Origin: Enterococcus viikkiensis
Lineage (GTDB): Bacteria; Bacillota; Bacilli; Lactobacillales; Enterococcaceae
Direction: 5' to 3'
DNA: 64,000 nt
NCBI RefSeq assembly: GCF_005405345.1
Contig: NZ_BJDW01000003.1
Location: 62,001-126,000 of the forward strand
Shown: in pieces, positions 1 through 64,000 of the stretch
How the letters are laid out: each line of letters starts with the position of its first letter
How positions within the stretch are numbered: position 1 is the stretch's first letter
The notes under the pieces: generated by a model
What the model was told of the DNA's origin: nothing
Database searches by the model: none
The model's input: the letters and a program-made list of their open reading frames with translations, nothing else
Position numbers and translations under genes: made by a program

Positions 1-477
1 TTCTCAAAATTACTTCGGGAAAACGGAACAAACACTGTATTCGCTTTTGAACTTGGTGGCAAGAAAGTCAACGCCTTATTGCGTGATGCCCAAACAGATA
101 CCTTTACTCGTCATTTAACACATATCGAGTTATTATCTGTTAACCTTTCTGAAGAAACAGAAGCTGAAACAGAACTTAACTTAGTTGGTGACGCTGCTGG
201 GGTAAAAGCAGGCGGTATCTTAACACAAACACTTTACACCGTAACGATTTCTGCAACACCAGAAAAATTACCAGAAGGAATCGACGTAGATATCTCTGGT
301 TTAGAAATCGGCGACTCTATTTCAATCGGCGATCTTCCTAAAAACGCGGACTACACAGTCGTAACAGATGCTGAAGAACAAATCGCATCGATCCAAGAAG
401 CGCAAGAAGTTCCTGAAGAAGAACCTGCAGCTGAAGGTGCTGAACCAGAAGTAATTGGTGAAGACGCAGCAGAATAA
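1..477 (+). CDS. rplY: 50S ribosomal protein L25 / general stress protein Ctc, 5' end missing
   Basis: Frame 1 is open from the first base of the window to the TAA at 475-477, so the gene starts upstream of the window. The visible 158 residues contain the L25-like RNA-binding part (for example VNALLRDAQTDTFTRHLTHI), then the beta-rich C-terminal TL5/Ctc extension, and end in an acidic Glu/Ala-rich tail of about 35 residues. L25 of the Ctc type binds 5S rRNA in the large subunit and is stress-induced in Bacillus. The acidic tail is typical of low-GC Gram-positive versions. A terminator follows directly. Confidence 0.93.
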   Translation, partial: FSKLLRENGTNTVFAFELGGKKVNALLRDAQTDTFTRHLTHIELLSVNLSEETEAETELNLVGDAAGVKAGGILTQTLYTVTISATPEKLPEGIDVDISGLEIGDSISIGDLPKNADYTVVTDAEEQIASIQEAQEVPEEEPAAEGAEPEVIGEDAAE

Positions 478-486
478 CGAATGAAT

Positions 487-518
487 GAGGCGGGCAATCA
501 TTTGCTACGCCTCTTTTT
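487..518 (+). terminator. Rho-independent terminator after L25
   Basis: A GAGGCG/CGCCTC stem (487-492 with 508-513) is followed by a run of T. It ends the rplY transcript. Confidence 0.85.
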
Positions 519-678
519 ATTTTCCACAGCCCTCTTCATATGAAGAAAGTTTTTTAGTTTTTCAGATTCCAAGTACTATGAGTGGTCTTTTTTGGTAAAA
601 AGAATTACAATAAGTCACTACAAGCTTACTTTAAGTTATACTATAAGTAAGTGATTCCAACTAAAGGAGGAAAAATCT

Positions 679-1002
679 ATGTTTGAAACTTTTGATTCAA
701 AAAAAAGTCGGTATGCCTCTGTCGGTGTGGTGTCCAGCTTGCCCGGCGAGCTGATAGATAGTATCTGGTATATCATTGACTTAGACTTGAAGGGCTTGAT
801 CCCATTAGACAACATGTTAAGTTTTGATTTAATCAACAATAATGGTCGGGTCACGATGCACTTCTCGCAAGAAGACAATGATGTTGAAATGGGGATTGAT
901 TTGCCGTTTGGTTTTTCTAATGAATTTCCACAAGAAGTCTATGCATATGATGATGGCAGTCGCCAAACCATTTTATTACCAAGTGAAATTCGTCAACGCT
1001 AA
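679..1002 (+). CDS. DUF960-like small protein of unknown function
   Basis: This 107-residue protein is preceded by a strong site (AAAGGAGG at 663-670, 8 nt before ATG). It has no signal peptide, membrane segment or cysteine, and a composition typical of a small soluble protein. The start, MFETFDSKKSRY, and the length resemble the DUF960 family of Firmicutes, whose function is unknown; the assignment is from memory of that family and is moderate. It stands alone between two terminators, so it is probably a single-gene transcript. Confidence 0.7.
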   Translation: MFETFDSKKSRYASVGVVSSLPGELIDSIWYIIDLDLKGLIPLDNMLSFDLINNNGRVTMHFSQEDNDVEMGIDLPFGFSNEFPQEVYAYDDGSRQTILLPSEIRQR

Positions 1003-1009
1003 TACAGAA

Positions 1010-1045
1010 GGCAACCTTTTCTTAAGGGTTGTCTCTTTTTTTTAC
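1010..1045 (+). terminator. Rho-independent terminator after the DUF960-like gene
   Basis: GGCAACC pairs with GGGTTGTC across a short loop and is followed by eight T. It also separates the gene from the MATE gene downstream. Confidence 0.75.
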
Positions 1046-1124
1046 TTTTTCGAATCAGACTCTTGCTTTCAGAAAATTTTGTGGTAATATCAAGCAGAAA
1101 ATTTATTTAGAAAGCAGGAAAATA

Positions 1125-2501
1125 ATGAAAGAATTGACTCACGGAAATCCAGCAAAATTGATCTTATTGTTTACATTGCCCTTATTTGTCGGAAATGTTT
1201 TTCAGCAATTTTACAGTATGGTGGATATGCTTGTCGTTGGTCAGACATTAGGTAAAGATGCTTTGGCTGCTGTCGGTGCTACTGGGAGCGTTAGCTTCTT
1301 GATTATCGGGTTCGCCCAAGGTCTGACTTCCGGATTGTCCATCATTACGGCTCAACGCTTTGGCGCAAAAGATGCGCAGGGTGTTCGGAAAAGTTTTGCT
1401 ACGTCCATTGTGATCGGTCTGGGTGTCACAGTTATTCTGACGACCTTAAGCTTGATTTTCTTACGTCCCTTGTTGCTTTTGATGCAAACACCCCCTGAAT
1501 TGTTGAAGCCCGCCCAAGAGTTTATCTCTGTTCTATTAGCTGGGATCTTCGCTTCCATGAGCTTCAATCTTTTATCTAATATGGTACGCGCTTTAGGTGA
1601 TAGCCGGACACCGTTAGTTTTCTTAGCATCCGCAGTTGTTGTCAACGTTATTTTGGATTTGGTTTTTATCATTCACTTCCATATGGGGGTTGCTGGTGCT
1701 GGTTACGCTACTGTCATTGCTCAAGTTTTTGCTAGTTTATTATGTGTTTGGTTCATTCGTCGGAAAATTCCGTTGTTGCAAATCAGCCGCAAACATTTTT
1801 CTTTTGATAAAGAAGATTTCCAAATCCATTTAAAAGCGGCATTACCTATGGGCTTCCAATCTTCAATCATCGCTATTGGTGCCGTTGTTTTACAATCTGC
1901 CCTTAATACATTAGGAACGGATGTAGTTGCTGCCCAAGCAGCTGCCAGTCGGATCGATCAATTTGCGGTACTACCTATGATGTCCTTCGGAATTACTATG
2001 GCCACTTTTACCGCACAAAACCTGGGTGCTAAAAAATATGGCCGAATCATCCAAGGGGTGAAGCAAGGCTTACTAATGAGTGGTGCCTTTAGCATTCTAG
2101 CTGGGGTACTCGTGATCACTTGCGGCCGAGCCTTTGTTTCTTTGTTCGTCGCTCCAAGTGAGACGCATGTCTTTGAATTGGCGCAAACGTATTTCAATAT
2201 CAATGGCTCGCTTTACTGGGTCTTGGCCGGTCTTTTCATTTTGCGCTATACTTTGCAAGGCTTAGGTCAAGCAAAGATTCCAACGATTGCTGGCATGATG
2301 GAATTGATTATGCGTTCCTTTGCAGCGATTATTTTGACTCATTCCTTTGGTTTTGCCGGTGCAGCTTTTGCTTCACCCCTAGCTTGGATTGGTTCAGTCG
2401 CTGTCTTATTAGCTTCTTACTTCAAAGCGATGCGCCAATTAAAACAATTAGATCAACAGCAACAAATAATCGAAACTTCAGAAATTGGTTTAGAGCACTA
2501 A
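1125..2501 (+). CDS. MATE family multidrug/Na+ antiporter
   Basis: This 458-residue integral membrane protein has about 12 hydrophobic segments in two homologous halves. The N-terminal signature (MKELTHGNPAKLILLFTLP, then FQQFYSMVDMLVVG) is characteristic of the NorM/DinF-like MATE family, which exports cationic drugs in exchange for Na+ or H+. The open frame extends 32 codons upstream, but those codons overlap the preceding terminator; the ATG at 1125 sits 6 nt after AGCAGGAA and matches the family start. It is monocistronic. The substrate cannot be told from sequence. Confidence 0.9.
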   Translation: MKELTHGNPAKLILLFTLPLFVGNVFQQFYSMVDMLVVGQTLGKDALAAVGATGSVSFLIIGFAQGLTSGLSIITAQRFGAKDAQGVRKSFATSIVIGLGVTVILTTLSLIFLRPLLLLMQTPPELLKPAQEFISVLLAGIFASMSFNLLSNMVRALGDSRTPLVFLASAVVVNVILDLVFIIHFHMGVAGAGYATVIAQVFASLLCVWFIRRKIPLLQISRKHFSFDKEDFQIHLKAALPMGFQSSIIAIGAVVLQSALNTLGTDVVAAQAAASRIDQFAVLPMMSFGITMATFTAQNLGAKKYGRIIQGVKQGLLMSGAFSILAGVLVITCGRAFVSLFVAPSETHVFELAQTYFNINGSLYWVLAGLFILRYTLQGLGQAKIPTIAGMMELIMRSFAAIILTHSFGFAGAAFASPLAWIGSVAVLLASYFKAMRQLKQLDQQQQIIETSEIGLEH

Positions 2502-2503
2502 TC

Positions 2504-2547
2504 AAAAAGACGAAACTCCCGATAGATGGGAATTTCGTCTTTTTTTA
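2504..2547. terminator. Bidirectional terminator between converging genes
   Basis: A long hairpin (AAAAGACGAAACTCCC pairing with GGGAATTTCGTCTTTT) has A-rich and T-rich flanks, so it can stop the MATE transcript on + and the flavodoxin transcript on -. Confidence 0.85.
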
Positions 2548-2550
2548 TAG

Positions 2551-3075
2551 CTATGTCATTCTTTCTGCCAAAGCAGCAAAATCAATTGTTGGCTCATTTG
2601 CGTTTGTTTGATCAAAAGCTCGTAGCAGCATTTTCGCTTGCTCATCTAATTCATTGGCCGACTTTTTCTTAAAAGCCGCGACCATCGGTTTGATGACCAA
2701 TTTATGTTTCAGTGCCAACCCATCGTAATTCACTTTCCCTTGCAAATGATAGCAGCCTCGCAAGGAAATTTTTTTCTCCGCCACCTTCGCCGCAATCGGC
2801 TGATGAATCCCCGCCACTAACTCTTCACTACGCGCATCCGTCATCCCAACGGTCACGACTGTCAGCTCATTTCTTTCTGGAGCTAAAACCTGCAAGACTT
2901 TTTTCAGTCCGGTCATCCGTCCGGCATACACCGAACCAACAAAAATCACATGTGCTTCGGGCAGCTCCTTTGGTAAGTGTCGGCTATCGATCACAGAATC
3001 ACCAGTAATCGTCGCCAGTTGCTCCGCATATTGCTTACTCGTACCATATTGTGTCCCATAAATAATTAGCGCCAT
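2551..3075 (-). CDS. Flavodoxin-domain protein (HemG-like/flavodoxin_5)
   Basis: The protein has 174 residues counted from the ATG at 3075, which follows AAGGAGA at good spacing; ten further codons upstream lack a ribosome site. The start MALIIYGTQYGTSKQYAEQ carries the phosphate-binding loop pattern T-x-Y/T-G-T-S/T of flavodoxins that bind FMN. Length and layout resemble the protoporphyrinogen-oxidase-like flavodoxin family. No haem-synthesis gene is adjacent, so the electron-transfer partner is unknown. It could equally be a general menaquinone- or protein-dependent reductase. Confidence 0.8.
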   Translation of the reverse strand: MALIIYGTQYGTSKQYAEQLATITGDSVIDSRHLPKELPEAHVIFVGSVYAGRMTGLKKVLQVLAPERNELTVVTVGMTDARSEELVAGIHQPIAAKVAEKKISLRGCYHLQGKVNYDGLALKHKLVIKPMVAAFKKKSANELDEQAKMLLRAFDQTNANEPTIDFAALAERMT

Positions 3076-3295
3076 CTCGTCGTCTCCTTTTTGTCTAAGC
3101 TCCATTCAATTGCTGATCGTTACTTCTCGCTTCGCAAACAATCCAGATAGTTGCCTTTTTATCTAGTGTACCCCATCGTTCCATTACTTCCAAAATTTAC
3201 TATCTTTGAAGCTTTTCTACAAAGAAGGACATGTGACAGAAGGCGTCGTTATTTCTCGCAACAACAAAAAGAACTTATTCAAAAATAACAACGAA

Positions 3296-3889
3296 TTATT
3301 TATTTTTCCCTACATTAAACAAATAGATACCTTCCGCTGGAAATGCCTGTTTTAGGATCGGCAACTGCAATTTCTCAAGGCTTTTTTTCATTACTTGGGA
3401 GGGGATACGATGCCCGCCATTTACGTGAACTTCTTCTTCAAATTCCAAAATTATCAATTGTCCATCTGGTTTGATAATCCGTGTTAATTCCTTCAAAGCC
3501 TCCTGAAATGGGTCTACTTCATGGATCATCATAGAAACGATAGCTACGTCCACAGAGTTATCCGGCAGCTCAATTTTTTTAATATCCCCACTCATGCGTG
3601 TGATGTTTTCCAAGTGTTGCTCCACTGCTCTTTTTTCGATCAACTCTAACATTTTTTCTGACTGATCAAAGGCAATGACTCGCTCAGCTTGTTTCGCGAG
3701 TGGCATTGTTAAAAATCCTGTTCCTGCTCCACCATCAAAAATTGTCTTTCCTGTTAAGTCAGGCAAATAACTTAAAATTGTCTCAGCAGGTAATTGTTTT
3801 TCGCGCTCTTCACTATCCAAATTAGCTACCATTCGGTTAAAATTATCCTCATTTTCTAAATGGTGGTGGCCATGCGGATGCTTTGTCAT
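3296..3889 (-). CDS. Class I SAM-dependent methyltransferase
   Basis: The protein has 197 residues. Motif I, the SAM-binding glycine loop, reads FDGGAGTGFL near residue 54, and an acidic residue (VIAFDQS) closes beta-2. The N-terminus is His-rich (HPHGHHH) and may bind metal. The family (Methyltransf_11/25) is broad and the substrate cannot be inferred. It lies directly downstream of an Rrf2-type regulator on the same strand, 90 nt apart, so the two may form one unit responding to a redox, metal or NO signal. That link is inference. Confidence 0.85.
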   Translation of the reverse strand: MTKHPHGHHHLENEDNFNRMVANLDSEEREKQLPAETILSYLPDLTGKTIFDGGAGTGFLTMPLAKQAERVIAFDQSEKMLELIEKRAVEQHLENITRMSGDIKKIELPDNSVDVAIVSMMIHEVDPFQEALKELTRIIKPDGQLIILEFEEEVHVNGGHRIPSQVMKKSLEKLQLPILKQAFPAEGIYLFNVGKNK

Positions 3890-3979
3890 TAAAAATCATT
3901 CCTTTTCAATTATTTGTTTATTCATCCCAACTAGTATTGAAGCTAGTTATCTCCTTTACTTACAAAAAAAGTTGTTCCC

Positions 3980-4369
3980 TTATAGATCAGAAAGCTGATT
4001 GAGTTTCACTGAGGAAAAATAGGACCACATTTCATTTTCGCCTTCGTTGATAATTCGACCAATCGGACAGCTTTGTTGATTATTCACCAAACAGTTGACT
4101 TCATCAGGTAACCCATCAACCGCACGGATGATGTCCAAAAATGAAATCTCTATAGGATCTCGTTTTAGACAGTAACCACCTTTTACTCCTGACACTGAAG
4201 AGACCAAACTTGCTTTGGCTAGTTGAGTCAAAATTTTAGACAAGTAAGAAGACGATACTTCAAATTTATTCGCCAAGTCATGAATGCTAAGATTATTTTC
4301 AAGTTGATCGTTTTGGGCAAAATAGACCATGACATGTAAACCCATATTGGCAGCTTTAGTAAATTTCAT
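3980..4369 (-). CDS. Rrf2 family transcriptional regulator
   Basis: The protein has 129 residues from the second of two adjacent ATG codons; the first (4372) is too close to GGAGAG, and MKFTKAANMGLH is the usual family start. It has a winged helix-turn-helix with the Rrf2 signature SSSYLSKILTQLAKASLV and G-VKGGYCL in the wing. Two cysteines (NCLVNNQQSCPIG) lie in the region where IscR and NsrR carry three Fe-S ligands, so cluster binding is possible but one usual ligand is not evident. A long inverted repeat directly upstream is a likely autoregulatory site. Confidence 0.9.
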   Translation of the reverse strand: MKFTKAANMGLHVMVYFAQNDQLENNLSIHDLANKFEVSSSYLSKILTQLAKASLVSSVSGVKGGYCLKRDPIEISFLDIIRAVDGLPDEVNCLVNNQQSCPIGRIINEGENEMWSYFSSVKLNQLSDL

Positions 4370-4380
4370 CATTACTCTCC

Positions 4381-4415
4381 TAGCTATTATAGATATTATC
4401 TATCTATAATAGCTA
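4381..4415. promoter_or_regulatory. Candidate Rrf2 operator: 14-bp inverted repeat
   Basis: TAGCTATTATAGAT at 4381-4394 is repeated exactly inverted at 4402-4415 with a 7-nt spacer. It sits just upstream of the regulator's ribosome site, where repressor binding would block its own promoter. Binding is inferred from position and symmetry only. Confidence 0.6.
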
Positions 4416-4484
4416 AATAGAAAATGACTGTCCATACGAACAATGTCTACTCTAAAATCCGGATGCTTGGATCCGTTTTTTGCT

Positions 4485-4521
4485 AAAAAAATAGAGGTAT
4501 GGCACTTTGCTGCCATACCTC
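4485..4521 (-). terminator. Rho-independent terminator after kup
   Basis: GAGGTATGGCA (4494-4504) pairs perfectly with TGCCATACCTC (4511-4521); on the minus strand it is followed by seven T. It ends the kup transcript before the Rrf2 gene. Confidence 0.9.
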
Positions 4522-4605
4522 CTTAGTTATAAATAACTCGTCAAGAAACTCCCTTTTCAGAAACAAACCAAAATTCTGAAGCTAAACATGGTTGTCACGT
4601 TCCCA

Positions 4606-6612
4606 TCAAATAGAGGGTTGCTTTCGTTCTTTTAGCCAGGTTTTGCGGGTTTCACCGACAATTAATGGGACCGTCTCATAAGTTACTTCACTGTATTCAA
4701 TGCCGAACCAGCGTTCCGGAGAAACAGTATGATGTTTAATTGCCAACCGTGCCTGCATCACTTGCCGATCCCATTTTGCCAATTTCGTAGTATTTGAAAG
4801 TTCTTCTTGGATCATTACGAAACGGAAATCACCGACTTGGCGTCCTGGTGTCAATGAATAATGTTGCGGCTGTTTTGGCAACCGACCTTCTTTCATCAGA
4901 TCATGAATGATTTGCCGCAAATAAACATTCACATCTTGTGCGATTCGGAACCCTAGATACAATTTTACCTTCACGATAAAATCAGTTCCCATCATATCCA
5001 CGCTGTATTCTTCGGTGTAAGGCTCATCGGTTACCTCCACATTGACGAACCAATACGCCTTCGCTCGTTTCAAGCGTTTGTCCAAAATCGAATAAATAAA
5101 TTGCTGCGGAATCTCGTCTCCTTCCAAACGTGGAACTAAAAAGACGACATTGGTTTGATAATAAGGAATCTTATCATCCTCATGAAGCTCCTGTAGCTGT
5201 GGTAAATAGTCCTTAAAGCGCACATCTTGACTAGCGTTTTCTTGCACACGATTGCTACGATGCCAAATATACATCACCGCAAGAATTAGCAACGCCATCG
5301 CCACAGCCACAAACCCGCCATGGAAAAATTTGGTAATACTTGAGACAAAGAAGAAGCCTTCTAACGTACCGAAAAAGACTAGCATCACCGTTGCTAAAAC
5401 TCTCGGAGTCCCTGTTTGTAATAAATAATGATACAACAAGAACGTCGTCATTAACATCGTCACTGTAATTGACAGACCATACGCCGCCTCCATATGGCTA
5501 GACGTGCGGAACGTCAAGACGATTAATGAACATGCGCCCCATAGGATCAGATTGATTGCCGGGATATACATTTGACCGATACTTTTTCCCGGATACATGA
5601 TCCGCATTCTTGGTAATAATTTCAATTTGATTGCTTCAGAAACTAAGGTAAAAGAACCAGAAATCAACGCTTGTGATGCAATTACCGCAGCAACTGTCGC
5701 AAACGACACGCCAAAGATCATCCAACCATCGGGTAAAATTTGGAAGAAAGGATTCAGATTTTCGATTCCTTCAATCGACGGATTGCCTTTTGAATGTAAG
5801 ATCCACGCAGCTTGTCCCGCGTAATTTAACATCAAACACATTAAGACATACGGCCAGCTGAAATGAATATTTTTTTTGCCGACATGCCCCAGATCAGAAT
5901 ACAAAGCCTCAGCACCGGTCGTCGCTAGGAAAATACTGCCTAAAATAAAGATTCCCATTTTATTATCGGGGTTGAATAATAAGTGTACGGCATAATAAGG
6001 ATTGATCGCTTTGATCACACTGAAGTCATAGGGAATATTCAATAGTCCCATCAAGCCTAAAAAAGTGAACCACAAGAACATGATTGGACCAAAAGCCTTA
6101 CCGACAAAATCGGTCCCAAAACGTTGAATCAAAAATAACAAGAGCAAGATGACCAATGTGATAACCACGATAATGTTTTGATTATTGCCAAACTCTTGAT
6201 AAAAATCAGGAATGCCGCGCAGACCTTCAATGGCAGTGGTTACTGTCACAGCTGGGGTCAATACACCGTCAGCAAGTAATGCCGCGCCGCCGATCATAGC
6301 TGGAATAATCAAATACTTGCCGCCTTTTCTGACTAAAGTATACAACGAGAAAATCCCGCCTTCACCATGATTATCCGCCCGTAAAGCGATCAATACATAT
6401 TTGACCGTCGTCAACAACATGACTGTCCAAAAAACTAACGATACTGCTCCTAAAACGAAATCATTGGTAACCGTACTGATTCCGCCGTTTTCTTCCAAGA
6501 TCGCCTTCATTACATACAAAGGACTCGTTCCGATGTCGCCATAAACCACGCCCATCGCGATCAACAAGCCTGCCGCTGATAATTTCTTTGTATGACTCTT
6601 TTTCTTTTCCAT
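4606..6612 (-). CDS. kup: KUP/HAK/KT-type potassium uptake transporter
   Basis: The protein has 668 residues. The N-terminal signature (GVVYGDIGTSPLYVMKAIL, residues 22-40) is diagnostic of Kup K+:H+ symporters. About 12 membrane segments are followed by a cytoplasmic C-terminal domain from about residue 460, as in the family. Kup imports K+ and in lactic acid bacteria can be inhibited by cyclic di-AMP. An unusually long upstream region (over 500 nt) separates it from pnp; I looked for a ydaO-type riboswitch there and did not recognise one. Confidence 0.95.
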   Translation of the reverse strand: MEKKKSHTKKLSAAGLLIAMGVVYGDIGTSPLYVMKAILEENGGISTVTNDFVLGAVSLVFWTVMLLTTVKYVLIALRADNHGEGGIFSLYTLVRKGGKYLIIPAMIGGAALLADGVLTPAVTVTTAIEGLRGIPDFYQEFGNNQNIIVVITLVILLLLFLIQRFGTDFVGKAFGPIMFLWFTFLGLMGLLNIPYDFSVIKAINPYYAVHLLFNPDNKMGIFILGSIFLATTGAEALYSDLGHVGKKNIHFSWPYVLMCLMLNYAGQAAWILHSKGNPSIEGIENLNPFFQILPDGWMIFGVSFATVAAVIASQALISGSFTLVSEAIKLKLLPRMRIMYPGKSIGQMYIPAINLILWGACSLIVLTFRTSSHMEAAYGLSITVTMLMTTFLLYHYLLQTGTPRVLATVMLVFFGTLEGFFFVSSITKFFHGGFVAVAMALLILAVMYIWHRSNRVQENASQDVRFKDYLPQLQELHEDDKIPYYQTNVVFLVPRLEGDEIPQQFIYSILDKRLKRAKAYWFVNVEVTDEPYTEEYSVDMMGTDFIVKVKLYLGFRIAQDVNVYLRQIIHDLMKEGRLPKQPQHYSLTPGRQVGDFRFVMIQEELSNTTKLAKWDRQVMQARLAIKHHTVSPERWFGIEYSEVTYETVPLIVGETRKTWLKERKQPSI

Positions 6613-6945
6613 TACACACGCTCCTATGCTGATCGATAATCAAAAAAAATTCAAAAAATTTGTTGAATAATTGCTAAAGCTAAAGAATTACTATTGGTCA
6701 ATGTAGCGTTGTCGGCGAAAAGTCGGAGTGATAGCACCTCTATTTCAAGGAGTTTATTTCCCCAAAAACAGCAAAAACAAACCTATCCTTGCCCTGCGAT
6801 GGAACTCTGAACATAACGAGAATATCAATTTTTAACAACATGTATTCTCAGTATCGTCGACATAGCATTCTGCCAAACTGTCTATCTCATATTTCTAGCC
6901 AATAAACTTATCGTCGTAACCAAGCATGCTACGAAAAGCAGAACT
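6613..6945 (-). other. Long kup upstream region, partly repeat element
   Basis: No gene is visible. Near its pnp side (about 6900-6952) it contains a degenerate copy of the dispersed repeat (…CAGAACTGACA just after the pnp terminator). Nearer kup, GAGGTG and CACTCC around 6726-6741 can form a small hairpin, followed by a weak A/T-rich hairpin at 6645-6666. No recognised riboswitch or promoter could be assigned with confidence. Confidence 0.4.
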
Positions 6946-6993
6946 GACAAAAACAAGACCTGAACAACAGTTTTCACTATTGTTTAGGTCTTG
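6946..6993 (-). terminator. Terminator downstream of pnp
   Basis: On the minus strand a 17-bp stem with two non-Watson-Crick pairs (6977-6993 with 6954-6970) is followed by a T-rich run. It lies about 145 nt past the pnp stop codon. Confidence 0.75.
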
Positions 6994-7135
6994 CAAATTG
7001 TCCGGTAGACCAGTACACAGCAAATGATGTTGATCTAAAAGCATAGAGCGGACTCTATGTTGCTACTCTCCTAAAACTTAACCGTATTATCCGGTTTAGA
7101 GAGCTATTTGTCAAAGAAAAACGTCATTGAGCGAA

Positions 7136-9265
7136 TTATTTTTCTTCTTTTTTGGTTTCTTCTTCTTTTAGCATTGCTTTACGAGAAGCATTGACCCGGC
7201 CTTGACGGTCGATTTCTGTCACTTTTACAAGTACTTCATCGCCTAATTTAACCACGTCTTCCACTTTATTCACACGTTCGTTTGCTAATTGAGAAATGTG
7301 AACCAATGCGTCTTTTCCTTTAATCAAGTTAACAAATGCGCCAAATTTTTCGATTCGGACAACTTTACCTAAGTAAACTTCGCCGACTTTAACTTCTTTG
7401 GTCAATTCTTCAATGATCTTGATGGCTTTCTTGATCATCTCTGCATCAGAAGAAGCGATGCTGACATTGCCGTCTTGATCGATGTCAATTTTCACGCCAG
7501 TTTCTTCGATGATACCATTGATGGTATCGCCGCCTTTACCGATAACTGTTTTGATCTTATCTGGATCGATTTGGATCATTTCAATCTTCGGAGCATATGG
7601 GCTTAATTCTTCACGAGGTGCCGCGATTGTATCTGTTAAGACTTCAAGGATTTCCATCCGCGCTTGTTTTGCTTGTGTTAGGGCTTCAGAAAGAATTTGT
7701 TCTGTGATTCCTTGGATTTTAATATCCATTTGCAACGCAGTGATTCCGTCTTTTGTTCCGGCAACTTTAAAGTCCATATCGCCAAGGTGGTCTTCAAGAC
7801 CTTGAATATCCGTTAAGATTGTGTAGTTTTCCCCGTCAGAGACAAGTCCCATTGCAATCCCTGCAACAGGTGCTTTAATTGGCACACCCGCGTCCATCAA
7901 TGCCAACGTTCCGGCACAGATACTTGCTTGCGAAGATGACCCGTTAGATTCTAAAACTTCGGCTACTAAACGAATTGTGTAAGGGAAGTCTTCTTCACTT
8001 GGAATAATTTGTGCCAACGCACGTTCACCTAATGCTCCGTGTCCAATTTCACGACGACCAGGAGAACCTGCGCGTCCCGTTGAACCCACAGAGAATTGTG
8101 GGAAATTATAATGATGGATGAATCGTTTGCTTTCAACGGTTCCAAGGCCATCAATGATTTGATGTTCACCTAAAGGAGCTAACGTACAAGCAGACAAAGC
8201 TTGCGTTTGTCCCCGCGTAAATAAACCTGAACCGTGAACTCGTGGCAATAAGCCTGTTTCAGCGGCTAATGGACGAATTTCATCCAACTTACGGCCATCC
8301 GGACGAATCTTATCGATCGTGATCAATTCACGGACCACATCTTTTTCAAGATCTTCCGCGATTTGTTTTACTTCTTTCGTAATTTGAACTAAATCTTCTG
8401 TCTCGATGTTGGCAAATTTTTCTGCGTAAACTTCTTTGACCGTTTCTTTGACTTTTTGGATCTCGTCTTCACGAGCCAATTTGTCCATGGTCATTACGGC
8501 TGTTTTCATTGTTTGATAGTAGCCGTCAAAAATTTCTTTTTTAAGCTCAGGATTCACTTGCAACAATTTGATTTCCATTTTTTCTTTGCCAAGAGCGGCA
8601 ACGATTTCTTCTTGGAAAGCAACTAATTCTTTGATTGCGTCAAAGCCGAATAGCAAAGCGCCTAGCATATCTTCTTCAGAAACTTCTTTCGCACCAGATT
8701 CCACCATGTTGATGGCTTGTTTGGTTCCGGCAACTGTCAAGTCGATATCTGATTGGGCATGTTGTTCCACGGTTGGGTTCAAGACATATTCCCCATTCAC
8801 GCGACCAACATCAACACCAGCGATTGGGCCTTCGAATGGGATATCAGAGATTGATAACGCCAATGAAGAACCAAACATCGCTGCCATTGATGGCGAGCAA
8901 TCTTGTTCCACACTCATTACAACGTTGGTTACTTGAACTTCGTTACGGAAGCCGTCTGCGAACATCGGACGGATTGGACGGTCGATCAAACGAGCCGTCA
9001 ACGTTGCATCCGTACTTGGACGACCTTCACGTTTAATGAAGCCACCAGGAATTTTACCGACTGCGTACATTTTTTCTTCATAGTTGATGGTTAATGGGAA
9101 AAAGTCGAAATCTTTCGCTTCTTTTGAAGCAACTGCCGCACTTAATACAACAGTATCGCCGTAACGTACTAAAACAGCACCATTGGCTTGTTTGGCAAGT
9201 TGACCGATTTCAACTTGCAGAGGGCGTCCGCCCCAAGTGGTTTTGAAAACTTGTTTTTCTGACAT
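7136..9265 (-). CDS. pnp: Polyribonucleotide nucleotidyltransferase (PNPase)
   Basis: The protein has 709 residues from the ATG at 9265, which follows GGAGAAG; upstream codons in the frame lack a site. Order of domains: first RNase PH domain, alpha-helical linker, second RNase PH domain (with [19 protein letters not shown]), KH domain ([17 protein letters not shown]) and S1 domain ending in a Lys/Glu-rich tail. PNPase degrades RNA 3'-to-5' with phosphate as a trimer. It follows rpsO as in most bacteria, separated here by a terminator and a 380-nt leader. Confidence 0.98.
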
Positions 9266-9299
9266 AACTTCTCCTTTGCCCTTTGACCAGTGCGACGCT

Positions 9300-9643
9300 A
9301 CTAAACAAATGGAAACAGCGAACATTTTTACTGGGATATTTAGCTACTTCCATTTGGTTAGTAGAGTGAACAACACGCCAATCAAAGGTGTTTTATTTGG
9401 TCTGAGTCAAGCTCAGATAATTCATACATTTTCACCGCGACTCTTTAAATTAAGCCGCTTATAATTTGAAACGGCGAAGATACTGAATCGCAGCTTGCTC
9501 GTTTTGTGGCAATCATTTTTCGAAAATCACGAAAAATGAGTTTATTCTCGCACGCATAACATTGCACGATACTGCCGAAACAATAGTTGATACTAACTTT
9601 CTTGCTTTTCTTCTTCACCAGACAAGCTGGAAAAAGCACAACT
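9300..9643 (-). repeat. rpsO–pnp intergenic region with dispersed two-hairpin repeat
   Basis: A copy of the dispersed repeat lies at about 9511-9650: a stem CATTTTTCG/CGAAAAATG, then the conserved core ATTCTCGCACGCATA (9544-9558), then a second hairpin and ACAACTGTCA next to the rpsO terminator. Closer to pnp, AAATGGAA (9307-9314) pairs with TTCCATTT (9348-9355), a hairpin in the pnp leader. PNPase autoregulates through its leader in E. coli; whether this hairpin does so is unknown. Confidence 0.55.
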
Positions 9644-9679
9644 GTCAAAAAAAAGTGAGATTCCTAGGAACCTCACTTT
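9644..9679 (-). terminator. Rho-independent terminator after rpsO
   Basis: AAAGTGAG (9652-9659) pairs with CTCACTTT (9672-9679), with eight T following on the minus strand. Confidence 0.88.
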
Positions 9680-9693
9680 CATAGTTGTACGAA

Positions 9694-9963
9694 TTAACGA
9701 CGTAGTCCTAGACGTTGGATTAATTCACGGTAACGTTGGATGTCAGTATTACGTAAGTAAGCTAACAAGTTACGACGATGTCCAATTTTTTTCATAAGGC
9801 CACGGTATGAATGGTGGTCTTTTTTGTGGATACGTGCATGCTCATTCAGTTGATTGATGTCTTCCGTTAATACAGCGATTTGTACTTCTGGAGAACCAGT
9901 ATCTCCTTCATGGCGTGCAAAATCATTGATGATTTCGTTTTTACGTTCTTTTGAGATTGCCAT
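9694..9963 (-). CDS. rpsO: 30S ribosomal protein S15
   Basis: The protein has 89 residues, exactly the family length, starting at the ATG at 9963 after AGAGGTG. It carries the S15 signature ([20 protein letters not shown]). S15 binds the central domain of 16S rRNA at an early step of 30S assembly. The reading frame runs 29 codons further upstream, but that part is the untranslated leader. Confidence 0.98.
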
Positions 9964-9969
9964 GTTTTT

Positions 9970-10052
9970 CACCTCTTTCTGATTTTTTCCTATGACTGAG
10001 TAAAGCGTTGGTGAATCGCCCAACCAAGTGATAGGTGGTGTGCTGTGCACAC
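9970..10052 (-). promoter_or_regulatory. Structured rpsO leader, candidate S15 autoregulatory RNA
   Basis: Between the predicted start of transcription and rpsO the RNA can form GTGTGC-ACAG-CACAC, then an outer CCTAT/ATAGG pairing that encloses GGTTGG/CCAACG. S15 is known to repress its own mRNA through leader structures in several bacterial groups, including Gram-positives. Here the role is inferred from position and foldability. Confidence 0.4.
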
Positions 10053-10058
10053 TCTAAC

Positions 10059-10087
10059 ACTTTACTTGATTTGCTCTAAAAAATCAA
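10059..10087 (-). promoter_or_regulatory. rpsO promoter
   Basis: On the minus strand TTGATT (10082-10087) and TAAAGT (10059-10064) are separated by exactly 17 bp, about 95 nt upstream of rpsO. Confidence 0.6.
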
Positions 10088-10230
10088 GCTGTATAGCAAT
10101 TTAAGCGAGTCTTTTATAATCATTACAATTTTTTTAAGGAATGAATTTGAAAAAAACAGTTTTTGTACCTGATTTACTTTTTGTGTTAAACTTACGTGAT
10201 GAAATCATGTCTTGAGAGGAGTTTTTTTTA

Positions 10231-10794
10231 ATGATCACAATGGATGATATTATTCGGGAAGGCCATCCGACCTTGCGGGCTGTCGCCAAAGAAGTCCCGA
10301 TTCCTCCAGTTGCTGAAGACGTGGAACTTGGAAAAGAAATGCTGCAGTTTCTTAAAAATAGTCAAGATCCCGAGAAAGCAGAAGAACTACATTTACGCGG
10401 TGGTGTCGGTTTAGCGGCGCCCCAATTAGATATTTCAAAACGGATCATCGCTGTCCATGTGCCTAGCATCGATCCGGAAAAACCAGAGAGCGGCATTAGC
10501 ACCGTGATGTACAATCCAAAAATTTTGAGCCATTCTGTTCAAGAAGCTTGTCTAGGTGAAGGTGAAGGCTGTTTATCCGTGGATCGCGAAGTTCCTGGCT
10601 ACGTCGTGCGAGCAGCTCGAATCACGGTTTCTTATTTCGACGCAGAAGGTGAAAAACACAAGATTCGCTTGAAGAATTATAATGCTATCGTCGTTCAACA
10701 TGAGATCGATCATATCAATGGCATCATGTTCTACGATCACATCGATGAAAAAAATCCATTGAAGTTAAAAGATGGCGTCTTGGTCATTGATTAA
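10231..10794 (+). CDS. def: Peptide deformylase
   Basis: The protein has 187 residues with all three type 2 deformylase motifs: [13 protein letters not shown] and QHEIDH. The Cys and the two His bind the catalytic metal (Fe2+ in most bacteria). The enzyme removes the N-formyl group from nascent proteins. ATG follows GAGGAG with 8-nt spacing. It is transcribed divergently from rpsO and ends at a strong hairpin shared with the niaR operon. Confidence 0.97.
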
Positions 10795-10805
10795 CTAGAA
10801 AGCTT

Positions 10806-10838
10806 AAAACCGTCACGCTTACGCGTGACGGTTTTCTT
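10806..10838. terminator. Bidirectional terminator between def and niaR
   Basis: A perfect 13-bp stem (10806-10818 with 10823-10835) has a 4-nt loop and an A/T-rich flank on both sides. The niaR stop codon lies inside it. Confidence 0.9.
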
Positions 10839-11346
10839 CATATAAGATCCCTTTTTCTGAGAGAGCTTGTTTGATTTTGGCTAAATCTTCCAAAGAATCA
10901 TATGCAATCGTATGCAAGTGGATGCCATCCGTTAACTCAGAGAGGAAGGCCGCTTGATTTTTTTGTGCCTGATTCAAAAAACGATCGACATCCTTTTGAG
11001 TCGTCAAATGCAACCCACCGATTAGTTCACCGTACAAGGGATGTTCTACGATCACATCGATCACTTCTCCGCCTTGATCAATAATCGTGCGTAGCTCCGT
11101 TTCCGCCTGTGAGCGCTCATGTTGGACCGCGATCTTACTGATTAATTTTTCTGTTTCTCTTTCTAATAAATAACCTCGTGCCGTCGCGATGATATTTTCA
11201 CCGGAAGCCCGTAGCAAAGCGACGTCCCCAACGACGATCTGCCGGCTAACGCCAAATTTTTTAGCAAAGCTAGTAGCGCTGATAGGTTTATCTGCTTGCT
11301 GCAAGGCGGCTAAAATTTGGGCTTTACGTTGCTCGCCTTCAATCAT
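10819..11346 (-). CDS. niaR: NiaR-type niacin-responsive transcriptional repressor
   Basis: The protein has 175 residues: an N-terminal HTH_11 domain ([21 protein letters not shown], residues 22-42) and a C-terminal 3H domain with its conserved histidines in [14 protein letters not shown] and DGIHLHTI. NiaR (YrxA) represses NAD synthesis or niacin uptake genes when nicotinic acid is bound. It overlaps the upstream acetyltransferase/chorismate mutase gene by 8 nt, so it is translationally coupled. A Sir2 deacylase, which consumes NAD and releases nicotinamide, starts the same apparent operon. Confidence 0.9.
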
Positions 11347-12181
11347 CCGTCTTCAACCGCCCTTCTTGATACGTTCGTGATTGTTTCATAATGTCTTTAA
11401 ACGTTTCAACGATCGCTTCGCGGTACGTTTCATCCTTCACCGCATCTGCTATCTTTGCTAAGACCATTTCTTCCCGGCTCGGATCTAAAACCACTTTATT
11501 CGTTTGTGCTTTATAATCAGAAATTTCACTAACTGCTGCCATGCGTTTTTCCAACAAAGCCACGAGCTTTTGATCGATCTGATCAATTTTTTCTCGTGCT
11601 TGCAAGAGTGCGTCTTGTTCCGATTCTTCTTCGATCGTTTTGATGATCTGCGCCGGATTTCCCCCAACAACGACATTATCAGGAAATGACTTTGTCACCA
11701 CCGCTCCGGCGGCAACGACGACATTATTTCCTAGCGTCACACCTGGGACAATCACTGCTGAGCCACCGATCCAAACATTGTCCCCGATTGTAATCGGCTT
11801 GCCTAGCTCTAAGCCACTATTGCGTTTGGCCGGTTCGATCGGATGACTGGCTGTATATAATTGGACGTTCGGTCCAAACATACAGTTGTCCCCAATTGTG
11901 ATAGGACAAATATCTAGAAAAACATTGTGGAAGTTACAATAAAAATTTTCCCCTACAAAAATATTGTAGCCATAATCAAAGGAAATCGAAGGTTCGATGT
12001 AGACATGCTTTTTCGTTCCTCCAAAGGCTGCTTTGACAAAGACCTCCCGCTTGTCTTTATCTGCCTCTTGATTGATTGTTCGTAATTTTACGCGGGCATC
12101 TCTACGGTCTGCCGATAATTCTGGATCGCCAGCAAAATATAATTTTCCCGCGATCATTTTTTCTTTTTCAGTTAACTCCAC
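11339..12181 (-). CDS. Fusion: maltose/galactoside O-acetyltransferase-like + AroQ chorismate mutase
   Basis: Residues 1-185 form a sugar O-acetyltransferase: an N-terminal Mac domain ([18 protein letters not shown]), then left-handed beta-helix hexapeptide repeats with the catalytic histidine in TASHP. Residues about 195-280 form an AroQ-type chorismate mutase. Set against the E. coli enzyme, all key residues can be matched: Arg in REKID, Arg in EKRMA, Lys in DYKAQ, the D-x-x-R-E set in DPSREE, and Gln in RTYQ. The GTG at 12181 lies 7 nt after GGAGG and is preferred over the ATG at 12187. The joining of the two activities is unusual; no stop or frameshift separates them. Confidence 0.85.
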
Positions 12182-12233
12182 GCACATTCCTCCTCATTTG
12201 TATGAAGCGTTGCTCTTCTATCTAAGTGAACCG

Positions 12234-12932
12234 CTACAATTTTTCAAACACCGCGACCCCATTTGTCTGGATAAAATCATAAGAACCCGCTAATTGGATC
12301 GGTGTTTGATTAATCACCAATACGTTTGCATCACTACTTTTTTCATAAATTAAATCACAAAACGGGTGGACTTGAAAGCTTGTCCCGACGATGACTACAA
12401 GTTCAGCTTTTTCCACCCCATAAATTGCTTGTTGGATCACCGACTCTTCAAAGCCTTCGCCATACAAAACGATATTTGGCCGAATTTGTCCACCACACTC
12501 TTTATGGTGATCACTTTGCAAATACTCTTGCCACGCAACTGGCTGTTGGCAATTGCGGCAATAGCAGTCATACAGCGAACCATGAAAGTTCACTAAGTGC
12601 TGGCTTCCAGCTGCTGCGTGCAGCCCATCAATATTTTGAGAAACGATCCAGACTTCCTTTTCCGCTTCCAATTTCACCATCATCTGATGGATCACATTTG
12701 GTTTCGCCTCTTCATGATACAGATGTTTGACAAATTCGTAAAATTTCTGCGGCTCATTCACCAAACAATCGTTACTCAATAAATATTCTGGCGCTTCAAG
12801 TCCTTGATAAACACCTTGTAACGAGCGATAATCCGGCACTCCAGACGGCGTCGAAACGCCCGCACCTGTCAAAAATGTAATCTTTTGCGCTGCTTGAATC
12901 ATTTGTATCCCTTGATCAATCGTGATCTCCAT
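12234..12932 (-). CDS. cobB: Sir2-family NAD-dependent protein deacylase
   Basis: The protein has 232 residues. Sirtuin motifs: TGAGVSTPSGVPDYRS (NAD binding), SQNIDGLH, catalytic His in NFHGS, a zinc site C-x2-C (CYCRNCQ) with only one later Cys evident in HHKECGG, and GTSFQVHP. It removes acyl groups from lysines using NAD. The ATG at 12932 sits 7 nt after GAGGTG; a GTG three codons earlier overlaps that site. It heads the operon with the acetyltransferase fusion and NiaR. The zinc ligand set looks incomplete (three Cys rather than four clearly placed). Confidence 0.9.
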   Translation of the reverse strand: MEITIDQGIQMIQAAQKITFLTGAGVSTPSGVPDYRSLQGVYQGLEAPEYLLSNDCLVNEPQKFYEFVKHLYHEEAKPNVIHQMMVKLEAEKEVWIVSQNIDGLHAAAGSQHLVNFHGSLYDCYCRNCQQPVAWQEYLQSDHHKECGGQIRPNIVLYGEGFEESVIQQAIYGVEKAELVVIVGTSFQVHPFCDLIYEKSSDANVLVINQTPIQLAGSYDFIQTNGVAVFEKL

Positions 12933-13105
12933 TTCTGTCACCTCAAGACTAAGTATAGTATAAAAGCGGGGTAAAATAAAAAAACTCTTCTAATTTATTT
13001 ACTTGATAAAAATGGTTTTATTCAATTCTTTTTGTCCAATCCGACAAAAAAGTGGTGATCATTAAAAAATACACCCGTTTTTTTGTTCATTTCAAATGAT
13101 TTCCA

Positions 13106-13134
13106 TTGACTTTTTCATTTCTACCCTTTAGACT
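13106..13134 (+). promoter_or_regulatory. Promoter of the lysine riboswitch transcript
   Basis: TTGACT (13106-13111) and TAGACT (13129-13134) are separated by 17 bp, just upstream of the riboswitch. Confidence 0.75.
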
Positions 13135-13169
13135 GTGAAACATAATAACTGAATACGAGATGCCTCAGT

Positions 13170-13350
13170 ACAATGAGGTAGAGGTCGCGAACCTTATTAA
13201 CCCTATGGAGTGTAGAGACACGATGAAATAGGACTAGGAAGTTTCGCCGAAATGTACAAAATTCTCTAAGTTTTGTATGTTGGGACGCAAGCAAATAACT
13301 TGCGGACTGTCTTAGCAGTGATGCTAAGTTGCGCTATGTTTTTGTGAGAG
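13170..13350 (+). ncRNA. Lysine riboswitch (L box)
   Basis: The hallmark elements appear in order: GTAGAGGTCGCGAAC, the loop region with GAAGTTTCGCCGAAATG, a P4-like stem CGCAAG/CTTGCG, GGACTGTC, a P5-like stem TTAGCA/TGCTAA, and the closing GCGCTATG that pairs with the 5' strand. L boxes bind lysine and terminate transcription when it is plentiful. A terminator hairpin follows at 13376-13409, so lysine would switch off the ABC transporter downstream. That identifies the transporter's substrate far better than its protein sequence does. Confidence 0.9.
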
Positions 13351-13375
13351 GGAACACCATCTTCTTATTATCTGC

Positions 13376-13409
13376 AAGCGGCCTTATATACAAATCGGCG
13401 GCTTTTTTT
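13376..13409 (+). terminator. Riboswitch-controlled terminator
   Basis: AAGCGGCC (13376-13383) pairs with GGCGGCTT (13397-13404) with one mismatch, followed by seven T. It is the expression platform of the lysine riboswitch. Confidence 0.75.
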
Positions 13410-13469
13410 GTTGCAGTTTTTCAAAGACACCCTTGCCCAATCTCGTGATTTCAAGAAAGGGAGAAAGTT

Positions 13470-15068
13470 ATGAATAGAAGAAAATTTTCAGTTATCGCCT
13501 TTATCGCATTATTTATTTCATTTTTTGGAGCACCGCTACTCACTCACGCGGATGCTAAAACACCTGAAGGAGAATTACGGGTCGGCATGGAAGCCGGCTA
13601 TGCCCCTTTCAACTGGACCCAAAAAGACAACCGCAATGGTGCGGTGCAAATCCAAGGAGACCAAGCCTATGCTGGCGGTTATGATGTTCAGATGGCCAAA
13701 AAAATCGCGGATAAAATGAACCGCAAATTAGTCGTTGTTAAAACCGAATGGGACGGATTGTTGCCTGCTTTGCAATCCGGTAAAATCGATGCCATCATTG
13801 CGGGGATGTCCCCCACAGCTGAACGTCGGAAAGAAGTCGACTTCTCCGATCCTTATTACGAATCACAGCTTGTTATCGTTACTCGTAAAGACACGAAATA
13901 TGCTAAAGCAACCTCTATTAAAGATTTTTCTGGTGCAAAGATCACCGCCCAATTGAGTACTTTCCACTACGACGTGATCCCGCAAATCCCTGGTGTTAAA
14001 AAACAAGAAGCCATGGATAATTTCCCAGCAATGCGAGTCGCTTTAGAATCCGGAACCATCGACGGCTACGTCAGTGAACGACCTGAAGGCGTTACTGCTG
14101 AAAGCGTCAATCCTGATTTAAAAATGATAGAATTCGACAAAGCCAATGGGTTCCAAACCAACCCTGAAGATGTGCAAGTTTCCGTGGGAATGCGTAAAGG
14201 TGATCCTGATATGGCACAAGTCAATCAAACCTTAGCAGGTATCTCGCAAGATGAGCGAGTACAAATTATGGACAAAGCAATTAAGGACCAACCCGCGTCA
14301 GACGAAACCACTAGCAGCTCAGGTAAAAAAGAAAATGTATTTATTCGCATCTTAAAACAAAATGGTTCAATGTTCTTACGAGGAACTGGTGTAACCTTGT
14401 TATTAGCTATCGTCGGAACAACAGTGGGAACTTTGATTGGTTTACTCGTCGGAGTCTTCCGTACCTTACCTGAATCAGACAATGGTGCAAAACGCGGCCT
14501 ACAAAAAGTGTTTGGCTGGTTGTTAAATGCCTACATCGAAATTTTCCGCGGTACGCCAATGATCGTTCAATCTGCGGTAATCTATTATGGGATCGCGATG
14601 GCCTTCGGAATTGATTTGAATCGAACAGCCGCAGCACTCTTTATTGTTTCGATTAATACCGGAGCTTATATGTCTGAAATCGTTCGTGGTGGGATTTTCG
14701 CCGTTGACCAAGGTCAATTCGAAGCCGCTCATGCAATTGGAATGACTCATGGGCAAACAATGCGCAAGGTCGTCTTGCCTCAAGTCTTGCGTAATATTTT
14801 GCCAGCGACTGGGAATGAATTAGTCATCAATATCAAAGATACCTCTGTATTAAGTATCATTTCTGTTTCTGAATTGTTCTTCCAAGGGAAATCCGCAGCC
14901 GGAACGAACTATATGTTCTTCCAAACCTACTTCATTATTTGTGTGATTTACTTTGTCTTAACTTTCACCGCAACGCGGATCTTACGCTTAGTTGAGAAAA
15001 AAATGGACGGCCCATCCGCTTATGTTCGTTTAGATGACGTTGATGTAGCCATTGGCGAAGACAAATAA
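13470..15068 (+). CDS. Fused substrate-binding/permease protein of an amino-acid (lysine) ABC transporter
   Basis: The protein has 532 residues. A signal peptide (1-27) is followed by a periplasmic-binding-protein type 2 domain (about 35-270; LRVGMEAGYAPFNWT) and then a HisM-like permease domain (about 290-520) with the inner-membrane EAA-type loop EAAHAIGMTHGQTMRKVVLP. Such fusions are common in lactic acid bacteria and place the receptor permanently on the transporter. The upstream L box indicates lysine as substrate. The ATPase partner follows after a structured 117-nt gap. Confidence 0.92.
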   Translation: MNRRKFSVIAFIALFISFFGAPLLTHADAKTPEGELRVGMEAGYAPFNWTQKDNRNGAVQIQGDQAYAGGYDVQMAKKIADKMNRKLVVVKTEWDGLLPALQSGKIDAIIAGMSPTAERRKEVDFSDPYYESQLVIVTRKDTKYAKATSIKDFSGAKITAQLSTFHYDVIPQIPGVKKQEAMDNFPAMRVALESGTIDGYVSERPEGVTAESVNPDLKMIEFDKANGFQTNPEDVQVSVGMRKGDPDMAQVNQTLAGISQDERVQIMDKAIKDQPASDETTSSSGKKENVFIRILKQNGSMFLRGTGVTLLLAIVGTTVGTLIGLLVGVFRTLPESDNGAKRGLQKVFGWLLNAYIEIFRGTPMIVQSAVIYYGIAMAFGIDLNRTAAALFIVSINTGAYMSEIVRGGIFAVDQGQFEAAHAIGMTHGQTMRKVVLPQVLRNILPATGNELVINIKDTSVLSIISVSELFFQGKSAAGTNYMFFQTYFIICVIYFVLTFTATRILRLVEKKMDGPSAYVRLDDVDVAIGEDK

Positions 15069-15077
15069 AATGAACCG

Positions 15078-15146
15078 TACCTTCACAAACAGGAACTCTG
15101 AAAACCAGAGATGGGTGAAGGATGCCGGTGTTACTATACGGCATGA
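15078..15146 (+). other. Structured gap between transporter permease and ATPase genes
   Basis: CCTTCAC and GTGAAGG enclose an inner CTCTG/CAGAG hairpin, and ATGCCG…CGGCAT follows. It lacks a T run, so it is not an ordinary terminator. It could stabilise the upstream mRNA or tune ATPase expression. Confidence 0.4.
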
Positions 15147-15185
15147 AGAAAAATTAATTCTTTACTACGAATAAGGAGGATCATT

Positions 15186-15929
15186 ATGAGTAATATCATT
15201 GCAATCGAGCATTTGAAAAAAAGTTTCGGCGACAATCTCGTCTTAAAAGATATCAGCATGAATGTCAACAAAGGAGAAGTTGTGACCATTATCGGCGCCT
15301 CTGGTTCTGGTAAATCAACTTTTCTCCGCTGCATCAATTTATTAGAAACGCCAACCGATGGTAAAATTTTGTATCAAGGTGAGAATGTTTTGACACCGGG
15401 ATATAATTTACCAAAATACCGTACCCACTTAGGAATGGTGTTTCAATCCTTCAATTTGTTCAACAATATGAATGTTTTGCAAAACTGTATGAGCGGCCAA
15501 GTAACCGTCTTGGGACGTAAAGAAGAGGAAGCGAAAAAAGTCGCGTTGGAGAACTTGGAAAAAGTTGGAATGGCTCGCTTCGTTGATGCGAAACCGGCAC
15601 AGCTTTCCGGCGGACAAAAACAACGGGTCGCAATCGCCCGGGCGTTATCCATGGATCCCGAAGTTATGCTATTTGACGAACCCACCTCCGCCCTCGATCC
15701 AGAAATGGTCGGTGATGTGTTGCAGATCATGAAAAAATTAGCCGAAAGCGGCTTAACGATGGTGATTGTCACTCATGAGATGGCTTTTGCCAAAGAAGTA
15801 TCCGATCGCGTGATTTTCATGGATCAAGGCGTGATCGCTGAACAAGGCACACCTGAAGATATCTTTGTTCATCCAAAAGAAGTTCGAACCAAAGAATTCC
15901 TGCACCGTGTCTTACATCCTGAACCGTAA
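15186..15929 (+). CDS. ATP-binding protein of the lysine-type ABC transporter
   Basis: The protein has 247 residues with Walker A (GASGSGKST), Q-loop (MVFQSFNLF), signature (LSGGQKQR), Walker B ([12 protein letters not shown]) and the switch histidine (VTHEM). It belongs to the GlnQ/HisP branch of polar amino-acid importers. It pairs with the upstream binding-protein/permease fusion and follows a strong site (AAGGAGG). Confidence 0.95.
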
Positions 15930-15936
15930 ATACCTA

Positions 15937-15985
15937 AAAAAGGCTCTGACAGAAAAGCAATTACTGCTTCTGTCAGAGCCTTTTT
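15937..15985. terminator. Bidirectional terminator between the ABC ATPase and TMEM175-like genes
   Basis: A perfect 18-bp stem (15937-15954 with 15968-15985) has A on one flank and T on the other. It serves both converging genes. Confidence 0.92.
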
Positions 15986-15986
15986 A

Positions 15987-16583
15987 CTATGCTTTCTTTC
16001 GATGAAAGATTTTTTCATAGTATTTATTCGCCGTACGATAGGAACTCACCCAAATACCTGAAACTAAAAAGCGGCCAAATATTCCGATTGGCGGAAAAAT
16101 AAAGACGCCCGCCATCACCGCAAAATTAATAACCATTGATACTCTGCTGCGACGATCTCTTCGCAATACTTTTGCAACATGACTATTCGGATCATTCGCC
16201 TTGATTAATTGATCAGACAATATGCTATAAGAAAAACTCCACATCGTATAAATAATGACATAGGACATTTCAGGCCAAAATTCCCCAGGATTGCGACCAA
16301 CCCAACTTGTCACAGCCGGACATAAGGTTAGCCAAAATAACCAAAAAATATTTGCCCAAATCACTCGATAATTGATTTTTTCTGCCATCTGCATCATTCG
16401 ATGATGGTTCACCCAAATAACCGCAACAAAAATAAAACTAACAACATACGCAAATAAAATATTCGTAATAGCTTTCAAAGAAGCCAGTATTGGCGCATCT
16501 GGTATTTGAATATTCAACACCAAGACGGTTAAAACAATCGCTACCACACCATCTGTAAATGCTTCTAAACGGGATTTTGTCAT
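15987..16583 (-). CDS. TMEM175-like (DUF1211) potassium channel family protein
   Basis: The protein has 198 residues and about five to six membrane segments. The first helix carries the family signature R-x3-F-S/T-D (SRLEAFTDGVVAIVLT). Bacterial members form tetrameric K+-leak channels. A second Arg/Lys-rich stretch (LRRDRRSRV) lies on the cytoplasmic side. It stands alone with its own ribosome site. The physiological role in enterococci is not known. Confidence 0.88.
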   Translation of the reverse strand: MTKSRLEAFTDGVVAIVLTVLVLNIQIPDAPILASLKAITNILFAYVVSFIFVAVIWVNHHRMMQMAEKINYRVIWANIFWLFWLTLCPAVTSWVGRNPGEFWPEMSYVIIYTMWSFSYSILSDQLIKANDPNSHVAKVLRRDRRSRVSMVINFAVMAGVFIFPPIGIFGRFLVSGIWVSSYRTANKYYEKIFHRKKA

Positions 16584-16755
16584 TTTTTCACCTTCTTTCT
16601 TAGAATAGCATGAAATTATTTTTAACTATATAAAATTACTCACTTTTTGTCTGTTAATAACTGACAGTTCTATGTAAATAAAGTACAATTATAAAAAGTA
16701 TTATGGTTAAAAAAATTCATATTAATAAAGTAAATTAATAAAAGGAGGAAAACAG

Positions 16756-18258
16756 ATGTTATATGAGGAACTTATGTTGGATTCGTCGCTCCTCTTACGT
16801 TTTACTATTTTCAAATATTTAAACCAATCTACGAAACAAATCTTATCGATCAGTCAATTATCAGAAGATTTAGAACTAAATTATCAACAAAGCGTGATTG
16901 AGCTAAACGAAATTGATCAAGAATTGGCGGAGATCAGTCCGAATCATGAGACAATCATGATGCGTGCAGGTAAGGTTAACTTGGAGAATCTCACTGCGAC
17001 AATAGACATTTACCGCTACCATCTATTGAAGCAAGCCGTTCCGTTCCAATTCATTTTATACTTCATGAATGAAGAAAATCCAACAATCGATAAATTTTGT
17101 GAAAAATATTTTGTTAGCCGCTCGACTGTTTCTCGCAAAATCGATAAATTAAAAAAACATTTGAAGCGTTTCAATATCCGTTTTACATATACAGAAGCTG
17201 GCATGTCTGGTGATGAACGTTTGATTCGTCTCGCGTTGTTTGATCTTTTATGGTTGGGAACGCGGGGAATTGAATGTCCGCTCGTTGTGGATCAACAACA
17301 ACTTGAGCAGGTCATGAATACTTATAAAGATTATTACCCACTCGCTCGGACTTATTTTGGTACGCAAGAAATTAAATTATTTAGTTGTATCAATTTGATC
17401 CGCATCAAAAATAAAAAGTTCGTTAAATACGATCCTCGTTATAACTTCTTAATGAAGGACAATCCTTATTATGATTTTACTTCATTACGAGATCTGATTG
17501 AAGAACCCTTAACAACTCGTCAAATCAAAGGGGAATCTAGTTTCATTTATTTCCTTGCTCACTATTCCCCATTTTACACGATTCGAGACGATCCAAGTAT
17601 GAAACAAGCCATCCATGATTTTGATGCACGGCCAAATCCGGTCAATGATTTTGTGATGGAGTTTCGATTGTTCGCTAAAAAAACACTATTTCCTGATCGC
17701 CCTGAAATAATGGATGATCCGCTCGTTGTATCAAACCTTTTGAACATCACATTTGGCTACTTTATTTTCCGTCAGCCTTTCCCAAGTATCATTGAGTTAG
17801 TGATGGATCCAAACGAAAAGCAAACACGCGGCGAATACATCCTGTTCCAAAATATCCAAAACTTTATGCAGATGGCCAAAGACAATCCTTCTTACAGCTT
17901 CATTAGCTCTGTTCATCCGATGCTAACCAGAGGATTCAAACGACTGCTGCTGCCGTACTTCAATCAATTCCCTTATGCGAAAAATTTGAGTGTCGGTATT
18001 GCTTTGGAGCATAATGCGATCTTTGTTTGCGATCTGTATCGCTTTTTAGAAGATCTACGCTTTATCAATGCGGAGCCGTACGATGTTTCACTGAAGGATG
18101 ATTATGATTTAATCATTAGTTCTTCTTCATTATTGAAAAAGGAAAAACCACATATTCCATTGTATCAACTTGATTTTCCTTATACAAAAAATGGATTGGT
18201 TCCATTATATATCGAATTACGTAGAATCTACGACAAGAAAAATCGCGTCTACGAATAA
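16756..18258 (+). CDS. Mga-like transcriptional regulator
   Basis: The protein has 500 residues. It has an N-terminal HTH, then an Mga-type helix-turn-helix (NPTIDKFCEKYFVSRSTVSR, about residues 107-126), central regions like PTS-regulation domains, and a C-terminal EIIB-like part (LSVGIALEHNA; DLIISSSS). Relatives are Mga of streptococci and MafR of E. faecalis, which control virulence and carbohydrate genes. ATG follows AAAGGAGG. It lies just upstream of the twin small-RNA genes; a regulatory link is possible but unproved. Confidence 0.85.
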   Translation: MLYEELMLDSSLLLRFTIFKYLNQSTKQILSISQLSEDLELNYQQSVIELNEIDQELAEISPNHETIMMRAGKVNLENLTATIDIYRYHLLKQAVPFQFILYFMNEENPTIDKFCEKYFVSRSTVSRKIDKLKKHLKRFNIRFTYTEAGMSGDERLIRLALFDLLWLGTRGIECPLVVDQQQLEQVMNTYKDYYPLARTYFGTQEIKLFSCINLIRIKNKKFVKYDPRYNFLMKDNPYYDFTSLRDLIEEPLTTRQIKGESSFIYFLAHYSPFYTIRDDPSMKQAIHDFDARPNPVNDFVMEFRLFAKKTLFPDRPEIMDDPLVVSNLLNITFGYFIFRQPFPSIIELVMDPNEKQTRGEYILFQNIQNFMQMAKDNPSYSFISSVHPMLTRGFKRLLLPYFNQFPYAKNLSVGIALEHNAIFVCDLYRFLEDLRFINAEPYDVSLKDDYDLIISSSSLLKKEKPHIPLYQLDFPYTKNGLVPLYIELRRIYDKKNRVYE

Positions 18259-18265
18259 AAAAATG

Positions 18266-18312
18266 AACCGACCGACAAGCGTTTTTACTTGCTCTTGTTG
18301 GTCGGTTTTTTC
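18266..18312 (+). terminator. Terminator after the Mga-like gene
   Basis: AACCGACCGACAAG (18266-18279) pairs with CTTGTTGGTCGGTT (18294-18307), with one G-T pair, followed by T. Confidence 0.9.
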
Positions 18313-18463
18313 TAAAATAAAATAACGGATGTGCTTCAAAATACCTTTAACTCTATGAATCAAAAACTAATCTAATAGTACTTATTGACTTTATTTTTCT
18401 TAAAGTTAACGGATTCGCTAGTCTTTCATCACATTTTTTTCATAACTAGTTGCTACTATATAG

Positions 18464-18544
18464 GCATACCAACAAACAACCCTAACACTTTTTCATTTTT
18501 TAACTCCTTTGCTCATCGGCCACCCACCGATGAGCTCTTTTTTT
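18464..18544 (+). ncRNA. Candidate small RNA, copy 1 (anti-SD/anti-AUG type)
   Basis: A TGCTACTATATA promoter box precedes it, with no clear -35. The predicted RNA of about 80 nt has an unpaired A/C-rich 5' part (CATACCAACAAACAACCC), then TTTTTCATTTTTTAACTCC, then a terminator with a 9-bp stem (18511-18519 with 18527-18535) and a T run. The middle part is an exact complement of an ideal start region: anti-CAT at 18494-18496 and CTCCTTT (anti Shine-Dalgarno) at 18504-18510. This resembles the CiaR-dependent csRNAs of streptococci, though no CiaR site is evident. Confidence 0.75.
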
Positions 18545-18666
18545 GTTTGCAACTATTTTAAAACAACCTAATTCAGATAAAGTGTCGTTACTTTTTCTTA
18601 ACTTATTCTCTTATTTATTCTCAATCCTCGTTCACAATTTATTCACAACTAGTTGCTATTATATAA

Positions 18667-18748
18667 GCATACCAACAAACAACCCTAACACTTTTTCATT
18701 TTTTAACTCCTTTGCTCATCGGCCACCCACCGATGAGCTCCTTTTTTT
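18667..18748 (+). ncRNA. Candidate small RNA, copy 2 (anti-SD/anti-AUG type)
   Basis: The body is identical to copy 1 from GCATACC to the terminator stem (18714-18722 with 18730-18738). The promoter box reads TGCTATTATATA. A different 100-nt AT-rich sequence upstream could give it separate regulation. Confidence 0.75.
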
Positions 18749-18756
18749 ATTTGTGA

Positions 18757-18826
18757 AAAGGAACCCCTGAACGTGAATAAACGGTGTCTTCCATTCATTG
18801 TAGACGGATCGTTCCTCCTTTTTTCT
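18757..18826 (+). other. Possible third structured transcript or read-through terminator
   Basis: AGGAAC (18759-18764) pairs with GTTCCT (18811-18816) around a 46-nt partly self-complementary loop, with a T run after it. It may be a backup terminator for the sRNA genes or a separate small RNA. Confidence 0.3.
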
Positions 18827-18852
18827 TAAAAATTTTATCCCTTTAATTTTTA

Positions 18853-18888
18853 AAAGCCGCGAATCGTTGGATGACGATTCGCGGCTTT
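18853..18888. terminator. Strong hairpin terminator, bidirectional
   Basis: A perfect 15-bp stem (18853-18867 with 18874-18888) has a 6-nt loop and A/T-rich flanks. Confidence 0.8.
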
Positions 18889-18913
18889 ATTTTTAATTCC
18901 TAGCTGTTCAGTA

Positions 18914-18944
18914 CAAAAAACTAGGCACTCGCATGGAGTGCCTA
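18914..18944 (-). terminator. Rho-independent terminator after prs
   Basis: TAGGCACTC (18922-18930) pairs with GAGTGCCTA (18936-18944); the minus strand then has six T. Confidence 0.85.
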
Positions 18945-18953
18945 ACGATAAGC

Positions 18954-19925
18954 TTATTTTTTATGTGTTTCAAACAATGGGCTAACGGGTTTATTTTCAT
19001 GGATACGTTTGATGGCATCCCCCATTAATTCACCAACGCTGATTTCATCGATTTTGTCGATTTTGCGTTCATCTGATAAGTAGATTGAATCCGTCACGAC
19101 TAAATGCTCGATCGCTGAATCTTGAATCCGTTGCATTGCTGGACCAGATAAAACGGGATGAGTACATGAAGCGTAGACTTTTTTCGCACCAGCTTCTTTT
19201 AATGCATTGGCAGCTAACGTGATAGTCCCTGCTGTATCGATCATATCATCAATGATCACACAAGTTTTTCCATCTACTTTCCCAATGATGTTCATCACTT
19301 CGGCAACATTCGCTTTTGGACGACGTTTGTCGATGATTGCAATTGGGGCTTTTAAGAATTCAGCCAATTTACGCGCGCGTGTTACACCACCGTGGTCTGG
19401 TGAGACAACAACAACATCATCGCCGCAAATTTCTTTTTCTAAGAAATAATCTGCAATCAATGGCGCACCCATCAAATGATCAACTGGGATATCAAAGAAG
19501 CCTTGGATTTGTGAAGCATGTAAATCTAACGTTAATAAACGTGTTGCTCCTGCTTTTTCAATCATGTTGGCAACTAGTTTTGCAGTAATTGGTTCCCGTG
19601 CGCGTGCTTTACGGTCTTGGCGTGCATAACCGTAATAAGGCATTACGACGTTGATTGTTTTTGCACTCGCGCGTTTCAAGGCATCGATCATAATCAAAAG
19701 TTCCATTAAATTATCATTTACCGGACTACTTGTTGACTGAACGACATAGACATGACAGCCACGAATACTTTCTTCAATATTTACTTGAATTTCGCCATCG
19801 CTAAATTGAGTGACCGAACTTTTTCCTAGCTCTACACCAACTTCTTCAGCAATTTTTTCAGCTAAGGGACGATTTGAGTTCAAAGCAAAAATTTTCAATC
19901 TTGGATCAAAATAATGTTTCGACAT
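18954..19925 (-). CDS. prs: Ribose-phosphate pyrophosphokinase
   Basis: The protein has 323 residues from the ATG at 19925, which follows GGAGGT. It makes PRPP from ribose 5-phosphate and ATP. Signatures seen: the PRPP synthase motif [18 protein letters not shown] and the PRPP-binding loop [12 protein letters not shown]. It sits downstream of glmU and purR, as in E. faecalis and Bacillus; PRPP is the effector sensed by PurR. Confidence 0.97.
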
Positions 19926-20022
19926 GGGGACCTCCACTTTCTTTTTAAGCATACGCTACCGATTATATACCATTTCAAATAAAATACTAGTCATTTCCAT
20001 TTAAGAAATCAAGAGATTTCCC

Positions 20023-21390
20023 TTAAAAAGGCAAGTGACTGGCATATCCAGCTTTGTTTACTTGACGCGCCCGAGCAATGGCCATGTCACCTTCTTTGAT
20101 ATCTTCTGTAATGGTTGAACCTGCCGCTGTGACACTATTGTTTGCGATAGTGACTGGGGCAATAATATTTGTTCCTGATCCGATGAAGACATGATCCCCC
20201 ACCGTTGTATGATGTTTATTTTTCCCGTCATAATTGACAAAAACCACGCCGCAACCGACATTGATATCTTTGCCTAGTGTAGCGTCACCGACATAGGTTA
20301 AATGTCCGACCTTCGTATTTTCTCCGATAGTCGCTTTTTTGATTTCAACATAGTTACCGATATGCGCACGTTCACCGATATCCGCTTGTGGCCGTAGATG
20401 GGCATGTGGACCCACATCCGCATTTTTGCGAACGATCGCTTCTTCTAAGACAGAAGATTTGATCTCAACGTTGTCTTCAATGATACTGTCTACGATCTTT
20501 GAATGCGCACCAATCACACAGTCAGAGCCAATTACTGTCTTGCCTTGCAACTGTACACCGGGTTCAATGATCGTATCTGAACCAATCTCAATGCCGGCAT
20601 CAATGTAGGTTGTCGCTGGATCGATGAAGGTAACCCCATTGACCATATGCTGCCGATTGATGCGGCGACGCATGATTGCATTCGCGTTCGCTAAAGCGAT
20701 GCGATCATTCACACCTAACGATTCTTCAAAATCTTCTGTTTGATACGCTGCGACTGTTTGACCATCATTTTTTAAGATTTCTACGATATCCGTTAAATAA
20801 TATTCCCCTTGGGCATTATTCGTGCCGATTTTTTCAAGCGCTGCGAATAATTCTTCATTGTCAAAGCAATAAGTACCTGTGTTGATTTCTTGTGTCCGAG
20901 CTTCTTCTAGTGTTGCATCTTTTTGTTCCACAATCTTTTCAACGATGCCAACATGATCCCGTAAAATCCGGCCATAACCTGTTGGATCTTCTGCATGAGC
21001 AGTCAAGATCGTGGCACTAGCCTTCTTGCCTTGATGATAATCAAATAAATTGTTCAACGTTTGGGTTGTAAGTAGGGGAGTATCCCCGCTGATGACTAGC
21101 GTGGTCCCTTTTTTGCCTTTTAAAAATTCAGCCGCTTGCATGACAGCATGTCCCGTTCCTAGTTGCTCGGCTTGTAGCGCATAGTCACTGCGCTCGCCTA
21201 ATTGTTCTTTAACCATTTCCGCCCCATGGCCGACAATCGTTACGATCTCTGTAGGTTGCGTCTCAACCACTCGTTCAATAATATGCTCCACCATCGGTTT
21301 GCCTGCAACAGGATGCAAGACCTTGTATAATTTTGATTTCATGCGAGTTCCTTTACCCGCAGCTAAAATAATCGCGTAACGATTTTCCAA
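20023..21390 (-). CDS. glmU: Bifunctional UDP-N-acetylglucosamine pyrophosphorylase/glucosamine-1-phosphate acetyltransferase
   Basis: The protein has 455 residues. The N-terminal uridylyltransferase domain has [18 protein letters not shown]; the C-terminal part is a left-handed beta-helix acetyltransferase with the active-site region [17 protein letters not shown]. It makes UDP-GlcNAc for peptidoglycan and teichoic acids. The start codon is TTG, 10 nt after GGAG, and matches the family N-terminus. It lies between prs and purR. Confidence 0.97.
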
Positions 21391-21400
21391 AAGAAGTCAC

Positions 21401-21805
21401 TCCTATTTCGATTTAATGGATTTATTTTTCTAAGAGAAAAATAAATTTGATTCTCAACACGTATATCATTTTACTAATCATGCTAAAGCATGAAGTAAAA
21501 CTGAAATCCTTATGTTCCTATTAGTGAAATAATTTTTTTCAAAAATCATCTCTGATTTTCATGCCGTATACCCTTCTCCTAATGGGCTAAAGCCCAAAGT
21601 AGAACTGGCATCCTATTTCAATTTAATGGATTTATTTTTCTAAAAGAAAAATAAGTTTGATTTCTCAACACGTATCCCCTTCTACTAATGGGCTAAAACC
21701 CAAAGTAGAACTGACACCCTATTTCGTTTTAATGTCTTTCTTTTTCTAAGAGAAAAAGAAGTTCGATTCTTAACACGTATACCATTTTACTAGCTGAACG
21801 AAAAA
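21401..21805 (-). repeat. Tandem array of four intergenic two-hairpin repeats
   Basis: Copies lie at about 21401-21509, 21510-21611, 21611-21719 and 21718-21800 (the last one partial). Read on the + strand, each full unit has a stem TTATTTTTC/GAAAAATAA, the core GATTCTCAACACGTAT, and a hairpin such as TTCTACTAATGGGC/GCCCAAAGTAGAA, ending in CTGRCA (R is A or G). The second copy has diverged most in its first half. Single copies of the same element occur elsewhere in the window. There is no coding potential. Confidence 0.85.
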
Positions 21806-21860
21806 AAGGCTAGCTCATTAGACTCCCTATTAAAAAAGTAGAGAGAGTCCGAAAAAACTA
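21797..21860 (-). terminator. Possible terminator after purR
   Basis: On the minus strand, GACTCTCTCTA and TAGGGAGTC can pair, an outer CTAG/CTAG pairing encloses them, and seven T follow. The fold is imperfect. Confidence 0.45.
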
Positions 21861-21869
21861 GCTTTGAAT

Positions 21870-22697
21870 TTATTTATCGAAGCAATTACCTGGTACAACT
21901 GTAATCGTCTTAGTGCTGGTATCAACATCTTGCACAAACAACAGTGAATTATAGTCATCGATCGCTCGTTCGCCTTTGAATTTCGATTCCGCAAAGACCG
22001 TGATCCCCACAAGCTCCGCTTCAAATTCTTCGATCAAGCTCTTCATCCCATTGACAGTGCCGCCGCCTTTCATGAAGTCATCCACGATCAAAACTTTTGA
22101 ACCACGTTTTAGACTTCGCTTCGAAAGCTCCATTTTTTCGATTCGTTCAGACGAGCCAGAAACATAGTTGACACTGACCGTTGAACCTTCCGTGATTTTT
22201 GAATCCCGTCGAACGATGACAAACGGCGCATTCAAATAGTAGGATACCGCTTGGGCAATTGGCACACCCTTTGTCGCTACCGTCATCACCGCGTCCACTT
22301 TTTTATCTAAATATTGTGCAGCGATGATCCGGCCGACTTTTCTTAATAAATCTGGTTGTCCTAACATATCGGATAAATACACATAGCCGCCTGGCAGCAA
22401 GCGATCTTCCTCTGATAAACGTTCAGCTAAGGATTCAATGTATTCCCGCGCGTCTTCATCGGTAATACTCGGTGTAAAGACGACGCCTCCCGCAGCTCCA
22501 GGAATCGTTTCTAAAAAGCCGGTTCCTCGCTCTTTGAAGGTTTTCTTAACAATGGCTAAATCTTCACTGATTGAAGACTTGGCAGAACCGTAGCGGGCCG
22601 CAAAAAAAGTCAATGGGATCAAGTCATGTGGATGATCCAATAAATATTGTGTCATGTCGATTAAACGTTCACTTCGACGCACTTTCACATAATTCAC
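21870..22697 (-). CDS. purR: Purine operon repressor PurR (Bacillus type)
   Basis: The protein has 275 residues: an N-terminal winged helix (about 1-74) and a phosphoribosyltransferase-like domain with the PRPP-binding motif VLIVDDFMKGGGTVNG. PRPP relieves repression of purine genes by this family. ATG follows GGAG at 6 nt. The gene lies downstream of the zinc transporter cluster, as in E. faecalis. Confidence 0.97.
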   Translation of the reverse strand: MNYVKVRRSERLIDMTQYLLDHPHDLIPLTFFAARYGSAKSSISEDLAIVKKTFKERGTGFLETIPGAAGGVVFTPSITDEDAREYIESLAERLSEEDRLLPGGYVYLSDMLGQPDLLRKVGRIIAAQYLDKKVDAVMTVATKGVPIAQAVSYYLNAPFVIVRRDSKITEGSTVSVNYVSGSSERIEKMELSKRSLKRGSKVLIVDDFMKGGGTVNGMKSLIEEFEAELVGITVFAESKFKGERAIDDYNSLLFVQDVDTSTKTITVVPGNCFDK

Positions 22698-22890
22698 TCC
22701 TAAGTATTTATTTTATTCATTAAAAAAATTTTGATTCTCAACGAATCTTATCGTTGTGCTCACAAAACTTATGATAAGCAAATAGCACTCTATTCTGATT
22801 TATCGTTTCTCATTATAAGGGTTTAACGAATAAAATTCGAGTATTTTCTCGTTTCAAAGTAAAAAAGTTCGGAATTTATTAATTATTACA

Positions 22891-22920
22891 CAAAAAAAGA
22901 GGAAAAGCTTTCGCTTTCCT
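22891..22920 (-). terminator. Rho-independent terminator after znuB
   Basis: GAGGAAAAGC pairs with GCTTTCCTC with one bulged A; the minus strand then has seven T. Confidence 0.85.
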
Positions 22921-23751
22921 CTATTTTTGCAGCTGCCTACGCTGAATTAAAAACCTTAATTGTCGAATACCATTCACTAGTAAAAATAAAATGATAAAGC
23001 CTAAAGTGATCGTCGCTCCTGGCGGCGTATCCAAATAATAAGACCCTGTCAGGCCACCAATCATACCGATAAAGCCGACCAAAACACTGATCAAGATCAC
23101 GAGATTAAAGCTTTTCCCTGCGCGCATGCCGATCGCCGCCGGCAGTACCATAATCGCTGAGATCAGCAAAGCACCCGCAATCGGGATCATGATCGCAATA
23201 GCGACACCAGTAACCACATTAAAGATCATGGACATCATCCGAACAGGCAACCCATCGACTGCCGCGATATCTTCATCAAAAGTTAGGACATACATGGGGC
23301 GTTTAAACAATAAGAATAAAACCCCCACAAGGACAAATAAAACCCCTAGAAAAACAACCTGTTGCCAAGTAATCGTTACGATCGAACCAAACAAATACGA
23401 TTGGATGCTGACGGCCGAACTACCTGGTGCTAAACTCATCAAGACTAGTGCCACCGCTAATCCAGCCGCCATCAAAATCGCAATCGAAATTTCTGAATAG
23501 GAGCTGTACATATTTTGTAAATACTCCATAATGATCGCTGCAATTACAACGACGAATAACGTTGTAGCGGTTGGATTTAAGTTTAAGAAAAAGCCTAGCG
23601 CCACACCTGCTAGTGACACATGAGACAAAGTATCCGCCATCAACGATTGCCGCCGAATAACAAGAAAGACGCCTAGCATAGGTGCGATTCCAGCAATGAA
23701 GATCGCCGCTAAGAACGCTCGTCTCATGAACTCATATGAAAGCAACGCCAT
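22921..23751 (-). CDS. znuB: Zinc ABC transporter, permease
   Basis: The protein has 276 residues and about eight membrane segments of the ABC-3 family ([19 protein letters not shown] near residue 36 is typical). It overlaps the ATPase gene by 28 nt, and its own GGAG site lies inside it. It forms the membrane channel for metal delivered by the binding lipoprotein. The family is shared with Mn transporters; the His-rich lipoprotein and Zur-like box point to zinc. Confidence 0.93.
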
Positions 23752-24404
23752 TTTGAATTCTCCTTTCGCACCAATCGAATGTGACGGTCAATATATTTTT
23801 TTGTATCATCATGATCATGCGTGATCATCAAGATACTCTTCCCATGAGCATGGGCGCTATGCTGCAATAAGCCATAAAAGTCATTCCGGGATTTTTCATC
23901 CATGCCCGTTGTCGGTTCATCTAAAATAAACAAGTCTGGATCTTTGGCAAATAACCGCGCCAAACTGATCCGTTGTTTTTGACCGCCAGATAATTCTCCA
24001 ACTTTTTTATGCCGCATATTCCACATATCTACCGATTCCAATGCTCGCTTCGCATGTTCGTGATCGCGGTCAGATAATTTTTTAAACCATTTCCCTTGAG
24101 GGTAACGTCCCGATTCTACCAATTCCAAAACGGTACTGGGAAATCCAGCATTAAATGACGCCACTTGTTGTGGAATATAGCCGATACTTAGTTTTTTTCC
24201 TTGGGTATTCTTTTTAGCAATCGTGATTTTCCCACTGCTAGGTTTTAATAAGCCTAATGTCGCTTTGATCAATGTCGATTTTGCGGCACCATTTTCCCCT
24301 GTCAAAATGACGAACTCTCCTGGATCTACGTGGTAAGACACGCTTTCTAATACTGGTTCATTGTCATAATAAAATGAGAGGCCTTCCACCTCGATATACG
24401 ACAT
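23724..24404 (-). CDS. znuC: Zinc ABC transporter, ATP-binding protein
   Basis: The protein has 226 residues with Walker A (GENGAAKST), signature (LSGGQKQR), Walker B ([12 protein letters not shown]) and switch His (ITHDHDD). The Walker A has Ala where Gly is usual (GENGAGKST), a tolerated change. It starts 13 nt after the binding-protein gene and overlaps the permease gene. Confidence 0.93.
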
Positions 24405-24417
24405 TTTCGTCTCTCCT

Positions 24418-25383
24418 TTAATGAATACTTTCTTTTAGCGCCGTCAAATTCTCACGCATCACTGAAAGATAATTTTCCCCGTTCTTGATCTGCTTGTCTG
24501 TCAGACTTTCTAAGGGATTCAACACGTCTAATTTTACGCCTGTTTCCTTGGATAACGTTTCTGCGACTTTCGATGAGGCATTCTCTTCAAAATAAATCAC
24601 TTTAACTTGATGGTCTTCCACATAATGCTTCAACTCGCTCAAACGGCTGGGTGAAGGCTCTTGGTCCGGTGAAATTCCGGCGATCGCCTCTTGAGTCAAG
24701 CCATATTGCTTCGCCAAATAACCAAACGCTGCGTGCTGGGTCACAAATGTTTTCTCTTTCGCATCCTTAAAAGCTGTTTGATACTCTTGATCTACTGCCT
24801 TCAACTCGTCGATATAGCTTTCCGCATTTTTTTCAAAAGTCGCTTTGTCCTCTGGATACTTCTTGCTTAACTGATCACGAATCGTCTCCACTTCTTTAAT
24901 AGCTAAGACAGGATCTAGCCAAACATGGGGATCTAACTCATGGTCATGTCCATGTTCTTCATGTTCTTCTCCATCGTGGTCGTGGGCTTCTTCATGAGCA
25001 TGCTCGGCACCTTCCATTAAAGGAATATTTTTCGACGCTTGAATAATCTCCGTCTTTTTCGTGTCGATTGTATCCGTCAAATTATCTGTCCACGTTTCCA
25101 GCTCAGGACTGTTGTAAACAAACACATCCGAATCCGAGATCTTCGCCAAATCTTTGGCGGAAGGTTCGAAATCATGAGGCTCAGTTCCAGCTGGGATCAA
25201 TAAGTCAACATGCCCTTTATTTCCTACCACTTGTTTCGTAAATTCATACATGGGATAAAAAGTAGTCATCACCTGAATCTTATCATTAGAGGATGCTTCT
25301 TTTTTTTCTTGCGTACCGCAAGCAGTCAATAGCATCGATAATAGCACAGTTCCCACTATTAGTAGTCCTTTTTGTTTTTTCAT
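24418..25383 (-). CDS. znuA: Zinc-binding lipoprotein of the ABC transporter (AdcA/ZnuA)
   Basis: The protein has 321 residues. A lipoprotein signal ends in the lipobox LLTAC. The cluster A-1 fold starts with [17 protein letters not shown]; metal ligands are in EPHDFEPS and later His/Glu residues. A His/Asp/Glu-rich loop (about residues 126-150) is the zinc-capture loop typical of zinc, not manganese, receptors. It heads the znuACB operon behind a promoter with a Zur-like box. Confidence 0.95.
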
Positions 25384-25421
25384 CTATTAATACACCTTCT
25401 TCTCTTTTTAAGACAAGGATT

Positions 25422-25450
25422 AATTTAGCAGATGTTTTTCTATCCGTCAA
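25422..25450 (-). promoter_or_regulatory. Promoter of the zinc transporter operon
   Basis: On the minus strand TTGACG (25445-25450) and TAAATT (25422-25427) are spaced by 17 bp. Confidence 0.7.
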
Positions 25451-25453
25451 CTC

Positions 25454-25476
25454 AAAGCGTAAAATTTACGATTTAA
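25454..25476. promoter_or_regulatory. Zur-type operator
   Basis: The palindrome CGTAAAATTTACG (25458-25470) is extended to AAATCGTAAATTTTACGCTTT on the minus strand, very close to the Bacillus Zur box (AAATCGTAAT…). It directly abuts the -35 box, so Zn-loaded Zur would block transcription. Confidence 0.7.
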
Positions 25477-25520
25477 GTTCAATAAAGTTTGTTAAACCGT
25501 AAAACAGATGACTTCCGATT

Positions 25521-25556
25521 CATATGAAAGCTTCTACCTGCATCTGCTTTCATATG
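25521..25556. other. Inverted repeat upstream of znuA
   Basis: CATATGAAAGC (25521-25531) is repeated inverted at 25546-25556. No T run of note follows, so it is not a clear terminator. It may be a second regulatory site or an mRNA hairpin. Confidence 0.3.
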
Positions 25557-25621
25557 GTTGTTTTGTTATTTTAAGCTAAGGATAGTCACCTTTCCCCAAG
25601 CATTTAGATACCCGGCAATCA

Positions 25622-25647
25622 AAAAAAATAGACCCTCCAGGATCTAC
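25622..25647 (-). terminator. Rho-independent terminator after ispE
   Basis: TAGATCC and GGGTCTA pair around TGGA with one mismatch on the minus strand, followed by eight T; the stem reaches into the end of ispE. Confidence 0.75.
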
Positions 25648-26495
25648 TTTAACGTACGCACTAGATAGACTTCATCACAAAAGCCCTTCAGTGCATTAAA
25701 AACATGCTTCGCGCGCGAATATTTGTGACAGAGGGCGTAGACGGTCGGTCCGCTGCCGCTCATCATCGCTGCATCTGCTCCGTATTTCAACATTCGATCT
25801 TTTAATTGTTGAATGACAGGATGCTTTTTGATCGTGACTACTTCCATCGAGTTTCCCAGGTTCTCTGTCAACTTTTGATAGTCACCAGCTTCGATCGCCT
25901 CCACTAAGGCAGAGATATTTGGATGATAAAGCTCATCCATCACAATTTTTGAAAAAATCGTGCGGGTGGAGACACTCATACGAGGTTTTACAACGACTAC
26001 CCAGCATTGTGGCATCGGAGCAAGCGGCGTTACCTTTTCACCGAACCCCTCGACTAATGATGTCTGACCATAAACACAGTAAGGAACATCCGAACCAACT
26101 TCAGCACCTAGACTAGCCAATTCTTCAATCGATAAACCGAGATTCCACAAGCGGTTAACCGCCCGCAATGCTGCGGCAGAATCTGTTGAGCCTCCACCAA
26201 GTCCTGCTGCTACTGGTATTTCTTTATGAATTTTGACCCGTAGGCCCTTTTTTATGCCAAAGCGCTGCTTAACTAAATCCAACGCCTCATAGACATGATT
26301 TTTTTTATCCGTGGGCAAAAAAGCTTTATTCGTCTCAATAATGATCGTATCTTCCGGAATTTCTTCCAGGTGTAAGCGATCAGCCAAGTCAATACTGGCC
26401 ATCACCATTGATAACTCATGCAGCCCATCTGGTCTTTTACCTAAAATATCAAGACCTAGATTGATTTTTGCTGGGGCTTTTTCCGTAACTTCCAT
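25644..26495 (-). CDS. ispE: 4-diphosphocytidyl-2-C-methyl-D-erythritol kinase (IspE/IPK)
   Basis: The protein has 283 residues of the GHMP kinase family: APAKINLGLDILGKRPDGLH at the start, the ATP loop PVAAGLGGGSTDSAAALRA, and MMSGSGPTVYAL near the end. It would phosphorylate CDP-methylerythritol in the MEP isoprenoid pathway. Enterococci are known for the mevalonate pathway, and an orphan ispE next to purR and the zinc transporter is kept in E. faecalis and Listeria-like genomes. Its real role there is unclear. Confidence 0.92.
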   Translation of the reverse strand: MEVTEKAPAKINLGLDILGKRPDGLHELSMVMASIDLADRLHLEEIPEDTIIIETNKAFLPTDKKNHVYEALDLVKQRFGIKKGLRVKIHKEIPVAAGLGGGSTDSAAALRAVNRLWNLGLSIEELASLGAEVGSDVPYCVYGQTSLVEGFGEKVTPLAPMPQCWVVVVKPRMSVSTRTIFSKIVMDELYHPNISALVEAIEAGDYQKLTENLGNSMEVVTIKKHPVIQQLKDRMLKYGADAAMMSGSGPTVYALCHKYSRAKHVFNALKGFCDEVYLVRTLK

Positions 26496-26596
26496 TTTCT
26501 CACCCGTTCAAATTTTTCACTAGACGATTCTATCATAGCCTATAAAAAATGTATAGATACTTCATTCTAGCATAGGGCTTACAAAATAGTTGAAAA

Positions 26597-26624
26597 TTTC
26601 ACTTTCAGGTCTTACCCTTATAAT
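26597..26624 (+). promoter_or_regulatory. Promoter of the hsp20 gene
   Basis: TATAAT at 26619-26624 and a weak -35 TTTCAC at 26597-26602, 16 bp apart. No CIRCE element or CtsR repeat was seen. Confidence 0.5.
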
Positions 26625-26693
26625 AGAGGAAGGTATCCGTGATGAATGCGGTTACTGTTTAAGTTAAAAATAGGAATCAAGGAGGAATGCTTT

Positions 26694-27098
26694 ATGAATC
26701 TACTACCGAAAAATGAGTGGTTGGATGGAGAAGATTTAGTGGGACGCCTCATGAGCAGCTTTTGGGACGATCGGAAAATGAGTGTTGATATTCGCGATCT
26801 CGATGATCACTACGAAGTCAAAGCAGACTTGCCCGGTTTTGAAAAATCAGAGATTTCTGTTCGGTACAACAATGACCTTCTTTCGATTGATGCCGAACAC
26901 ACCAGTGAACATGAAGTCAAAGATGATGGCCGTTTTGTGCGCAGAGAACGTTCTAGCAGTGCTTTTCACCGGCAATTTGTTGTTAAAAGTATTAACGAAG
27001 AGAAGATCAGCGCTACATTTAAAAATGGCGTACTCACCTTAAAGCTACCGAAGACCGATTATGAAGAAAAAAAAGGCAAAGCAATCTCAATTGATTAA
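26694..27098 (+). CDS. Hsp20/alpha-crystallin small heat-shock protein
   Basis: The protein has 134 residues starting at the ATG after AAGGAGG; 16 more upstream codons lack a site. The alpha-crystallin domain (about 28-130) includes VDIRDLDDHYEVKADLPGF and the C-terminal NGVLTLKLPK. It acts as an ATP-independent holdase for unfolding proteins, forming large oligomers. It is monocistronic, facing the mprF gene. Confidence 0.93.
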   Translation: MNLLPKNEWLDGEDLVGRLMSSFWDDRKMSVDIRDLDDHYEVKADLPGFEKSEISVRYNNDLLSIDAEHTSEHEVKDDGRFVRRERSSSAFHRQFVVKSINEEKISATFKNGVLTLKLPKTDYEEKKGKAISID

Positions 27099-27114
27099 CT
27101 GCTACCCAATAAAT

Positions 27115-27148
27115 AAAGGAGCTGGAAAATTTTCCCGGCTCCTTTTAT
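27115..27148. terminator. Bidirectional terminator between hsp20 and mprF
   Basis: AAAGGAGC (27115-27122) pairs with GCTCCTTT (27138-27145), with T or A runs on each side. Confidence 0.8.
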
Positions 27149-29706
27149 ACTTCAATCATTTCTTCTGAGATAGTCGCACCCTTATTCTTTCCACGGCCGA
27201 TCAATAATAAGAGTTGTAAGGCAGAGAATAGGAAGCTGCTATCTTTCATATAAGCAAAATACCTTGGCCGCCATTGATCCACGTAGATCGTTTTTTCCTC
27301 CGTAACTTGTTGAAAGGCATAGATTGAATGACCATATTTATAAATCAAGTTCATAATGCGCTCTCCGAAAAAGGCAAAGGAAGTCTCGCCCACTTTGGCT
27401 AACGGTGCCATTCCCTGATAAATCTTCTGATAGCCTTGCTTCTTCAATTCATCCATTAAATGCAATTTTAAAAATGTCGGCAATTCATCCGGTACATCGT
27501 TCCGAAAACGCAGTAAATCAAAAGAGGCCAGTTCTTTATTGATTGGTTGCTCCGTAATAAAGCCGACAATCTGATTTTGCGGATCACGAGCGATCCCAAC
27601 ATTACTAGTTTCAATATACGCGCGATCAAAACGCCCCACAGAGAAGTATTTTTCCTTCTCGCCATTCAGCCATTCATCCGAAATTTCTTCCAATTCCTCA
27701 AAAACTTCTTCAGGCAGTTGTTCAAAATAAATGAATTGATAACCTTCATTTGCTAACCGTTTAAATTCAAAACGATCCGAAAAGACTTCGAGTTTGTGTT
27801 GTGTGAAATCCGTAACGCCTGTTTCCCCAATTTTGTCAAAATGAAAACCTAGATCATGTAACAGTAAAACATATTCTTCTGAAATTTTATAAAAGGCTAA
27901 CTGATACCCACGCTGATCGGCATACTCCATAAATGCCAATGTTGCTTTTTGCCATTTTTCAGGATTTCCCACTGGATCACCGACAATAAAACATTTATTT
28001 GCCTTCGTTTGGAAACCAAAAACGATTTGGTCATTGCCATTTTCTTGATAATAGAAATACCGATAGCCCGCGACCCTTAAATAATGACTGGCCGCAGTCC
28101 CGCCATAACGATTGGTTAGATAGTTGAACCGCTTCTCATCCCAAACCGTCCCAATTTTCTCCTCACTTTGCGTCAAATATTGGTATAAGATCGCTAAACA
28201 CAAAATAGATAAAATTAAGCCCAGTAATCCAGAGAACCAAATCTCTTCCGAGGGAAAAGCAAAATATTTCGTTGCCAGTCGTTCCGTACTCCAAATTTGT
28301 CCGCTGTGATAACCCGCCACCGCATAGAAAATGAATAGCAAGCCGAACAAAACCCCATCAAAAAGCAAGGCACCCCAAGAGTAGACAAACCGTTGACGAT
28401 AAAATTCTCCGCGAGACATCCACACGATTAACAAAATCACCAAGTAAACAACGATTAAACGAATCGAAGCGGTCCGAGCCACCGTATTAACGATCCCAAA
28501 AATTAATAATACGATCGTTGGCCAAAACGCCCGTTTAACCTTTTGAGAGATACCACGAGCAAAACCTAGTAGCAAGAATCCTACCAATAAATTCAACGTC
28601 TGATCCAAAAAATCAAAGGAGAACGGCAGCAACACTTGAAACAAGCGGCTGATATTGGATAAATTCGTTAAGGTTGACAATAAAATCATCATGATCCCGG
28701 CAAAATAAACGGCACTGACCATTATTACATGAGCAATTTTTTGGGAAAGCAGACGTGGCAGATTATCAAAATAGCGGTTCATTTTGACACTTGTATTCGT
28801 CAAAAAGATTGCGATACCAGTTACAAATGGCACAAGGTAATAGAAAATTCGATAGAATAAAATCCAAACCACGGCCGTACTTTGACTAAGACCTAAATGC
28901 CCCAACCCTAAGATCATCATCACATCAAAGGTCCCAGCGCCCCCTGGAACCATCGTTAGCATTCCTAAGCCAGTGGCAATCACAAACATCGGATAAACCT
29001 CAGCCACATTCACCTTCGCTCCCATTAAGTAGCCAACTGCTAAAAAGACCGTTAGAGCCCCCAGCCATTGACCCAACGAGGCGGCATACAATTCTAAAAT
29101 TTGTTTTAGCTGAAACTCTTTAAAGATTGTCCTTCGCCGACCATAAACAAAAACGAAAAGAATCGGCGCAAACGCACCTCCTACTAACAGCCAAAAACGA
29201 TAACGAACAAATGGACTTTGAGTTTGAATAAAAAATAAATCCAATGCTGTAAAAAACGCAATAATCGAAAGACCTGCCAACATAAACAGGGCGATCTTAG
29301 AAATCACTGCCAGTACTTTTTTTCTTTCCATCCCTTTGCCGTAAAAACTTGAACGCAGACTCACGCCAACCACACCACCAAAGCCGGCTAAATTATTGAT
29401 CGTATTCGTCGTCCACGCAGACACCAGCCATTCTCTGCGATTCATCCGTGGACGTCCCGCTGCTTCTAGTGTCGTGATCGCCACGTGATCGTATAAAAGC
29501 ATGGGGAGGACGCCACCAAGGCCAATCCCGAGCATACTTAGTAATGCGATTTGATCCTGTTGTTTGATTGTTTGCCAAACCGTTTGCCAGCTCATTCCGT
29601 GGGCAATATTTTTCACCTGATTAGCGACGAAAAATAAGACAACCCCGAAAAAAATAATTTTAAGCAATGTGGCATAGCGTTTGAACCAGCGACTAATCGT
29701 CGTCAT
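27145..29706 (-). CDS. mprF: Phosphatidylglycerol lysyltransferase (MprF)
   Basis: The protein has 853 residues. The N-terminal flippase part has about 14 membrane segments (to about residue 500; FGGVVGVSLRSSF and MVPGGAGTFDVM are typical). The C-terminal cytosolic GNAT-like synthase domain contains VFGFQTKANKCFIVGDPVGN. It transfers lysine (or other amino acids) from tRNA to phosphatidylglycerol and flips the product, lowering the negative surface charge and giving resistance to cationic peptides and daptomycin. Enterococci often have two mprF genes; which one this is cannot be told. Confidence 0.94.
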   Translation of the reverse strand: MTTISRWFKRYATLLKIIFFGVVLFFVANQVKNIAHGMSWQTVWQTIKQQDQIALLSMLGIGLGGVLPMLLYDHVAITTLEAAGRPRMNRREWLVSAWTTNTINNLAGFGGVVGVSLRSSFYGKGMERKKVLAVISKIALFMLAGLSIIAFFTALDLFFIQTQSPFVRYRFWLLVGGAFAPILFVFVYGRRRTIFKEFQLKQILELYAASLGQWLGALTVFLAVGYLMGAKVNVAEVYPMFVIATGLGMLTMVPGGAGTFDVMMILGLGHLGLSQSTAVVWILFYRIFYYLVPFVTGIAIFLTNTSVKMNRYFDNLPRLLSQKIAHVIMVSAVYFAGIMMILLSTLTNLSNISRLFQVLLPFSFDFLDQTLNLLVGFLLLGFARGISQKVKRAFWPTIVLLIFGIVNTVARTASIRLIVVYLVILLIVWMSRGEFYRQRFVYSWGALLFDGVLFGLLFIFYAVAGYHSGQIWSTERLATKYFAFPSEEIWFSGLLGLILSILCLAILYQYLTQSEEKIGTVWDEKRFNYLTNRYGGTAASHYLRVAGYRYFYYQENGNDQIVFGFQTKANKCFIVGDPVGNPEKWQKATLAFMEYADQRGYQLAFYKISEEYVLLLHDLGFHFDKIGETGVTDFTQHKLEVFSDRFEFKRLANEGYQFIYFEQLPEEVFEELEEISDEWLNGEKEKYFSVGRFDRAYIETSNVGIARDPQNQIVGFITEQPINKELASFDLLRFRNDVPDELPTFLKLHLMDELKKQGYQKIYQGMAPLAKVGETSFAFFGERIMNLIYKYGHSIYAFQQVTEEKTIYVDQWRPRYFAYMKDSSFLFSALQLLLLIGRGKNKGATISEEMIEV

Positions 29707-29904
29707 CCTTCTTCTCCCATTCTTCCTTTTCTTGTTACTCTATTCTAAATGAATTCTTGTTTTGAAGCTATTCTTTTAAATGAATGATTCCAATCAAATA
29801 GGATTAGTTATTTTTAATCTACTATTTTTAGTTGTTTACTTCTAAAAATCAAACGCACAAAAACTGTTGTAGCCACTGCGTACAAGTTAACTGGCTCCTG
29901 GCAG

Positions 29905-29976
29905 CTAGCTCAAACAAATGACGCTATTTTTCGTGCACATCCCCTTTCCACTAATTGAAGTGGTAAGTGAAACTGG
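29905..29976 (-). repeat. Dispersed intergenic repeat, copy upstream of mprF
   Basis: On the + strand, CCTTTCCACTAATTGAAGTGG and GTGAAACTGGCA match the second hairpin of the repeat family. It sits immediately after the rny terminator. The first half of the unit is weakly preserved. Together with the terminator it accounts for part of the 300-nt gap; I see nothing else in the gap. Confidence 0.55.
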
Positions 29977-30007
29977 CAAAACAAAAAGCCTCATTTCTGA
30001 GGCTTTT
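29977..30007 (-). terminator. Rho-independent terminator after rny
   Basis: AAAAGCCTCA (29984-29993) pairs with TGAGGCTTTT (29998-30007) around TTTC, with a T-rich tail on the minus strand. Confidence 0.88.
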
Positions 30008-30009
30008 GG

Positions 30010-31566
30010 CTATTTTGCATAATCGGTTGCCCGTGTTTCACGGATAACCACAACTTTAATGTGTCCTGGATAATCTAGTTCGTCTTCGATCTTACGACGG
30101 ATGTCGCGGACTAAGCGAACAGAATCCAAATCTGAAATTTCTTCTGGTTTAACCATGACACGAACTTCTCGTCCCGCTTGAACTGCGAAACTTGATTCTA
30201 CTCCGGCAAAACTGTTGGAAATATTTTCCAAGTTTTCTAAACGTCGAATATAGTTTTCTAACGATTCGCTTCGTGCTCCTGGGCGTGCAGCTGATACGGC
30301 ATCTGCTGCGGCAACCAATACGGAAATCACTGAAGTGGCTTCGGTATCGCCATGGTGAGAAGCGATGGCATTGATGACTACTGAGTTTTCACGATATTTA
30401 GCGGCAAGTTCTGCCCCAATTTCAACGTGTGACCCTTCGATTTCATGATCCAATGCTTTACCAATATCATGAAGCAAGCCAGCTCGTTGTGCTAACTGAA
30501 CATCTTCGCCTAATTCTGCGGCAAGAACCCCCGTCAACTTGGCAACTTCGATGGAATGGTTCAAAACATTTTGACCGTAGCTGGTACGGAAATGTAAACG
30601 TCCTAAAATCTTAATCAAATCTGGATGTAAGGTATGCGCGCCTACTTCAAAGGCTGCTTGTTCCCCATATTCGCGAATGCGTTCATCCATTTCTTTACGC
30701 GATTTTTCGACCATTTCTTCGATTCGTGCTGGATGGATTCGACCATCTTGAATCAATTTTTCCAAAGTCATGCGGGCAATTTCCCGTCTGATTGGATCAA
30801 AGCCTGATAAAACAACTGCTTCTGGGGTATCATCAATAATCAAATCAATCCCCGTCAATGTTTCTAACGTCCGGATATTACGGCCTTCACGTCCAATGAT
30901 GCGACCTTTCATCTCATCATTTGGTAAAGTTACCACTGAAACAGTTGTCTCAGAAACGGCATCCGCACCACAACGTTGAATAGCCATTGCTAGAAGATTT
31001 TTCGCTTTGCGATCCGCTTCTTCTTTGGCCCGTTGTTCAGATTCTCTGACCATGACGTTCAATTCATGGTTCAGTTCCTCTTCCGTCGTCTTCATAATCA
31101 ATTCTTTTGCTTCATCTTTGGTTAATGAAGCAACTTGTTCAAGTTTTGTTTTTTGTTCATCGATCAGTTGTTCTACATCTTTTTCTCGCTCGTCAATTAA
31201 TTGCTGTCTAGCACTGATTTTTGTTTCTTTTTCTTCAAGTGAGTGCTCACGCTTTTCAAGAGAATCATCCTTACGATCTAAGGTTTGTTCTCTTTGAAGC
31301 AAGCGATTTTCTTGCGATTTTAATTCTTGTCTGCTTTCTTTCAACTCACTTTCAACTTGTGCGCGATACTGCTGGTTTTCTTCCTTGGCTTCCAACAAAG
31401 CTTCTTTCTTTAAGGTCTCCGCCTCTTTATTAGCATGCGTAATGATCCCTCTAGCTGTGTTTTGTGCCCCATCAATTTCTTTTTCATGGCGTGATTTTGC
31501 TACCATGAAACCCAAACCAAGACCGACAATTAAACCGATGATAGCGAGGAGAATCGGAACTAACAT
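30010..31566 (-). CDS. rny: Ribonuclease Y
   Basis: The protein has 518 residues from the ATG at 31566, 8 nt after GGAGG; a GTG three codons earlier overlaps that site. It has an N-terminal membrane anchor (about 1-25), a long Glu/Lys/Gln-rich coiled coil (about 30-200), a KH domain ([19 protein letters not shown]) and an HD domain ([12 protein letters not shown]). It is the main endonuclease starting mRNA decay in low-GC Gram-positives and acts at the membrane. It follows recA as in Bacillus. Confidence 0.97.
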
Positions 31567-31761
31567 TAAATCCACCTCCGTACTATCTTATTTACCTATC
31601 TGTAGTTTTTTGATAAACGAATGTCAAATTATCAATATGCCTACTTGCATATGTGTGGTGTCACACAACTTTATTCTAATGTTTGTCTGATAGTGTGTCA
31701 ACTTTATTTCTCTTTTGACAGACTTCCTACTAAAGCGCTTTGATTTGTTTTGAAAAATCTA

Positions 31762-31806
31762 CAAAAAAACACTAATGACCGAGCAAATAGCCTTTGTCAT
31801 TAGTGT
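31762..31806 (-). terminator. Rho-independent terminator after recA
   Basis: ACACTAATGAC (31769-31779) pairs perfectly with GTCATTAGTGT (31796-31806), then T on the minus strand. Confidence 0.88.
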
Positions 31807-31817
31807 CGATTTGTTTT

Positions 31818-32867
31818 TTATTCGTCTAATGGCAGTTCTTCTTGTCCTGCGTCGTCTGAATCAGCCACTTCGCCTGCTTCACCGATACCGTAAGCCGCCC
31901 GCACACGTGTATCGACTTCAGCCATCATTTCTGGATGGTCTGCTAAATATTTCTTCGCATTTTCACGACCTTGACCGATCCGATCTTCTTTATAGCCATA
32001 CCAAGCACCGCTCTTGTCGATGATATCTTGCTCTACAGCCATGTCTAAGAGTTCGCCTTCTTGCGAAATTCCTCGACCATACATCAGATCCACTTCAGCC
32101 ACCTTAAAGGGAGGGGCCACTTTGTTTTTCACGACTTTGATCTTCGTACGGTTACCAACAATATCTGTACCGTTTTTCAATTGTTCCGCACGACGAACCT
32201 CTAACCGTACAGTCGCATAGAACTTCAACGCACGTCCACCAGGAGTAACTTCTGGGTTACCGAACATTACGCCGACTTTTTCCCGAATTTGGTTGATGAA
32301 GACCGCAATCGTCTTTGTCTTATTGATCGAACCAGATAATTTACGCAATGCTTGTGACATCAGACGTGCTTGTAAGCCAACGTGAGCGTCGCCCATCTCA
32401 CCATCGATTTCAGCCCGGGGAACCAACGCTGCTACAGAGTCGATAACAATGATATCAACAGCACCACTAGAAACTAATGCGTCCGCGATTTCCAACCCTT
32501 GCTCACCAGTATCTGGCTGTGAAAGCAATAGTTCGTCAATATTAACACCTAGACGTTGTGCATATTGCGGGTCTAACGCATGCTCAGCATCGATAAAAGC
32601 AGCTGTGCCACCTTGTTTTTGCACTTCTGCAATAGCATGTAAAGCAACCGTCGTTTTACCAGAACTTTCTGGTCCATAGACTTCAATAATTCGTCCTCTT
32701 GGATACCCACCGACACCTAACGCTACATCTAATGCTAAAGAACCACTTGGGATCGTTGAAATCTGTTGATCAACCTTTTCACCTAATTTCATGATCGAGC
32801 CTTTTCCATAATTCTTTTCAATCTTCTTCATCGCAGCATCTAAGGCCGCCTTGCGATCATTTGCCAA
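31818..32867 (-). CDS. recA: DNA recombination protein RecA
   Basis: The protein has 349 residues. Walker A is GPESSGKTT, Walker [13 protein letters not shown], and the strand-exchange loop region follows [19 protein letters not shown]. The C-terminus is acidic, as usual. RecA forms filaments on single-stranded DNA and triggers LexA self-cleavage. The start codon is TTG, 8 nt after AGGAGG, agreeing with [13 protein letters not shown] possible SOS box lies about 280 nt upstream. Confidence 0.98.
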
Positions 32868-32895
32868 TAGCTGATCCTCCTATTTCCTATAATGT

Positions 32896-33080
32896 AATTA
32901 TTTTTCAAAAAACGAAAAATGAAGTTGCTGTTCAACACGTATATTTTCTGTTAAAGAGCTTGCTTTGTGATGATCGCACTCGCTCACTAACAATGGGGAA
33001 ATTTTTCTCACATACAATTCGTGTACACATAACCCTTCCACTGATCTTGCCAAAGTAAGAAATAAAACGGGTCATGCACG
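32896..33080 (-). repeat. Dispersed intergenic repeat, copy upstream of recA
   Basis: TTATTTTTC…GAAAAAT, then the core TTCAACACGTATA (32931-32943), match the first half of the repeat family. A second, looser match (TGTACACATAACCCTTCCACTGATC, in part) follows at about 33011-33075. It lies in the recA leader. Confidence 0.55.
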
Positions 33081-33146
33081 CACATCATTATTGCTTTTTC
33101 AATAGTCTTAGTTTATCGGTTTAAAATCAAAAAAGCAAGCAAAAAA

Positions 33147-33160
33147 CGAACAAACATTCG
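33147..33160. promoter_or_regulatory. Candidate SOS (LexA) box upstream of recA
   Basis: CGAACAAACATTCG matches the Gram-positive LexA consensus CGAAC-N4-GTTCG except for one base in the right half. It is the only such site between cinA and recA. Its distance to recA implies a long leader. Confidence 0.55.
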
Positions 33161-33165
33161 CATTT

Positions 33166-34413
33166 TTAGTTTTTGTTTAGAATTGCCCGCCGCAACATGT
33201 CTAACCCCTTCATCACAGAGCTGTGACGAACATAAGAACGATCTCTGGTGAAGTGATTTTCTGTTACTACGGTCGGTCCATTTTTTTGCGCCAAGCCAAT
33301 ATAAACAGTTCCCTTTGGTTGCCCTTCCAGTTCGTCAGGACCGGCAACACCCGTAAAGGACAAGGCGTAGTCCGTCTCAGCTAAACGCAGAGCCGCTTCT
33401 GCCATTTCTTTCGCGCAATCTTCACTAACAACACCTGTTTGTTCTAGACGCTCAGAATCAAGCCCTAGGAAGTTTATTTTCGTTGCCTTGGAATAAGTCA
33501 CAAAACCACCGGGAAAGACCTCTGAAACGCCTGAAATCGTTCCTAAGGTTGCTTGGAACTCACCCGCTGTCAAACTTTCTGCCGCCGTAATCGTCCGTTT
33601 TTCCTTTTTCAATAGCTCAACGACTACTTCAACCAAACTATTTTCCTCGCCATAGCCATAGAAAAATTCACCCACCTTCGCTAGGATCTCTGTTTCTGTT
33701 TGATCCAATAAGGCATTCGCCGAATCTTCATCCTCTGTCTTAGCTGTGATACGCAACGTAACTTCATTAGGTTTGGCGTAGGGAGCAATCGTCGGATTGG
33801 TTTGCTGTTCGATCATTTCCGCCAGATCTGTCACTAGTTTCGATTCGCCGATACCAAAGAAACGTAGGACACGTGAGGTTAATTTTTCCGTTGTCGGAAA
33901 TTCTTTTTCTAATAGCGGGCGCGCTTGTTCCAAAAACATCGGTTGCAATTCGTTAGGCGGCCCTGGTAACAAAATATAATTATTCTTGGTTCCTTTATAC
34001 AAACAGCCAATGGCTAGGCCTGTCCGATTCGGTAATGGAATCCCGTCTTGCAGTGTCTCAATTTGCCGTAGATTATTCGGTGTCATCGTACTTTGACGCT
34101 GTGTGAAAAAGGCGTTCAACGCTGCTAAGCCTGCTTCATTTTGCACGAGCGACACGCCGACGTGCTCAGCCAAAACATTTTTTGTCAAATCATCATCGGT
34201 TGGCCCCAAGCCGCCGCATAAAAGGATCAGCTCGCTGCGTGAATCGGCCAGCTGCAACAATTCCTCCAAACGTTTGGGGTTATCGCCAACAACGGTATGA
34301 AAATAAACTTCAATCCCCATATCCGCCAATTTTTCTGATAAAAAAGTCGCGTTCGTATTGACTACTTGTCCTAATAAAAGTTCCGTTCCTACAGCAATGA
34401 TCTCTGCTCTCAT
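33166..34413 (-). CDS. cinA: CinA family protein (competence/damage-inducible; putative NMN deamidase)
   Basis: The protein has 415 residues. The N-terminal MoaB/MogA-like domain ([21 protein letters not shown]) is followed by the C-terminal CinA amidase domain ([33 protein letters not shown]). The C-terminal domain family hydrolyses NMN amide or similar pyridine nucleotides. It lies upstream of recA and downstream of pgsA, the standard Firmicutes order, with which recA is often co-transcribed. Confidence 0.95.
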
Positions 34414-34499
34414 GTAATCCTCTTCCTTCTAACATTAAGATACGCATTTTTCTCAACTATATCATTTTTATTTCAAAAAGGCTTTGAGAATTGGCTCAA

Positions 34500-34533
34500 A
34501 AATAAAAAAGAACGCACCCTCACGGCGCGTTCT
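34500..34533 (-). terminator. Rho-independent terminator after pgsA
   Basis: AGAACGC (34509-34515) pairs with GCGTTCT (34527-34533); the minus strand continues with six T. Confidence 0.8.
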
Positions 34534-34542
34534 AAGTATTTT

Positions 34543-35124
34543 TTACATAGAGCCTTTAAACAGCCCAGTATTTTTAGCGAAATAATCATACCCTGAATAA
34601 ATCGTAAAGAATAAACAGATATATAGCATGATTTGATCCATCGGAATTCCGATATAATTGAAAGGCACATTATTTAAGTATAACAAAACGATTCCGACCA
34701 TTTGTGTAGTCGTTTTGATTTTCCCGGGCATCGCTGCTGCCATTACCCCGCCACCTTGCTCAACGATCAGAAGACGCAAGCCGGTTACCGCTAATTCTCG
34801 ACAGACGATAATTGCAATGACCCACGCAGGGGTCTTGCCTTGTTGAACTAAAATAATAAAGGCAGTCATCACTAACATTTTATCCGCTAAAGGATCAGCA
34901 AATTTTCCGAAGTTGGTCACCAGCCCGCGAGCACGAGCGATTTTCCCATCTAAATGGTCCGTGTAGCTAGCGATCGCAAAGATGATTGCACCGACTAATT
35001 GTGTAACCGCTAAAGTCGTATTGCCAACGTGTAACGTGCCCCAATCCCATGGTGCTAAGACAACAACCATAAATAATGGGATCATAAAAATTCGGACGAC
35101 CGTTAATTTATTTGGTAAATTCAT
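34543..35124 (-). CDS. pgsA: CDP-diacylglycerol–glycerol-3-phosphate 3-phosphatidyltransferase
   Basis: The protein has 193 residues from the second of two ATG codons, 8 nt after GGAGG. It carries the CDP-alcohol phosphatidyltransferase motif (D-x2-DG-x2-AR-x8-G-x3-D-x3-D) in DHLDGKIARARG…FGKFADPLADK. It makes phosphatidylglycerol phosphate in the membrane. It is the last gene of the ymfF–pgsA block. MprF, also in this window, modifies its end product. Confidence 0.96.
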   Translation of the reverse strand: MNLPNKLTVVRIFMIPLFMVVVLAPWDWGTLHVGNTTLAVTQLVGAIIFAIASYTDHLDGKIARARGLVTNFGKFADPLADKMLVMTAFIILVQQGKTPAWVIAIIVCRELAVTGLRLLIVEQGGGVMAAAMPGKIKTTTQMVGIVLLYLNNVPFNYIGIPMDQIMLYICLFFTIYSGYDYFAKNTGLFKGSM

Positions 35125-35158
35125 CATTGATTCCTCCTATGTAACTTTCCTACGGCTT

Positions 35159-36025
35159 TTAAGCAGCGTAGGCGATATTTAAGGTAATGTCTTTTTTCAG
35201 TAAAGAGTCGCCCGGTTGAAAATCCAGACCTTGATCATTGACCTTGATGTCTGCGTACTTCGCCATCCCAATAGTGATCAGCGTTTGGGCAGTGTCTGCG
35301 GGTAATTCGGTGGTCTGTGACTCACCCGGCTGCAAGGTATATTGATAAATCAACGCACCGTTAACTTGAACACCGATCCATACGCGTTCTTTCCCTGTAA
35401 AAGTAAGCTTTAATGGTTTTTCCGCGTGATCGACCTTCATCGTTGCAGCATTGACGGTATTATTTTCCATCGCCAAGGCCATTTTTGGTTTTTCCGGCGG
35501 CTTAGAAGAGGCCACCGTTGGTTTTGGCTGTGACGACGAAACTTTTTCCGGCTGTGACGCGGTATTTCCTGAGCGCTCGACTTGAACAGAACTATTTTCA
35601 GGAATAATAGCGGTCTCTTGATGATCTAGCCAAGTCATATACCCAACCACCGAAATGATTGCCAAAGCCACCAAGCCTAAAACAACCATCGGCAGCGTTG
35701 CTCTAAAACGAGCCTGCGTAGGATTCTCTGCGTGTTTATTCTTTCGTAACTCCGCCACTGTTTGAAGTTCCGGATACGTTGGCAACGGCCGATCCTTCCC
35801 GTCTAAAACATCGATCAAATGGTTGCCATCTACGTTTACCTCATCGGCATATTGCCGAATAAATGTCCGCAAATAGTAATCGCTGGGCAACTCATGAAAG
35901 TCATTTTCTTCAATCGCTAATAAATAGCGCTTTTGAATTTTTGTGCGCTGCTGCAGTTCATCTAAACTGAGTTTTTTATCGATGCGGGCTTTGCGTAACG
36001 TTTCTCCAATATTAATACTAGCCAC
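35159..36025 (-). CDS. RodZ-like membrane protein with HTH domain
   Basis: The protein has 288 residues: an N-terminal Cro/CI-type helix-turn-helix (about 5-70; LRKARIDKKLSLDELQQRT), one membrane segment (about 108-128), a Ser/Pro/Lys linker and a C-terminal beta-rich DUF4115 domain. This is the RodZ layout, linked to the MreB cytoskeleton and rod or septal growth; in ovoid enterococci it may steer peripheral growth. The start is GTG. It lies between ymfI and pgsA as in Bacillus. Confidence 0.88.
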   Translation of the reverse strand: MASINIGETLRKARIDKKLSLDELQQRTKIQKRYLLAIEENDFHELPSDYYLRTFIRQYADEVNVDGNHLIDVLDGKDRPLPTYPELQTVAELRKNKHAENPTQARFRATLPMVVLGLVALAIISVVGYMTWLDHQETAIIPENSSVQVERSGNTASQPEKVSSSQPKPTVASSKPPEKPKMALAMENNTVNAATMKVDHAEKPLKLTFTGKERVWIGVQVNGALIYQYTLQPGESQTTELPADTAQTLITIGMAKYADIKVNDQGLDFQPGDSLLKKDITLNIAYAA

Positions 36026-36160
36026 TTGATTCTCGACTCCTATATCCTATTTTCATTATGCTTGCCCATTCATAAAACGAATTTGGCAGCTTATTCCTCT
36101 CACTGTCATTCTTCGATCATTTTCCCACAGAAGCTGCGGACATTCACTAAACAAGTGTCT

Positions 36161-36886
36161 TTATTCCATCCAACCACCAGCCACCGGCAAAACAATCCCG
36201 GTCGTATAACTGGCCTCTTTTGAAAATAAATACTGACAGGCTGCTGCGATTTCTTTCGGATCGGCTAAGCGTCCCAAAGGAATCTCCGCACTTAACTCCA
36301 TTAATTCCTGTTCCGTCCAATTCGTGTTCATCTTTGTCTGAACCGCTCCAGGCGCCACCACATTGACTGTAATGCCTAAGGTAGCAACCTCTTTGGCATA
36401 CGCCTTAGCAAAAGCCTCCTGCGCCCCTTTGACAGCACTATAAACCGTCTCCATGCTACTGCCGCGATGACCATAAACGGAGCCGATAAAGACGATTCGC
36501 CCCTGATTGTTTCTAGCCAATTTTTCCTGTAAGGCTTGCAACAAAAGTAACGGAGTCTTTAAATGAACTTGCCATAATGCTTCCATCTGATCGGCCTTGG
36601 TCTCTGGTAATAACTCGTAAAAAGTAAAACCTGAGGCAAAAACGATCCCATCCACTTGAAAAAGCTGATCTAAGAAATGAGGGATTTCCGCTTCCCTCAA
36701 CATGTCTAAGGATACCATAAAAAAATCTTGCTGAGGATAACGTTTCTGTAAGTCTGAAACGAAACTTAAGACTTTTGTTTTTTGTTGATTGTAGTGGCAG
36801 TAAAGGGACCAGCCTTCTCCTGCCAATTTTTCACAGATTGCTTGGCCAATATCTCCGCTGGCACCCATGACTAATGCGTAAGGCAT
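36161..36886 (-). CDS. ymfI: SDR family oxidoreductase YmfI
   Basis: The protein has 241 residues with the Rossmann motif GASGDIGQ at the N-terminus and the catalytic Y-x3-K in YSAVKGAQEAF with Ser in FIGSVYG. In Bacillus YmfI reduces the 5-aminopentanone group on elongation factor P to 5-aminopentanol. The two neighbours ymfH and ymfF are linked to the same pathway. It starts one nucleotide after the ymfH stop codon. Confidence 0.9.
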   Translation of the reverse strand: MPYALVMGASGDIGQAICEKLAGEGWSLYCHYNQQKTKVLSFVSDLQKRYPQQDFFMVSLDMLREAEIPHFLDQLFQVDGIVFASGFTFYELLPETKADQMEALWQVHLKTPLLLLQALQEKLARNNQGRIVFIGSVYGHRGSSMETVYSAVKGAQEAFAKAYAKEVATLGITVNVVAPGAVQTKMNTNWTEQELMELSAEIPLGRLADPKEIAAACQYLFSKEASYTTGIVLPVAGGWME

Positions 36887-36887
36887 C

Positions 36888-38180
36888 TTACGCCTCCTTT
36901 TTCATATAAAAACGGGTGAAGGCATCTTCTCTAATAAATAATTTTCCAGCTGCTAACACATCCGCTAATTCGATTTCCTGAATAATTTCCGGCATATCAA
37001 ACAACGTCCAATCACCAAACAACGATTGCGTAAATTGGTTTGCTACGTATTCTAAGGAATTCAAGGATTGGAAATATTTACCTAACATCTTTTTCTTCAG
37101 CAAATCTAAATTTGCTTGATTCAGCTCTGGGTCCGTCGCAAAATGCAGTAAAATCTCCGTCAAACGATCTGCTAATTTTTGTGGCTCCTCACTATCGCCA
37201 CCAAAATCCGCAAAATAGAAACTACGGTCTAGCGAGAATTCATAGTCAAAGCTGTCATCTAGCAGCCCTTCATTATACAGCTGCAAATAATTTTGCGAGG
37301 TCGTTCCCAGCAGCAGTTGGAACAATAAATCCAGTGAAACTTTGAAAATCAATCGTTCTTTGTCATCTGCCGGTAGTTCCGCCAGACCTTTGACACCGAC
37401 AATCGCTTTAGGAATCGTAATGGGCATGTTTTCTTCACTAAGCGTGATAATCTCTTCTGGTGTCTCTTGCGGGAAACGTCGTTGGATCGCTTCTGGTGCC
37501 TCAAACGTTTTCGCCGCTTGATTTTCCCGGATAAAGTCCATCAACGCCTCGGGTTCTAGGTTCCCCACAACAAACAGCGTCATGTTGCTAGGATGATAAA
37601 AGGTATTGTAACAGGTGTATAAATCCTCCGCCGTGATTTCCGCAATCGACTCAATCGTACCAGCGATATCGATATGTAACGGATGCTCCGGATACATATT
37701 TTTCAAAATAGCGAAAAACTGTTGCCAATTTGGATCGTCTTGATACATTTGAATTTCTTGACCGATAATCCCTTGCTCTTTTTGCACCGATTCTTCCGTA
37801 AAATACGGCGCTTGAACAAAATCTAACAACGTTCCTAAGTTTAATTCCAATTGATCCGTCGTTGAAAACAAATAGCTGGTCCGGGTAAAGCTGGTGAAGG
37901 CATTGGCAGAGGCTCCTTGCTCACCGAATTTTTGAAAGACATCTCCATCTTCTTTTTCAAACATTTTATGTTCTAAAAAATGGGCGATCCCGTCTGGTAC
38001 TTTGACATAGTCTTTGCCACCACGGGGAATGAATTCATTGTCGATCGAGCCATAATTCGTGCTGAATAGCCCATACGTTTTATGGTAACCGGCTTTCGGT
38101 AAAAGATAGACCGTCAACCCATTAGGCAGAATTTCTTTATACAAGGTCTCATTGATTTTTTGATACGCTACTTTATCCAT
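36888..38180 (-). CDS. ymfH: M16-family zinc peptidase YmfH
   Basis: The protein has 430 residues from the ATG at 38180, 8 nt after GGAGG. The inverted zinc motif H-x2-E-H is present in AHFLEHKMFE, so unlike YmfF it has the catalytic set. It overlaps the end of ymfF by 8 nt and so is coupled to it. In Bacillus the pair is associated with elongation factor P modification; earlier work suggested peptide processing. Confidence 0.9.
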   Translation of the reverse strand: MDKVAYQKINETLYKEILPNGLTVYLLPKAGYHKTYGLFSTNYGSIDNEFIPRGGKDYVKVPDGIAHFLEHKMFEKEDGDVFQKFGEQGASANAFTSFTRTSYLFSTTDQLELNLGTLLDFVQAPYFTEESVQKEQGIIGQEIQMYQDDPNWQQFFAILKNMYPEHPLHIDIAGTIESIAEITAEDLYTCYNTFYHPSNMTLFVVGNLEPEALMDFIRENQAAKTFEAPEAIQRRFPQETPEEIITLSEENMPITIPKAIVGVKGLAELPADDKERLIFKVSLDLLFQLLLGTTSQNYLQLYNEGLLDDSFDYEFSLDRSFYFADFGGDSEEPQKLADRLTEILLHFATDPELNQANLDLLKKKMLGKYFQSLNSLEYVANQFTQSLFGDWTLFDMPEIIQEIELADVLAAGKLFIREDAFTRFYMKKEA

Positions 38181-39435
38181 GTTGCTGTCCTCCATCTAAG
38201 AAGAAGATTGCCTGCAAACGAATTTTTTTCGCAACTCGTTGGACATCTTCTGGTGTCACAGCCGCTAACCGTTTCAGCCATTCTTCGTCTGTCAGTTTAC
38301 TTTGCGGCAGCCATTGCGCCAAATAAGTTGTCTCGATGGTATTTTGCATACTATCCAGACCTAACAAATAATGATTTTTCAGCATCGCTTTGGTTTGTTG
38401 GAAGGCCAACTCAGTGAATTTTCCCGCCTGCAATTCAAGCAATTGCTCCGCGATCAAGTGCAGAACCTTTTCACGATTGTCGCTGTTGATCCCGGTTTGG
38501 ACTTGCAAGTAGCCTCGGAAGGTATCAAAGGAGCTGGAAGCGTAATATGCCAGACTCGCTTTTTCTCGTACATTCATAAATAATTTTGAATGAGGGAAGC
38601 CACCGAATAAGCCATTAAAGACTAACAGTGCGAAACGATCGAGGTCTTCGTAATAGACATCTGTCGCATAAGCCAAGTTCAGTTTTCCTTGCGTCACTGC
38701 TTCTTGGATTTGCTGTTGGCGAATCACATTGTCATGGACTTGATGATAATAGATGGATGGAAAGCTTTCTTCGCGTTCAGTAAAGGGCAAACGCTTAAAC
38801 AGTTCTACCATCTCTGCTTCTTCTACATCCCCAATCACAAACAGATCCACTTGATCCTGCGTGATCATCTCTTGATAATACGTTGCTAAGCCTTCACTAG
38901 TTTCATTAGCCAAATCTTCCACCGTTCCAAAGCTTGGCAATTTTTGCGCATCGTCAGTGAAATAGGTCTCTTTGATTTTTAAAGAGGCCAGTGTCTGTTT
39001 ATCTTCCTGCAAGGTCTCGATAGAGCTTTGCAGATTTTCTTTTTCTAAACGGAAGGTCTGTTCATCGAATGTTCCCTCACGAATATTGGGGTTGAATAAA
39101 ATCTCTTGCAAAAAATCTAGCGCCTCCGGCAATAACTGCGGATCTTCAACATACTTTCCGTTCACGACCCCAAGACCGACATCTAGCCAATGTAGATTCC
39201 CTTTGCGTCCAACATTTAAACCAAAGCTGGCACCATAAAGTTCCGCCAATTGCCCGCTTAATTTAGTTTGATCGGGATAATGCAGCGAATTGGTTTCTAA
39301 TAAATTGGCCAAAAGTGCCCGTTTGGTCATAATTTCTTTCGTTAAACGAGTCGTAAAACGCCCGTAAAGTTGAATCGTTTTATATTTTTTTGTGGCGATA
39401 ACGTGCAAGCGTACGCCTTTTTTTAGTTCGATCAT
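38173..39435 (-). CDS. ymfF: M16-like protein YmfF (no zinc motif)
   Basis: The protein has 420 residues from the ATG at 39435 after GGAG. It shows the M16 fold (LYGASFGLNVGRKGN; ASLAYYASSSF) but lacks an H-x2-E-H motif, so it is the non-catalytic partner of YmfH, as in mitochondrial processing peptidase heterodimers. It heads the ymfF-ymfH-ymfI-rodZ-pgsA block. Confidence 0.9.
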   Translation of the reverse strand: MIELKKGVRLHVIATKKYKTIQLYGRFTTRLTKEIMTKRALLANLLETNSLHYPDQTKLSGQLAELYGASFGLNVGRKGNLHWLDVGLGVVNGKYVEDPQLLPEALDFLQEILFNPNIREGTFDEQTFRLEKENLQSSIETLQEDKQTLASLKIKETYFTDDAQKLPSFGTVEDLANETSEGLATYYQEMITQDQVDLFVIGDVEEAEMVELFKRLPFTEREESFPSIYYHQVHDNVIRQQQIQEAVTQGKLNLAYATDVYYEDLDRFALLVFNGLFGGFPHSKLFMNVREKASLAYYASSSFDTFRGYLQVQTGINSDNREKVLHLIAEQLLELQAGKFTELAFQQTKAMLKNHYLLGLDSMQNTIETTYLAQWLPQSKLTDEEWLKRLAAVTPEDVQRVAKKIRLQAIFFLDGGQQHG

Positions 39436-39549
39436 CACAAAGCTCCTTCGTCTCATCGTTAAGAACAATTATAGCACAGGCACTCTTTAAGGACCGAAAT
39501 CAGCTTCAGCAAATAGTCGCTTTTATTTCAAATTTTTTTCTTCTTTCGC

Positions 39550-39640
39550 TATACTGAATTATAAAGAAAATGACACCGAGCCAGATGACCACGCTTTACG
39601 AGAAAACCGACTCGAAAAAAAGCACTGGCTGAAACAGGTG
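39550..39640 (+). promoter_or_regulatory. Promoter box and structured leader of mscL
   Basis: TATACT at 39550-39555 is a likely -10 box. The leader can fold into CACC/GGTG (39574-39577 with 39637-39640) enclosing AGCCAG/CTGGCT (39579-39584 with 39625-39630) and a CGAG/CTCG hairpin. It is not a riboswitch class I recognise and has no T run. It may be a control element. Confidence 0.45.
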
Positions 39641-39669
39641 AGACTATTATTTAAGATAGGAGTGACACG

Positions 39670-40122
39670 ATGATTAAAGAATTTAAGGAATTTTTGATGC
39701 GAGGCAATGTCCTTGATCTAGCGGTTGGTGTCGTTATTGGGACTGCTTTTACAGCGATCGTTACCAACGTGGTGAACGGCTTGATCACACCATTGGTAGG
39801 ACTGATTGTCTCATTGTTTACCAAAGGAAAAGATTTAAACGAAGCGATGTCTGTTTTAGACTGGAAGCCCGTTAAAGGAGTTACCTTTGCTTTTGGGGAT
39901 GTGGTCAGCGCGCTGATTACATTTGTGATTACCGGCTTTGTGCTGTTTCTAATCGTTAAAGCGGCGAATAAAGCCAAAGAAAAGGGTACTAAAGAGGAAG
40001 AGGCAGTGGTTCCTGAAGTTAAAATGCCGACTGCCGAAGATTACTTAGCGGACATCCGCGATCTCTTAGTCGAACAGAAAAAAGCCACGCAAGAAACCTT
40101 CGACCAACCGGAAGACAAATAA
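39670..40122 (+). CDS. mscL: Large-conductance mechanosensitive channel
   Basis: The protein has 150 residues: N-terminal amphipathic helix (MIKEFKEFLMRGNVLDLAVG), TM1 (VVIGTAFTAIVTNVV), periplasmic loop, TM2 and a long charged C-terminal bundle. The channel opens on osmotic downshock and lets solutes out. The length is near the family norm of about 135-150. It is transcribed divergently from ymfF. Confidence 0.97.
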   Translation: MIKEFKEFLMRGNVLDLAVGVVIGTAFTAIVTNVVNGLITPLVGLIVSLFTKGKDLNEAMSVLDWKPVKGVTFAFGDVVSALITFVITGFVLFLIVKAANKAKEKGTKEEEAVVPEVKMPTAEDYLADIRDLLVEQKKATQETFDQPEDK

Positions 40123-40152
40123 AAACCATGGAGCAAACGCTCCATGGTTTTT
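40121..40152. terminator. Bidirectional terminator between mscL and veg
   Basis: A perfect 14-bp stem (40121-40134 with 40139-40152) around AAAC with a T run; veg ends inside it. Confidence 0.92.
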
Positions 40153-40396
40153 AAATTGCTTCACTTAAAAATTCAATCTCTACTGTGCGAGTCAATACAT
40201 CGGAATAGCTGTATGAAACACGTTCAAAAGAATTTTCCTCTGGGTCCAAATCGACAACAAAAACGGAAGGATAGGTTTCAGTTAAAATCCCTTTACGTTG
40301 CGTTTGACGCTTACGTCCCGTTTGAGCTACAAGCATAATTGGAGCGCCGATACGATCTTCCAAGTTTTTCTTGATAGTCGCTAAAGTTGTTGGCAT
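40151..40396 (-). CDS. veg: Veg family protein
   Basis: The protein has 81 residues from the ATG at 40396 after GAGGTG. MPTTLATIKKNLEDRIG and the Arg/Lys-rich RKRQTQRKG stretch are typical of Veg (DUF1021). Veg stimulates biofilm formation in Bacillus by antagonising SinR; its role in enterococci is not known. In Bacillus veg lies near purR and ispE, which here are 15 kb away. Confidence 0.93.
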   Translation of the reverse strand: MPTTLATIKKNLEDRIGAPIMLVAQTGRKRQTQRKGILTETYPSVFVVDLDPEENSFERVSYSYSDVLTRTVEIEFLSEAI

Positions 40397-40524
40397 ACAG
40401 TTCACCTCAACATACATTATAGCACAAATCCAAAACTTTTCAATGTATCATAAGATAAATTCATTTGCAAATTATTTTTCGCACAAAATAACGATTCTAA
40501 GGCGACTTTCTCCCCTTGGAGACG

Positions 40525-40641
40525 TTACCCACCAAAAAAGGTCGACAGCACAGCCGCGGCTACCACCGAACTGATGACTTCAGCAACGTTTGGTCCCATC
40601 ACATGCATCAGCAGATAATTATGAGGATTTTCTTTTGTCCT
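40525..40641 (-). pseudogene. Remnant of oadB, C-terminal end only
   Basis: A 38-codon stretch, opening just after an in-frame TGA and ending in TAA, reads ENPHNYLLMHVMGPNVAEVI and then SSVVAAAVLSTFFGG. This matches the conserved C-terminus of the beta subunit of Na+-pumping oxaloacetate/glutaconyl/methylmalonyl decarboxylases. No ribosome site or upstream part exists, so the rest was deleted. Assignment is from memory of that family. Confidence 0.6.
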
Positions 40642-40678
40642 TCATTTGCACTTGTCTCCAAAAGAATCCGCTTTCATT

Positions 40679-41236
40679 TTATGAAAGCTTCAAAGCTAGT
40701 TCTTTTTTGATTTTATTCTTGGTTCGATTCAAGGCATTACGAATTGCTTTTTCCGTTTCTCCCAACCGCTTAGCGATTTCAACAGGCTCTTCACCTCTAA
40801 TATAATAATAAAGCGTATATGTTTCTAACTGAGACAAGGTCATTTCACCCTTTAACAGGAGTTCACTGATTGAAAGACTCTCCTCCAACTGCTGGTGGTA
40901 GTGAAAATATTCGCTGAAGGTTTCGCTGCCGACTTTCTCAATCGACACAGCCTGCTGCTGGGCAAAACGCTTCTTCGCTTGCTGACGTCGTAAAAGTGAT
41001 CGAATCCGATTTTCTAGAATCATTTTGTAGTAGAGACCAAATGTGGTTCCGCGATCCTCACGATAACTCCTCAACGCACTGTTCAAAGCAATTCGACCCT
41101 CTTGCAACCAATCATCATGTTCAAAATCCCGAATAAGGTAACGGGACTCCATTTTATAAATGATCGGCACATACTGTTGAAACATTTCTTCAAAGACAAT
41201 ACTGTCGATGGTTTCCAGGTACTCAACATTTTCCAT
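40679..41236 (-). CDS. Sigma-70 family factor of the SigH/ComX type
   Basis: The protein has 185 residues from the ATG at 41236 after GAGGGGTG. Region 2 has IYKMESRYLIRDFEHDDWLQEG (core binding, -10 recognition) and region 4 has an HTH (GEEPVEIAKRLGETEKAIRNALNR). It is the size of SigH/ComX-like alternative factors, which control competence or stationary phase genes. Its position next to rae1 matches Bacillus sigH. Two Lys/Arg-rich stretches (RRQQAKKRF and the C-terminus) are notable. Its target genes are unknown. Confidence 0.85.
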   Translation of the reverse strand: MENVEYLETIDSIVFEEMFQQYVPIIYKMESRYLIRDFEHDDWLQEGRIALNSALRSYREDRGTTFGLYYKMILENRIRSLLRRQQAKKRFAQQQAVSIEKVGSETFSEYFHYHQQLEESLSISELLLKGEMTLSQLETYTLYYYIRGEEPVEIAKRLGETEKAIRNALNRTKNKIKKELALKLS

Positions 41237-41305
41237 TTTTACACCCCTCTCGTCACGTAAAAGCATACACGTAACTAAAATAAGAGAGGAGCATATTCGG
41301 AAAAA

Positions 41306-41833
41306 TTATTTTTTTCGGCTTAGTTCGTCCAATTTTTGCGACAATTTTTGCAATTGGGAATTATTCCAAGGAGAGTTCCGGCGAAAATTTTGATAATGCG
41401 TATCTTCTGTGTCCCCAGCGATCAACGCTTCGGTTTGCTGCACTGTTTTATACAACTCTCGGGCAGAAGTTCGTAGGGCTCCTTGAGAAAAGACCGTCCA
41501 CTGTTCAGCCAAATCACTAGTCGCCACAGTCACTTGCGTCAACCGATCATTTAGTTCTCTGGCGACACGTTCGATATAGCTATCTGCAGTTTCGCCTTCT
41601 TCTGTAAAGACCACTGTCAAAAAATATTTTTTATAGCTTTGAGTCACACCGGGAACAAATTGTGCATCAAAAACAATGATGATTTCCAAACCTTGGTATT
41701 TCGCAAAATTCGATAAGCGAAATAGCAAGGCTTCCCGAGCTTCTTCCAAACGATCTTGATTTTTCAAGCTCACAAGTTCCGGCCAAGCACCAATCATATT
41801 GTAGCCATCCACGATCAGTAATTGCTCTTTCAT
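41306..41833 (-). CDS. rae1: NYN-domain endoribonuclease Rae1 (YacP)
   Basis: The protein has 175 residues. The N-terminal LIVDGYNMIGAWPEL and the acidic residues in IIVFDAQF, TADSYIERV and VATSDLAEQ form the PIN/NYN metal site. Rae1 of Bacillus cuts mRNA in the ribosomal A site. The gene shares its start region with the stop of rlmB (1-nt overlap), as part of the cysS–mrnC–rlmB–rae1 operon. Confidence 0.93.
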   Translation of the reverse strand: MKEQLLIVDGYNMIGAWPELVSLKNQDRLEEAREALLFRLSNFAKYQGLEIIIVFDAQFVPGVTQSYKKYFLTVVFTEEGETADSYIERVARELNDRLTQVTVATSDLAEQWTVFSQGALRTSARELYKTVQQTEALIAGDTEDTHYQNFRRNSPWNNSQLQKLSQKLDELSRKK

Positions 41834-42675
41834 TAGAGCTCACTTCGCTTTCGGAACACCTCATACATCAAAAGCCCCGCTGCCACACCGGCATTTAGAC
41901 TTTGGACATGCCCAGTCATTGGAATCGTCAGCATTTCATCGACATCTTTTTTCAAGCCGGCACTCATGCCTTTGCCTTCATTCCCGATGATCAACGCGAT
42001 CGGTCCCGTCACTTTCCACTGACGATAATCCGTTCCTTCCATGTCGGTACCAAAAATCCAATAACCGGCATCTTTCAATTGCTTAATACTTTGAGCGAGA
42101 TTCGTCACTCGAGCGATTGGTACATATTCCACCGCTCCCGTTGAAGCTTTCGTTACGACCGGCGTAATGCCGACAGAACGATGCTTGGGAATAATCACCC
42201 CAGAGACACCACTAGCATCTGCGGTTCGCAAGATCGACCCAAAATTATGCGGGTCCTCCAAGCTATCCAGGATCAACAGAAAAGGTGCTTCTTCGGCAGC
42301 CGTTTTTCCTAATAGTTCATCCAACGTTAAATACTCATAAGGCGTGATACCTAAGACGATGCCTTGATGGACACCGCCGTCACTTAAGGTGTCTAATTTT
42401 TGCTTCGGTACCCATTTCACCGGTACAGCTTGCTCTTTAGCCAAGCTTTTTAACTGATCGATTTTATCGCCATGAGCATCTTCTTGCATGAATAATTTAT
42501 TGCCGCGGCCAGCCTGCAAGGCTTCCACACTGGCATGGTGGCCAAAGACAAAATTATTTTCTTCTGATTCTGTTGGTTCGATTGGTTCGATCCGTCGCTC
42601 TTTTGGCCGGTTATTTTTTTGTTGATTCCGACGATCATTGTTTCGACGTGGTTTTTTATCCTTCAATTGCTTCAC
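41833..42675 (-). CDS. rlmB: 23S rRNA (guanosine-2'-O)-methyltransferase RlmB
   Basis: The protein has up to 280 residues. The N-terminal 40 residues are Lys/Arg/Asn-rich; then comes the L30e-like RNA-binding part and the SPOUT domain (LILDSLEDPHNFGSILRTAD; IGNEGKGMS; SLNAGVAAGLLMYE). It methylates G2251 of 23S rRNA. The start is uncertain: GTG at 42675 overlaps AGGTG, while TTG at 42666 is better spaced. It overlaps mrnC by up to 20 nt. Confidence 0.94.
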   Translation of the reverse strand: MKQLKDKKPRRNNDRRNQQKNNRPKERRIEPIEPTESEENNFVFGHHASVEALQAGRGNKLFMQEDAHGDKIDQLKSLAKEQAVPVKWVPKQKLDTLSDGGVHQGIVLGITPYEYLTLDELLGKTAAEEAPFLLILDSLEDPHNFGSILRTADASGVSGVIIPKHRSVGITPVVTKASTGAVEYVPIARVTNLAQSIKQLKDAGYWIFGTDMEGTDYRQWKVTGPIALIIGNEGKGMSAGLKKDVDEMLTIPMTGHVQSLNAGVAAGLLMYEVFRKRSEL

Positions 42676-43054
42676 CTGCTTTCTCGATACACCAAGCGAT
42701 TAATGCTTCTAAACGCTCTGTTTGTTCCAATAAATGTAAATAACCCATCAAAGCTTCAAAGCCTGTAGACATCCGGTAGGTCATGATAGCGGTATTCTTA
42801 GCGGAAGTATAGCTTTTCGCATTTCGTCCGCGCCGATAAATACCTACTTCTTCTTCTGTCAGCATATCATCTTCCAACATTTTTTGAATCAACATTGCTT
42901 GCGCCTTGGCTGAAACATAATGGGTCGCCAAATGGTGCAATTTATTCGGACGCGTTTGGCCAGAACGAACGAGATGATCCCGAATATACGTTTCATAGAT
43001 CGCATCGCCTACGTAGGCTAACGCTAAGGCATTTAATTGTTTGTAATCAGTCAT
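42656..43054 (-). CDS. mrnC: Mini-ribonuclease III
   Basis: The protein has 132 residues from the ATG at 43054, which overlaps the cysS stop codon (TAATG) and follows GGAGAAG. It has an RNase III catalytic domain (LALAYVGDAIYETYIRDHL; RGRNAKSYTSAKN) without the double-stranded RNA-binding domain. Mini-III trims the ends of 23S rRNA precursors. It is translationally coupled to cysS. Confidence 0.95.
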   Translation of the reverse strand: MTDYKQLNALALAYVGDAIYETYIRDHLVRSGQTRPNKLHHLATHYVSAKAQAMLIQKMLEDDMLTEEEVGIYRRGRNAKSYTSAKNTAIMTYRMSTGFEALMGYLHLLEQTERLEALIAWCIEKAGEAIEG

Positions 43055-44463
43055 TAGGCTCTTCTCCAACGGACACCTTGTGGGGTATCTTCTAAAATAA
43101 TTCCTTGTTCTTTCAATTGATCGCGAATTTCATCGCTGCGGGCAAAATTTTTATCTTTTCGCGCTTGATTCCGTTCTTCGATTAATTGGTCAACTTCTTC
43201 ATCTAATAAACCAGCCGTTTGAAACTCGATTCCAAAAATAGATAAAAGCTTCGTAAATTCTTCCAACGCCGCGGTCAAGACCACTGCCGAAACACGTTCT
43301 TGCTCACTGTAATGGTTCAACCATTTCGCCACTTCATAAACCACGGTGATTCCGTTGGCTGCATTGAAATCATCGTCCATCTCTTCAATAAAACGATCTT
43401 TCAAGGTACGCAATTCAACTAATTTTGCTTGATCATCCGCTAATTCATCTTCTGCCGTTGCTTGACGGAAAGTCGCGTTTTCAAATGCCGTACGCAATTT
43501 TTGCAGATTTGCTTGTGCATCCTTCATCGTCGTTTCGCTATAACGGATCGGACGGCGATATTGAGTCGTCGCCATAAAGAAACGTAAAACCTGTGGATCG
43601 ATCTCTTTCACTAGATCATGCACCGTTACAAAGTTCCCCAAGGATTTACTCATCTTAGCGTCATCTTCACCAATCGTCACATAACCGTTGTGCATCCAAT
43701 AATTGGCAAACCGTTTGCCAGTCTTCGCTTCACTTTGAGCAATCTCGTTTTCATGGTGGGGAAATTCCAAATCTTGCCCGCCACCATGAATGTCGATGGT
43801 CTCGCCTAAATGCTTCGTCGCCATCACCGAGCACTCGATATGCCAGCCTGGACGACCCGCACCCCATGGAGATTCCCACGAAATTTCATCTGGTTTCGCA
43901 CTCTTCCACAAAGCAAAATCCAAGGGATCTTCTTTGATTGCTTGCTCCACGCCCGTCCGTTGACTAGCTCCGACTTCTAGCTCATCAATCGATTGGTCGC
44001 TTAGCTCACCATAATGCTCAAATTTGCGTGTCCGGTAATAAACATCACCAGCCACTTCATAGGCATAGCCTTTTTCGATCAACGCTTCAATGAAGCTTAA
44101 GATATCTGGAATATGATCCATCACTCGAGGATGCAGTGTCGCCGGTTTGACATTCAAGGCGGCGGTATCCTCTTCAAAAGCTGCGATAAAACGATCGGCC
44201 AACTCCGGTGCTGTGACGGCTAATTCTTTTGCTGCTTTGATAATCTTGTCATCCACATCGGTAAAATTCGAGACATAATTCACCTCATAACCGCGGTATT
44301 CAAAATAACGACGAATCACATCAAAAGCGATCGAACTGCGAGCATTTCCTATGTGGATATAGTTATACACGGTTGGTCCGCAGACATACATACGAACTTT
44401 ATTTTCTTCAATCGGTTTAAAAAGTTCTTTCTCTCGTGTTAGTGTATTGTGTATTTTAATCAT
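43054..44463 (-). CDS. cysS: Cysteinyl-tRNA synthetase
   Basis: The protein has 469 residues from the ATG at 44463 after AAGG. The class I motifs are HIGN ([11 protein letters not shown]) and KMSKS ([12 protein letters not shown]). Zinc ligands include the Cys in [19 protein letters not shown] and the HHENE region. It overlaps cysE by 8 nt. The upstream cysteine T-box controls both genes. Confidence 0.98.
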
Positions 44464-44989
44464 GAGGAACCTTCTTTCCATTTATTTTGACTATTTTTGC
44501 GGGGACACCAACAGCTGTGGCATCTGTTGGAATACTTTTCAATACAACGGCCCCAGCACCAATTTTGACCCTTGCGCCAATCTCGATTGGTCCTAGAATC
44601 TGAGCATTGGCAGAAATAAACGCCCCTTGCCGAATGGTAGGGTGCCGCTTGCCGGCGTCTTTGCCGGTTCCACCCAGAGTTACGCCATGGAATAATACCA
44701 CATCTCGTTCAATTTCCGCAGTCTCACCGATCACGACCCCCATTCCGTGATCAATAAAAACACCGGGAGCAATCTTAGCACCGGGATGGATCTCAATCCC
44801 AGTCAAAAAACGCCAAAATTGTGAATGGATCCGTGCCAACAAAAACCGCTTATGTCGATAGAGAAAATGCGAAAATTTGTGAAAGAACAATGCATGGACA
44901 CCCGGATAGGTAAGGACTACCTCAGCACCTGAGCGAACCGCTGGATCATTGCGTTTTGCTGCTACAATCGCCTCTTGCCACCATCCCAT
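44456..44989 (-). CDS. cysE: Serine O-acetyltransferase
   Basis: The protein has 177 residues from the ATG at 44989, after AAGGAG; 13 further upstream codons lack a site. It has an N-terminal helical part and a left-handed beta-helix with hexapeptide repeats, including [19 protein letters not shown] and [11 protein letters not shown]. It makes O-acetylserine for cysteine synthesis and is shorter than the E. coli enzyme, as in Bacillus. Confidence 0.95.
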
Positions 44990-45071
44990 TAACCTCAACT
45001 CCTTTTCTAAGCGGCGCCACGTTTCCAACGTTCGCGCCTTTCCTTGAGTAACAACCGTTCATTTTTTATTT

Positions 45072-45160
45072 TTGAACCAAGTACACTATGAAAAATAATT
45101 CTGATTCTTGCTTCGCATACCAGTTCACTAATCACGCGAAAGACGCGAAGTGAAGCTGGC
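45072..45160 (-). repeat. Dispersed intergenic repeat, copy upstream of cysE
   Basis: On the + strand, GATTCTTGCTTCGCATACC followed by TTCACTAATCACGCG, CGCGAAGTGAA and GCTGGCA matches the core and second hairpin of the repeat family. It starts directly after the T-box terminator. Confidence 0.6.
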
Positions 45161-45360
45161 AAAAAAAGCGTCTTTTGAGTTTCCTCAAAAGACGCTTAGA
45201 CGTGGTCCCACTTTTGTTTGCAATTGCTTGCCTTGAAACAGGTAACGTCTGTGAATCGTCCTTAGCTACATATCGCTAAGGCCACTCCGAGATGCATTTC
45301 ACAACAGATGATTTGACTGCTTGCACCGACCGCAGCCTCTCTGAAAAATCAATCGTTGGT
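45161..45360 (-). promoter_or_regulatory. Cysteine T-box leader with terminator
   Basis: On the minus strand the T-box core AGTGGGACCACG (45201-45212) precedes a terminator with a perfect 13-bp stem (45167-45179 with 45184-45196) and seven T. Stem I and the AG-bulge-like region extend to about 45355. In the specifier region GAAATGCATC, TGC (45294-45296) is a cysteine codon, fitting cysE-cysS downstream. Uncharged tRNA-Cys would allow read-through. Confidence 0.88.
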
Positions 45361-45380
45361 ACTTCTTCTCTTCTATGTGT

Positions 45381-46838
45381 TTACATAACTTGATTTAAAT
45401 GGGCTAAGGCTTTTTCTTTGCCTAATAATTCAACCGTTTCAGGTAATTCAGGTCCGTGGGTCACACCGCTGACGGCGACACGAATCGGCATCCATAATTT
45501 TTTCCCTTTAACGCCAGTTTCTTTTTGAACAGCTTTGATTGCAGCCAAAACATTCGCTGCATCTACCGTTTCCATTGCTTCTAATTGGGCTTTAAAAGCC
45601 TTCAATACCGTTGGTACATCTTCTTCCGCCAACACTGCTTTGGCAGCGTCATCCAAAACTGGATGTTCTTCAAAGAACAAGTTTGAGACTTCCGTAATTT
45701 CTGCGGTGTAGCTCATTTGTGGTTGATACAAGCTAATTACTCGTTTTACCCAATCTTTGCGTTCAGGCGTTGGATTTTCTTCAACTTTTCCAGCTTTGAT
45801 CAAGAATGGCAGACACAATTCAGTTAATTTGTCTAAGTCCATTGCTTTGATGTAATGGTTGTTCACCCATTCTAATTTCTTTGGATCAAAGGCCGCTGGT
45901 GATTTGCTTAACCGTTTTGTATCGAACAATTTAACCAACTCTTCTTGAGAAAAGATTTCGTCTTCACCGACTGGAGACCAGCCTAGTAAAGTAATGAAGT
46001 TAAACATTGCTTCTGGCAAATAACCTAATTCCCGGTATTGTTCGATGAATTGTAGAATACTTTCGTCACGTTTACTTAATTTTTTACCGGTTTCACTATT
46101 AATGATCAACGTCATGTGACCAAAGGTTGGACGTGTCCAACCGAAAGCATCGTAAATCATTAATTGTTTTGGCGTGTTGGCGATATGGTCGTCCCCACGC
46201 AATACATGTGTGATCTTCATAAAGTGATCATCTACGGCTACCGCAAAGTTATAGGTTGGCATGCCATCACGTTTTTGAATAACAAAATCGCCACCAACAT
46301 TATCCGATTCAAAACTGATTTCGCCTTTGACCATATCGTCAAAAGCAAAGCTAGTATTACGGGGAACACGGAAACGAACCACTGGTTCTAAACCTTGTGC
46401 TTCTTTTTCAGCTTGTTGTTCAGGTGTTAAGTTCGCACATTTGCCACCATAATGAGGCATCTCTCCACGAGCACGTTGCGCTTCACGTTCGGCTTCTAAC
46501 TCTTCTGGAGTGCAATAACATTTATAAGCCAAATTACTAGCCAATAATTGGTCGATCAATGGTTGATAAATCTCTCTGCGTTCAGATTGACGGTAAGGCC
46601 CGTATTCTCCTGGATTTTCTGGTGATTCATCCCAGTCGATCCCTAACCATGCCAAGTTTTCTAGCTGACTTTTTTCACCATCTTCAATGTTGCGTTTCAA
46701 GTCAGTATCCTCGATCCGAATGATGAATTCTCCATCATTGTGACGAGCGAATAAATAATTGAATAATGCTGTTCGAGCATTTCCGATGTGTAAGTGTCCA
46801 GTTGGACTTGGTGCATAACGTACACGAATTTTTGACAT
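45381..46838 (-). CDS. gltX: Glutamyl-tRNA synthetase
   Basis: The protein has 485 residues with the class I motifs HIGN ([17 protein letters not shown]) and KLSKR ([10 protein letters not shown]). Zinc-binding cysteines are seen in [11 protein letters not shown] and a later Cys. In low-GC Gram-positives the enzyme also charges tRNA-Gln with Glu for transamidation. The order gltX–cysE–cysS is standard in this group. Confidence 0.98.
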
Positions 46839-46932
46839 AATTGGTTCCTCTTTCCCGCTTTTTTAGCAAATAAAACATTTGCTCCATAGCTCAAATTGTA
46901 CAATCAATCCATTGTTTAGTAAAGTCACAGCG

Positions 46933-48087
46933 TTACTTTGCTGTCTTATCATTGGTATAATCTAATTTCTTTTCAGGTGAATCGTCTTTGATATTGCGGC
47001 TCGAATGGGCTGGTTTCGCAAAAATCATCCGTCCAGCGGCTGTTTGCAACGCGCTAGTTACAACGACTTCGATATGCTCATTCATATAATGTTGACCATC
47101 TTCCACAACCACCATCGTACCATCGTCTAAATAAGCGACGCCTTGTTGCCGTTCTGTTCCGGCTTTAACGACTAAGACATTCATATTTTCCCCCGGAATC
47201 ACAACCGGCTTCACTGCATTGGCTAAGGCATTAATGTTCAAGACTGCGACATTTTGAAATTCAGATACTTTATTCAAGTTGTAATCGTTGGTGACGATCA
47301 CACCGTCTAACAATTTTGCTAATTTAATCAATTTACTATCAACTTCGCTGATATCTTCAAAGTCACCATCGTACATTTCAACAGCGATGCCTTCTTCTTT
47401 TTGCAAAGCATTCAAGATATCTAACCCGCGACGCCCGCGAACACGTTTCAAGCTGTCACCAGAGTCTGCGATATATTGCAATTCATATAAGACAAAATTC
47501 GGAATCATTAAGACCCCTTCTAAAAAACCAGTCTTCGCAATATCGTAGATGCGACCATCAATGATCACGCTAGTATCCAAGATCTTGTACTTATGAAAAT
47601 GATCATCGGCTTTACGTTCTAGCACTTCTCCATCGTTGGTCTCAGTTTTTTTATTCCGACCACCGAAGAATTTTTTCAATTCATCGATTCGGGTCGTTCC
47701 CATCCGAAACCCTAAATAACCTAATAGCAGCATAATCAAGATCGGTAACGCGCTATTAATGAATGGAATTGGGATCTGATACAACGGCGTCGTACCAATC
47801 AATCCTAGCGTCAATCCTAAGATTGCACCGACCACTCCAAATAAAATATAGGTTAAACTCAGTTCATTTAATTGTTTTTCGATTTTCTTTACACCAACTG
47901 TGATTGGTTCTACGATCGCCAAAGAAATAAGATAAAAAATAATTGCACCGATTAGGCCATTCGTAAATGAATTATTCAACCACATGTTGTTTGCATAACC
48001 GATTGCTAACCATGCTATGGGCAATAGGGTAATCCCTAAACTCATCCCAACAATGGTAACGATCACTGTCAACACACGTTTTTGCAT
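46933..48087 (-). CDS. PIN/TRAM-domain membrane protein (YacL-like)
   Basis: The protein has 384 residues: four membrane segments (about 1-140), a PIN nuclease domain (ILDTSVIIDGRIYDIAKTG; VIVTNDYNLNKV) and a C-terminal TRAM domain. PIN domains cut RNA with acidic metal ligands; all expected Asp are visible. The function of YacL is not established. It lies between radA and gltX as in Bacillus. Confidence 0.88.
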   Translation of the reverse strand: MQKRVLTVIVTIVGMSLGITLLPIAWLAIGYANNMWLNNSFTNGLIGAIIFYLISLAIVEPITVGVKKIEKQLNELSLTYILFGVVGAILGLTLGLIGTTPLYQIPIPFINSALPILIMLLLGYLGFRMGTTRIDELKKFFGGRNKKTETNDGEVLERKADDHFHKYKILDTSVIIDGRIYDIAKTGFLEGVLMIPNFVLYELQYIADSGDSLKRVRGRRGLDILNALQKEEGIAVEMYDGDFEDISEVDSKLIKLAKLLDGVIVTNDYNLNKVSEFQNVAVLNINALANAVKPVVIPGENMNVLVVKAGTERQQGVAYLDDGTMVVVEDGQHYMNEHIEVVVTSALQTAAGRMIFAKPAHSSRNIKDDSPEKKLDYTNDKTAK

Positions 48088-48114
48088 GCCATCCCTCCTA
48101 AAAAATTATTCAAC

Positions 48115-48138
48115 GGTGCGGAGAAAAATCTCCACACC
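48115..48138 (-). terminator. Possible weak terminator after radA
   Basis: GGTGCGGAGA pairs with TCTCCACACC with one mismatch. A T run follows only after eleven nucleotides on the minus strand, so termination may be partial. Confidence 0.35.
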
Positions 48139-48151
48139 CGTGAGTCACATT

Positions 48152-49522
48152 TTAACGAAATACTTTTCTCAAGGTTTCCCCTAAGGTCGCCACTGGAATC
48201 AATTCGATGCCTTTTGGCGGTGTCCATTCACCCAGATTGTTCTTCGGTAAATAGATTTTTTTGAAGCCTAATTTACTTGCTTCTTTGACGCGTTGTTCAA
48301 TACTGCTGACGCGGCGAATCTCTCCGGTCAAACCAATTTCACCGATAAAACACTCGGTGGCCTCCGTCCCGTTTTCTTTGTAGCTGGAAGCAATCGCTAC
48401 CGCTACCGCCAAGTCAATCGCCGGCTCATTCAGCTTGACGCCGCCAGCGGCTTTCAAATAGGCATCTTGGTTTTGCAGCAGAAGGCCTGCCCGTTTTTCT
48501 AGCACCGCCATAATCAATGAAACACGATTAAAATCCAGTCCCGTCGTCGTACGTTTCGCGTTGCCGAAAACCGTTGGTGTGACTAAGGCCTGGACTTCGA
48601 CTAAAATCGGCCGGCTACCTTCCATCGCGACGACGATCGCCGAACCGGTGGCTCCTTCCAAGCGTTCTTCTAAGAAAACCTGTGAAGGGTTGGCCACTTC
48701 GACTAAACCACTTTCCCGCATTTCAAAAATCCCAATCTCATTTGTCGATCCAAACCGGTTTTTCACCGCTCGTAAGATACGGAAGCTGTGATGCTTCTCG
48801 CCTTCAAAGTACAACACGGTGTCCACCATATGTTCCAACATTCGCGGACCGGCGATGTTTCCTTCTTTAGTTACGTGACCGACGATAAAGATCGCAATGC
48901 CATTGGTCTTCGCTAACTTCAATAATTCTGCGGTCGTTTCTCGTACTTGACTGACCGAACCCGCCACACTGGTAATGTCTGGTTGGGTCATGGTTTGAAT
49001 CGAGTCGATAATTACATAATCTGGCTTCAAATTCTCGATTGTGCGGCTGATCTCACCCATGTCTGTCTCGGCATACAAATAGAAATCAGTGTCGCTAGAC
49101 CCTAGACGTTCCGCCCGCAACTTAATTTGCTGCGCGCTTTCCTCCCCTGACACATACAAAACAGTACCGCCTGTTGCCGCTAATTGATGAGAAACTTGTA
49201 AAAGCAGGGTCGACTTTCCGATTCCGGGGTCACCACCGATTAAGACGAGCGAACCCGGTACCACACCACCGCCAAGCACGCGGTTCAATTCGGCTAACTC
49301 TGTTTGAACACGCGTTTCCTTTTTGAAGACCACATCTTTCAATTTGGTGGGCTGTGCTCGTTCACCGGTTAAACTGACCCGATTGCGGCGATCTTCCGGA
49401 TGGTTTTGTTCAATTTCTTCCACCATTGTATTCCAATTTCCACAGTTGGGACAGCGCCCCAGATATTTAGGCGAAACATAACCGCATTCTTGACAGATAA
49501 ATTGTGTCTTGGATTTTTTTGC
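48152..49522 (-). CDS. radA: DNA repair protein RadA
   Basis: The protein has 456 residues from the TTG at 49522, 8 nt after GAGG; a TTG seven codons earlier has no site. It has a zinc finger (C-x2-C-x9-C-x2-C in FICQECGY…RCPNCG), a RecA-like ATPase ([10 protein letters not shown]) and a C-terminal Lon-like domain. RadA is a helicase that drives branch migration. The downstream order radA–yacL–gltX is conserved. Confidence 0.97.
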
Positions 49523-49551
49523 CAAAACTTTCGCCTCACTCAAAATAGATT

Positions 49552-50058
49552 TTATTGTTGATCAGATGAACCAAAGCCACCAGTCCGAAGCGTTTCAGCC
49601 CGGTCATTATCCGCTTTGAGGAAGGGTAAGAAAATCCCTTGGCCGATGCGTTCACCTTTTTTAATTTTTACATCCGTTAAACCAAAATTCGAAAATTGGA
49701 ACATGATGTGTCCCTCGTTGTCTGAATTGTTGTAATAATCGCTATCGATCACGCCGATTCCGTTACTTAAAGTAATGAACCGTTTCAACGGATTGCTGGA
49801 GCGATTAGCTAACTGCAAATACTCATCTTCACCCATATAAGCTTTGATTCCAGTCGGGACCAAAACCGGCTTAAGGATTTTCTCTGAAGCTTCTGCGTCT
49901 TTCGTGAAATGTTGGATCACTTGCTTCCAAATCGCTGGAATGACGATATCCTCTGCTGCTTCAAAATCATAGCCAGCGGCATTTTTTGTTGCTCGTATCG
50001 GTAAATGGATGCCTTTTGCTTGATATGCTGTTGTAATTTCAAACCCTCTTACTGTCAT
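49552..50058 (-). CDS. dut: dUTP diphosphatase (dUTPase)
   Basis: The protein has 168 residues. The motifs of trimeric dUTPases are seen: [43 protein letters not shown], and the C-terminal TGGFGSSDQ that closes the site. It hydrolyses dUTP to dUMP, preventing uracil in DNA. It is longer than the usual 140-150 residues because of an insertion at about 45-70, typical of the YosS/YncF branch. Confidence 0.94.
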
Positions 50059-50266
50059 AATGGACTCCCTTTTTTAAAAACAAAAATGCTTTTTTGATCA
50101 TTGCTTAGATGATTTTACAAATCACCTGAAAACCCAAAGAAATTCTCGTCAAAATAAGCTGCTCTTTCTTTGTGAAACATATAGTTATTTTAACATAGTG
50201 CGCCTTTGGATTCGTCATTCTTTTACGAAAACTCTGGGGAAATTTAATGAATTTTTTTCTTCTTTA

Positions 50267-52066
50267 CTAATTTTCACTGATCCGTTGATCTAGTGCTGGA
50301 ATCCGATTAATATACATCTCGATCCGCTTCGCATAAGAAGGTTTTTCCTCATACGTTTTGATTTGATTCTTCAATGTTCCCAAGTCGTCTGTTATGATGC
50401 CATTCACGTTTAACGAGATCATTCGATCCATTGAATCCGCATTGTTTACTGTCCAAGCATAAACACTCTTCTGCTCTTGATGGGCCCGTTGAACAAAATC
50501 ACTCGTCAGCGTCGTTTCCTCCATCGTATAGCCATTCGCCGCTGTTTGAGGGAATACTAAATTATACGGCAGGATGTAGCTGACAAACAACTTTGGCGCT
50601 TCCTTTTTCAACTCCACCACTACATCATAGTCTAACGAATGTATGCGATGATGGTGGGTCAAAATATTTTTTTGATATTTTTCAACAAAATTTTTCACCA
50701 TATCTTTCGAATCCGCAGCGCTTGTTTTGATTTCAATCAGCAATTTCTGCTGATGCTGATTGGCGTAAGCTAGATAATCATCAAAGCTTGCCACCGGTGC
50801 CACGTGACCATTTTCTGTTGCAAATAAATCCTGTAATTCTACCAAAGTCAGATCATGAGTCGTTTTATCTTGCCCAGTTAAATTTTTCAGATTTTTATCA
50901 TGCATTACAACGAATTGATGATCCTTGGTTTCTTGAATATCCATCTCGATATAATCCGGCTTTTCTTTGATTGTTTCAGCCATCGCAGGGATCGTATTTT
51001 GAACACCGTTTCCATCATCCACTCCTCGATGAGAAATGGTCAGCGGAATCGCATCAGTCAAACCAGCGAGGTAAAGGGCATTGCTGATTAGAATCGAGCC
51101 GCCAAAAAAGAGACACAATGCTCCGGCTGCGATTCGCCTCCAAAGACTCAGACGCTTCAAGTGCACAGGTCGTTCGCCGCTAATCATTAGCGGATAAAAT
51201 TTTTGTACTAAGACACTGAAGTAAAGGACTGTCGCCCAAGCCAGCATTAATTGACTAAAAAATTGAATACTCGTCAAGGTTAGCATCGCTCCCACTGCTG
51301 GAAAAGGTGCGGGCAATAAATCAAAGATTGTTTGACAAAGATAGCTGAATCCGTAACCAACATAAGAGATAAAGGTCAAAAACATCGTCAAAATAAAAAT
51401 ACGCCAACCGTAGTGCCAGAACCGATGATGGGTCAGTTTCAAACTTTTTTCAATCGCAGCCTTTGGTCTTTCGTCAGAAAAAATCATTAACGGCAAAACA
51501 AATAATAACCGAATTCCGATATAAGACACTACTAGCGAGCCCACCACTAGTAAAAGGGCAAAAACTACATTTTCACTCAAATATTCCAAAATAAAAACCG
51601 GAATTGTGACTTTGCTTAATAAAGGGGTTCGAAAAATTGCATTGGCAAAAGGCAGAATCAAGAGAAAATAGAATAGAAAGAAAAAGAATGTCGCTGGACG
51701 TAAATGCCGCATGCGATAGATCGATTGCTTAAAGATACCCCACAGCGACCGATTCTCCTTCGTTTGAATACTTTTTATGCCTAACAATTGAAACGTAAAT
51801 TGCAAAAAAACCAACGTCAAAACGAGAGCAAGCAATAAGAGCAGTGCAATCAAGACGGCTGGATGTTTAGTGATGATTGTTAAAATATTGGTATTAGAAA
51901 CATAAGGAATATTGCCTCGCTGTAAAATAAAGGCCACTAAAAATTGCACCACGGGAATCACCAGCATCTCTAAGACAATATTTGTACCAACAATCAAAAG
52001 AATATAGCTACCCCAATGACGTAAAAACTCTCGTGAATAGGTAAAGAAAAACCGAAGTGAAGACAC
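50267..52066 (-). CDS. Membrane-anchored glycerophosphodiester phosphodiesterase
   Basis: The protein has 599 residues. The first about 330 residues hold about eight membrane segments of a DUF/GlpF-like domain; then comes an extracellular GDPD domain with HRG (TISHRGVDDGNG), EMDIQ and HD in VVMHDKN as catalytic residues. The GTG start lies 8 nt after GGAGG. It would hydrolyse glycerophosphodiesters or polymer units outside the membrane; the exact substrate is unknown. Confidence 0.88.
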   Translation of the reverse strand: MSSLRFFFTYSREFLRHWGSYILLIVGTNIVLEMLVIPVVQFLVAFILQRGNIPYVSNTNILTIITKHPAVLIALLLLLALVLTLVFLQFTFQLLGIKSIQTKENRSLWGIFKQSIYRMRHLRPATFFFFLFYFLLILPFANAIFRTPLLSKVTIPVFILEYLSENVVFALLLVVGSLVVSYIGIRLLFVLPLMIFSDERPKAAIEKSLKLTHHRFWHYGWRIFILTMFLTFISYVGYGFSYLCQTIFDLLPAPFPAVGAMLTLTSIQFFSQLMLAWATVLYFSVLVQKFYPLMISGERPVHLKRLSLWRRIAAGALCLFFGGSILISNALYLAGLTDAIPLTISHRGVDDGNGVQNTIPAMAETIKEKPDYIEMDIQETKDHQFVVMHDKNLKNLTGQDKTTHDLTLVELQDLFATENGHVAPVASFDDYLAYANQHQQKLLIEIKTSAADSKDMVKNFVEKYQKNILTHHHRIHSLDYDVVVELKKEAPKLFVSYILPYNLVFPQTAANGYTMEETTLTSDFVQRAHQEQKSVYAWTVNNADSMDRMISLNVNGIITDDLGTLKNQIKTYEEKPSYAKRIEMYINRIPALDQRISEN

Positions 52067-52139
52067 CTTGCATTCCTCCTTATTAAAAGTAAAACACTTT
52101 TGATAACTGATAAAAGCACCACTGACCGCTAGCTCGTTT

Positions 52140-52285
52140 TAAGGTATCTCTTTTTCCAAAATCGGAAAAAGAAAGGTGATCCTCGTACGCATATCATCCA
52201 ACTAAACAGCTTATACTATTATTTTCATTCAAATCCTAGTATTGAAATTGAAACTTAAGAACTGCGAAAAGTTGGACTGACAAGA
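52140..52285 (-). repeat. Dispersed intergenic repeat, copy upstream of the GDPD gene
   Basis: On the + strand, TCTTTTTCC/GGAAAAAGA, the core GATCCTCGTACGCATATCAT, and GGACTGACA at 52274-52282 match the family. The middle part between the hairpins is diverged. Confidence 0.55.
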
Positions 52286-52288
52286 ATA

Positions 52289-52317
52289 ATCGGGCACAGA
52301 AGGGTTATGTGTCCGAT
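52289..52317 (-). terminator. Possible terminator after the CDF gene
   Basis: ATCGGACAC and GTGCCCGAT pair with one mismatch; the tail (ATTATTCTTG) is only moderately T-rich. Confidence 0.45.
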
Positions 52318-53270
52318 TGTGTTTGGCGTTTTTGATCGTAGTTGGGATCAAATTCGTCGGTTTCGATATAGATATAGGCTTTTTTATCTGGTAGTGCTTG
52401 GCGGATCACTCGTTCGATCTGATTGACGACATCGTAGCTGACGCCTTCATAAGAATCCGCGATATCGATCTTGGCGGCGATCATCACTTCAGTTGGTCCT
52501 AAGTGCACCGTTTTGATATCGATGACTTTTTTGACTTCTTCGCGGTTGAAGGCCGTTTGAATTTTCAACAGGTCTGCTTTTGAGACGCTTTCGCCAATAA
52601 TCAAGCTGTAAAATTCTCGCGCTAAAAAGATCGAGGCAAACAAAAGCATCATCCCGATCAACAATCCACTCAAGGCGTCAAACATCGGATTGCCAGTCAG
52701 CATCGTTAAAATAGTTCCGACAATCGCTAAAACTAACCCGATCACCGCACAAAAATCTTCCGTAAAAATAATCAAAATTTCACTATGACGACTTTCATGT
52801 AAAAAGCGGAATAACGACAATTTTTCCGTATTCAGCTCATGAATTTCCTTGATTGCAATTCGCAACGAGCTGCCTTCAACTAGAATCCCGAAAACTAGGA
52901 TTGCTAAGATGATTAAAGGATTTTCTACTTCATGGCTGGGATGGAACAATTTTTCCACGGCTTCCCAAATCCCTAAAGCACCCCCACCAAAAAACAGCAT
53001 GGTTGCTACAATGGTACTAAAGAAATATTTTGCCCGGCCTTCACCAAACTGATGCAGCTCACTTTGGCCCCGATTCGCCCGGCGATTACCGAATAATAGT
53101 AAAATTTGATTGCTACAATCCACCACACTGTGGATGCTTTCATTCATCATCGCAGCACTGCCGCTAAGCATATAGCCGACAAACTTACTGACTGCGACTA
53201 AAATATTCGCTAACAGCGCAGCCAGTACGGCCATCGACCCTTGCGTTTTTTTCTCTTCCATTTGATTCAC
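52305..53270 (-). CDS. Cation diffusion facilitator family transporter
   Basis: The protein has 321 residues with six membrane segments; the metal site shows in SAAMMNESIHSVVD (TM2, N-x-x-x-D type with H) and a second in DFCAVIGLVLA (TM5). The C-terminal cytosolic domain has the CDF ferredoxin-like fold. It probably exports Zn2+, Mn2+ or Fe2+. The Asn-in-place-of-Asp pattern of TM2 makes the metal uncertain. The start may be GTG at 53270 or ATG at 53261. Confidence 0.88.
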   Translation of the reverse strand: MNQMEEKKTQGSMAVLAALLANILVAVSKFVGYMLSGSAAMMNESIHSVVDCSNQILLLFGNRRANRGQSELHQFGEGRAKYFFSTIVATMLFFGGGALGIWEAVEKLFHPSHEVENPLIILAILVFGILVEGSSLRIAIKEIHELNTEKLSLFRFLHESRHSEILIIFTEDFCAVIGLVLAIVGTILTMLTGNPMFDALSGLLIGMMLLFASIFLAREFYSLIIGESVSKADLLKIQTAFNREEVKKVIDIKTVHLGPTEVMIAAKIDIADSYEGVSYDVVNQIERVIRQALPDKKAYIYIETDEFDPNYDQKRQTQSDT

Positions 53271-53405
53271 TCACTTCCTGATTGTATCTATTATAAATCA
53301 GAAAGGAAAAATCATAAAAACATATCTCTTTCCCTTCGTGAAGCAAATCCCTCGTCTTTAGAGCTGAATTGTGGAAAAATCAAAAGAAAGCTAGGAGGGA
53401 TTTTT

Positions 53406-53774
53406 ATGCGTCTATGGCATGAAGCACTGATACCCGTACTTCCACGACAACAATTATTAGGGCAGCATCGCGAAATTGCTGCGTTGCGGGGCAAAGGCTG
53501 GGGCAAAAAGCACGCCACGGTGGATTATGTTTTCACTCATCCTTATTACAAATTGTATCAATTTCATTTATTGGTTCTGGAGGAAATGAAGTATCGTGGC
53601 TACAAGCCTGATTCCTTATGGTTCGATCCGCTGTACCGCGGGAAAAACTTATCTCCTTTAGCAGCGACTCAGCCATTCCCCCTCACTCGTCCGATCTATC
53701 CCGAGCATAATGAAGATTATCTAACAGAATGTCTGCTGAATCTGGCGCAAAAAGGCATCCATCCTTTTGACTAA
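53406..53774 (+). CDS. Pyrimidine-dimer DNA glycosylase family protein (Pyr_excise)
   Basis: The protein has 122 residues from the ATG after TAGGAGGG; the frame extends upstream without a site. MRLWHEALIPVLPRQQLLGQHRE is typical of the family related to T4 endonuclease V (PF03013/TIGR02328), in which the N-terminal residue region and Arg/His residues cut at pyrimidine dimers. It converges on a putative repair operon; the two stop codons overlap by 4 nt. Confidence 0.82.
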   Translation: MRLWHEALIPVLPRQQLLGQHREIAALRGKGWGKKHATVDYVFTHPYYKLYQFHLLVLEEMKYRGYKPDSLWFDPLYRGKNLSPLAATQPFPLTRPIYPEHNEDYLTECLLNLAQKGIHPFD

Positions 53775-54517
53775 GCCTTAAACTCGGTCATATCCCCACG
53801 AAAACGCAAGGGCAGATGATTCCGTTGAGCCCGATAATTGGCTCGTTCATCAATCGTCACTGCTCGTAAAAAAGTCTGCCATTGCTGGCGAATGTCCTGT
53901 TCCTCACTGGCTTCCGAAAATTCGGGACAGCTAGTATTTGCCATCAAATGGATGTCCCCCTGATCAATGATCCCCAAAAGCTCATGGGTCTCATCATAAA
54001 TCATGATTTTTTCTTGGGGATAACGCTCGGCGAAATGAGGACACAGATAAGGCATGACATAGTGCTTTGGATGGATTTTGATGAATAACACGTCGCCAAC
54101 ATATTCAAACCGGACAAACCCCGTCAATGCATGGCTTTCTCCAAGCAAGGCTCGAATACTTTTGGCTAACGCTAGGATCGCAGGATGTCCTAAATGATTT
54201 TCTAATAAATCCTTTGTCTGCAACGCAATCTCGATTGCTTCTAATAAATAGCGTTCTTTCCCTTCTAGCGTAGCGTAAAAACCATTTTGAATAAATTGAA
54301 AGTTTTCTGATCGCAATCGTTGACGCAGACGGCGATAAATTTTTTCCCCTCGTAGCACATCCGTTTCGATCCACTCCGCCAAAAATAAAGTTTCGACCGC
54401 TGTCTCCGGTGATAAGATTAGTGTCGGAAATTTTTTCTCCCGAAAGCTACGATCCACGATAGTCATAAACCCTAAAAAGCTACCATCATACTCCCAATGC
54501 TCCGCGGATTCTTCCAT
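53771..54517 (-). CDS. TIGR03915-type DNA-metabolism protein
   Basis: The protein has 248 residues; the ATG at 54517 is 4 nt after AGGTGAG. It contains a conserved middle (VRFEYVGDVLFIKIHPKHYV) and C-terminal QWQTFLRAVTIDERANYRAQRNHLPLRF. Homologues are always beside the radical SAM partner and are thought to act in DNA modification or repair; the reaction is unknown. It is the second gene of the operon and starts 6 nt after the partner's stop. Confidence 0.85.
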   Translation of the reverse strand: MEESAEHWEYDGSFLGFMTIVDRSFREKKFPTLILSPETAVETLFLAEWIETDVLRGEKIYRRLRQRLRSENFQFIQNGFYATLEGKERYLLEAIEIALQTKDLLENHLGHPAILALAKSIRALLGESHALTGFVRFEYVGDVLFIKIHPKHYVMPYLCPHFAERYPQEKIMIYDETHELLGIIDQGDIHLMANTSCPEFSEASEEQDIRQQWQTFLRAVTIDERANYRAQRNHLPLRFRGDMTEFKA

Positions 54518-54522
54518 GAAAC

Positions 54523-55818
54523 TCACCTACTTTTCGCGTGCTCAAAACGTTCCACATCAAATAAGGATAGCTGTTCACTAGTGGATTGTGTGTTGTGCTT
54601 CTTTAACACCTCATATTGCTTTGAAGAAATCAGCGAGGTGATGATCCATTCCGGATCTTTGATCAATCCGGCAGGCGTTTCATGGTTGCAGGCGATAAAA
54701 TATTGCGCCCGCTTGATCACGATGCCTAATTTTTTTAAATCGGTGAGATGCAATCGATAATATTTTCTTGCCTTTACGATGTTTTGCGCGCTCTTCGGCC
54801 CGATCCCGGGAACGCGCAACAACTGATCGTAGGATGCCGTCTGGACGTCAACGGGGAAGCGTTGGTAATTTTGTACCGCCCAATTGGCTTTAGGATCGAG
54901 ATATAAATTAAAGTTTGGTTTGTCCTCAGATAAAATCTCGTCCGTGGTAAATTTGTAATAACGTAACAACCAATCCGCCTGATACAACCGATGTTCTCTT
55001 AATAGCGGCGGATCTGTCGTCACTGCCGGCAATAACTTATCTTGATTGACTGGAATATAGGCCGAATAATAGACCCGCTTCAATTGATACTTTTGATACA
55101 AATTCTCCGAAATCTTCACGATTGAACGATCACTCTCAGGGCTAGCTCCGATAATCATCTGAGTTGACTGACCAGCTGGCACAAAACTTGGTGCATTCCG
55201 CACCATTGGTAAGAATTCCTGTTCTTTTTTTACCGTCGTAATCTGCTTCATCGGCTTGTATACGTCAAAGGGATCTTTATCTGGAGCCAGCAATTTTAGA
55301 CTTTCGCGGGAAGGGAGTTCAACATTGACACTCATTCGATCCGCCAGAAAACCAAGTTCTTCGATTAATTTTTCATCCGCGCCAGGAATCGCCTTAACGT
55401 GGATATACCCACGAAAGCCTTTTTCTTCCCTTAAAATTTTTAGCGTTTTGATTAAGAGCTCACAAGTGTAGTCCGGGTTCTTGATAATGGCAGAGCTCAA
55501 AAACAAGCCTTCGATATAATTGCGCAGATAGAAATCCATCGTTAAATCTGCCACCTCTTGCGGCGTGAACGTCGCTCGCGGAATCGCATTCGATTTTCGA
55601 TTGATGCAATAATGACAATCAAAGATGCAAGCATTAGTGAATAACAATTTTAATAACGATACGCAGCGTCCATCGGGGGTAAAGGAATGACAAATTCCAG
55701 AGACTTGCGTGCTTCCTACCGTTCCCTGCCGCGTATTATTTTCTACACCACTGCTGGAACAAGAAACATCATATTTCGCTGACTCAGCCAAAATTTCAAT
55801 TTTTCTTTCCAGCTCCAT
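54523..55818 (-). CDS. TIGR03916-type radical SAM protein, putative DNA modification/repair
   Basis: The protein has 431 residues from the ATG at 55818, 7 nt after GGAGG. The Fe-S cluster motif is C-x3-C-x2-C (CIFDCHYC) near residue 75, and a helix-hairpin-helix (RVPGIGPKSAQNIVKAR) at about 340 suggests DNA binding. The reaction is not established. A near-perfect SOS box overlaps its promoter region, so it is probably induced by DNA damage. Confidence 0.9.
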   Translation of the reverse strand: MELERKIEILAESAKYDVSCSSSGVENNTRQGTVGSTQVSGICHSFTPDGRCVSLLKLLFTNACIFDCHYCINRKSNAIPRATFTPQEVADLTMDFYLRNYIEGLFLSSAIIKNPDYTCELLIKTLKILREEKGFRGYIHVKAIPGADEKLIEELGFLADRMSVNVELPSRESLKLLAPDKDPFDVYKPMKQITTVKKEQEFLPMVRNAPSFVPAGQSTQMIIGASPESDRSIVKISENLYQKYQLKRVYYSAYIPVNQDKLLPAVTTDPPLLREHRLYQADWLLRYYKFTTDEILSEDKPNFNLYLDPKANWAVQNYQRFPVDVQTASYDQLLRVPGIGPKSAQNIVKARKYYRLHLTDLKKLGIVIKRAQYFIACNHETPAGLIKDPEWIITSLISSKQYEVLKKHNTQSTSEQLSLFDVERFEHAKSR

Positions 55819-55837
55819 CAAAAGTCCTCCTTTTTAT

Positions 55838-55851
55838 CGAACGTATGTTCT
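55838..55851. promoter_or_regulatory. SOS (LexA) box of the radical SAM operon
   Basis: CGAACGTATGTTCT matches the Gram-positive consensus CGAAC-N4-GTTCG at all but the last base. It lies 19 nt upstream of the ATG, where LexA would block transcription. Confidence 0.8.
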
Positions 55852-56021
55852 TATTTAATCAAAGAAAGTCCTCTTTGTCAAAAAATTTCTTGTGAGATAC
55901 TGCTAAAGACGGATGACGTCTTTTGAGAATTTGCTATACTTTTAGTCATAACAACAGCTGTTCATTCCTTTTTTTCAATCAGGAAAGAGTTAGCTGTACA
56001 GCAAGATAAGGAGAATGAAAG

Positions 56022-56237
56022 ATGGAAAGAAAACAATATGTTTGTGATAAATGTGGATGCCAGCAGTATACATCCGACCAATTCCAAGCAACAGGGGGAA
56101 ATTTCGCAAAGATCTTCGATGTACAAAATAAAAAATTCACGACGATTAGCTGTAAACAATGTGGCTACACTGAACTCTACCGCGGGGCAACATCAGATGG
56201 TTGGAATATTCTAGACTTCCTAATGGGGGGAAGCTAA
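56022..56237 (+). CDS. Small zinc-ribbon protein (DUF2082-like)
   Basis: The protein has 71 residues: CDKCG at residues 8-12 and CKQCGY at about 44 form a zinc ribbon, with the family stretch FQATGGNFAKIFD between them. It is a predicted nucleic-acid-binding protein of unknown role. It follows AAGGAG and is monocistronic. Confidence 0.8.
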   Translation: MERKQYVCDKCGCQQYTSDQFQATGGNFAKIFDVQNKKFTTISCKQCGYTELYRGATSDGWNILDFLMGGS

Positions 56238-56242
56238 AAAAG

Positions 56243-56282
56243 AAGGGGCAAACTCGTTGAACGAAGTCTGTCCCTTTTTTTA
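56243..56282 (+). terminator. Terminator after the zinc-ribbon gene
   Basis: AAGGGGCA (56243-56250) pairs with TGTCCCTT (56269-56276), then seven T. Confidence 0.8.
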
Positions 56283-56289
56283 TTAAATG

Positions 56290-56600
56290 TTACTTTTCAA
56301 AATACCCCATCCAAGAGCGATCCTCTTCGTTGGCCTTTGCTCCTACGGAGGCTTTTTGGGTTGATTTTCTAACTACATCACCTTCGCCGCTTAAATCCTC
56401 CATCGACGCTTTGTATTCTGGATAAACCACGGCCTCCAACTCATTGAGATCACGATTCGTGAAAAACTCCTCCCTCCGCTCCTCTGGCTCAGTTTGCGAA
56501 AACTCCGTCATCGGTTCAACCGCCACTTGGTCCTTCTGATCAAACCAAAAAAAGAGTAAAACGGCTACTAACACACCAACAAGCGCTGCTAGTTTTTCAT
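56290..56600 (-). pseudogene. Small membrane-anchored protein with a probable one-base frameshift
   Basis: An ATG at 56600, well placed after GGGAGG, reads M-K-N-stop. Adding one A to the run of five A after the ATG would give MKKLAALVGVLVAV and continue into the 94-residue open frame (56290-56574), producing a typical N-terminal membrane anchor followed by an acidic extracellular tail. The open frame has only a GTG start with no site. It is either a broken gene, a phase-variable A-run or a sequence error. No homologue recognised. Confidence 0.6.
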
Positions 56601-56701
56601 CTAGTCCTCCCTTACCAGTTCTTCATGCTTTTAGTATGCCATAAATGAGAACGCTTTTACACAAAAGGCTGTCTCTCGCGATAAATAGGCTTTGACTGAA
56701 T

Positions 56702-56736
56702 CAAAAAAAGCTAAAAACCTATGAAGGTTCTTAGCT
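56702..56736 (-). terminator. Terminator after the aldo/keto reductase gene
   Basis: On the minus strand AGCTAAGAACC (56726-56736) pairs with GGTTTTTAGCT (56709-56719) with one wobble pair, then seven T. Confidence 0.85.
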
Positions 56737-56743
56737 ACATTTT

Positions 56744-57583
56744 TTAATCGAATTCTTCGTATTCATTTGGGTCTTGATCGTCAATTCGACCGTCGGCTTT
56801 TTCTAATAAATTGATTCTTTCAAGCTCTGTTTGTGACAATTCAAAATCAAAAATCGTTAAATTCTCCCGTTGGTGCTGCAAGTTACGAGATTTTGGAATC
56901 GGCACGATTCCACGTTGATGATGCCAGCGTAAAACGATTTGCGCTGGTGTCTTGTGGTATTTTTCTGCGAGTTCTTGAATCACCGATTTCGTTAGCACGT
57001 CATTGCCGCGGCCTAACGGACTCCAAGCTTCTGTTAGAATGCCGCGTTTTTTATTTTCAGCAACCATTCGTTCTTGGACCCAGTAAGGATGGATCTCGAT
57101 TTGATTGACCGCTGGGGTCACACCCGTTGCTTCGATAATTGTATCCAAATGCTCTGGCTCAAAATTGGAAACACCGATCGAGCGAATCAATCCTAACTTT
57201 TGCGCATCAACCAATGCCTGCCATGCTTCGGTATACAACCCCCGCTTAGGTAATGGCCAATGGATCAAGTACAGATCAACATACGTTAAGCCCATCCGAA
57301 ACAAGGATTCTTGAATCATCATTAAGGCATCCTCATAATGGTGGTATTTTCCCGGCAGCTTCGTCGTTACAAAAAATTCCGAACGAGGAAGACCTGAACG
57401 GCGAATCGCTTCTCCCACAATTCCTTCACTGTCATAATTCGTGGACGTGTCTAACAAGCGATAGCCGTCCTGGATCGCTGTCAACACTTGATCCACCCCT
57501 TGACCTCCTCGGATCTGATAGGTTCCCAGTCCAACAGCCGGTAAAAAATGTCCGTCATTCAATGGTATCAATGGTGCAGTCAT
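56744..57583 (-). CDS. Aldo/keto reductase
   Basis: The protein has 279 residues from the ATG at 57583, 9 nt after GGAGG. The AKR tetrad is seen: Asp and Tyr in RLLDTSTNYDSE, Lys in TTKLPGK and His in YLIHWPLPK; the NADPH site is IPIPKSRNLQHQREN. It reduces aldehydes or ketones of unknown identity (2,5-diketogluconate reductase-like branch). It is monocistronic. Confidence 0.93.
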   Translation of the reverse strand: MTAPLIPLNDGHFLPAVGLGTYQIRGGQGVDQVLTAIQDGYRLLDTSTNYDSEGIVGEAIRRSGLPRSEFFVTTKLPGKYHHYEDALMMIQESLFRMGLTYVDLYLIHWPLPKRGLYTEAWQALVDAQKLGLIRSIGVSNFEPEHLDTIIEATGVTPAVNQIEIHPYWVQERMVAENKKRGILTEAWSPLGRGNDVLTKSVIQELAEKYHKTPAQIVLRWHHQRGIVPIPKSRNLQHQRENLTIFDFELSQTELERINLLEKADGRIDDQDPNEYEEFD

Positions 57584-57791
57584 CAGCAAATTCCTCCTAA
57601 TTTTTATTTATCCTTTAACAAGCTAAAAAAACACTCATGTTTACGTGTATCTTTTCATCACCATTCCACCTTACCACCAAATTCTTGGCCTTGTTAAATT
57701 CTCTGCTCAGCGTGAGCAACTTTTTCTTAGATCGGCAGAAAAAAAAGCGAGAAAGAAGTATACTACAATTGAATAGCAATGAGAGGAGAAG

Positions 57792-58085
57792 ATGATGATG
57801 GATTCAATTATTGGTATCGTTCTAGGAATGATCTTCGCAAACGGCATCCCCCATTTTGTCAAAGGGATTACCGCAGAAAAATGGCCTGTTCCTTGGAAAA
57901 CATTCGCATCCGCTCCAACGAATGTTTTGTGGGCGATCACGAATTGGTTAGTAGCGATTATTTTATTTACGCTCTTTAAGCCAGTCGTTAATAGCTTTGA
58001 TGCAGTCTGCTTTTTGCTAGGTATGGGAATTACTGGATACTATCTCGCCTTGCATTGGTCAGAGAAAAAAGACGAGACAGACTAA
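57792..58085 (+). CDS. Small membrane protein of unknown function
   Basis: The protein has 97 residues and two or three hydrophobic segments (SIIGIVLGMIFANGIPH, the region around ITNWLVAIILFTLF, and AVCFLLGMGITGYYLAL). A conserved-looking HFVKGITAEKWPVPW lies between them. ATG follows AGGAG. It ends in a charged tail. I recognise no function. Confidence 0.75.
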   Translation: MMMDSIIGIVLGMIFANGIPHFVKGITAEKWPVPWKTFASAPTNVLWAITNWLVAIILFTLFKPVVNSFDAVCFLLGMGITGYYLALHWSEKKDETD

Positions 58086-58096
58086 TTTGTTTAAGC

Positions 58097-58145
58097 GAAC
58101 GCGCTACTAAAGGATTTTTTTCCTTTACTAGCGCGTTCTTTTTTA
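58097..58145. terminator. Bidirectional terminator
   Basis: A 17-bp stem with one mismatch (58097-58113 with 58122-58138) and T on the + side; the converging MATE gene ends at 58158. Confidence 0.88.
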
Positions 58146-58157
58146 TTCAACCGTTAG

Positions 58158-59531
58158 TTATGCTTGCATCGCCGGTAATTCGTTTTTATTTAATTTATTC
58201 AAATAAGGAATCATCATGATCACACCAGCGACAAAGGCGATCCCTTCGGTAATAGTCATGGACCAAATCAAGCCGGTCAAACCATAAAAATGGTGCAACA
58301 AAAGAACGACTGGAATGAAAAAGGTTCCTTGGATCGTAGACATGATGCCCGTTTGGGCGCCAAAACCTGAGGATTGGAAGATTCCGGTAAATAAACCAGA
58401 GAATCCGTTAAAGACGGAAGAAACTAATTGTGCTGCTAAAATCGTTAGTCCGACTTGTACCACGCGAGGGTCACTAGTGAATAAACGTAATACGGGCACT
58501 CGGAATAAATAAACAACGAGCGCAAAAATAATTGAAATACCGCCGATCCATAAAGAAACTTCCTTCAATGCTTCTTTTAGACGCTTGGTATTGTGGGCAG
58601 AGAAACTATACGCAAACAAAGGCATCGCACCCAAAAATAAGCCCATCGTTAAAAATTCGGGTAATTGTGCAATCCGTACAGCAATCCCAAAGCTAGCAAC
58701 CACATTCTCGCCATATTCTACTGAAAAATTGTTCAACAACAAGGTCGTCACAATCATAAACGCTGATTTAAATAGCTCTGAAACACCGATTTTATAGACT
58801 TCTAATTGGTCACTGAGAGAAAGTTTAAAATGCCTCAAGAAGCCTTTCAAGAATTCACTTCTATTTTCTAAAAACCAAACATAATAAGCGGTGGAAGCTA
58901 GATTGGCAATAACCGTTGAGATCCCGGCACCGATCACATGCAGATTAAAAACCAAGATCAATAGTGCATCTAGCACAATACTAACAGCCACACTAATAAA
59001 CATTCCGTACATCGATTCCTTCGATGCGTCTTCTGAACGAACTATTTGCTCCAAGGCAAAGTTCAAAATAAAGGCGAATCCGCCAGCAAATAAAATCGTT
59101 GAATATTGTTTTGTGTAGAGCAGTGTTTGTCCGTCCGCGCCAAGTAAGTGAACAAACGGCGTCATAAATAAAATAGCGACTGCTCCGATAATCAACCCAA
59201 GAATAATGCTTGTGTAAAAAGAATAGCCGGCGACTTTCTTCCCTTTCTGAGTATCCCCGCTACCTAATAGCCGCGTAATAAAACTGCCACCGCCGACACC
59301 AAACATATTGCCGACGGCCATCAAAATGATCGTAATCGGCATCGCTAAAGTAATCGCCGACATCATATTCGTATCATGGACCCGACCAATAAAATACGCG
59401 TTGATTAAATTGTAGATCGTTGTGGCTGAGATCCCTACCATCATCGGGATCGATAAATGGGCGATGGCTTTGCGAATGGGACTTTCTTTTAAATAATAAC
59501 TATTCGATGCATTGACTTCAAATTCCTTCAT
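58158..59531 (-). CDS. MATE family efflux transporter
   Basis: The protein has 457 residues and about 12 membrane segments. The start MKEFEVNASNSYYLKESPIRK then ISATTIYNLINAYFIGRV is typical of the DinF/MepA-like branch. It follows a MarR-type regulator on the same strand with a palindrome in between, as in mepRA of Staphylococcus aureus. It is only distantly like the MATE gene at 1125. It probably exports drugs or dyes. Confidence 0.92.
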   Translation of the reverse strand: MKEFEVNASNSYYLKESPIRKAIAHLSIPMMVGISATTIYNLINAYFIGRVHDTNMMSAITLAMPITIILMAVGNMFGVGGGSFITRLLGSGDTQKGKKVAGYSFYTSIILGLIIGAVAILFMTPFVHLLGADGQTLLYTKQYSTILFAGGFAFILNFALEQIVRSEDASKESMYGMFISVAVSIVLDALLILVFNLHVIGAGISTVIANLASTAYYVWFLENRSEFLKGFLRHFKLSLSDQLEVYKIGVSELFKSAFMIVTTLLLNNFSVEYGENVVASFGIAVRIAQLPEFLTMGLFLGAMPLFAYSFSAHNTKRLKEALKEVSLWIGGISIIFALVVYLFRVPVLRLFTSDPRVVQVGLTILAAQLVSSVFNGFSGLFTGIFQSSGFGAQTGIMSTIQGTFFIPVVLLLHHFYGLTGLIWSMTITEGIAFVAGVIMMIPYLNKLNKNELPAMQA

Positions 59532-59557
59532 GATACTACCTTCTTCTATTTATTTAT

Positions 59558-59579
59558 AATAGTTAGAATTCTAACTATT
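59558..59579. promoter_or_regulatory. Candidate MarR operator between regulator and exporter
   Basis: A perfect 22-bp palindrome centred on GTTAGAATTCTAAC lies 27 nt upstream of the MATE start codon. MepR-type proteins bind GTTAG repeats. Confidence 0.7.
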
Positions 59580-59610
59580 TAGGTACAAGCAGTTCTATAC
59601 TGCTTGTTCA

Positions 59611-60030
59611 TTAAAAACTGTGATCGATTTTTCTAAGTAACTCGGTTAACTCTTGCACTTCTTCCGAGTCTAATGCTTTGATCAGCTCTTTTTCAGCTGC
59701 ATAAAACGCCTCATTGGTTTCATTAATGATCGCTTTTCCTTTAGGCAAAACATAAATATTTTTTTGCCGCTCATTATCGGCTGGAATCCGGCGTTCGATG
59801 TACCCTTTTTTTTCTAACCCTTGCAACATACTAGTGATACTGGCGCCTCGTCGTTGAAAGACTTCAGCCAAATCTTTTTGGATCAAGCCTTTGTCTTCGT
59901 TTTGTGCGATATACGCAATCATTCGTGCTTGTTGCGGACTGACACCTAACGATTCCGTGCGATCTTTCATCGATTCACGAGATTTATGCATGATCGAGCG
60001 CAGTAGATTGGAAACAACCATTCTATCCAA
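59611..60030 (-). CDS. MarR family repressor (MepR-like)
   Basis: The protein has 139 residues with a winged helix (IQKDLAEVFQRRGASITSMLQGLEKKGYIERR). The TTG start is 7 nt after AGGAGG and matches MDRMVVSNLLRSIMHKS. It is the likely repressor of itself and the downstream MATE exporter, released by the exported drug. Its ribosome site overlaps the operator CTAACAGTTAGGAGG. Confidence 0.88.
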   Translation of the reverse strand: MDRMVVSNLLRSIMHKSRESMKDRTESLGVSPQQARMIAYIAQNEDKGLIQKDLAEVFQRRGASITSMLQGLEKKGYIERRIPADNERQKNIYVLPKGKAIINETNEAFYAAEKELIKALDSEEVQELTELLRKIDHSF

Positions 60031-60041
60031 AAGAACCCCTC

Positions 60042-60067
60042 CTAACTGTTAGACACCTAACTGTTAG
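60042..60067. promoter_or_regulatory. Paired MarR operators upstream of the regulator
   Basis: CTAACTGTTAG occurs twice (60042-60052 and 60057-60067) with centres 15 bp apart. A related site ATTAGATTTCTAAC lies at 60125-60138, and CTAATTGTTA at 60301-60310 in front of the lipoprotein gene. Confidence 0.7.
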
Positions 60068-60352
60068 AAAATAATATACACGCTGGCAAAACAAAAGTCA
60101 ATGGAAAAGATTCGTTTTCTAAAAATTAGATTTCTAACTTTATTTACGCATTCTAATTTTTTCCGGTTTCAAGTAGAATACAAGCTTATTTTTAGAAATA
60201 AATATATTTAATTATGTTTTATTATTCTAAAAAATATTTTTTATTTTTGATAAAAACTCAATTATAGTATAATTTAATTACAAAAAACTTTTTAAGTTGT
60301 CTAATTGTTATTTTTGTTTACTATTACAAAAAATCGGATTGGAGGAATGGCT

Positions 60353-60985
60353 ATGAAAAAAATTATTAAGTTAGGACTTGTTCTTGCATTAGGCTTGATT
60401 TTTGTCGGTTGTGGTGACAATGCCACTAATGAAACAACTACAAGTCAATCGCAAACAATCAGCTCACTTGAAAAAAACAATCAAGACTTAAAGGCGACCG
60501 TCTCATCTTTAGAGAAGACTGTGAATTCTTTTGAAAAAGAAAAAGCTGCGGAGGAAAAGACACAGAACGCCGAGCAAGAGCAAAAACAAAGGGATTTGGC
60601 CAACACGAAAAAAGCCGAAGAAGACCAGCAACGAAAAGAACAAGAAGCTCAAGCTGCCGCCGAGAAACAAGCAGCTGAAAAAGCGGAGGCTGCCAAACAG
60701 GCCGAGGAAAAACGTGTTGCAGAAGAAGCGGAGGCGGCACGTAAGGCAGAAGAACAACGAGTCGCACAAGAAGCGGCTGCTCAAGCACAGGCAGAAGCTG
60801 AAACTCGTGCCCAACAAGAAGCTCAGGTTCAGCAAGCCGCCCAACCGGCTCAAGGTCAGACCGTTTATGTCACACCGACAGACAGCAAATATCACACTCA
60901 CCAATGCGGCAATGGCACCTACAGCCCCGCCACACTAGAAGAAGCTCAAGGTCGTGGATTAACCGCCTGTGCGAAGTGTTTTTAA
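60353..60985 (+). CDS. Coiled-coil lipoprotein with C-terminal metal-binding-like motif
   Basis: The protein has 210 residues from the ATG 7 nt after GGAGG. The signal ends in lipobox FVGC; then Ser/Thr-rich linker, a coiled coil (about 33-65) and a long Glu/Ala/Lys/Gln-rich helix (about 60-165). The last 40 residues (YVTPTDSKYHTHQCGNGTY … CAKCF) carry H-x-x-x-C and C-x-x-C, a motif seen at the end of many Firmicutes secreted proteins. Function unknown. Its AT-rich 5' region and distinct codon use may mark foreign origin. Confidence 0.82.
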   Translation: MKKIIKLGLVLALGLIFVGCGDNATNETTTSQSQTISSLEKNNQDLKATVSSLEKTVNSFEKEKAAEEKTQNAEQEQKQRDLANTKKAEEDQQRKEQEAQAAAEKQAAEKAEAAKQAEEKRVAEEAEAARKAEEQRVAQEAAAQAQAEAETRAQQEAQVQQAAQPAQGQTVYVTPTDSKYHTHQCGNGTYSPATLEEAQGRGLTACAKCF

Positions 60986-60992
60986 TTAAAAA

Positions 60993-61030
60993 ATAAAGCC
61001 ACTGAAAAGTAAACTTTTCAGTGGCTTTAT
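60993..61030. terminator. Bidirectional terminator after the lipoprotein gene
   Basis: A perfect stem, AAAGCCACTGAAAAG (60995-61009) with 61014-61028, extended at both ends by A/T pairs. Confidence 0.9.
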
Positions 61031-61038
61031 TCATTGTT

Positions 61039-61929
61039 TTAGTTCTTCTTTAAATTGCCCGCAAAGGCCTGCATTCCTTTACGAATATAAGTAAAGCCGG
61101 AATAAAGTACGACTACGATAACAACCCATGTCAAAACGTTCATGTTCAACCCAGTGACAAAGCGCGTTGCAATGATTACCCCGATAACCCCACCGATTGT
61201 AATTCCCAAACTAACTTTACGAGCATAATCTCCCGATTTAATAAAGTTTGTACCGGCAACTGGCATTAAGCCTGCACAGGAAGCCATCATGATGGGAAAA
61301 GCCACTAACGGACTTAAGCCAAGCATATAAACCAAGGCCATACACGGTGCGTAAAGCCCTACACCAATCGTCATCAGAGCCCCCAAAATAAAATTACCGA
61401 TAATCCCAATGATTAATTTTGAACCCGTCAAACCGGTTAAATGATTGCCTGTTCCTAATAGATCCAATAATCCTAATTGTTTTAGCGCCATTAATGCGGC
61501 GGTGACGATCAACGCAATCCCCATGTAAAATTGGACTTTTTTCTCAGGTAGCTTGCTGACCGTTTTCGAACCAATGTAAGAACCAACAATTGCGGAAATG
61601 ACTAACGAAAATAGAGTCAACGGTGCTACTTTTACCACCGTAATAAAAATAAACGCTTCAATAATGACCGGCACCGTGTGGGAAACATTCAATGTCCCCG
61701 GTAACTGACGATCGTTGTCTAATTGCTTCGTCGTTTCTAACAGCATCGTCGTTGGTGCAAAACTCCCGATTCCCAGCGTATCCATCGCATCCGTCACCAA
61801 GCCGATCAACCCAGCAACGAGCCAATTCCCGCCGCCTAAATTTTTTCGCTCCGCAACCAAATCGCGAATAAAATAAAAAAGATAATAAACCAAGAGGACT
61901 GCTAAAAGTCCCAATAAAATCTGTACCAT
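61039..61929 (-). CDS. TauE/SafE family sulfite exporter-like membrane protein
   Basis: The protein has 296 residues and about eight membrane segments with the family repeats (GIGSFAPTTMLLE; GVGLYAPCMALVYMLGLSPLVAFP). Members export sulfite, sulfonates or other anions. It lies alone, with no sulfur-metabolism gene nearby in the window, so the substrate is unknown. It has a strong GGAGAGA site. Confidence 0.9.
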   Translation of the reverse strand: MVQILLGLLAVLLVYYLFYFIRDLVAERKNLGGGNWLVAGLIGLVTDAMDTLGIGSFAPTTMLLETTKQLDNDRQLPGTLNVSHTVPVIIEAFIFITVVKVAPLTLFSLVISAIVGSYIGSKTVSKLPEKKVQFYMGIALIVTAALMALKQLGLLDLLGTGNHLTGLTGSKLIIGIIGNFILGALMTIGVGLYAPCMALVYMLGLSPLVAFPIMMASCAGLMPVAGTNFIKSGDYARKVSLGITIGGVIGVIIATRFVTGLNMNVLTWVVIVVVLYSGFTYIRKGMQAFAGNLKKN

Positions 61930-62072
61930 AATTCTCTCCTTTGAATAATTAATTGAATGAAAGCTCTTTTACCTGTAAAGATGGTACAACAATTCACATA
62001 CTTTTTGACTGAAATTAACTAACAATTTGATGATATTCATCAAATAAATTTTGCAAAAAGTGCTAAGCTTCA

Positions 62073-62106
62073 CACAAAAAAATGACCCACACTGGTTTGC
62101 GAGTCA
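62073..62106 (-). terminator. Terminator after the DUF1801 gene
   Basis: TGACCCACA pairs with TGCGAGTCA (two wobble pairs); the minus strand then has seven T. Confidence 0.7.
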
Positions 62107-62122
62107 CTCTACAGCTTTTCAT

Positions 62123-62470
62123 TTATTGATCTTCCATCACTTCTTGCAAGCGAAAACGTACCATTGCTTTAATCAAATCAATTGGCAACTCTTGGTCATA
62201 AGGAAACTGAACGGCTCCCTTAGAGGTTTTGTAGTCCTTTAATTGTTTTTCAAAAGCTCTCATAGCGCTAGGCGTCGGATAAAAACCGATATGCTTTTTC
62301 ATTGCCCCGAAATGAACCAAGTTTTCTTTTAAATAAAAGGTTGGCATCTGGTACGAAATTTTCTCTTTCGTCTCGGGTGGAACCGTTTCTTTAATTACTT
62401 GATACATTTCTTTTAGCTTGGGCTGCTGATCTTTTTCAGCCTCATTGATATATTCTTCGATTGATGTCAT
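62123..62470 (-). CDS. DUF1801/YdhG-like protein
   Basis: The protein has 115 residues: MTSIEEYINEAEKDQQPKLKEMYQVI…PPETKEKISYQMPTFY and IGFYPTPSAMRAFEKQLKDYKTSKG are typical of the YdhG/DUF1801 family. Bacillus relatives have been called iron chaperones (frataxin-like fold), with limited proof. It is monocistronic. Confidence 0.85.
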   Translation of the reverse strand: MTSIEEYINEAEKDQQPKLKEMYQVIKETVPPETKEKISYQMPTFYLKENLVHFGAMKKHIGFYPTPSAMRAFEKQLKDYKTSKGAVQFPYDQELPIDLIKAMVRFRLQEVMEDQ

Positions 62471-62529
62471 CGCTTCACGTCCTTTCTTTTAGTCTAGCGG
62501 ATAAGACTGAAAAGGGATACAAAACTGCT

Positions 62530-62841
62530 CTATTCTTCTTTCAAGCTCTCTCCTAAAGAAAAGCCATCAAAGGTCTCGCCATCATAATATTTCAATAATT
62601 GGTCTGCTGTTAATAAAGAAGACGTCATTTCTTCGTCCTTTTCTTCCTCTACTTGATTTAGCGCGACATATTCTTGATATTGCTCTGCTAATTGACGGTA
62701 CATCGCTTTTTTTGAAGAGCCTTCGCCGGTAATAAACGGCAGTTCTTTCAGATGGCCGCGATAAAGGGGTAAATTGCCCACCCACTCGATTGGCTGTTCT
62801 ACGACGGTTAGTTGGACGTCGGCAAAAATATCTTCATACAT
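62530..62841 (-). CDS. Small protein of unknown function, HicB-like in part
   Basis: The protein has 103 residues. The N-terminal half (WVGNLPLYRGHLKELPFITGEG… then KKAMYRQLAEQYQEYV) has a layout like HicB-type antitoxins (aromatic–glycine–proline, then a helix), but no toxin partner or DNA-binding domain is seen. The tail is Glu-rich. It overlaps the upstream AraC gene by 8 nt and is co-translated with it. Confidence 0.65.
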   Translation of the reverse strand: MYEDIFADVQLTVVEQPIEWVGNLPLYRGHLKELPFITGEGSSKKAMYRQLAEQYQEYVALNQVEEEKDEEMTSSLLTADQLLKYYDGETFDGFSLGESLKEE

Positions 62842-63793
62842 TGGTTTTTTCCTCCTGAATTTTTCGATATTGGCGTGGGGTAAGCCCTTCGATTTGCTTG
62901 AAACGTTTATAGAAAAAGGCCTTATCTTTATAGCCTAAGCGTTCGACAATGGTTTGAACGGTCAGATCCGTTTGCTCTAAGTAGCGCTTGCAGCGCTGGA
63001 TGCGACGCAGCAACACGATCTCCGTGAAGGCCTGCCCAGTTTTTTCCTTCAACAAGCTCGACAAATAATTCGGGTGAAAATGAAATTTCTGAGCGACCTC
63101 TTCTAGTGTCACCTGCTCCAAGCGAGCATCGATATAGGCTAAAATTTCTTCCATTAATTGGCCACTGGACACGAAGCTGTCTCTGGCGACAAGATGTCCC
63201 ATCTCGGCTTGACTGATCTCCACAATCAGCAATACAAACGCTGCCTTCGTTACCTTGTTATTGAAATACGCCATCTTGACCACTTGTTTTAACAACAGCA
63301 ACGCATAAAAATGAACATCCGTTAATGTCGCAAAATCATACACCAAATAACGGCTAACGCCTAGGAATTCTGTACTTATTGCTTCGATAAAAAAGCGATA
63401 CAACAACGGTTCTTCAAAAAATTGACCTAATAATGACTCGGTGAAGTAGCTTGCCTTAAAATAAAAAGTAATGACTTCCGCATTCCGGTCTCCTTGAAAA
63501 GAAAGTCCCGTAGCCCCATTCGTTAGGATTAATCCACCCCTACCAAGCGGTCTTGCAGACGCATCGAGTTCCACCACGACTGCCCCTTCCAGCACATACA
63601 ACACCCGAATAAAATCCGAAGAAACTTCAATCTGCTGTTCGCTCTTGCGCGTTACAAAAGCCGCAATCTCACGCTTGGGATTTTCCACAAATTGCTGAAC
63701 CTCCGCTTTCATCTCTTTATCATCAACCAGATAGCAATCCAATGTTTCCAAAAACTGATAAAACTGATCGTATTGCTGCTCCGTTACCTTCAT
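62834..63793 (-). CDS. AraC family transcriptional regulator
   Basis: The protein has 319 residues. The N-terminal part holds a cupin-like sensor (VLYVLEGAVVVELDASARPL); the C-terminal 100 residues contain two AraC helix-turn-helices (VTLEEVAQKFHFHPNYLSSLLK; VQTIVERLGYKDKAFFYKRF). It probably responds to a sugar. The neighbouring small gene is its only obvious co-transcribed partner. It is divergent from proC. Confidence 0.88.
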   Translation of the reverse strand: MKVTEQQYDQFYQFLETLDCYLVDDKEMKAEVQQFVENPKREIAAFVTRKSEQQIEVSSDFIRVLYVLEGAVVVELDASARPLGRGGLILTNGATGLSFQGDRNAEVITFYFKASYFTESLLGQFFEEPLLYRFFIEAISTEFLGVSRYLVYDFATLTDVHFYALLLLKQVVKMAYFNNKVTKAAFVLLIVEISQAEMGHLVARDSFVSSGQLMEEILAYIDARLEQVTLEEVAQKFHFHPNYLSSLLKEKTGQAFTEIVLLRRIQRCKRYLEQTDLTVQTIVERLGYKDKAFFYKRFKQIEGLTPRQYRKIQEEKTNV

Positions 63794-63937
63794 TTTCCAC
63801 CGCCTTAGAATCGAACACTTTTTTCTTTATCTACACTATTTTAAACAACTGTTTCTCAGCATATAATTTCTTTATTGATTGTAGCATTTTTAGCGTTTCA
63901 TTACATTTGATTCAAACACTTCTAAGGAGGATTTAGT

Positions 63938-64000
63938 ATGAAAATTGGTTTTATCGGTGCCGGCAATATGGCCACGGCAATCGTGGAGGGAATCGTACAA
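63938..64000 (+). CDS. proC: Pyrroline-5-carboxylate reductase, 3' part outside the window
   Basis: The first 21 codons after TAAGGAGG are MKIGFIGAGNMATAIVEG plus three more, the Rossmann start of ProC, which makes proline from pyrroline-5-carboxylate. The rest lies beyond the window. Confidence 0.85.
   Translation, partial: MKIGFIGAGNMATAIVEGIVQ

Follow-up and report, generated by a model that had tools for sequence, protein, structure and literature searches.

The window, a 64,000-nt stretch of the Enterococcus viikkiensis genome (contig NZ_BJDW01000003.1, positions 62,001 to 126,000), contains two plus-strand units spaced 203 nt apart, which lie between an ORF for an Mga-type regulator and the prs gene for ribose-phosphate diphosphokinase (Table 1). 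When read directly from the sequence, 74 nt are identical between the two units (18464–18537 and 18667–18740), and a repeat search placed this identity within a 116-nt repeat which is 95% identical (18429–18544 and 18632–18747). While this confirms the spacing and the identical stretch reported in an earlier note on this DNA, the accompanying statement that the surrounding sequence is unrelated did not hold, as the promoters are alike too, each −10 box being preceded at an identical distance by a direct repeat of the same kind. Each unit ends with a 9-bp stem, a 7-nt loop and a T-run, and both predicted RNAs carry the same anti-start segment, ACTTTTTCATTTTTTAACTCCTTTG, the complement of which reads as a ribosome binding site followed by a start codon, exactly as the note had described. 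A plain −35/−10 scan called no promoter at either unit, and an ordinary −35 element was rejected for both on these grounds.

Table 1. Features of the twin units and their flanking genes, given as window positions.
Feature	Position	Strand	Remark
Flanking ORF, Mga-type regulator, 500 aa	16756..18258	+	outside the RNA genes
Direct repeat, unit 1: ATCACA-N5-TTCATA	18428..18444	+	half-sites 18428–18433 and 18439–18444; 1 mismatch to the box; fixed geometry
−10 box, unit 1: TACTAT	18454..18459	+	TTGC just before
Predicted small RNA 1, ~79 nt	18466..18544	+	5' end inferred from the −10 box, 3' end from the terminator
Anti-start-codon/anti-SD segment, RNA 1	18487..18511	+	
Terminator hairpin, RNA 1	18511..18535	+	9 bp, loop CCACCCA region
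Direct repeat, unit 2: TTCACA-N5-TTCACA	18631..18647	+	half-sites 18631–18636 and 18642–18647; 0 mismatches to the box
−10 box, unit 2: TATTAT	18657..18662	+	TTGC just before
Predicted small RNA 2, ~79 nt	18669..18747	+	
Anti-start-codon/anti-SD segment, RNA 2	18690..18714	+	
Terminator hairpin, RNA 2	18714..18738	+	
Flanking ORF, ribose-phosphate diphosphokinase (prs)	18954..19952	−	outside the RNA genes

Directly 3' of unit 2, positions 18749–18888 of the plus strand hold a CGTTCCTCC stretch and a 16-pair hairpin with a T-run (18853–18888), which have no sequence relation to the twins. Elsewhere on the plus strand of the window there is an Rfam match to the Listeria rliD RNA (9116–9295, 57.6 bits with a cut-off of 50), and a Lysine riboswitch (13171–13344) located before an amino-acid transporter-like ORF (13470–15068).

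The folding z-scores of the twin RNAs were −8.62 and −8.08, better than those of shuffled sequences, and in the predicted fold of both RNAs the 46 nt located 5' of the terminator stem are unpaired. Conservation was assessed in an alignment of 47 of the 53 distinct twin-type bodies; the six left out are a divergent pair from L021, a pair from L202 and the two copies from Vagococcus. In these 47 bodies the terminator stem is paired in 98.8% of the cells and all nine stem pairs have changed on both sides, with 92 double-change cells versus 27.7 in shuffles (0/500 shuffles as high). Mean identity, taken without mostly-gap columns, was 98.5% in the unpaired 5' part (43 columns), 75% in the stem and 88% in the loop. 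The unpaired 5' part, the compensating hairpin changes in related genomes and the selection which the earlier note had postulated are thus all borne out, the last by the combination of a compensated stem with a near-invariant unpaired part; judged from this pattern, the twin units are RNA genes. The T-run following CA is 5 to 8 nt long where AACTCC comes after it, and this variable length indicates that the distance from the anti-AUG part to the anti-SD part is not fixed.

The conserved stretch can also be read from the opposite strand, where the complement encodes M-K-K-C-stop in 69/79 twin-type copies, and it could be argued that the minus strand is what matters, with MKKC as a leader peptide translated from a good ribosome binding site. 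We find this scarcely conceivable, since the aligned copies have their promoter geometry and their T-run on the plus strand, the peptide is altered or runs on in other copies, as befits a by-product of RNA conservation, and no promoter-like site for a minus-strand peptide was called at the units.

In the E. viikkiensis genome a 132-nt query found no strong match besides the twins (next best E 0.16). A match at E ≤ 0.01 is present in each of the 20 genomes searched in the genus, among them this one, although the sole match at that threshold in G008 is no more than a 45-nt fragment where a contig ends. Tandem sets occur in several of these genomes and dispersed copies in some. A pattern combining the upstream repeat (the box, see below) with the RNA start found 23 stretches in the named genome collection, a count which may omit records near the window: 21 were from Enterococcus (E. 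avium, E. raffinosus, E. malodoratus, E. devriesei, E. pseudoavium, E. pallens, E. florum, E. dispar, E. canintestini and others) and two from Vagococcus (V. allomyrinae and V. lutrae). The covariance model R1, built from twin-type bodies and giving rough E-values, matched 104/105 Enterococcaceae genomes at E ≤ 0.001, representing 17/17 genera, with a maximum of 16 matches in one genome. In the order sample R1 matched 75/395 genomes at E ≤ 1e-4, these being 70 Enterococcaceae and five members of family f8, which probably includes Vagococcus, and the 320 genomes unmatched at this threshold include G008 of the own genus. The presence in relatives that was foreseen earlier therefore covers the genus, nearly the whole family and Vagococcus. 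Copies in such numbers, both tandem and dispersed, could also stem from an intergenic repeat that is mobile or spreads by itself and has no function in the cell, but copies keep the box, the −10 box, the unpaired segment and the compensated terminator and are present in all but one of the 105 family genomes, making this explanation very improbable.

All 79 distinct twin-type copies, taken from the genus and a few neighbours, align to TTCAYA-N5-TTCAYA-N9-TANNAT when up to three substitutions are allowed, with the TC of the first half-site and the TCA of the second invariant in 79/79. The box sits 9 nt 5' of the −10 box. In a fuzzy search the repeat was found within 0, 1 and 2 mismatches in 47, 71 and 77 of the 79 twin-type upstream regions, versus 0, 0 and 1 of 40 copies of the other, Ref84-like type and 0, 0.4 and 4.1% of shuffled upstream sequences. 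A detailed look at 22 genomes covered 101 R1 matches (three of them in G020), and in the 28 of these matches from outside the genus that were shown with sequence the box was present within two mismatches in 24 and within one mismatch in 16. The 100 box matches in the 20 genus genomes (16 in total with the reversed control pattern) are distributed over the RNAs (63), the region before an OmpR-type response-regulator gene (19) and other places (18), and three of the latter look like further RNA copies, two of them cut by contig ends. From its layout and placement this appears to be a box of the response-regulator type, shared by several RNA copies. The suggestion that different upstream regions would give the twins different control found no support, as both twins, like the 79 twin-type copies, carry a repeat of one kind at equal distance from the −10 box.

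One-mismatch boxes were also seen before FtsX-type permease-like ORFs, named by look only, at L419, L420 and L421 (in G108, G107 and G110, respectively, all of the E. dispar group) and twice in V. allomyrinae (G105; L422 and L423). The latter genome has seven box matches in region 146460–246160 of contig C42, and at the four of these that were examined as loci (L293, L315, L316 and L317) the box is followed by members of the family in which the hairpins separating the anti-AUG part from the anti-SD part vary.

With regard to the regulator, box plus −10 box at 0–1 mismatch has three matches in the E. viikkiensis genome, namely both RNAs and a site before the ORF of an OmpR-family response regulator, with a histidine kinase gene after it and an ABC transporter in divergent orientation. 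At the E. devriesei-type ortholog locus (G003) the corresponding proteins have REC and Trans_reg_C domains (regulator), HAMP, HisKA and HATPase domains (kinase), and a fused ATPase-FtsX architecture (a MacB-like protein of 796 aa). The box is located before 19/19 regulator orthologs found in the genus, and the picture is that of an autoregulated system, the genus regulon of which would consist essentially of these RNAs. The E. viikkiensis regulator gene (G000:C1:250100-250771, corresponding to L107:1561-2232) is interrupted in frame by a stop that follows codon 152, close to where the DNA-binding domain begins, whereas the G003 ortholog is open with 223 aa; the stop may be a real loss or an assembly error.

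The distributions of RNA and candidate regulator do not coincide, since at E ≤ 1e-40 the regulator was found in 45/105 Enterococcaceae genomes (the full-length query adds one, G091) versus the almost universal RNAs, and G011, a member of the own genus, has boxed RNAs (11 R1 matches) and no regulator ortholog at this threshold. Together with the retention of the box outside the genus, this speaks for a variant in which the RNA and its mechanism are the same, the box is driven throughout the family by a response regulator of wider conservation, and the genus system is only one further member of the regulon. In other genera another regulator may indeed serve the box: the promoters of 11 outside-genus orthologs were examined, and nine of these show only a reversed, altered repeat. 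Within the genus, however, the box exceeds chance at two places only, the RNAs and the gene of the candidate, which is the usual picture for autoregulation, and no other conserved regulator gene was found among the own-genome box matches at 0–1 mismatch, so that we see this variant as possible and rather unlikely. About half of our confidence goes to the reading in which the multi-copy anti-start repressor RNAs are driven by an OmpR-type response regulator through the TTCAYA box, with the box-carrying two-component system as the candidate in the genus.

Three other regulators and one identity of the candidate were considered and rejected. The candidate is reminiscent of HssRS/HrtAB (PMC3968170, PMC6305404) in its 11-bp repeat and in the divergent arrangement of two-component system and ABC transporter, but against an HssR-like identity no NCBIfam equivalog reached its cut-off among the best 25 of 97 matches, and the fused 796-aa transporter differs. 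A phosphate regulator was set aside as no phosphate-uptake gene lies beside 7 of the 16 own-genome box matches at two mismatches, which is a weak test. For a VicR-type regulator, only G060 shows the box among the promoters examined, and there it belongs to an RNA copy. CroR was discarded as its motif in the accessible text of PMC9426447, TTTATTAA, is unlike the box. Separately, we observed an RNA copy 82 and 167 nt before a vicR/walR-like regulator gene (by look) in members of two genera (L381 in G060 and L398 in G099).

Complementarity of the anti-start segment to a Shine-Dalgarno sequence plus AUGAAAAAG is perfect on paper, but a perfect antisense of one mRNA is not supported: in the E. viikkiensis genome the 23-nt complement with up to three mismatches has no mRNA match and is found only at the two RNA genes themselves, and in other genomes some real starts do match, with no genus-common target among them. 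These starts include a GH25-muramidase-like gene in G011 and G013 and a CapA-like lipoprotein gene in G014 (three mismatches) and G019 (four mismatches), all assigned by look, and inspection of the same kind pointed to further secreted proteins, to an Mga-like gene and to a number of genes of metabolism.

Pairing was also looked at as a general property, using 435 ORFs from a 464-kb sample and 120 dinucleotide-shuffled RNAs plus the reversed RNA as controls. In start windows the mean pairing energy of the RNA was −14.16 kcal/mol, versus −12.43 (sd 0.55) for the shuffles and −12.98 for the reversed RNA, and it beat 120/120 shuffles; these energies ignore mRNA structure, SD strength had a part in the choice of ORF starts, and an RNA with an anti-SD of whatever kind may outscore shuffles. 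In internal windows the RNA was not better than the reversed RNA (−10.19 vs −10.94). ORFs encoding a hydrophobic segment at the N-terminus, 86 in number, were preferred by −1.85 kcal/mol, versus −0.71 (sd 0.32) for the shuffles and −0.50 for the reversed RNA, and 0/120 shuffles had as strong a preference for such exported-like ORFs; an initial run that used 10 mononucleotide shuffles yielded p-values of 4.7e-5 for the RNA, 0.21 for the reversed RNA and 0.07 for the shuffled mean. All 68 pairings of −18 kcal/mol or below touch both start codon and SD region, although this is a weak indication, with long pairings and a short window. The best-scoring ORF, CysE-like by look, is located on the minus strand of the window (~44456–44989), and a T-box (45185–45384, minus strand) lies upstream of it.

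The conserved 5' part reaches well past the anti-start segment, and upstream of this segment the complement puts a stop codon right after MKKC, making pairing of the full stretch with coding sequence unlikely. The RNAs might thus bind a protein as a sponge or scaffold, with the A/C-rich and U-rich stretch as the protein site rather than an mRNA-pairing site, and the many copies would be compatible with titration. We consider this improbable, as the advantage over shuffles in start windows is not accompanied by better pairing than the reversed RNA in internal windows, and the part separating the AUG and SD complements varies in length, as SD spacers do. The RNAs would act in trans to repress translation.

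The closest curated family is Ref84 (Rfam RF02846, Enterococcus sRNA 84), which is from the same bacterial family. The twins score 31.8 and 29.1 bits against it (E 0.05 and 0.16), below the gathering score of 52 bits. They resemble Ref84 in an end-to-end alignment (1–87) in having the 5' start UACCAACA-ACAACC, a U-rich anti-AUG part, ACUCCUUU and the terminator, whereas the first Ref84 hairpin, located between the anti-AUG and anti-SD parts, is deleted in both twins, leaving a stretch without pairing. Likewise, Ref84-like copies lack the TTCAYA box which the twin-type copies carry. As the score is weak, and the E. viikkiensis genome has a separate Ref84 copy (G000:C1:117612-117691, L087; 54.5 bits) without a TTCAYA repeat upstream, the twins were treated as a sister subfamily. 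The Vagococcus twin-type copies have an additional, Ref84-like hairpin that separates the anti-AUG part from the anti-SD part, and in the family members at loci L289, L291, L294, L301 and L361 a small inserted hairpin sets the ACCAACAA start apart from the AACCCTAACACTTTTTCAT part. No enterococcal sRNA paper was among those listed in a literature search for Ref84/RF02846.

The earlier proposal of duplicated non-coding RNAs built on the plan of the streptococcal csRNAs, with an anti-SD/anti-AUG stretch, is supported. In the available portion of PMC4438229 the csRNAs have several similar copies, sequences complementary to SD and start codon, about 40 unpaired nt and a CiaR box of two hexamers (TTTAAG-N5-TTTAAG) for an OmpR-type regulator. 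The box layout is equal and its sequence differs (TTCAYA instead of TTTAAG); moreover, the csRNAs described there have two stem-loops around the unpaired region, whereas the twins have the terminator hairpin only, and the csRNA nonamer [A/C]UCCUAAA[A/C] is absent from the RNAs in the window. Similarly, the Listeria LhrC1-5 RNAs, as given in the accessible sections of PMC4132741, are multi-copy, need LisRK and cover the SD region of a surface-protein mRNA, but they have three UCCC-containing sites, of which the twin RNAs have none, and their LisR-responsive positions are at approximately −55 to −75, compared with −22 to −38 for the box of the twins; no published LisR consensus was found. The best reading is that the twins would work like csRNAs and LhrC and be a member of neither.

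Among enterococcal sRNAs, the E. faecalis/E. faecium pair sRNA_112/sRNA_005 has a first 50 nt conserved across species and predicted targets including lipoproteins and ABC transporters, and another pair is similar to Rfam sRNA_084 (Michaux 2020, PMC7724050, as far as its accessible text goes). Compared by description only, sRNA_112/sRNA_005 may be the family of the twins, although that text makes no mention of a multi-copy nature or a box. Ern0160 was rejected as a twin RNA, since according to the excerpted text of PMC12870237 it is 362–370 nt long, lies between queA and mgtA and pairs inside ORFs, and the sRNAs of Sinel 2017 are given as coordinates only in the part of PMC5593968 at hand, from which no match to the twins' family was made. 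A search of the literature on tandem or multicopy enterococcal sRNAs, with subscription papers mostly outside its scope, gave no description of the family, box or regulator among the matches listed.

Taken together, we propose that the window holds two copies of a family of ~79-nt trans-acting small RNAs. An OmpR/PhoB-family response regulator, perhaps answering an envelope signal, would bind the 11-bp-spaced TTCAYA-N5-TTCAYA which replaces the −35 element, and would thereby turn on the RNA copies together, and the best candidate in the genus is the two-component system whose regulator gene is itself preceded by this box and which adjoins a MacB-like ABC transporter in divergent orientation. 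In each RNA an extended, unpaired 5' half is followed by the terminator hairpin, and the CUUUUUCAU...AACUCCUU stretch of the RNA would pair with the Shine-Dalgarno sequence and start codon of mRNAs, hindering ribosome binding. The copies could be additive as dose, and the targets are probably many imperfect matches, with mRNAs for exported proteins (which start with MKK) preferred.

No global RNA chaperone is known in enterococci according to the accessible text of PMC7724050, and few enterococcal trans-acting sRNAs with a mechanism were found in the literature covered. Tentatively, these RNAs could be a core family of the Enterococcaceae, with up to 16 copies per genome, which is fired by a response regulator via its own box and broadly restrains translation of the exported proteome, being complementary not to a single target but to what secretory mRNAs have in common (a strong SD and AUG AAA AAA), and which was overlooked since Rfam holds only the distant sister Ref84. 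The near-universal presence of the family in the Enterococcaceae, with a defined box and pairing segment, makes a two-component-to-sRNA circuit directly testable in enterococci, and the family seems to be a third case, independently arisen, of the plan represented by the csRNAs in streptococci and LhrC in Listeria. If the bias towards exported proteins is true, this circuit would tie signal sensing to the translation of surface proteins.
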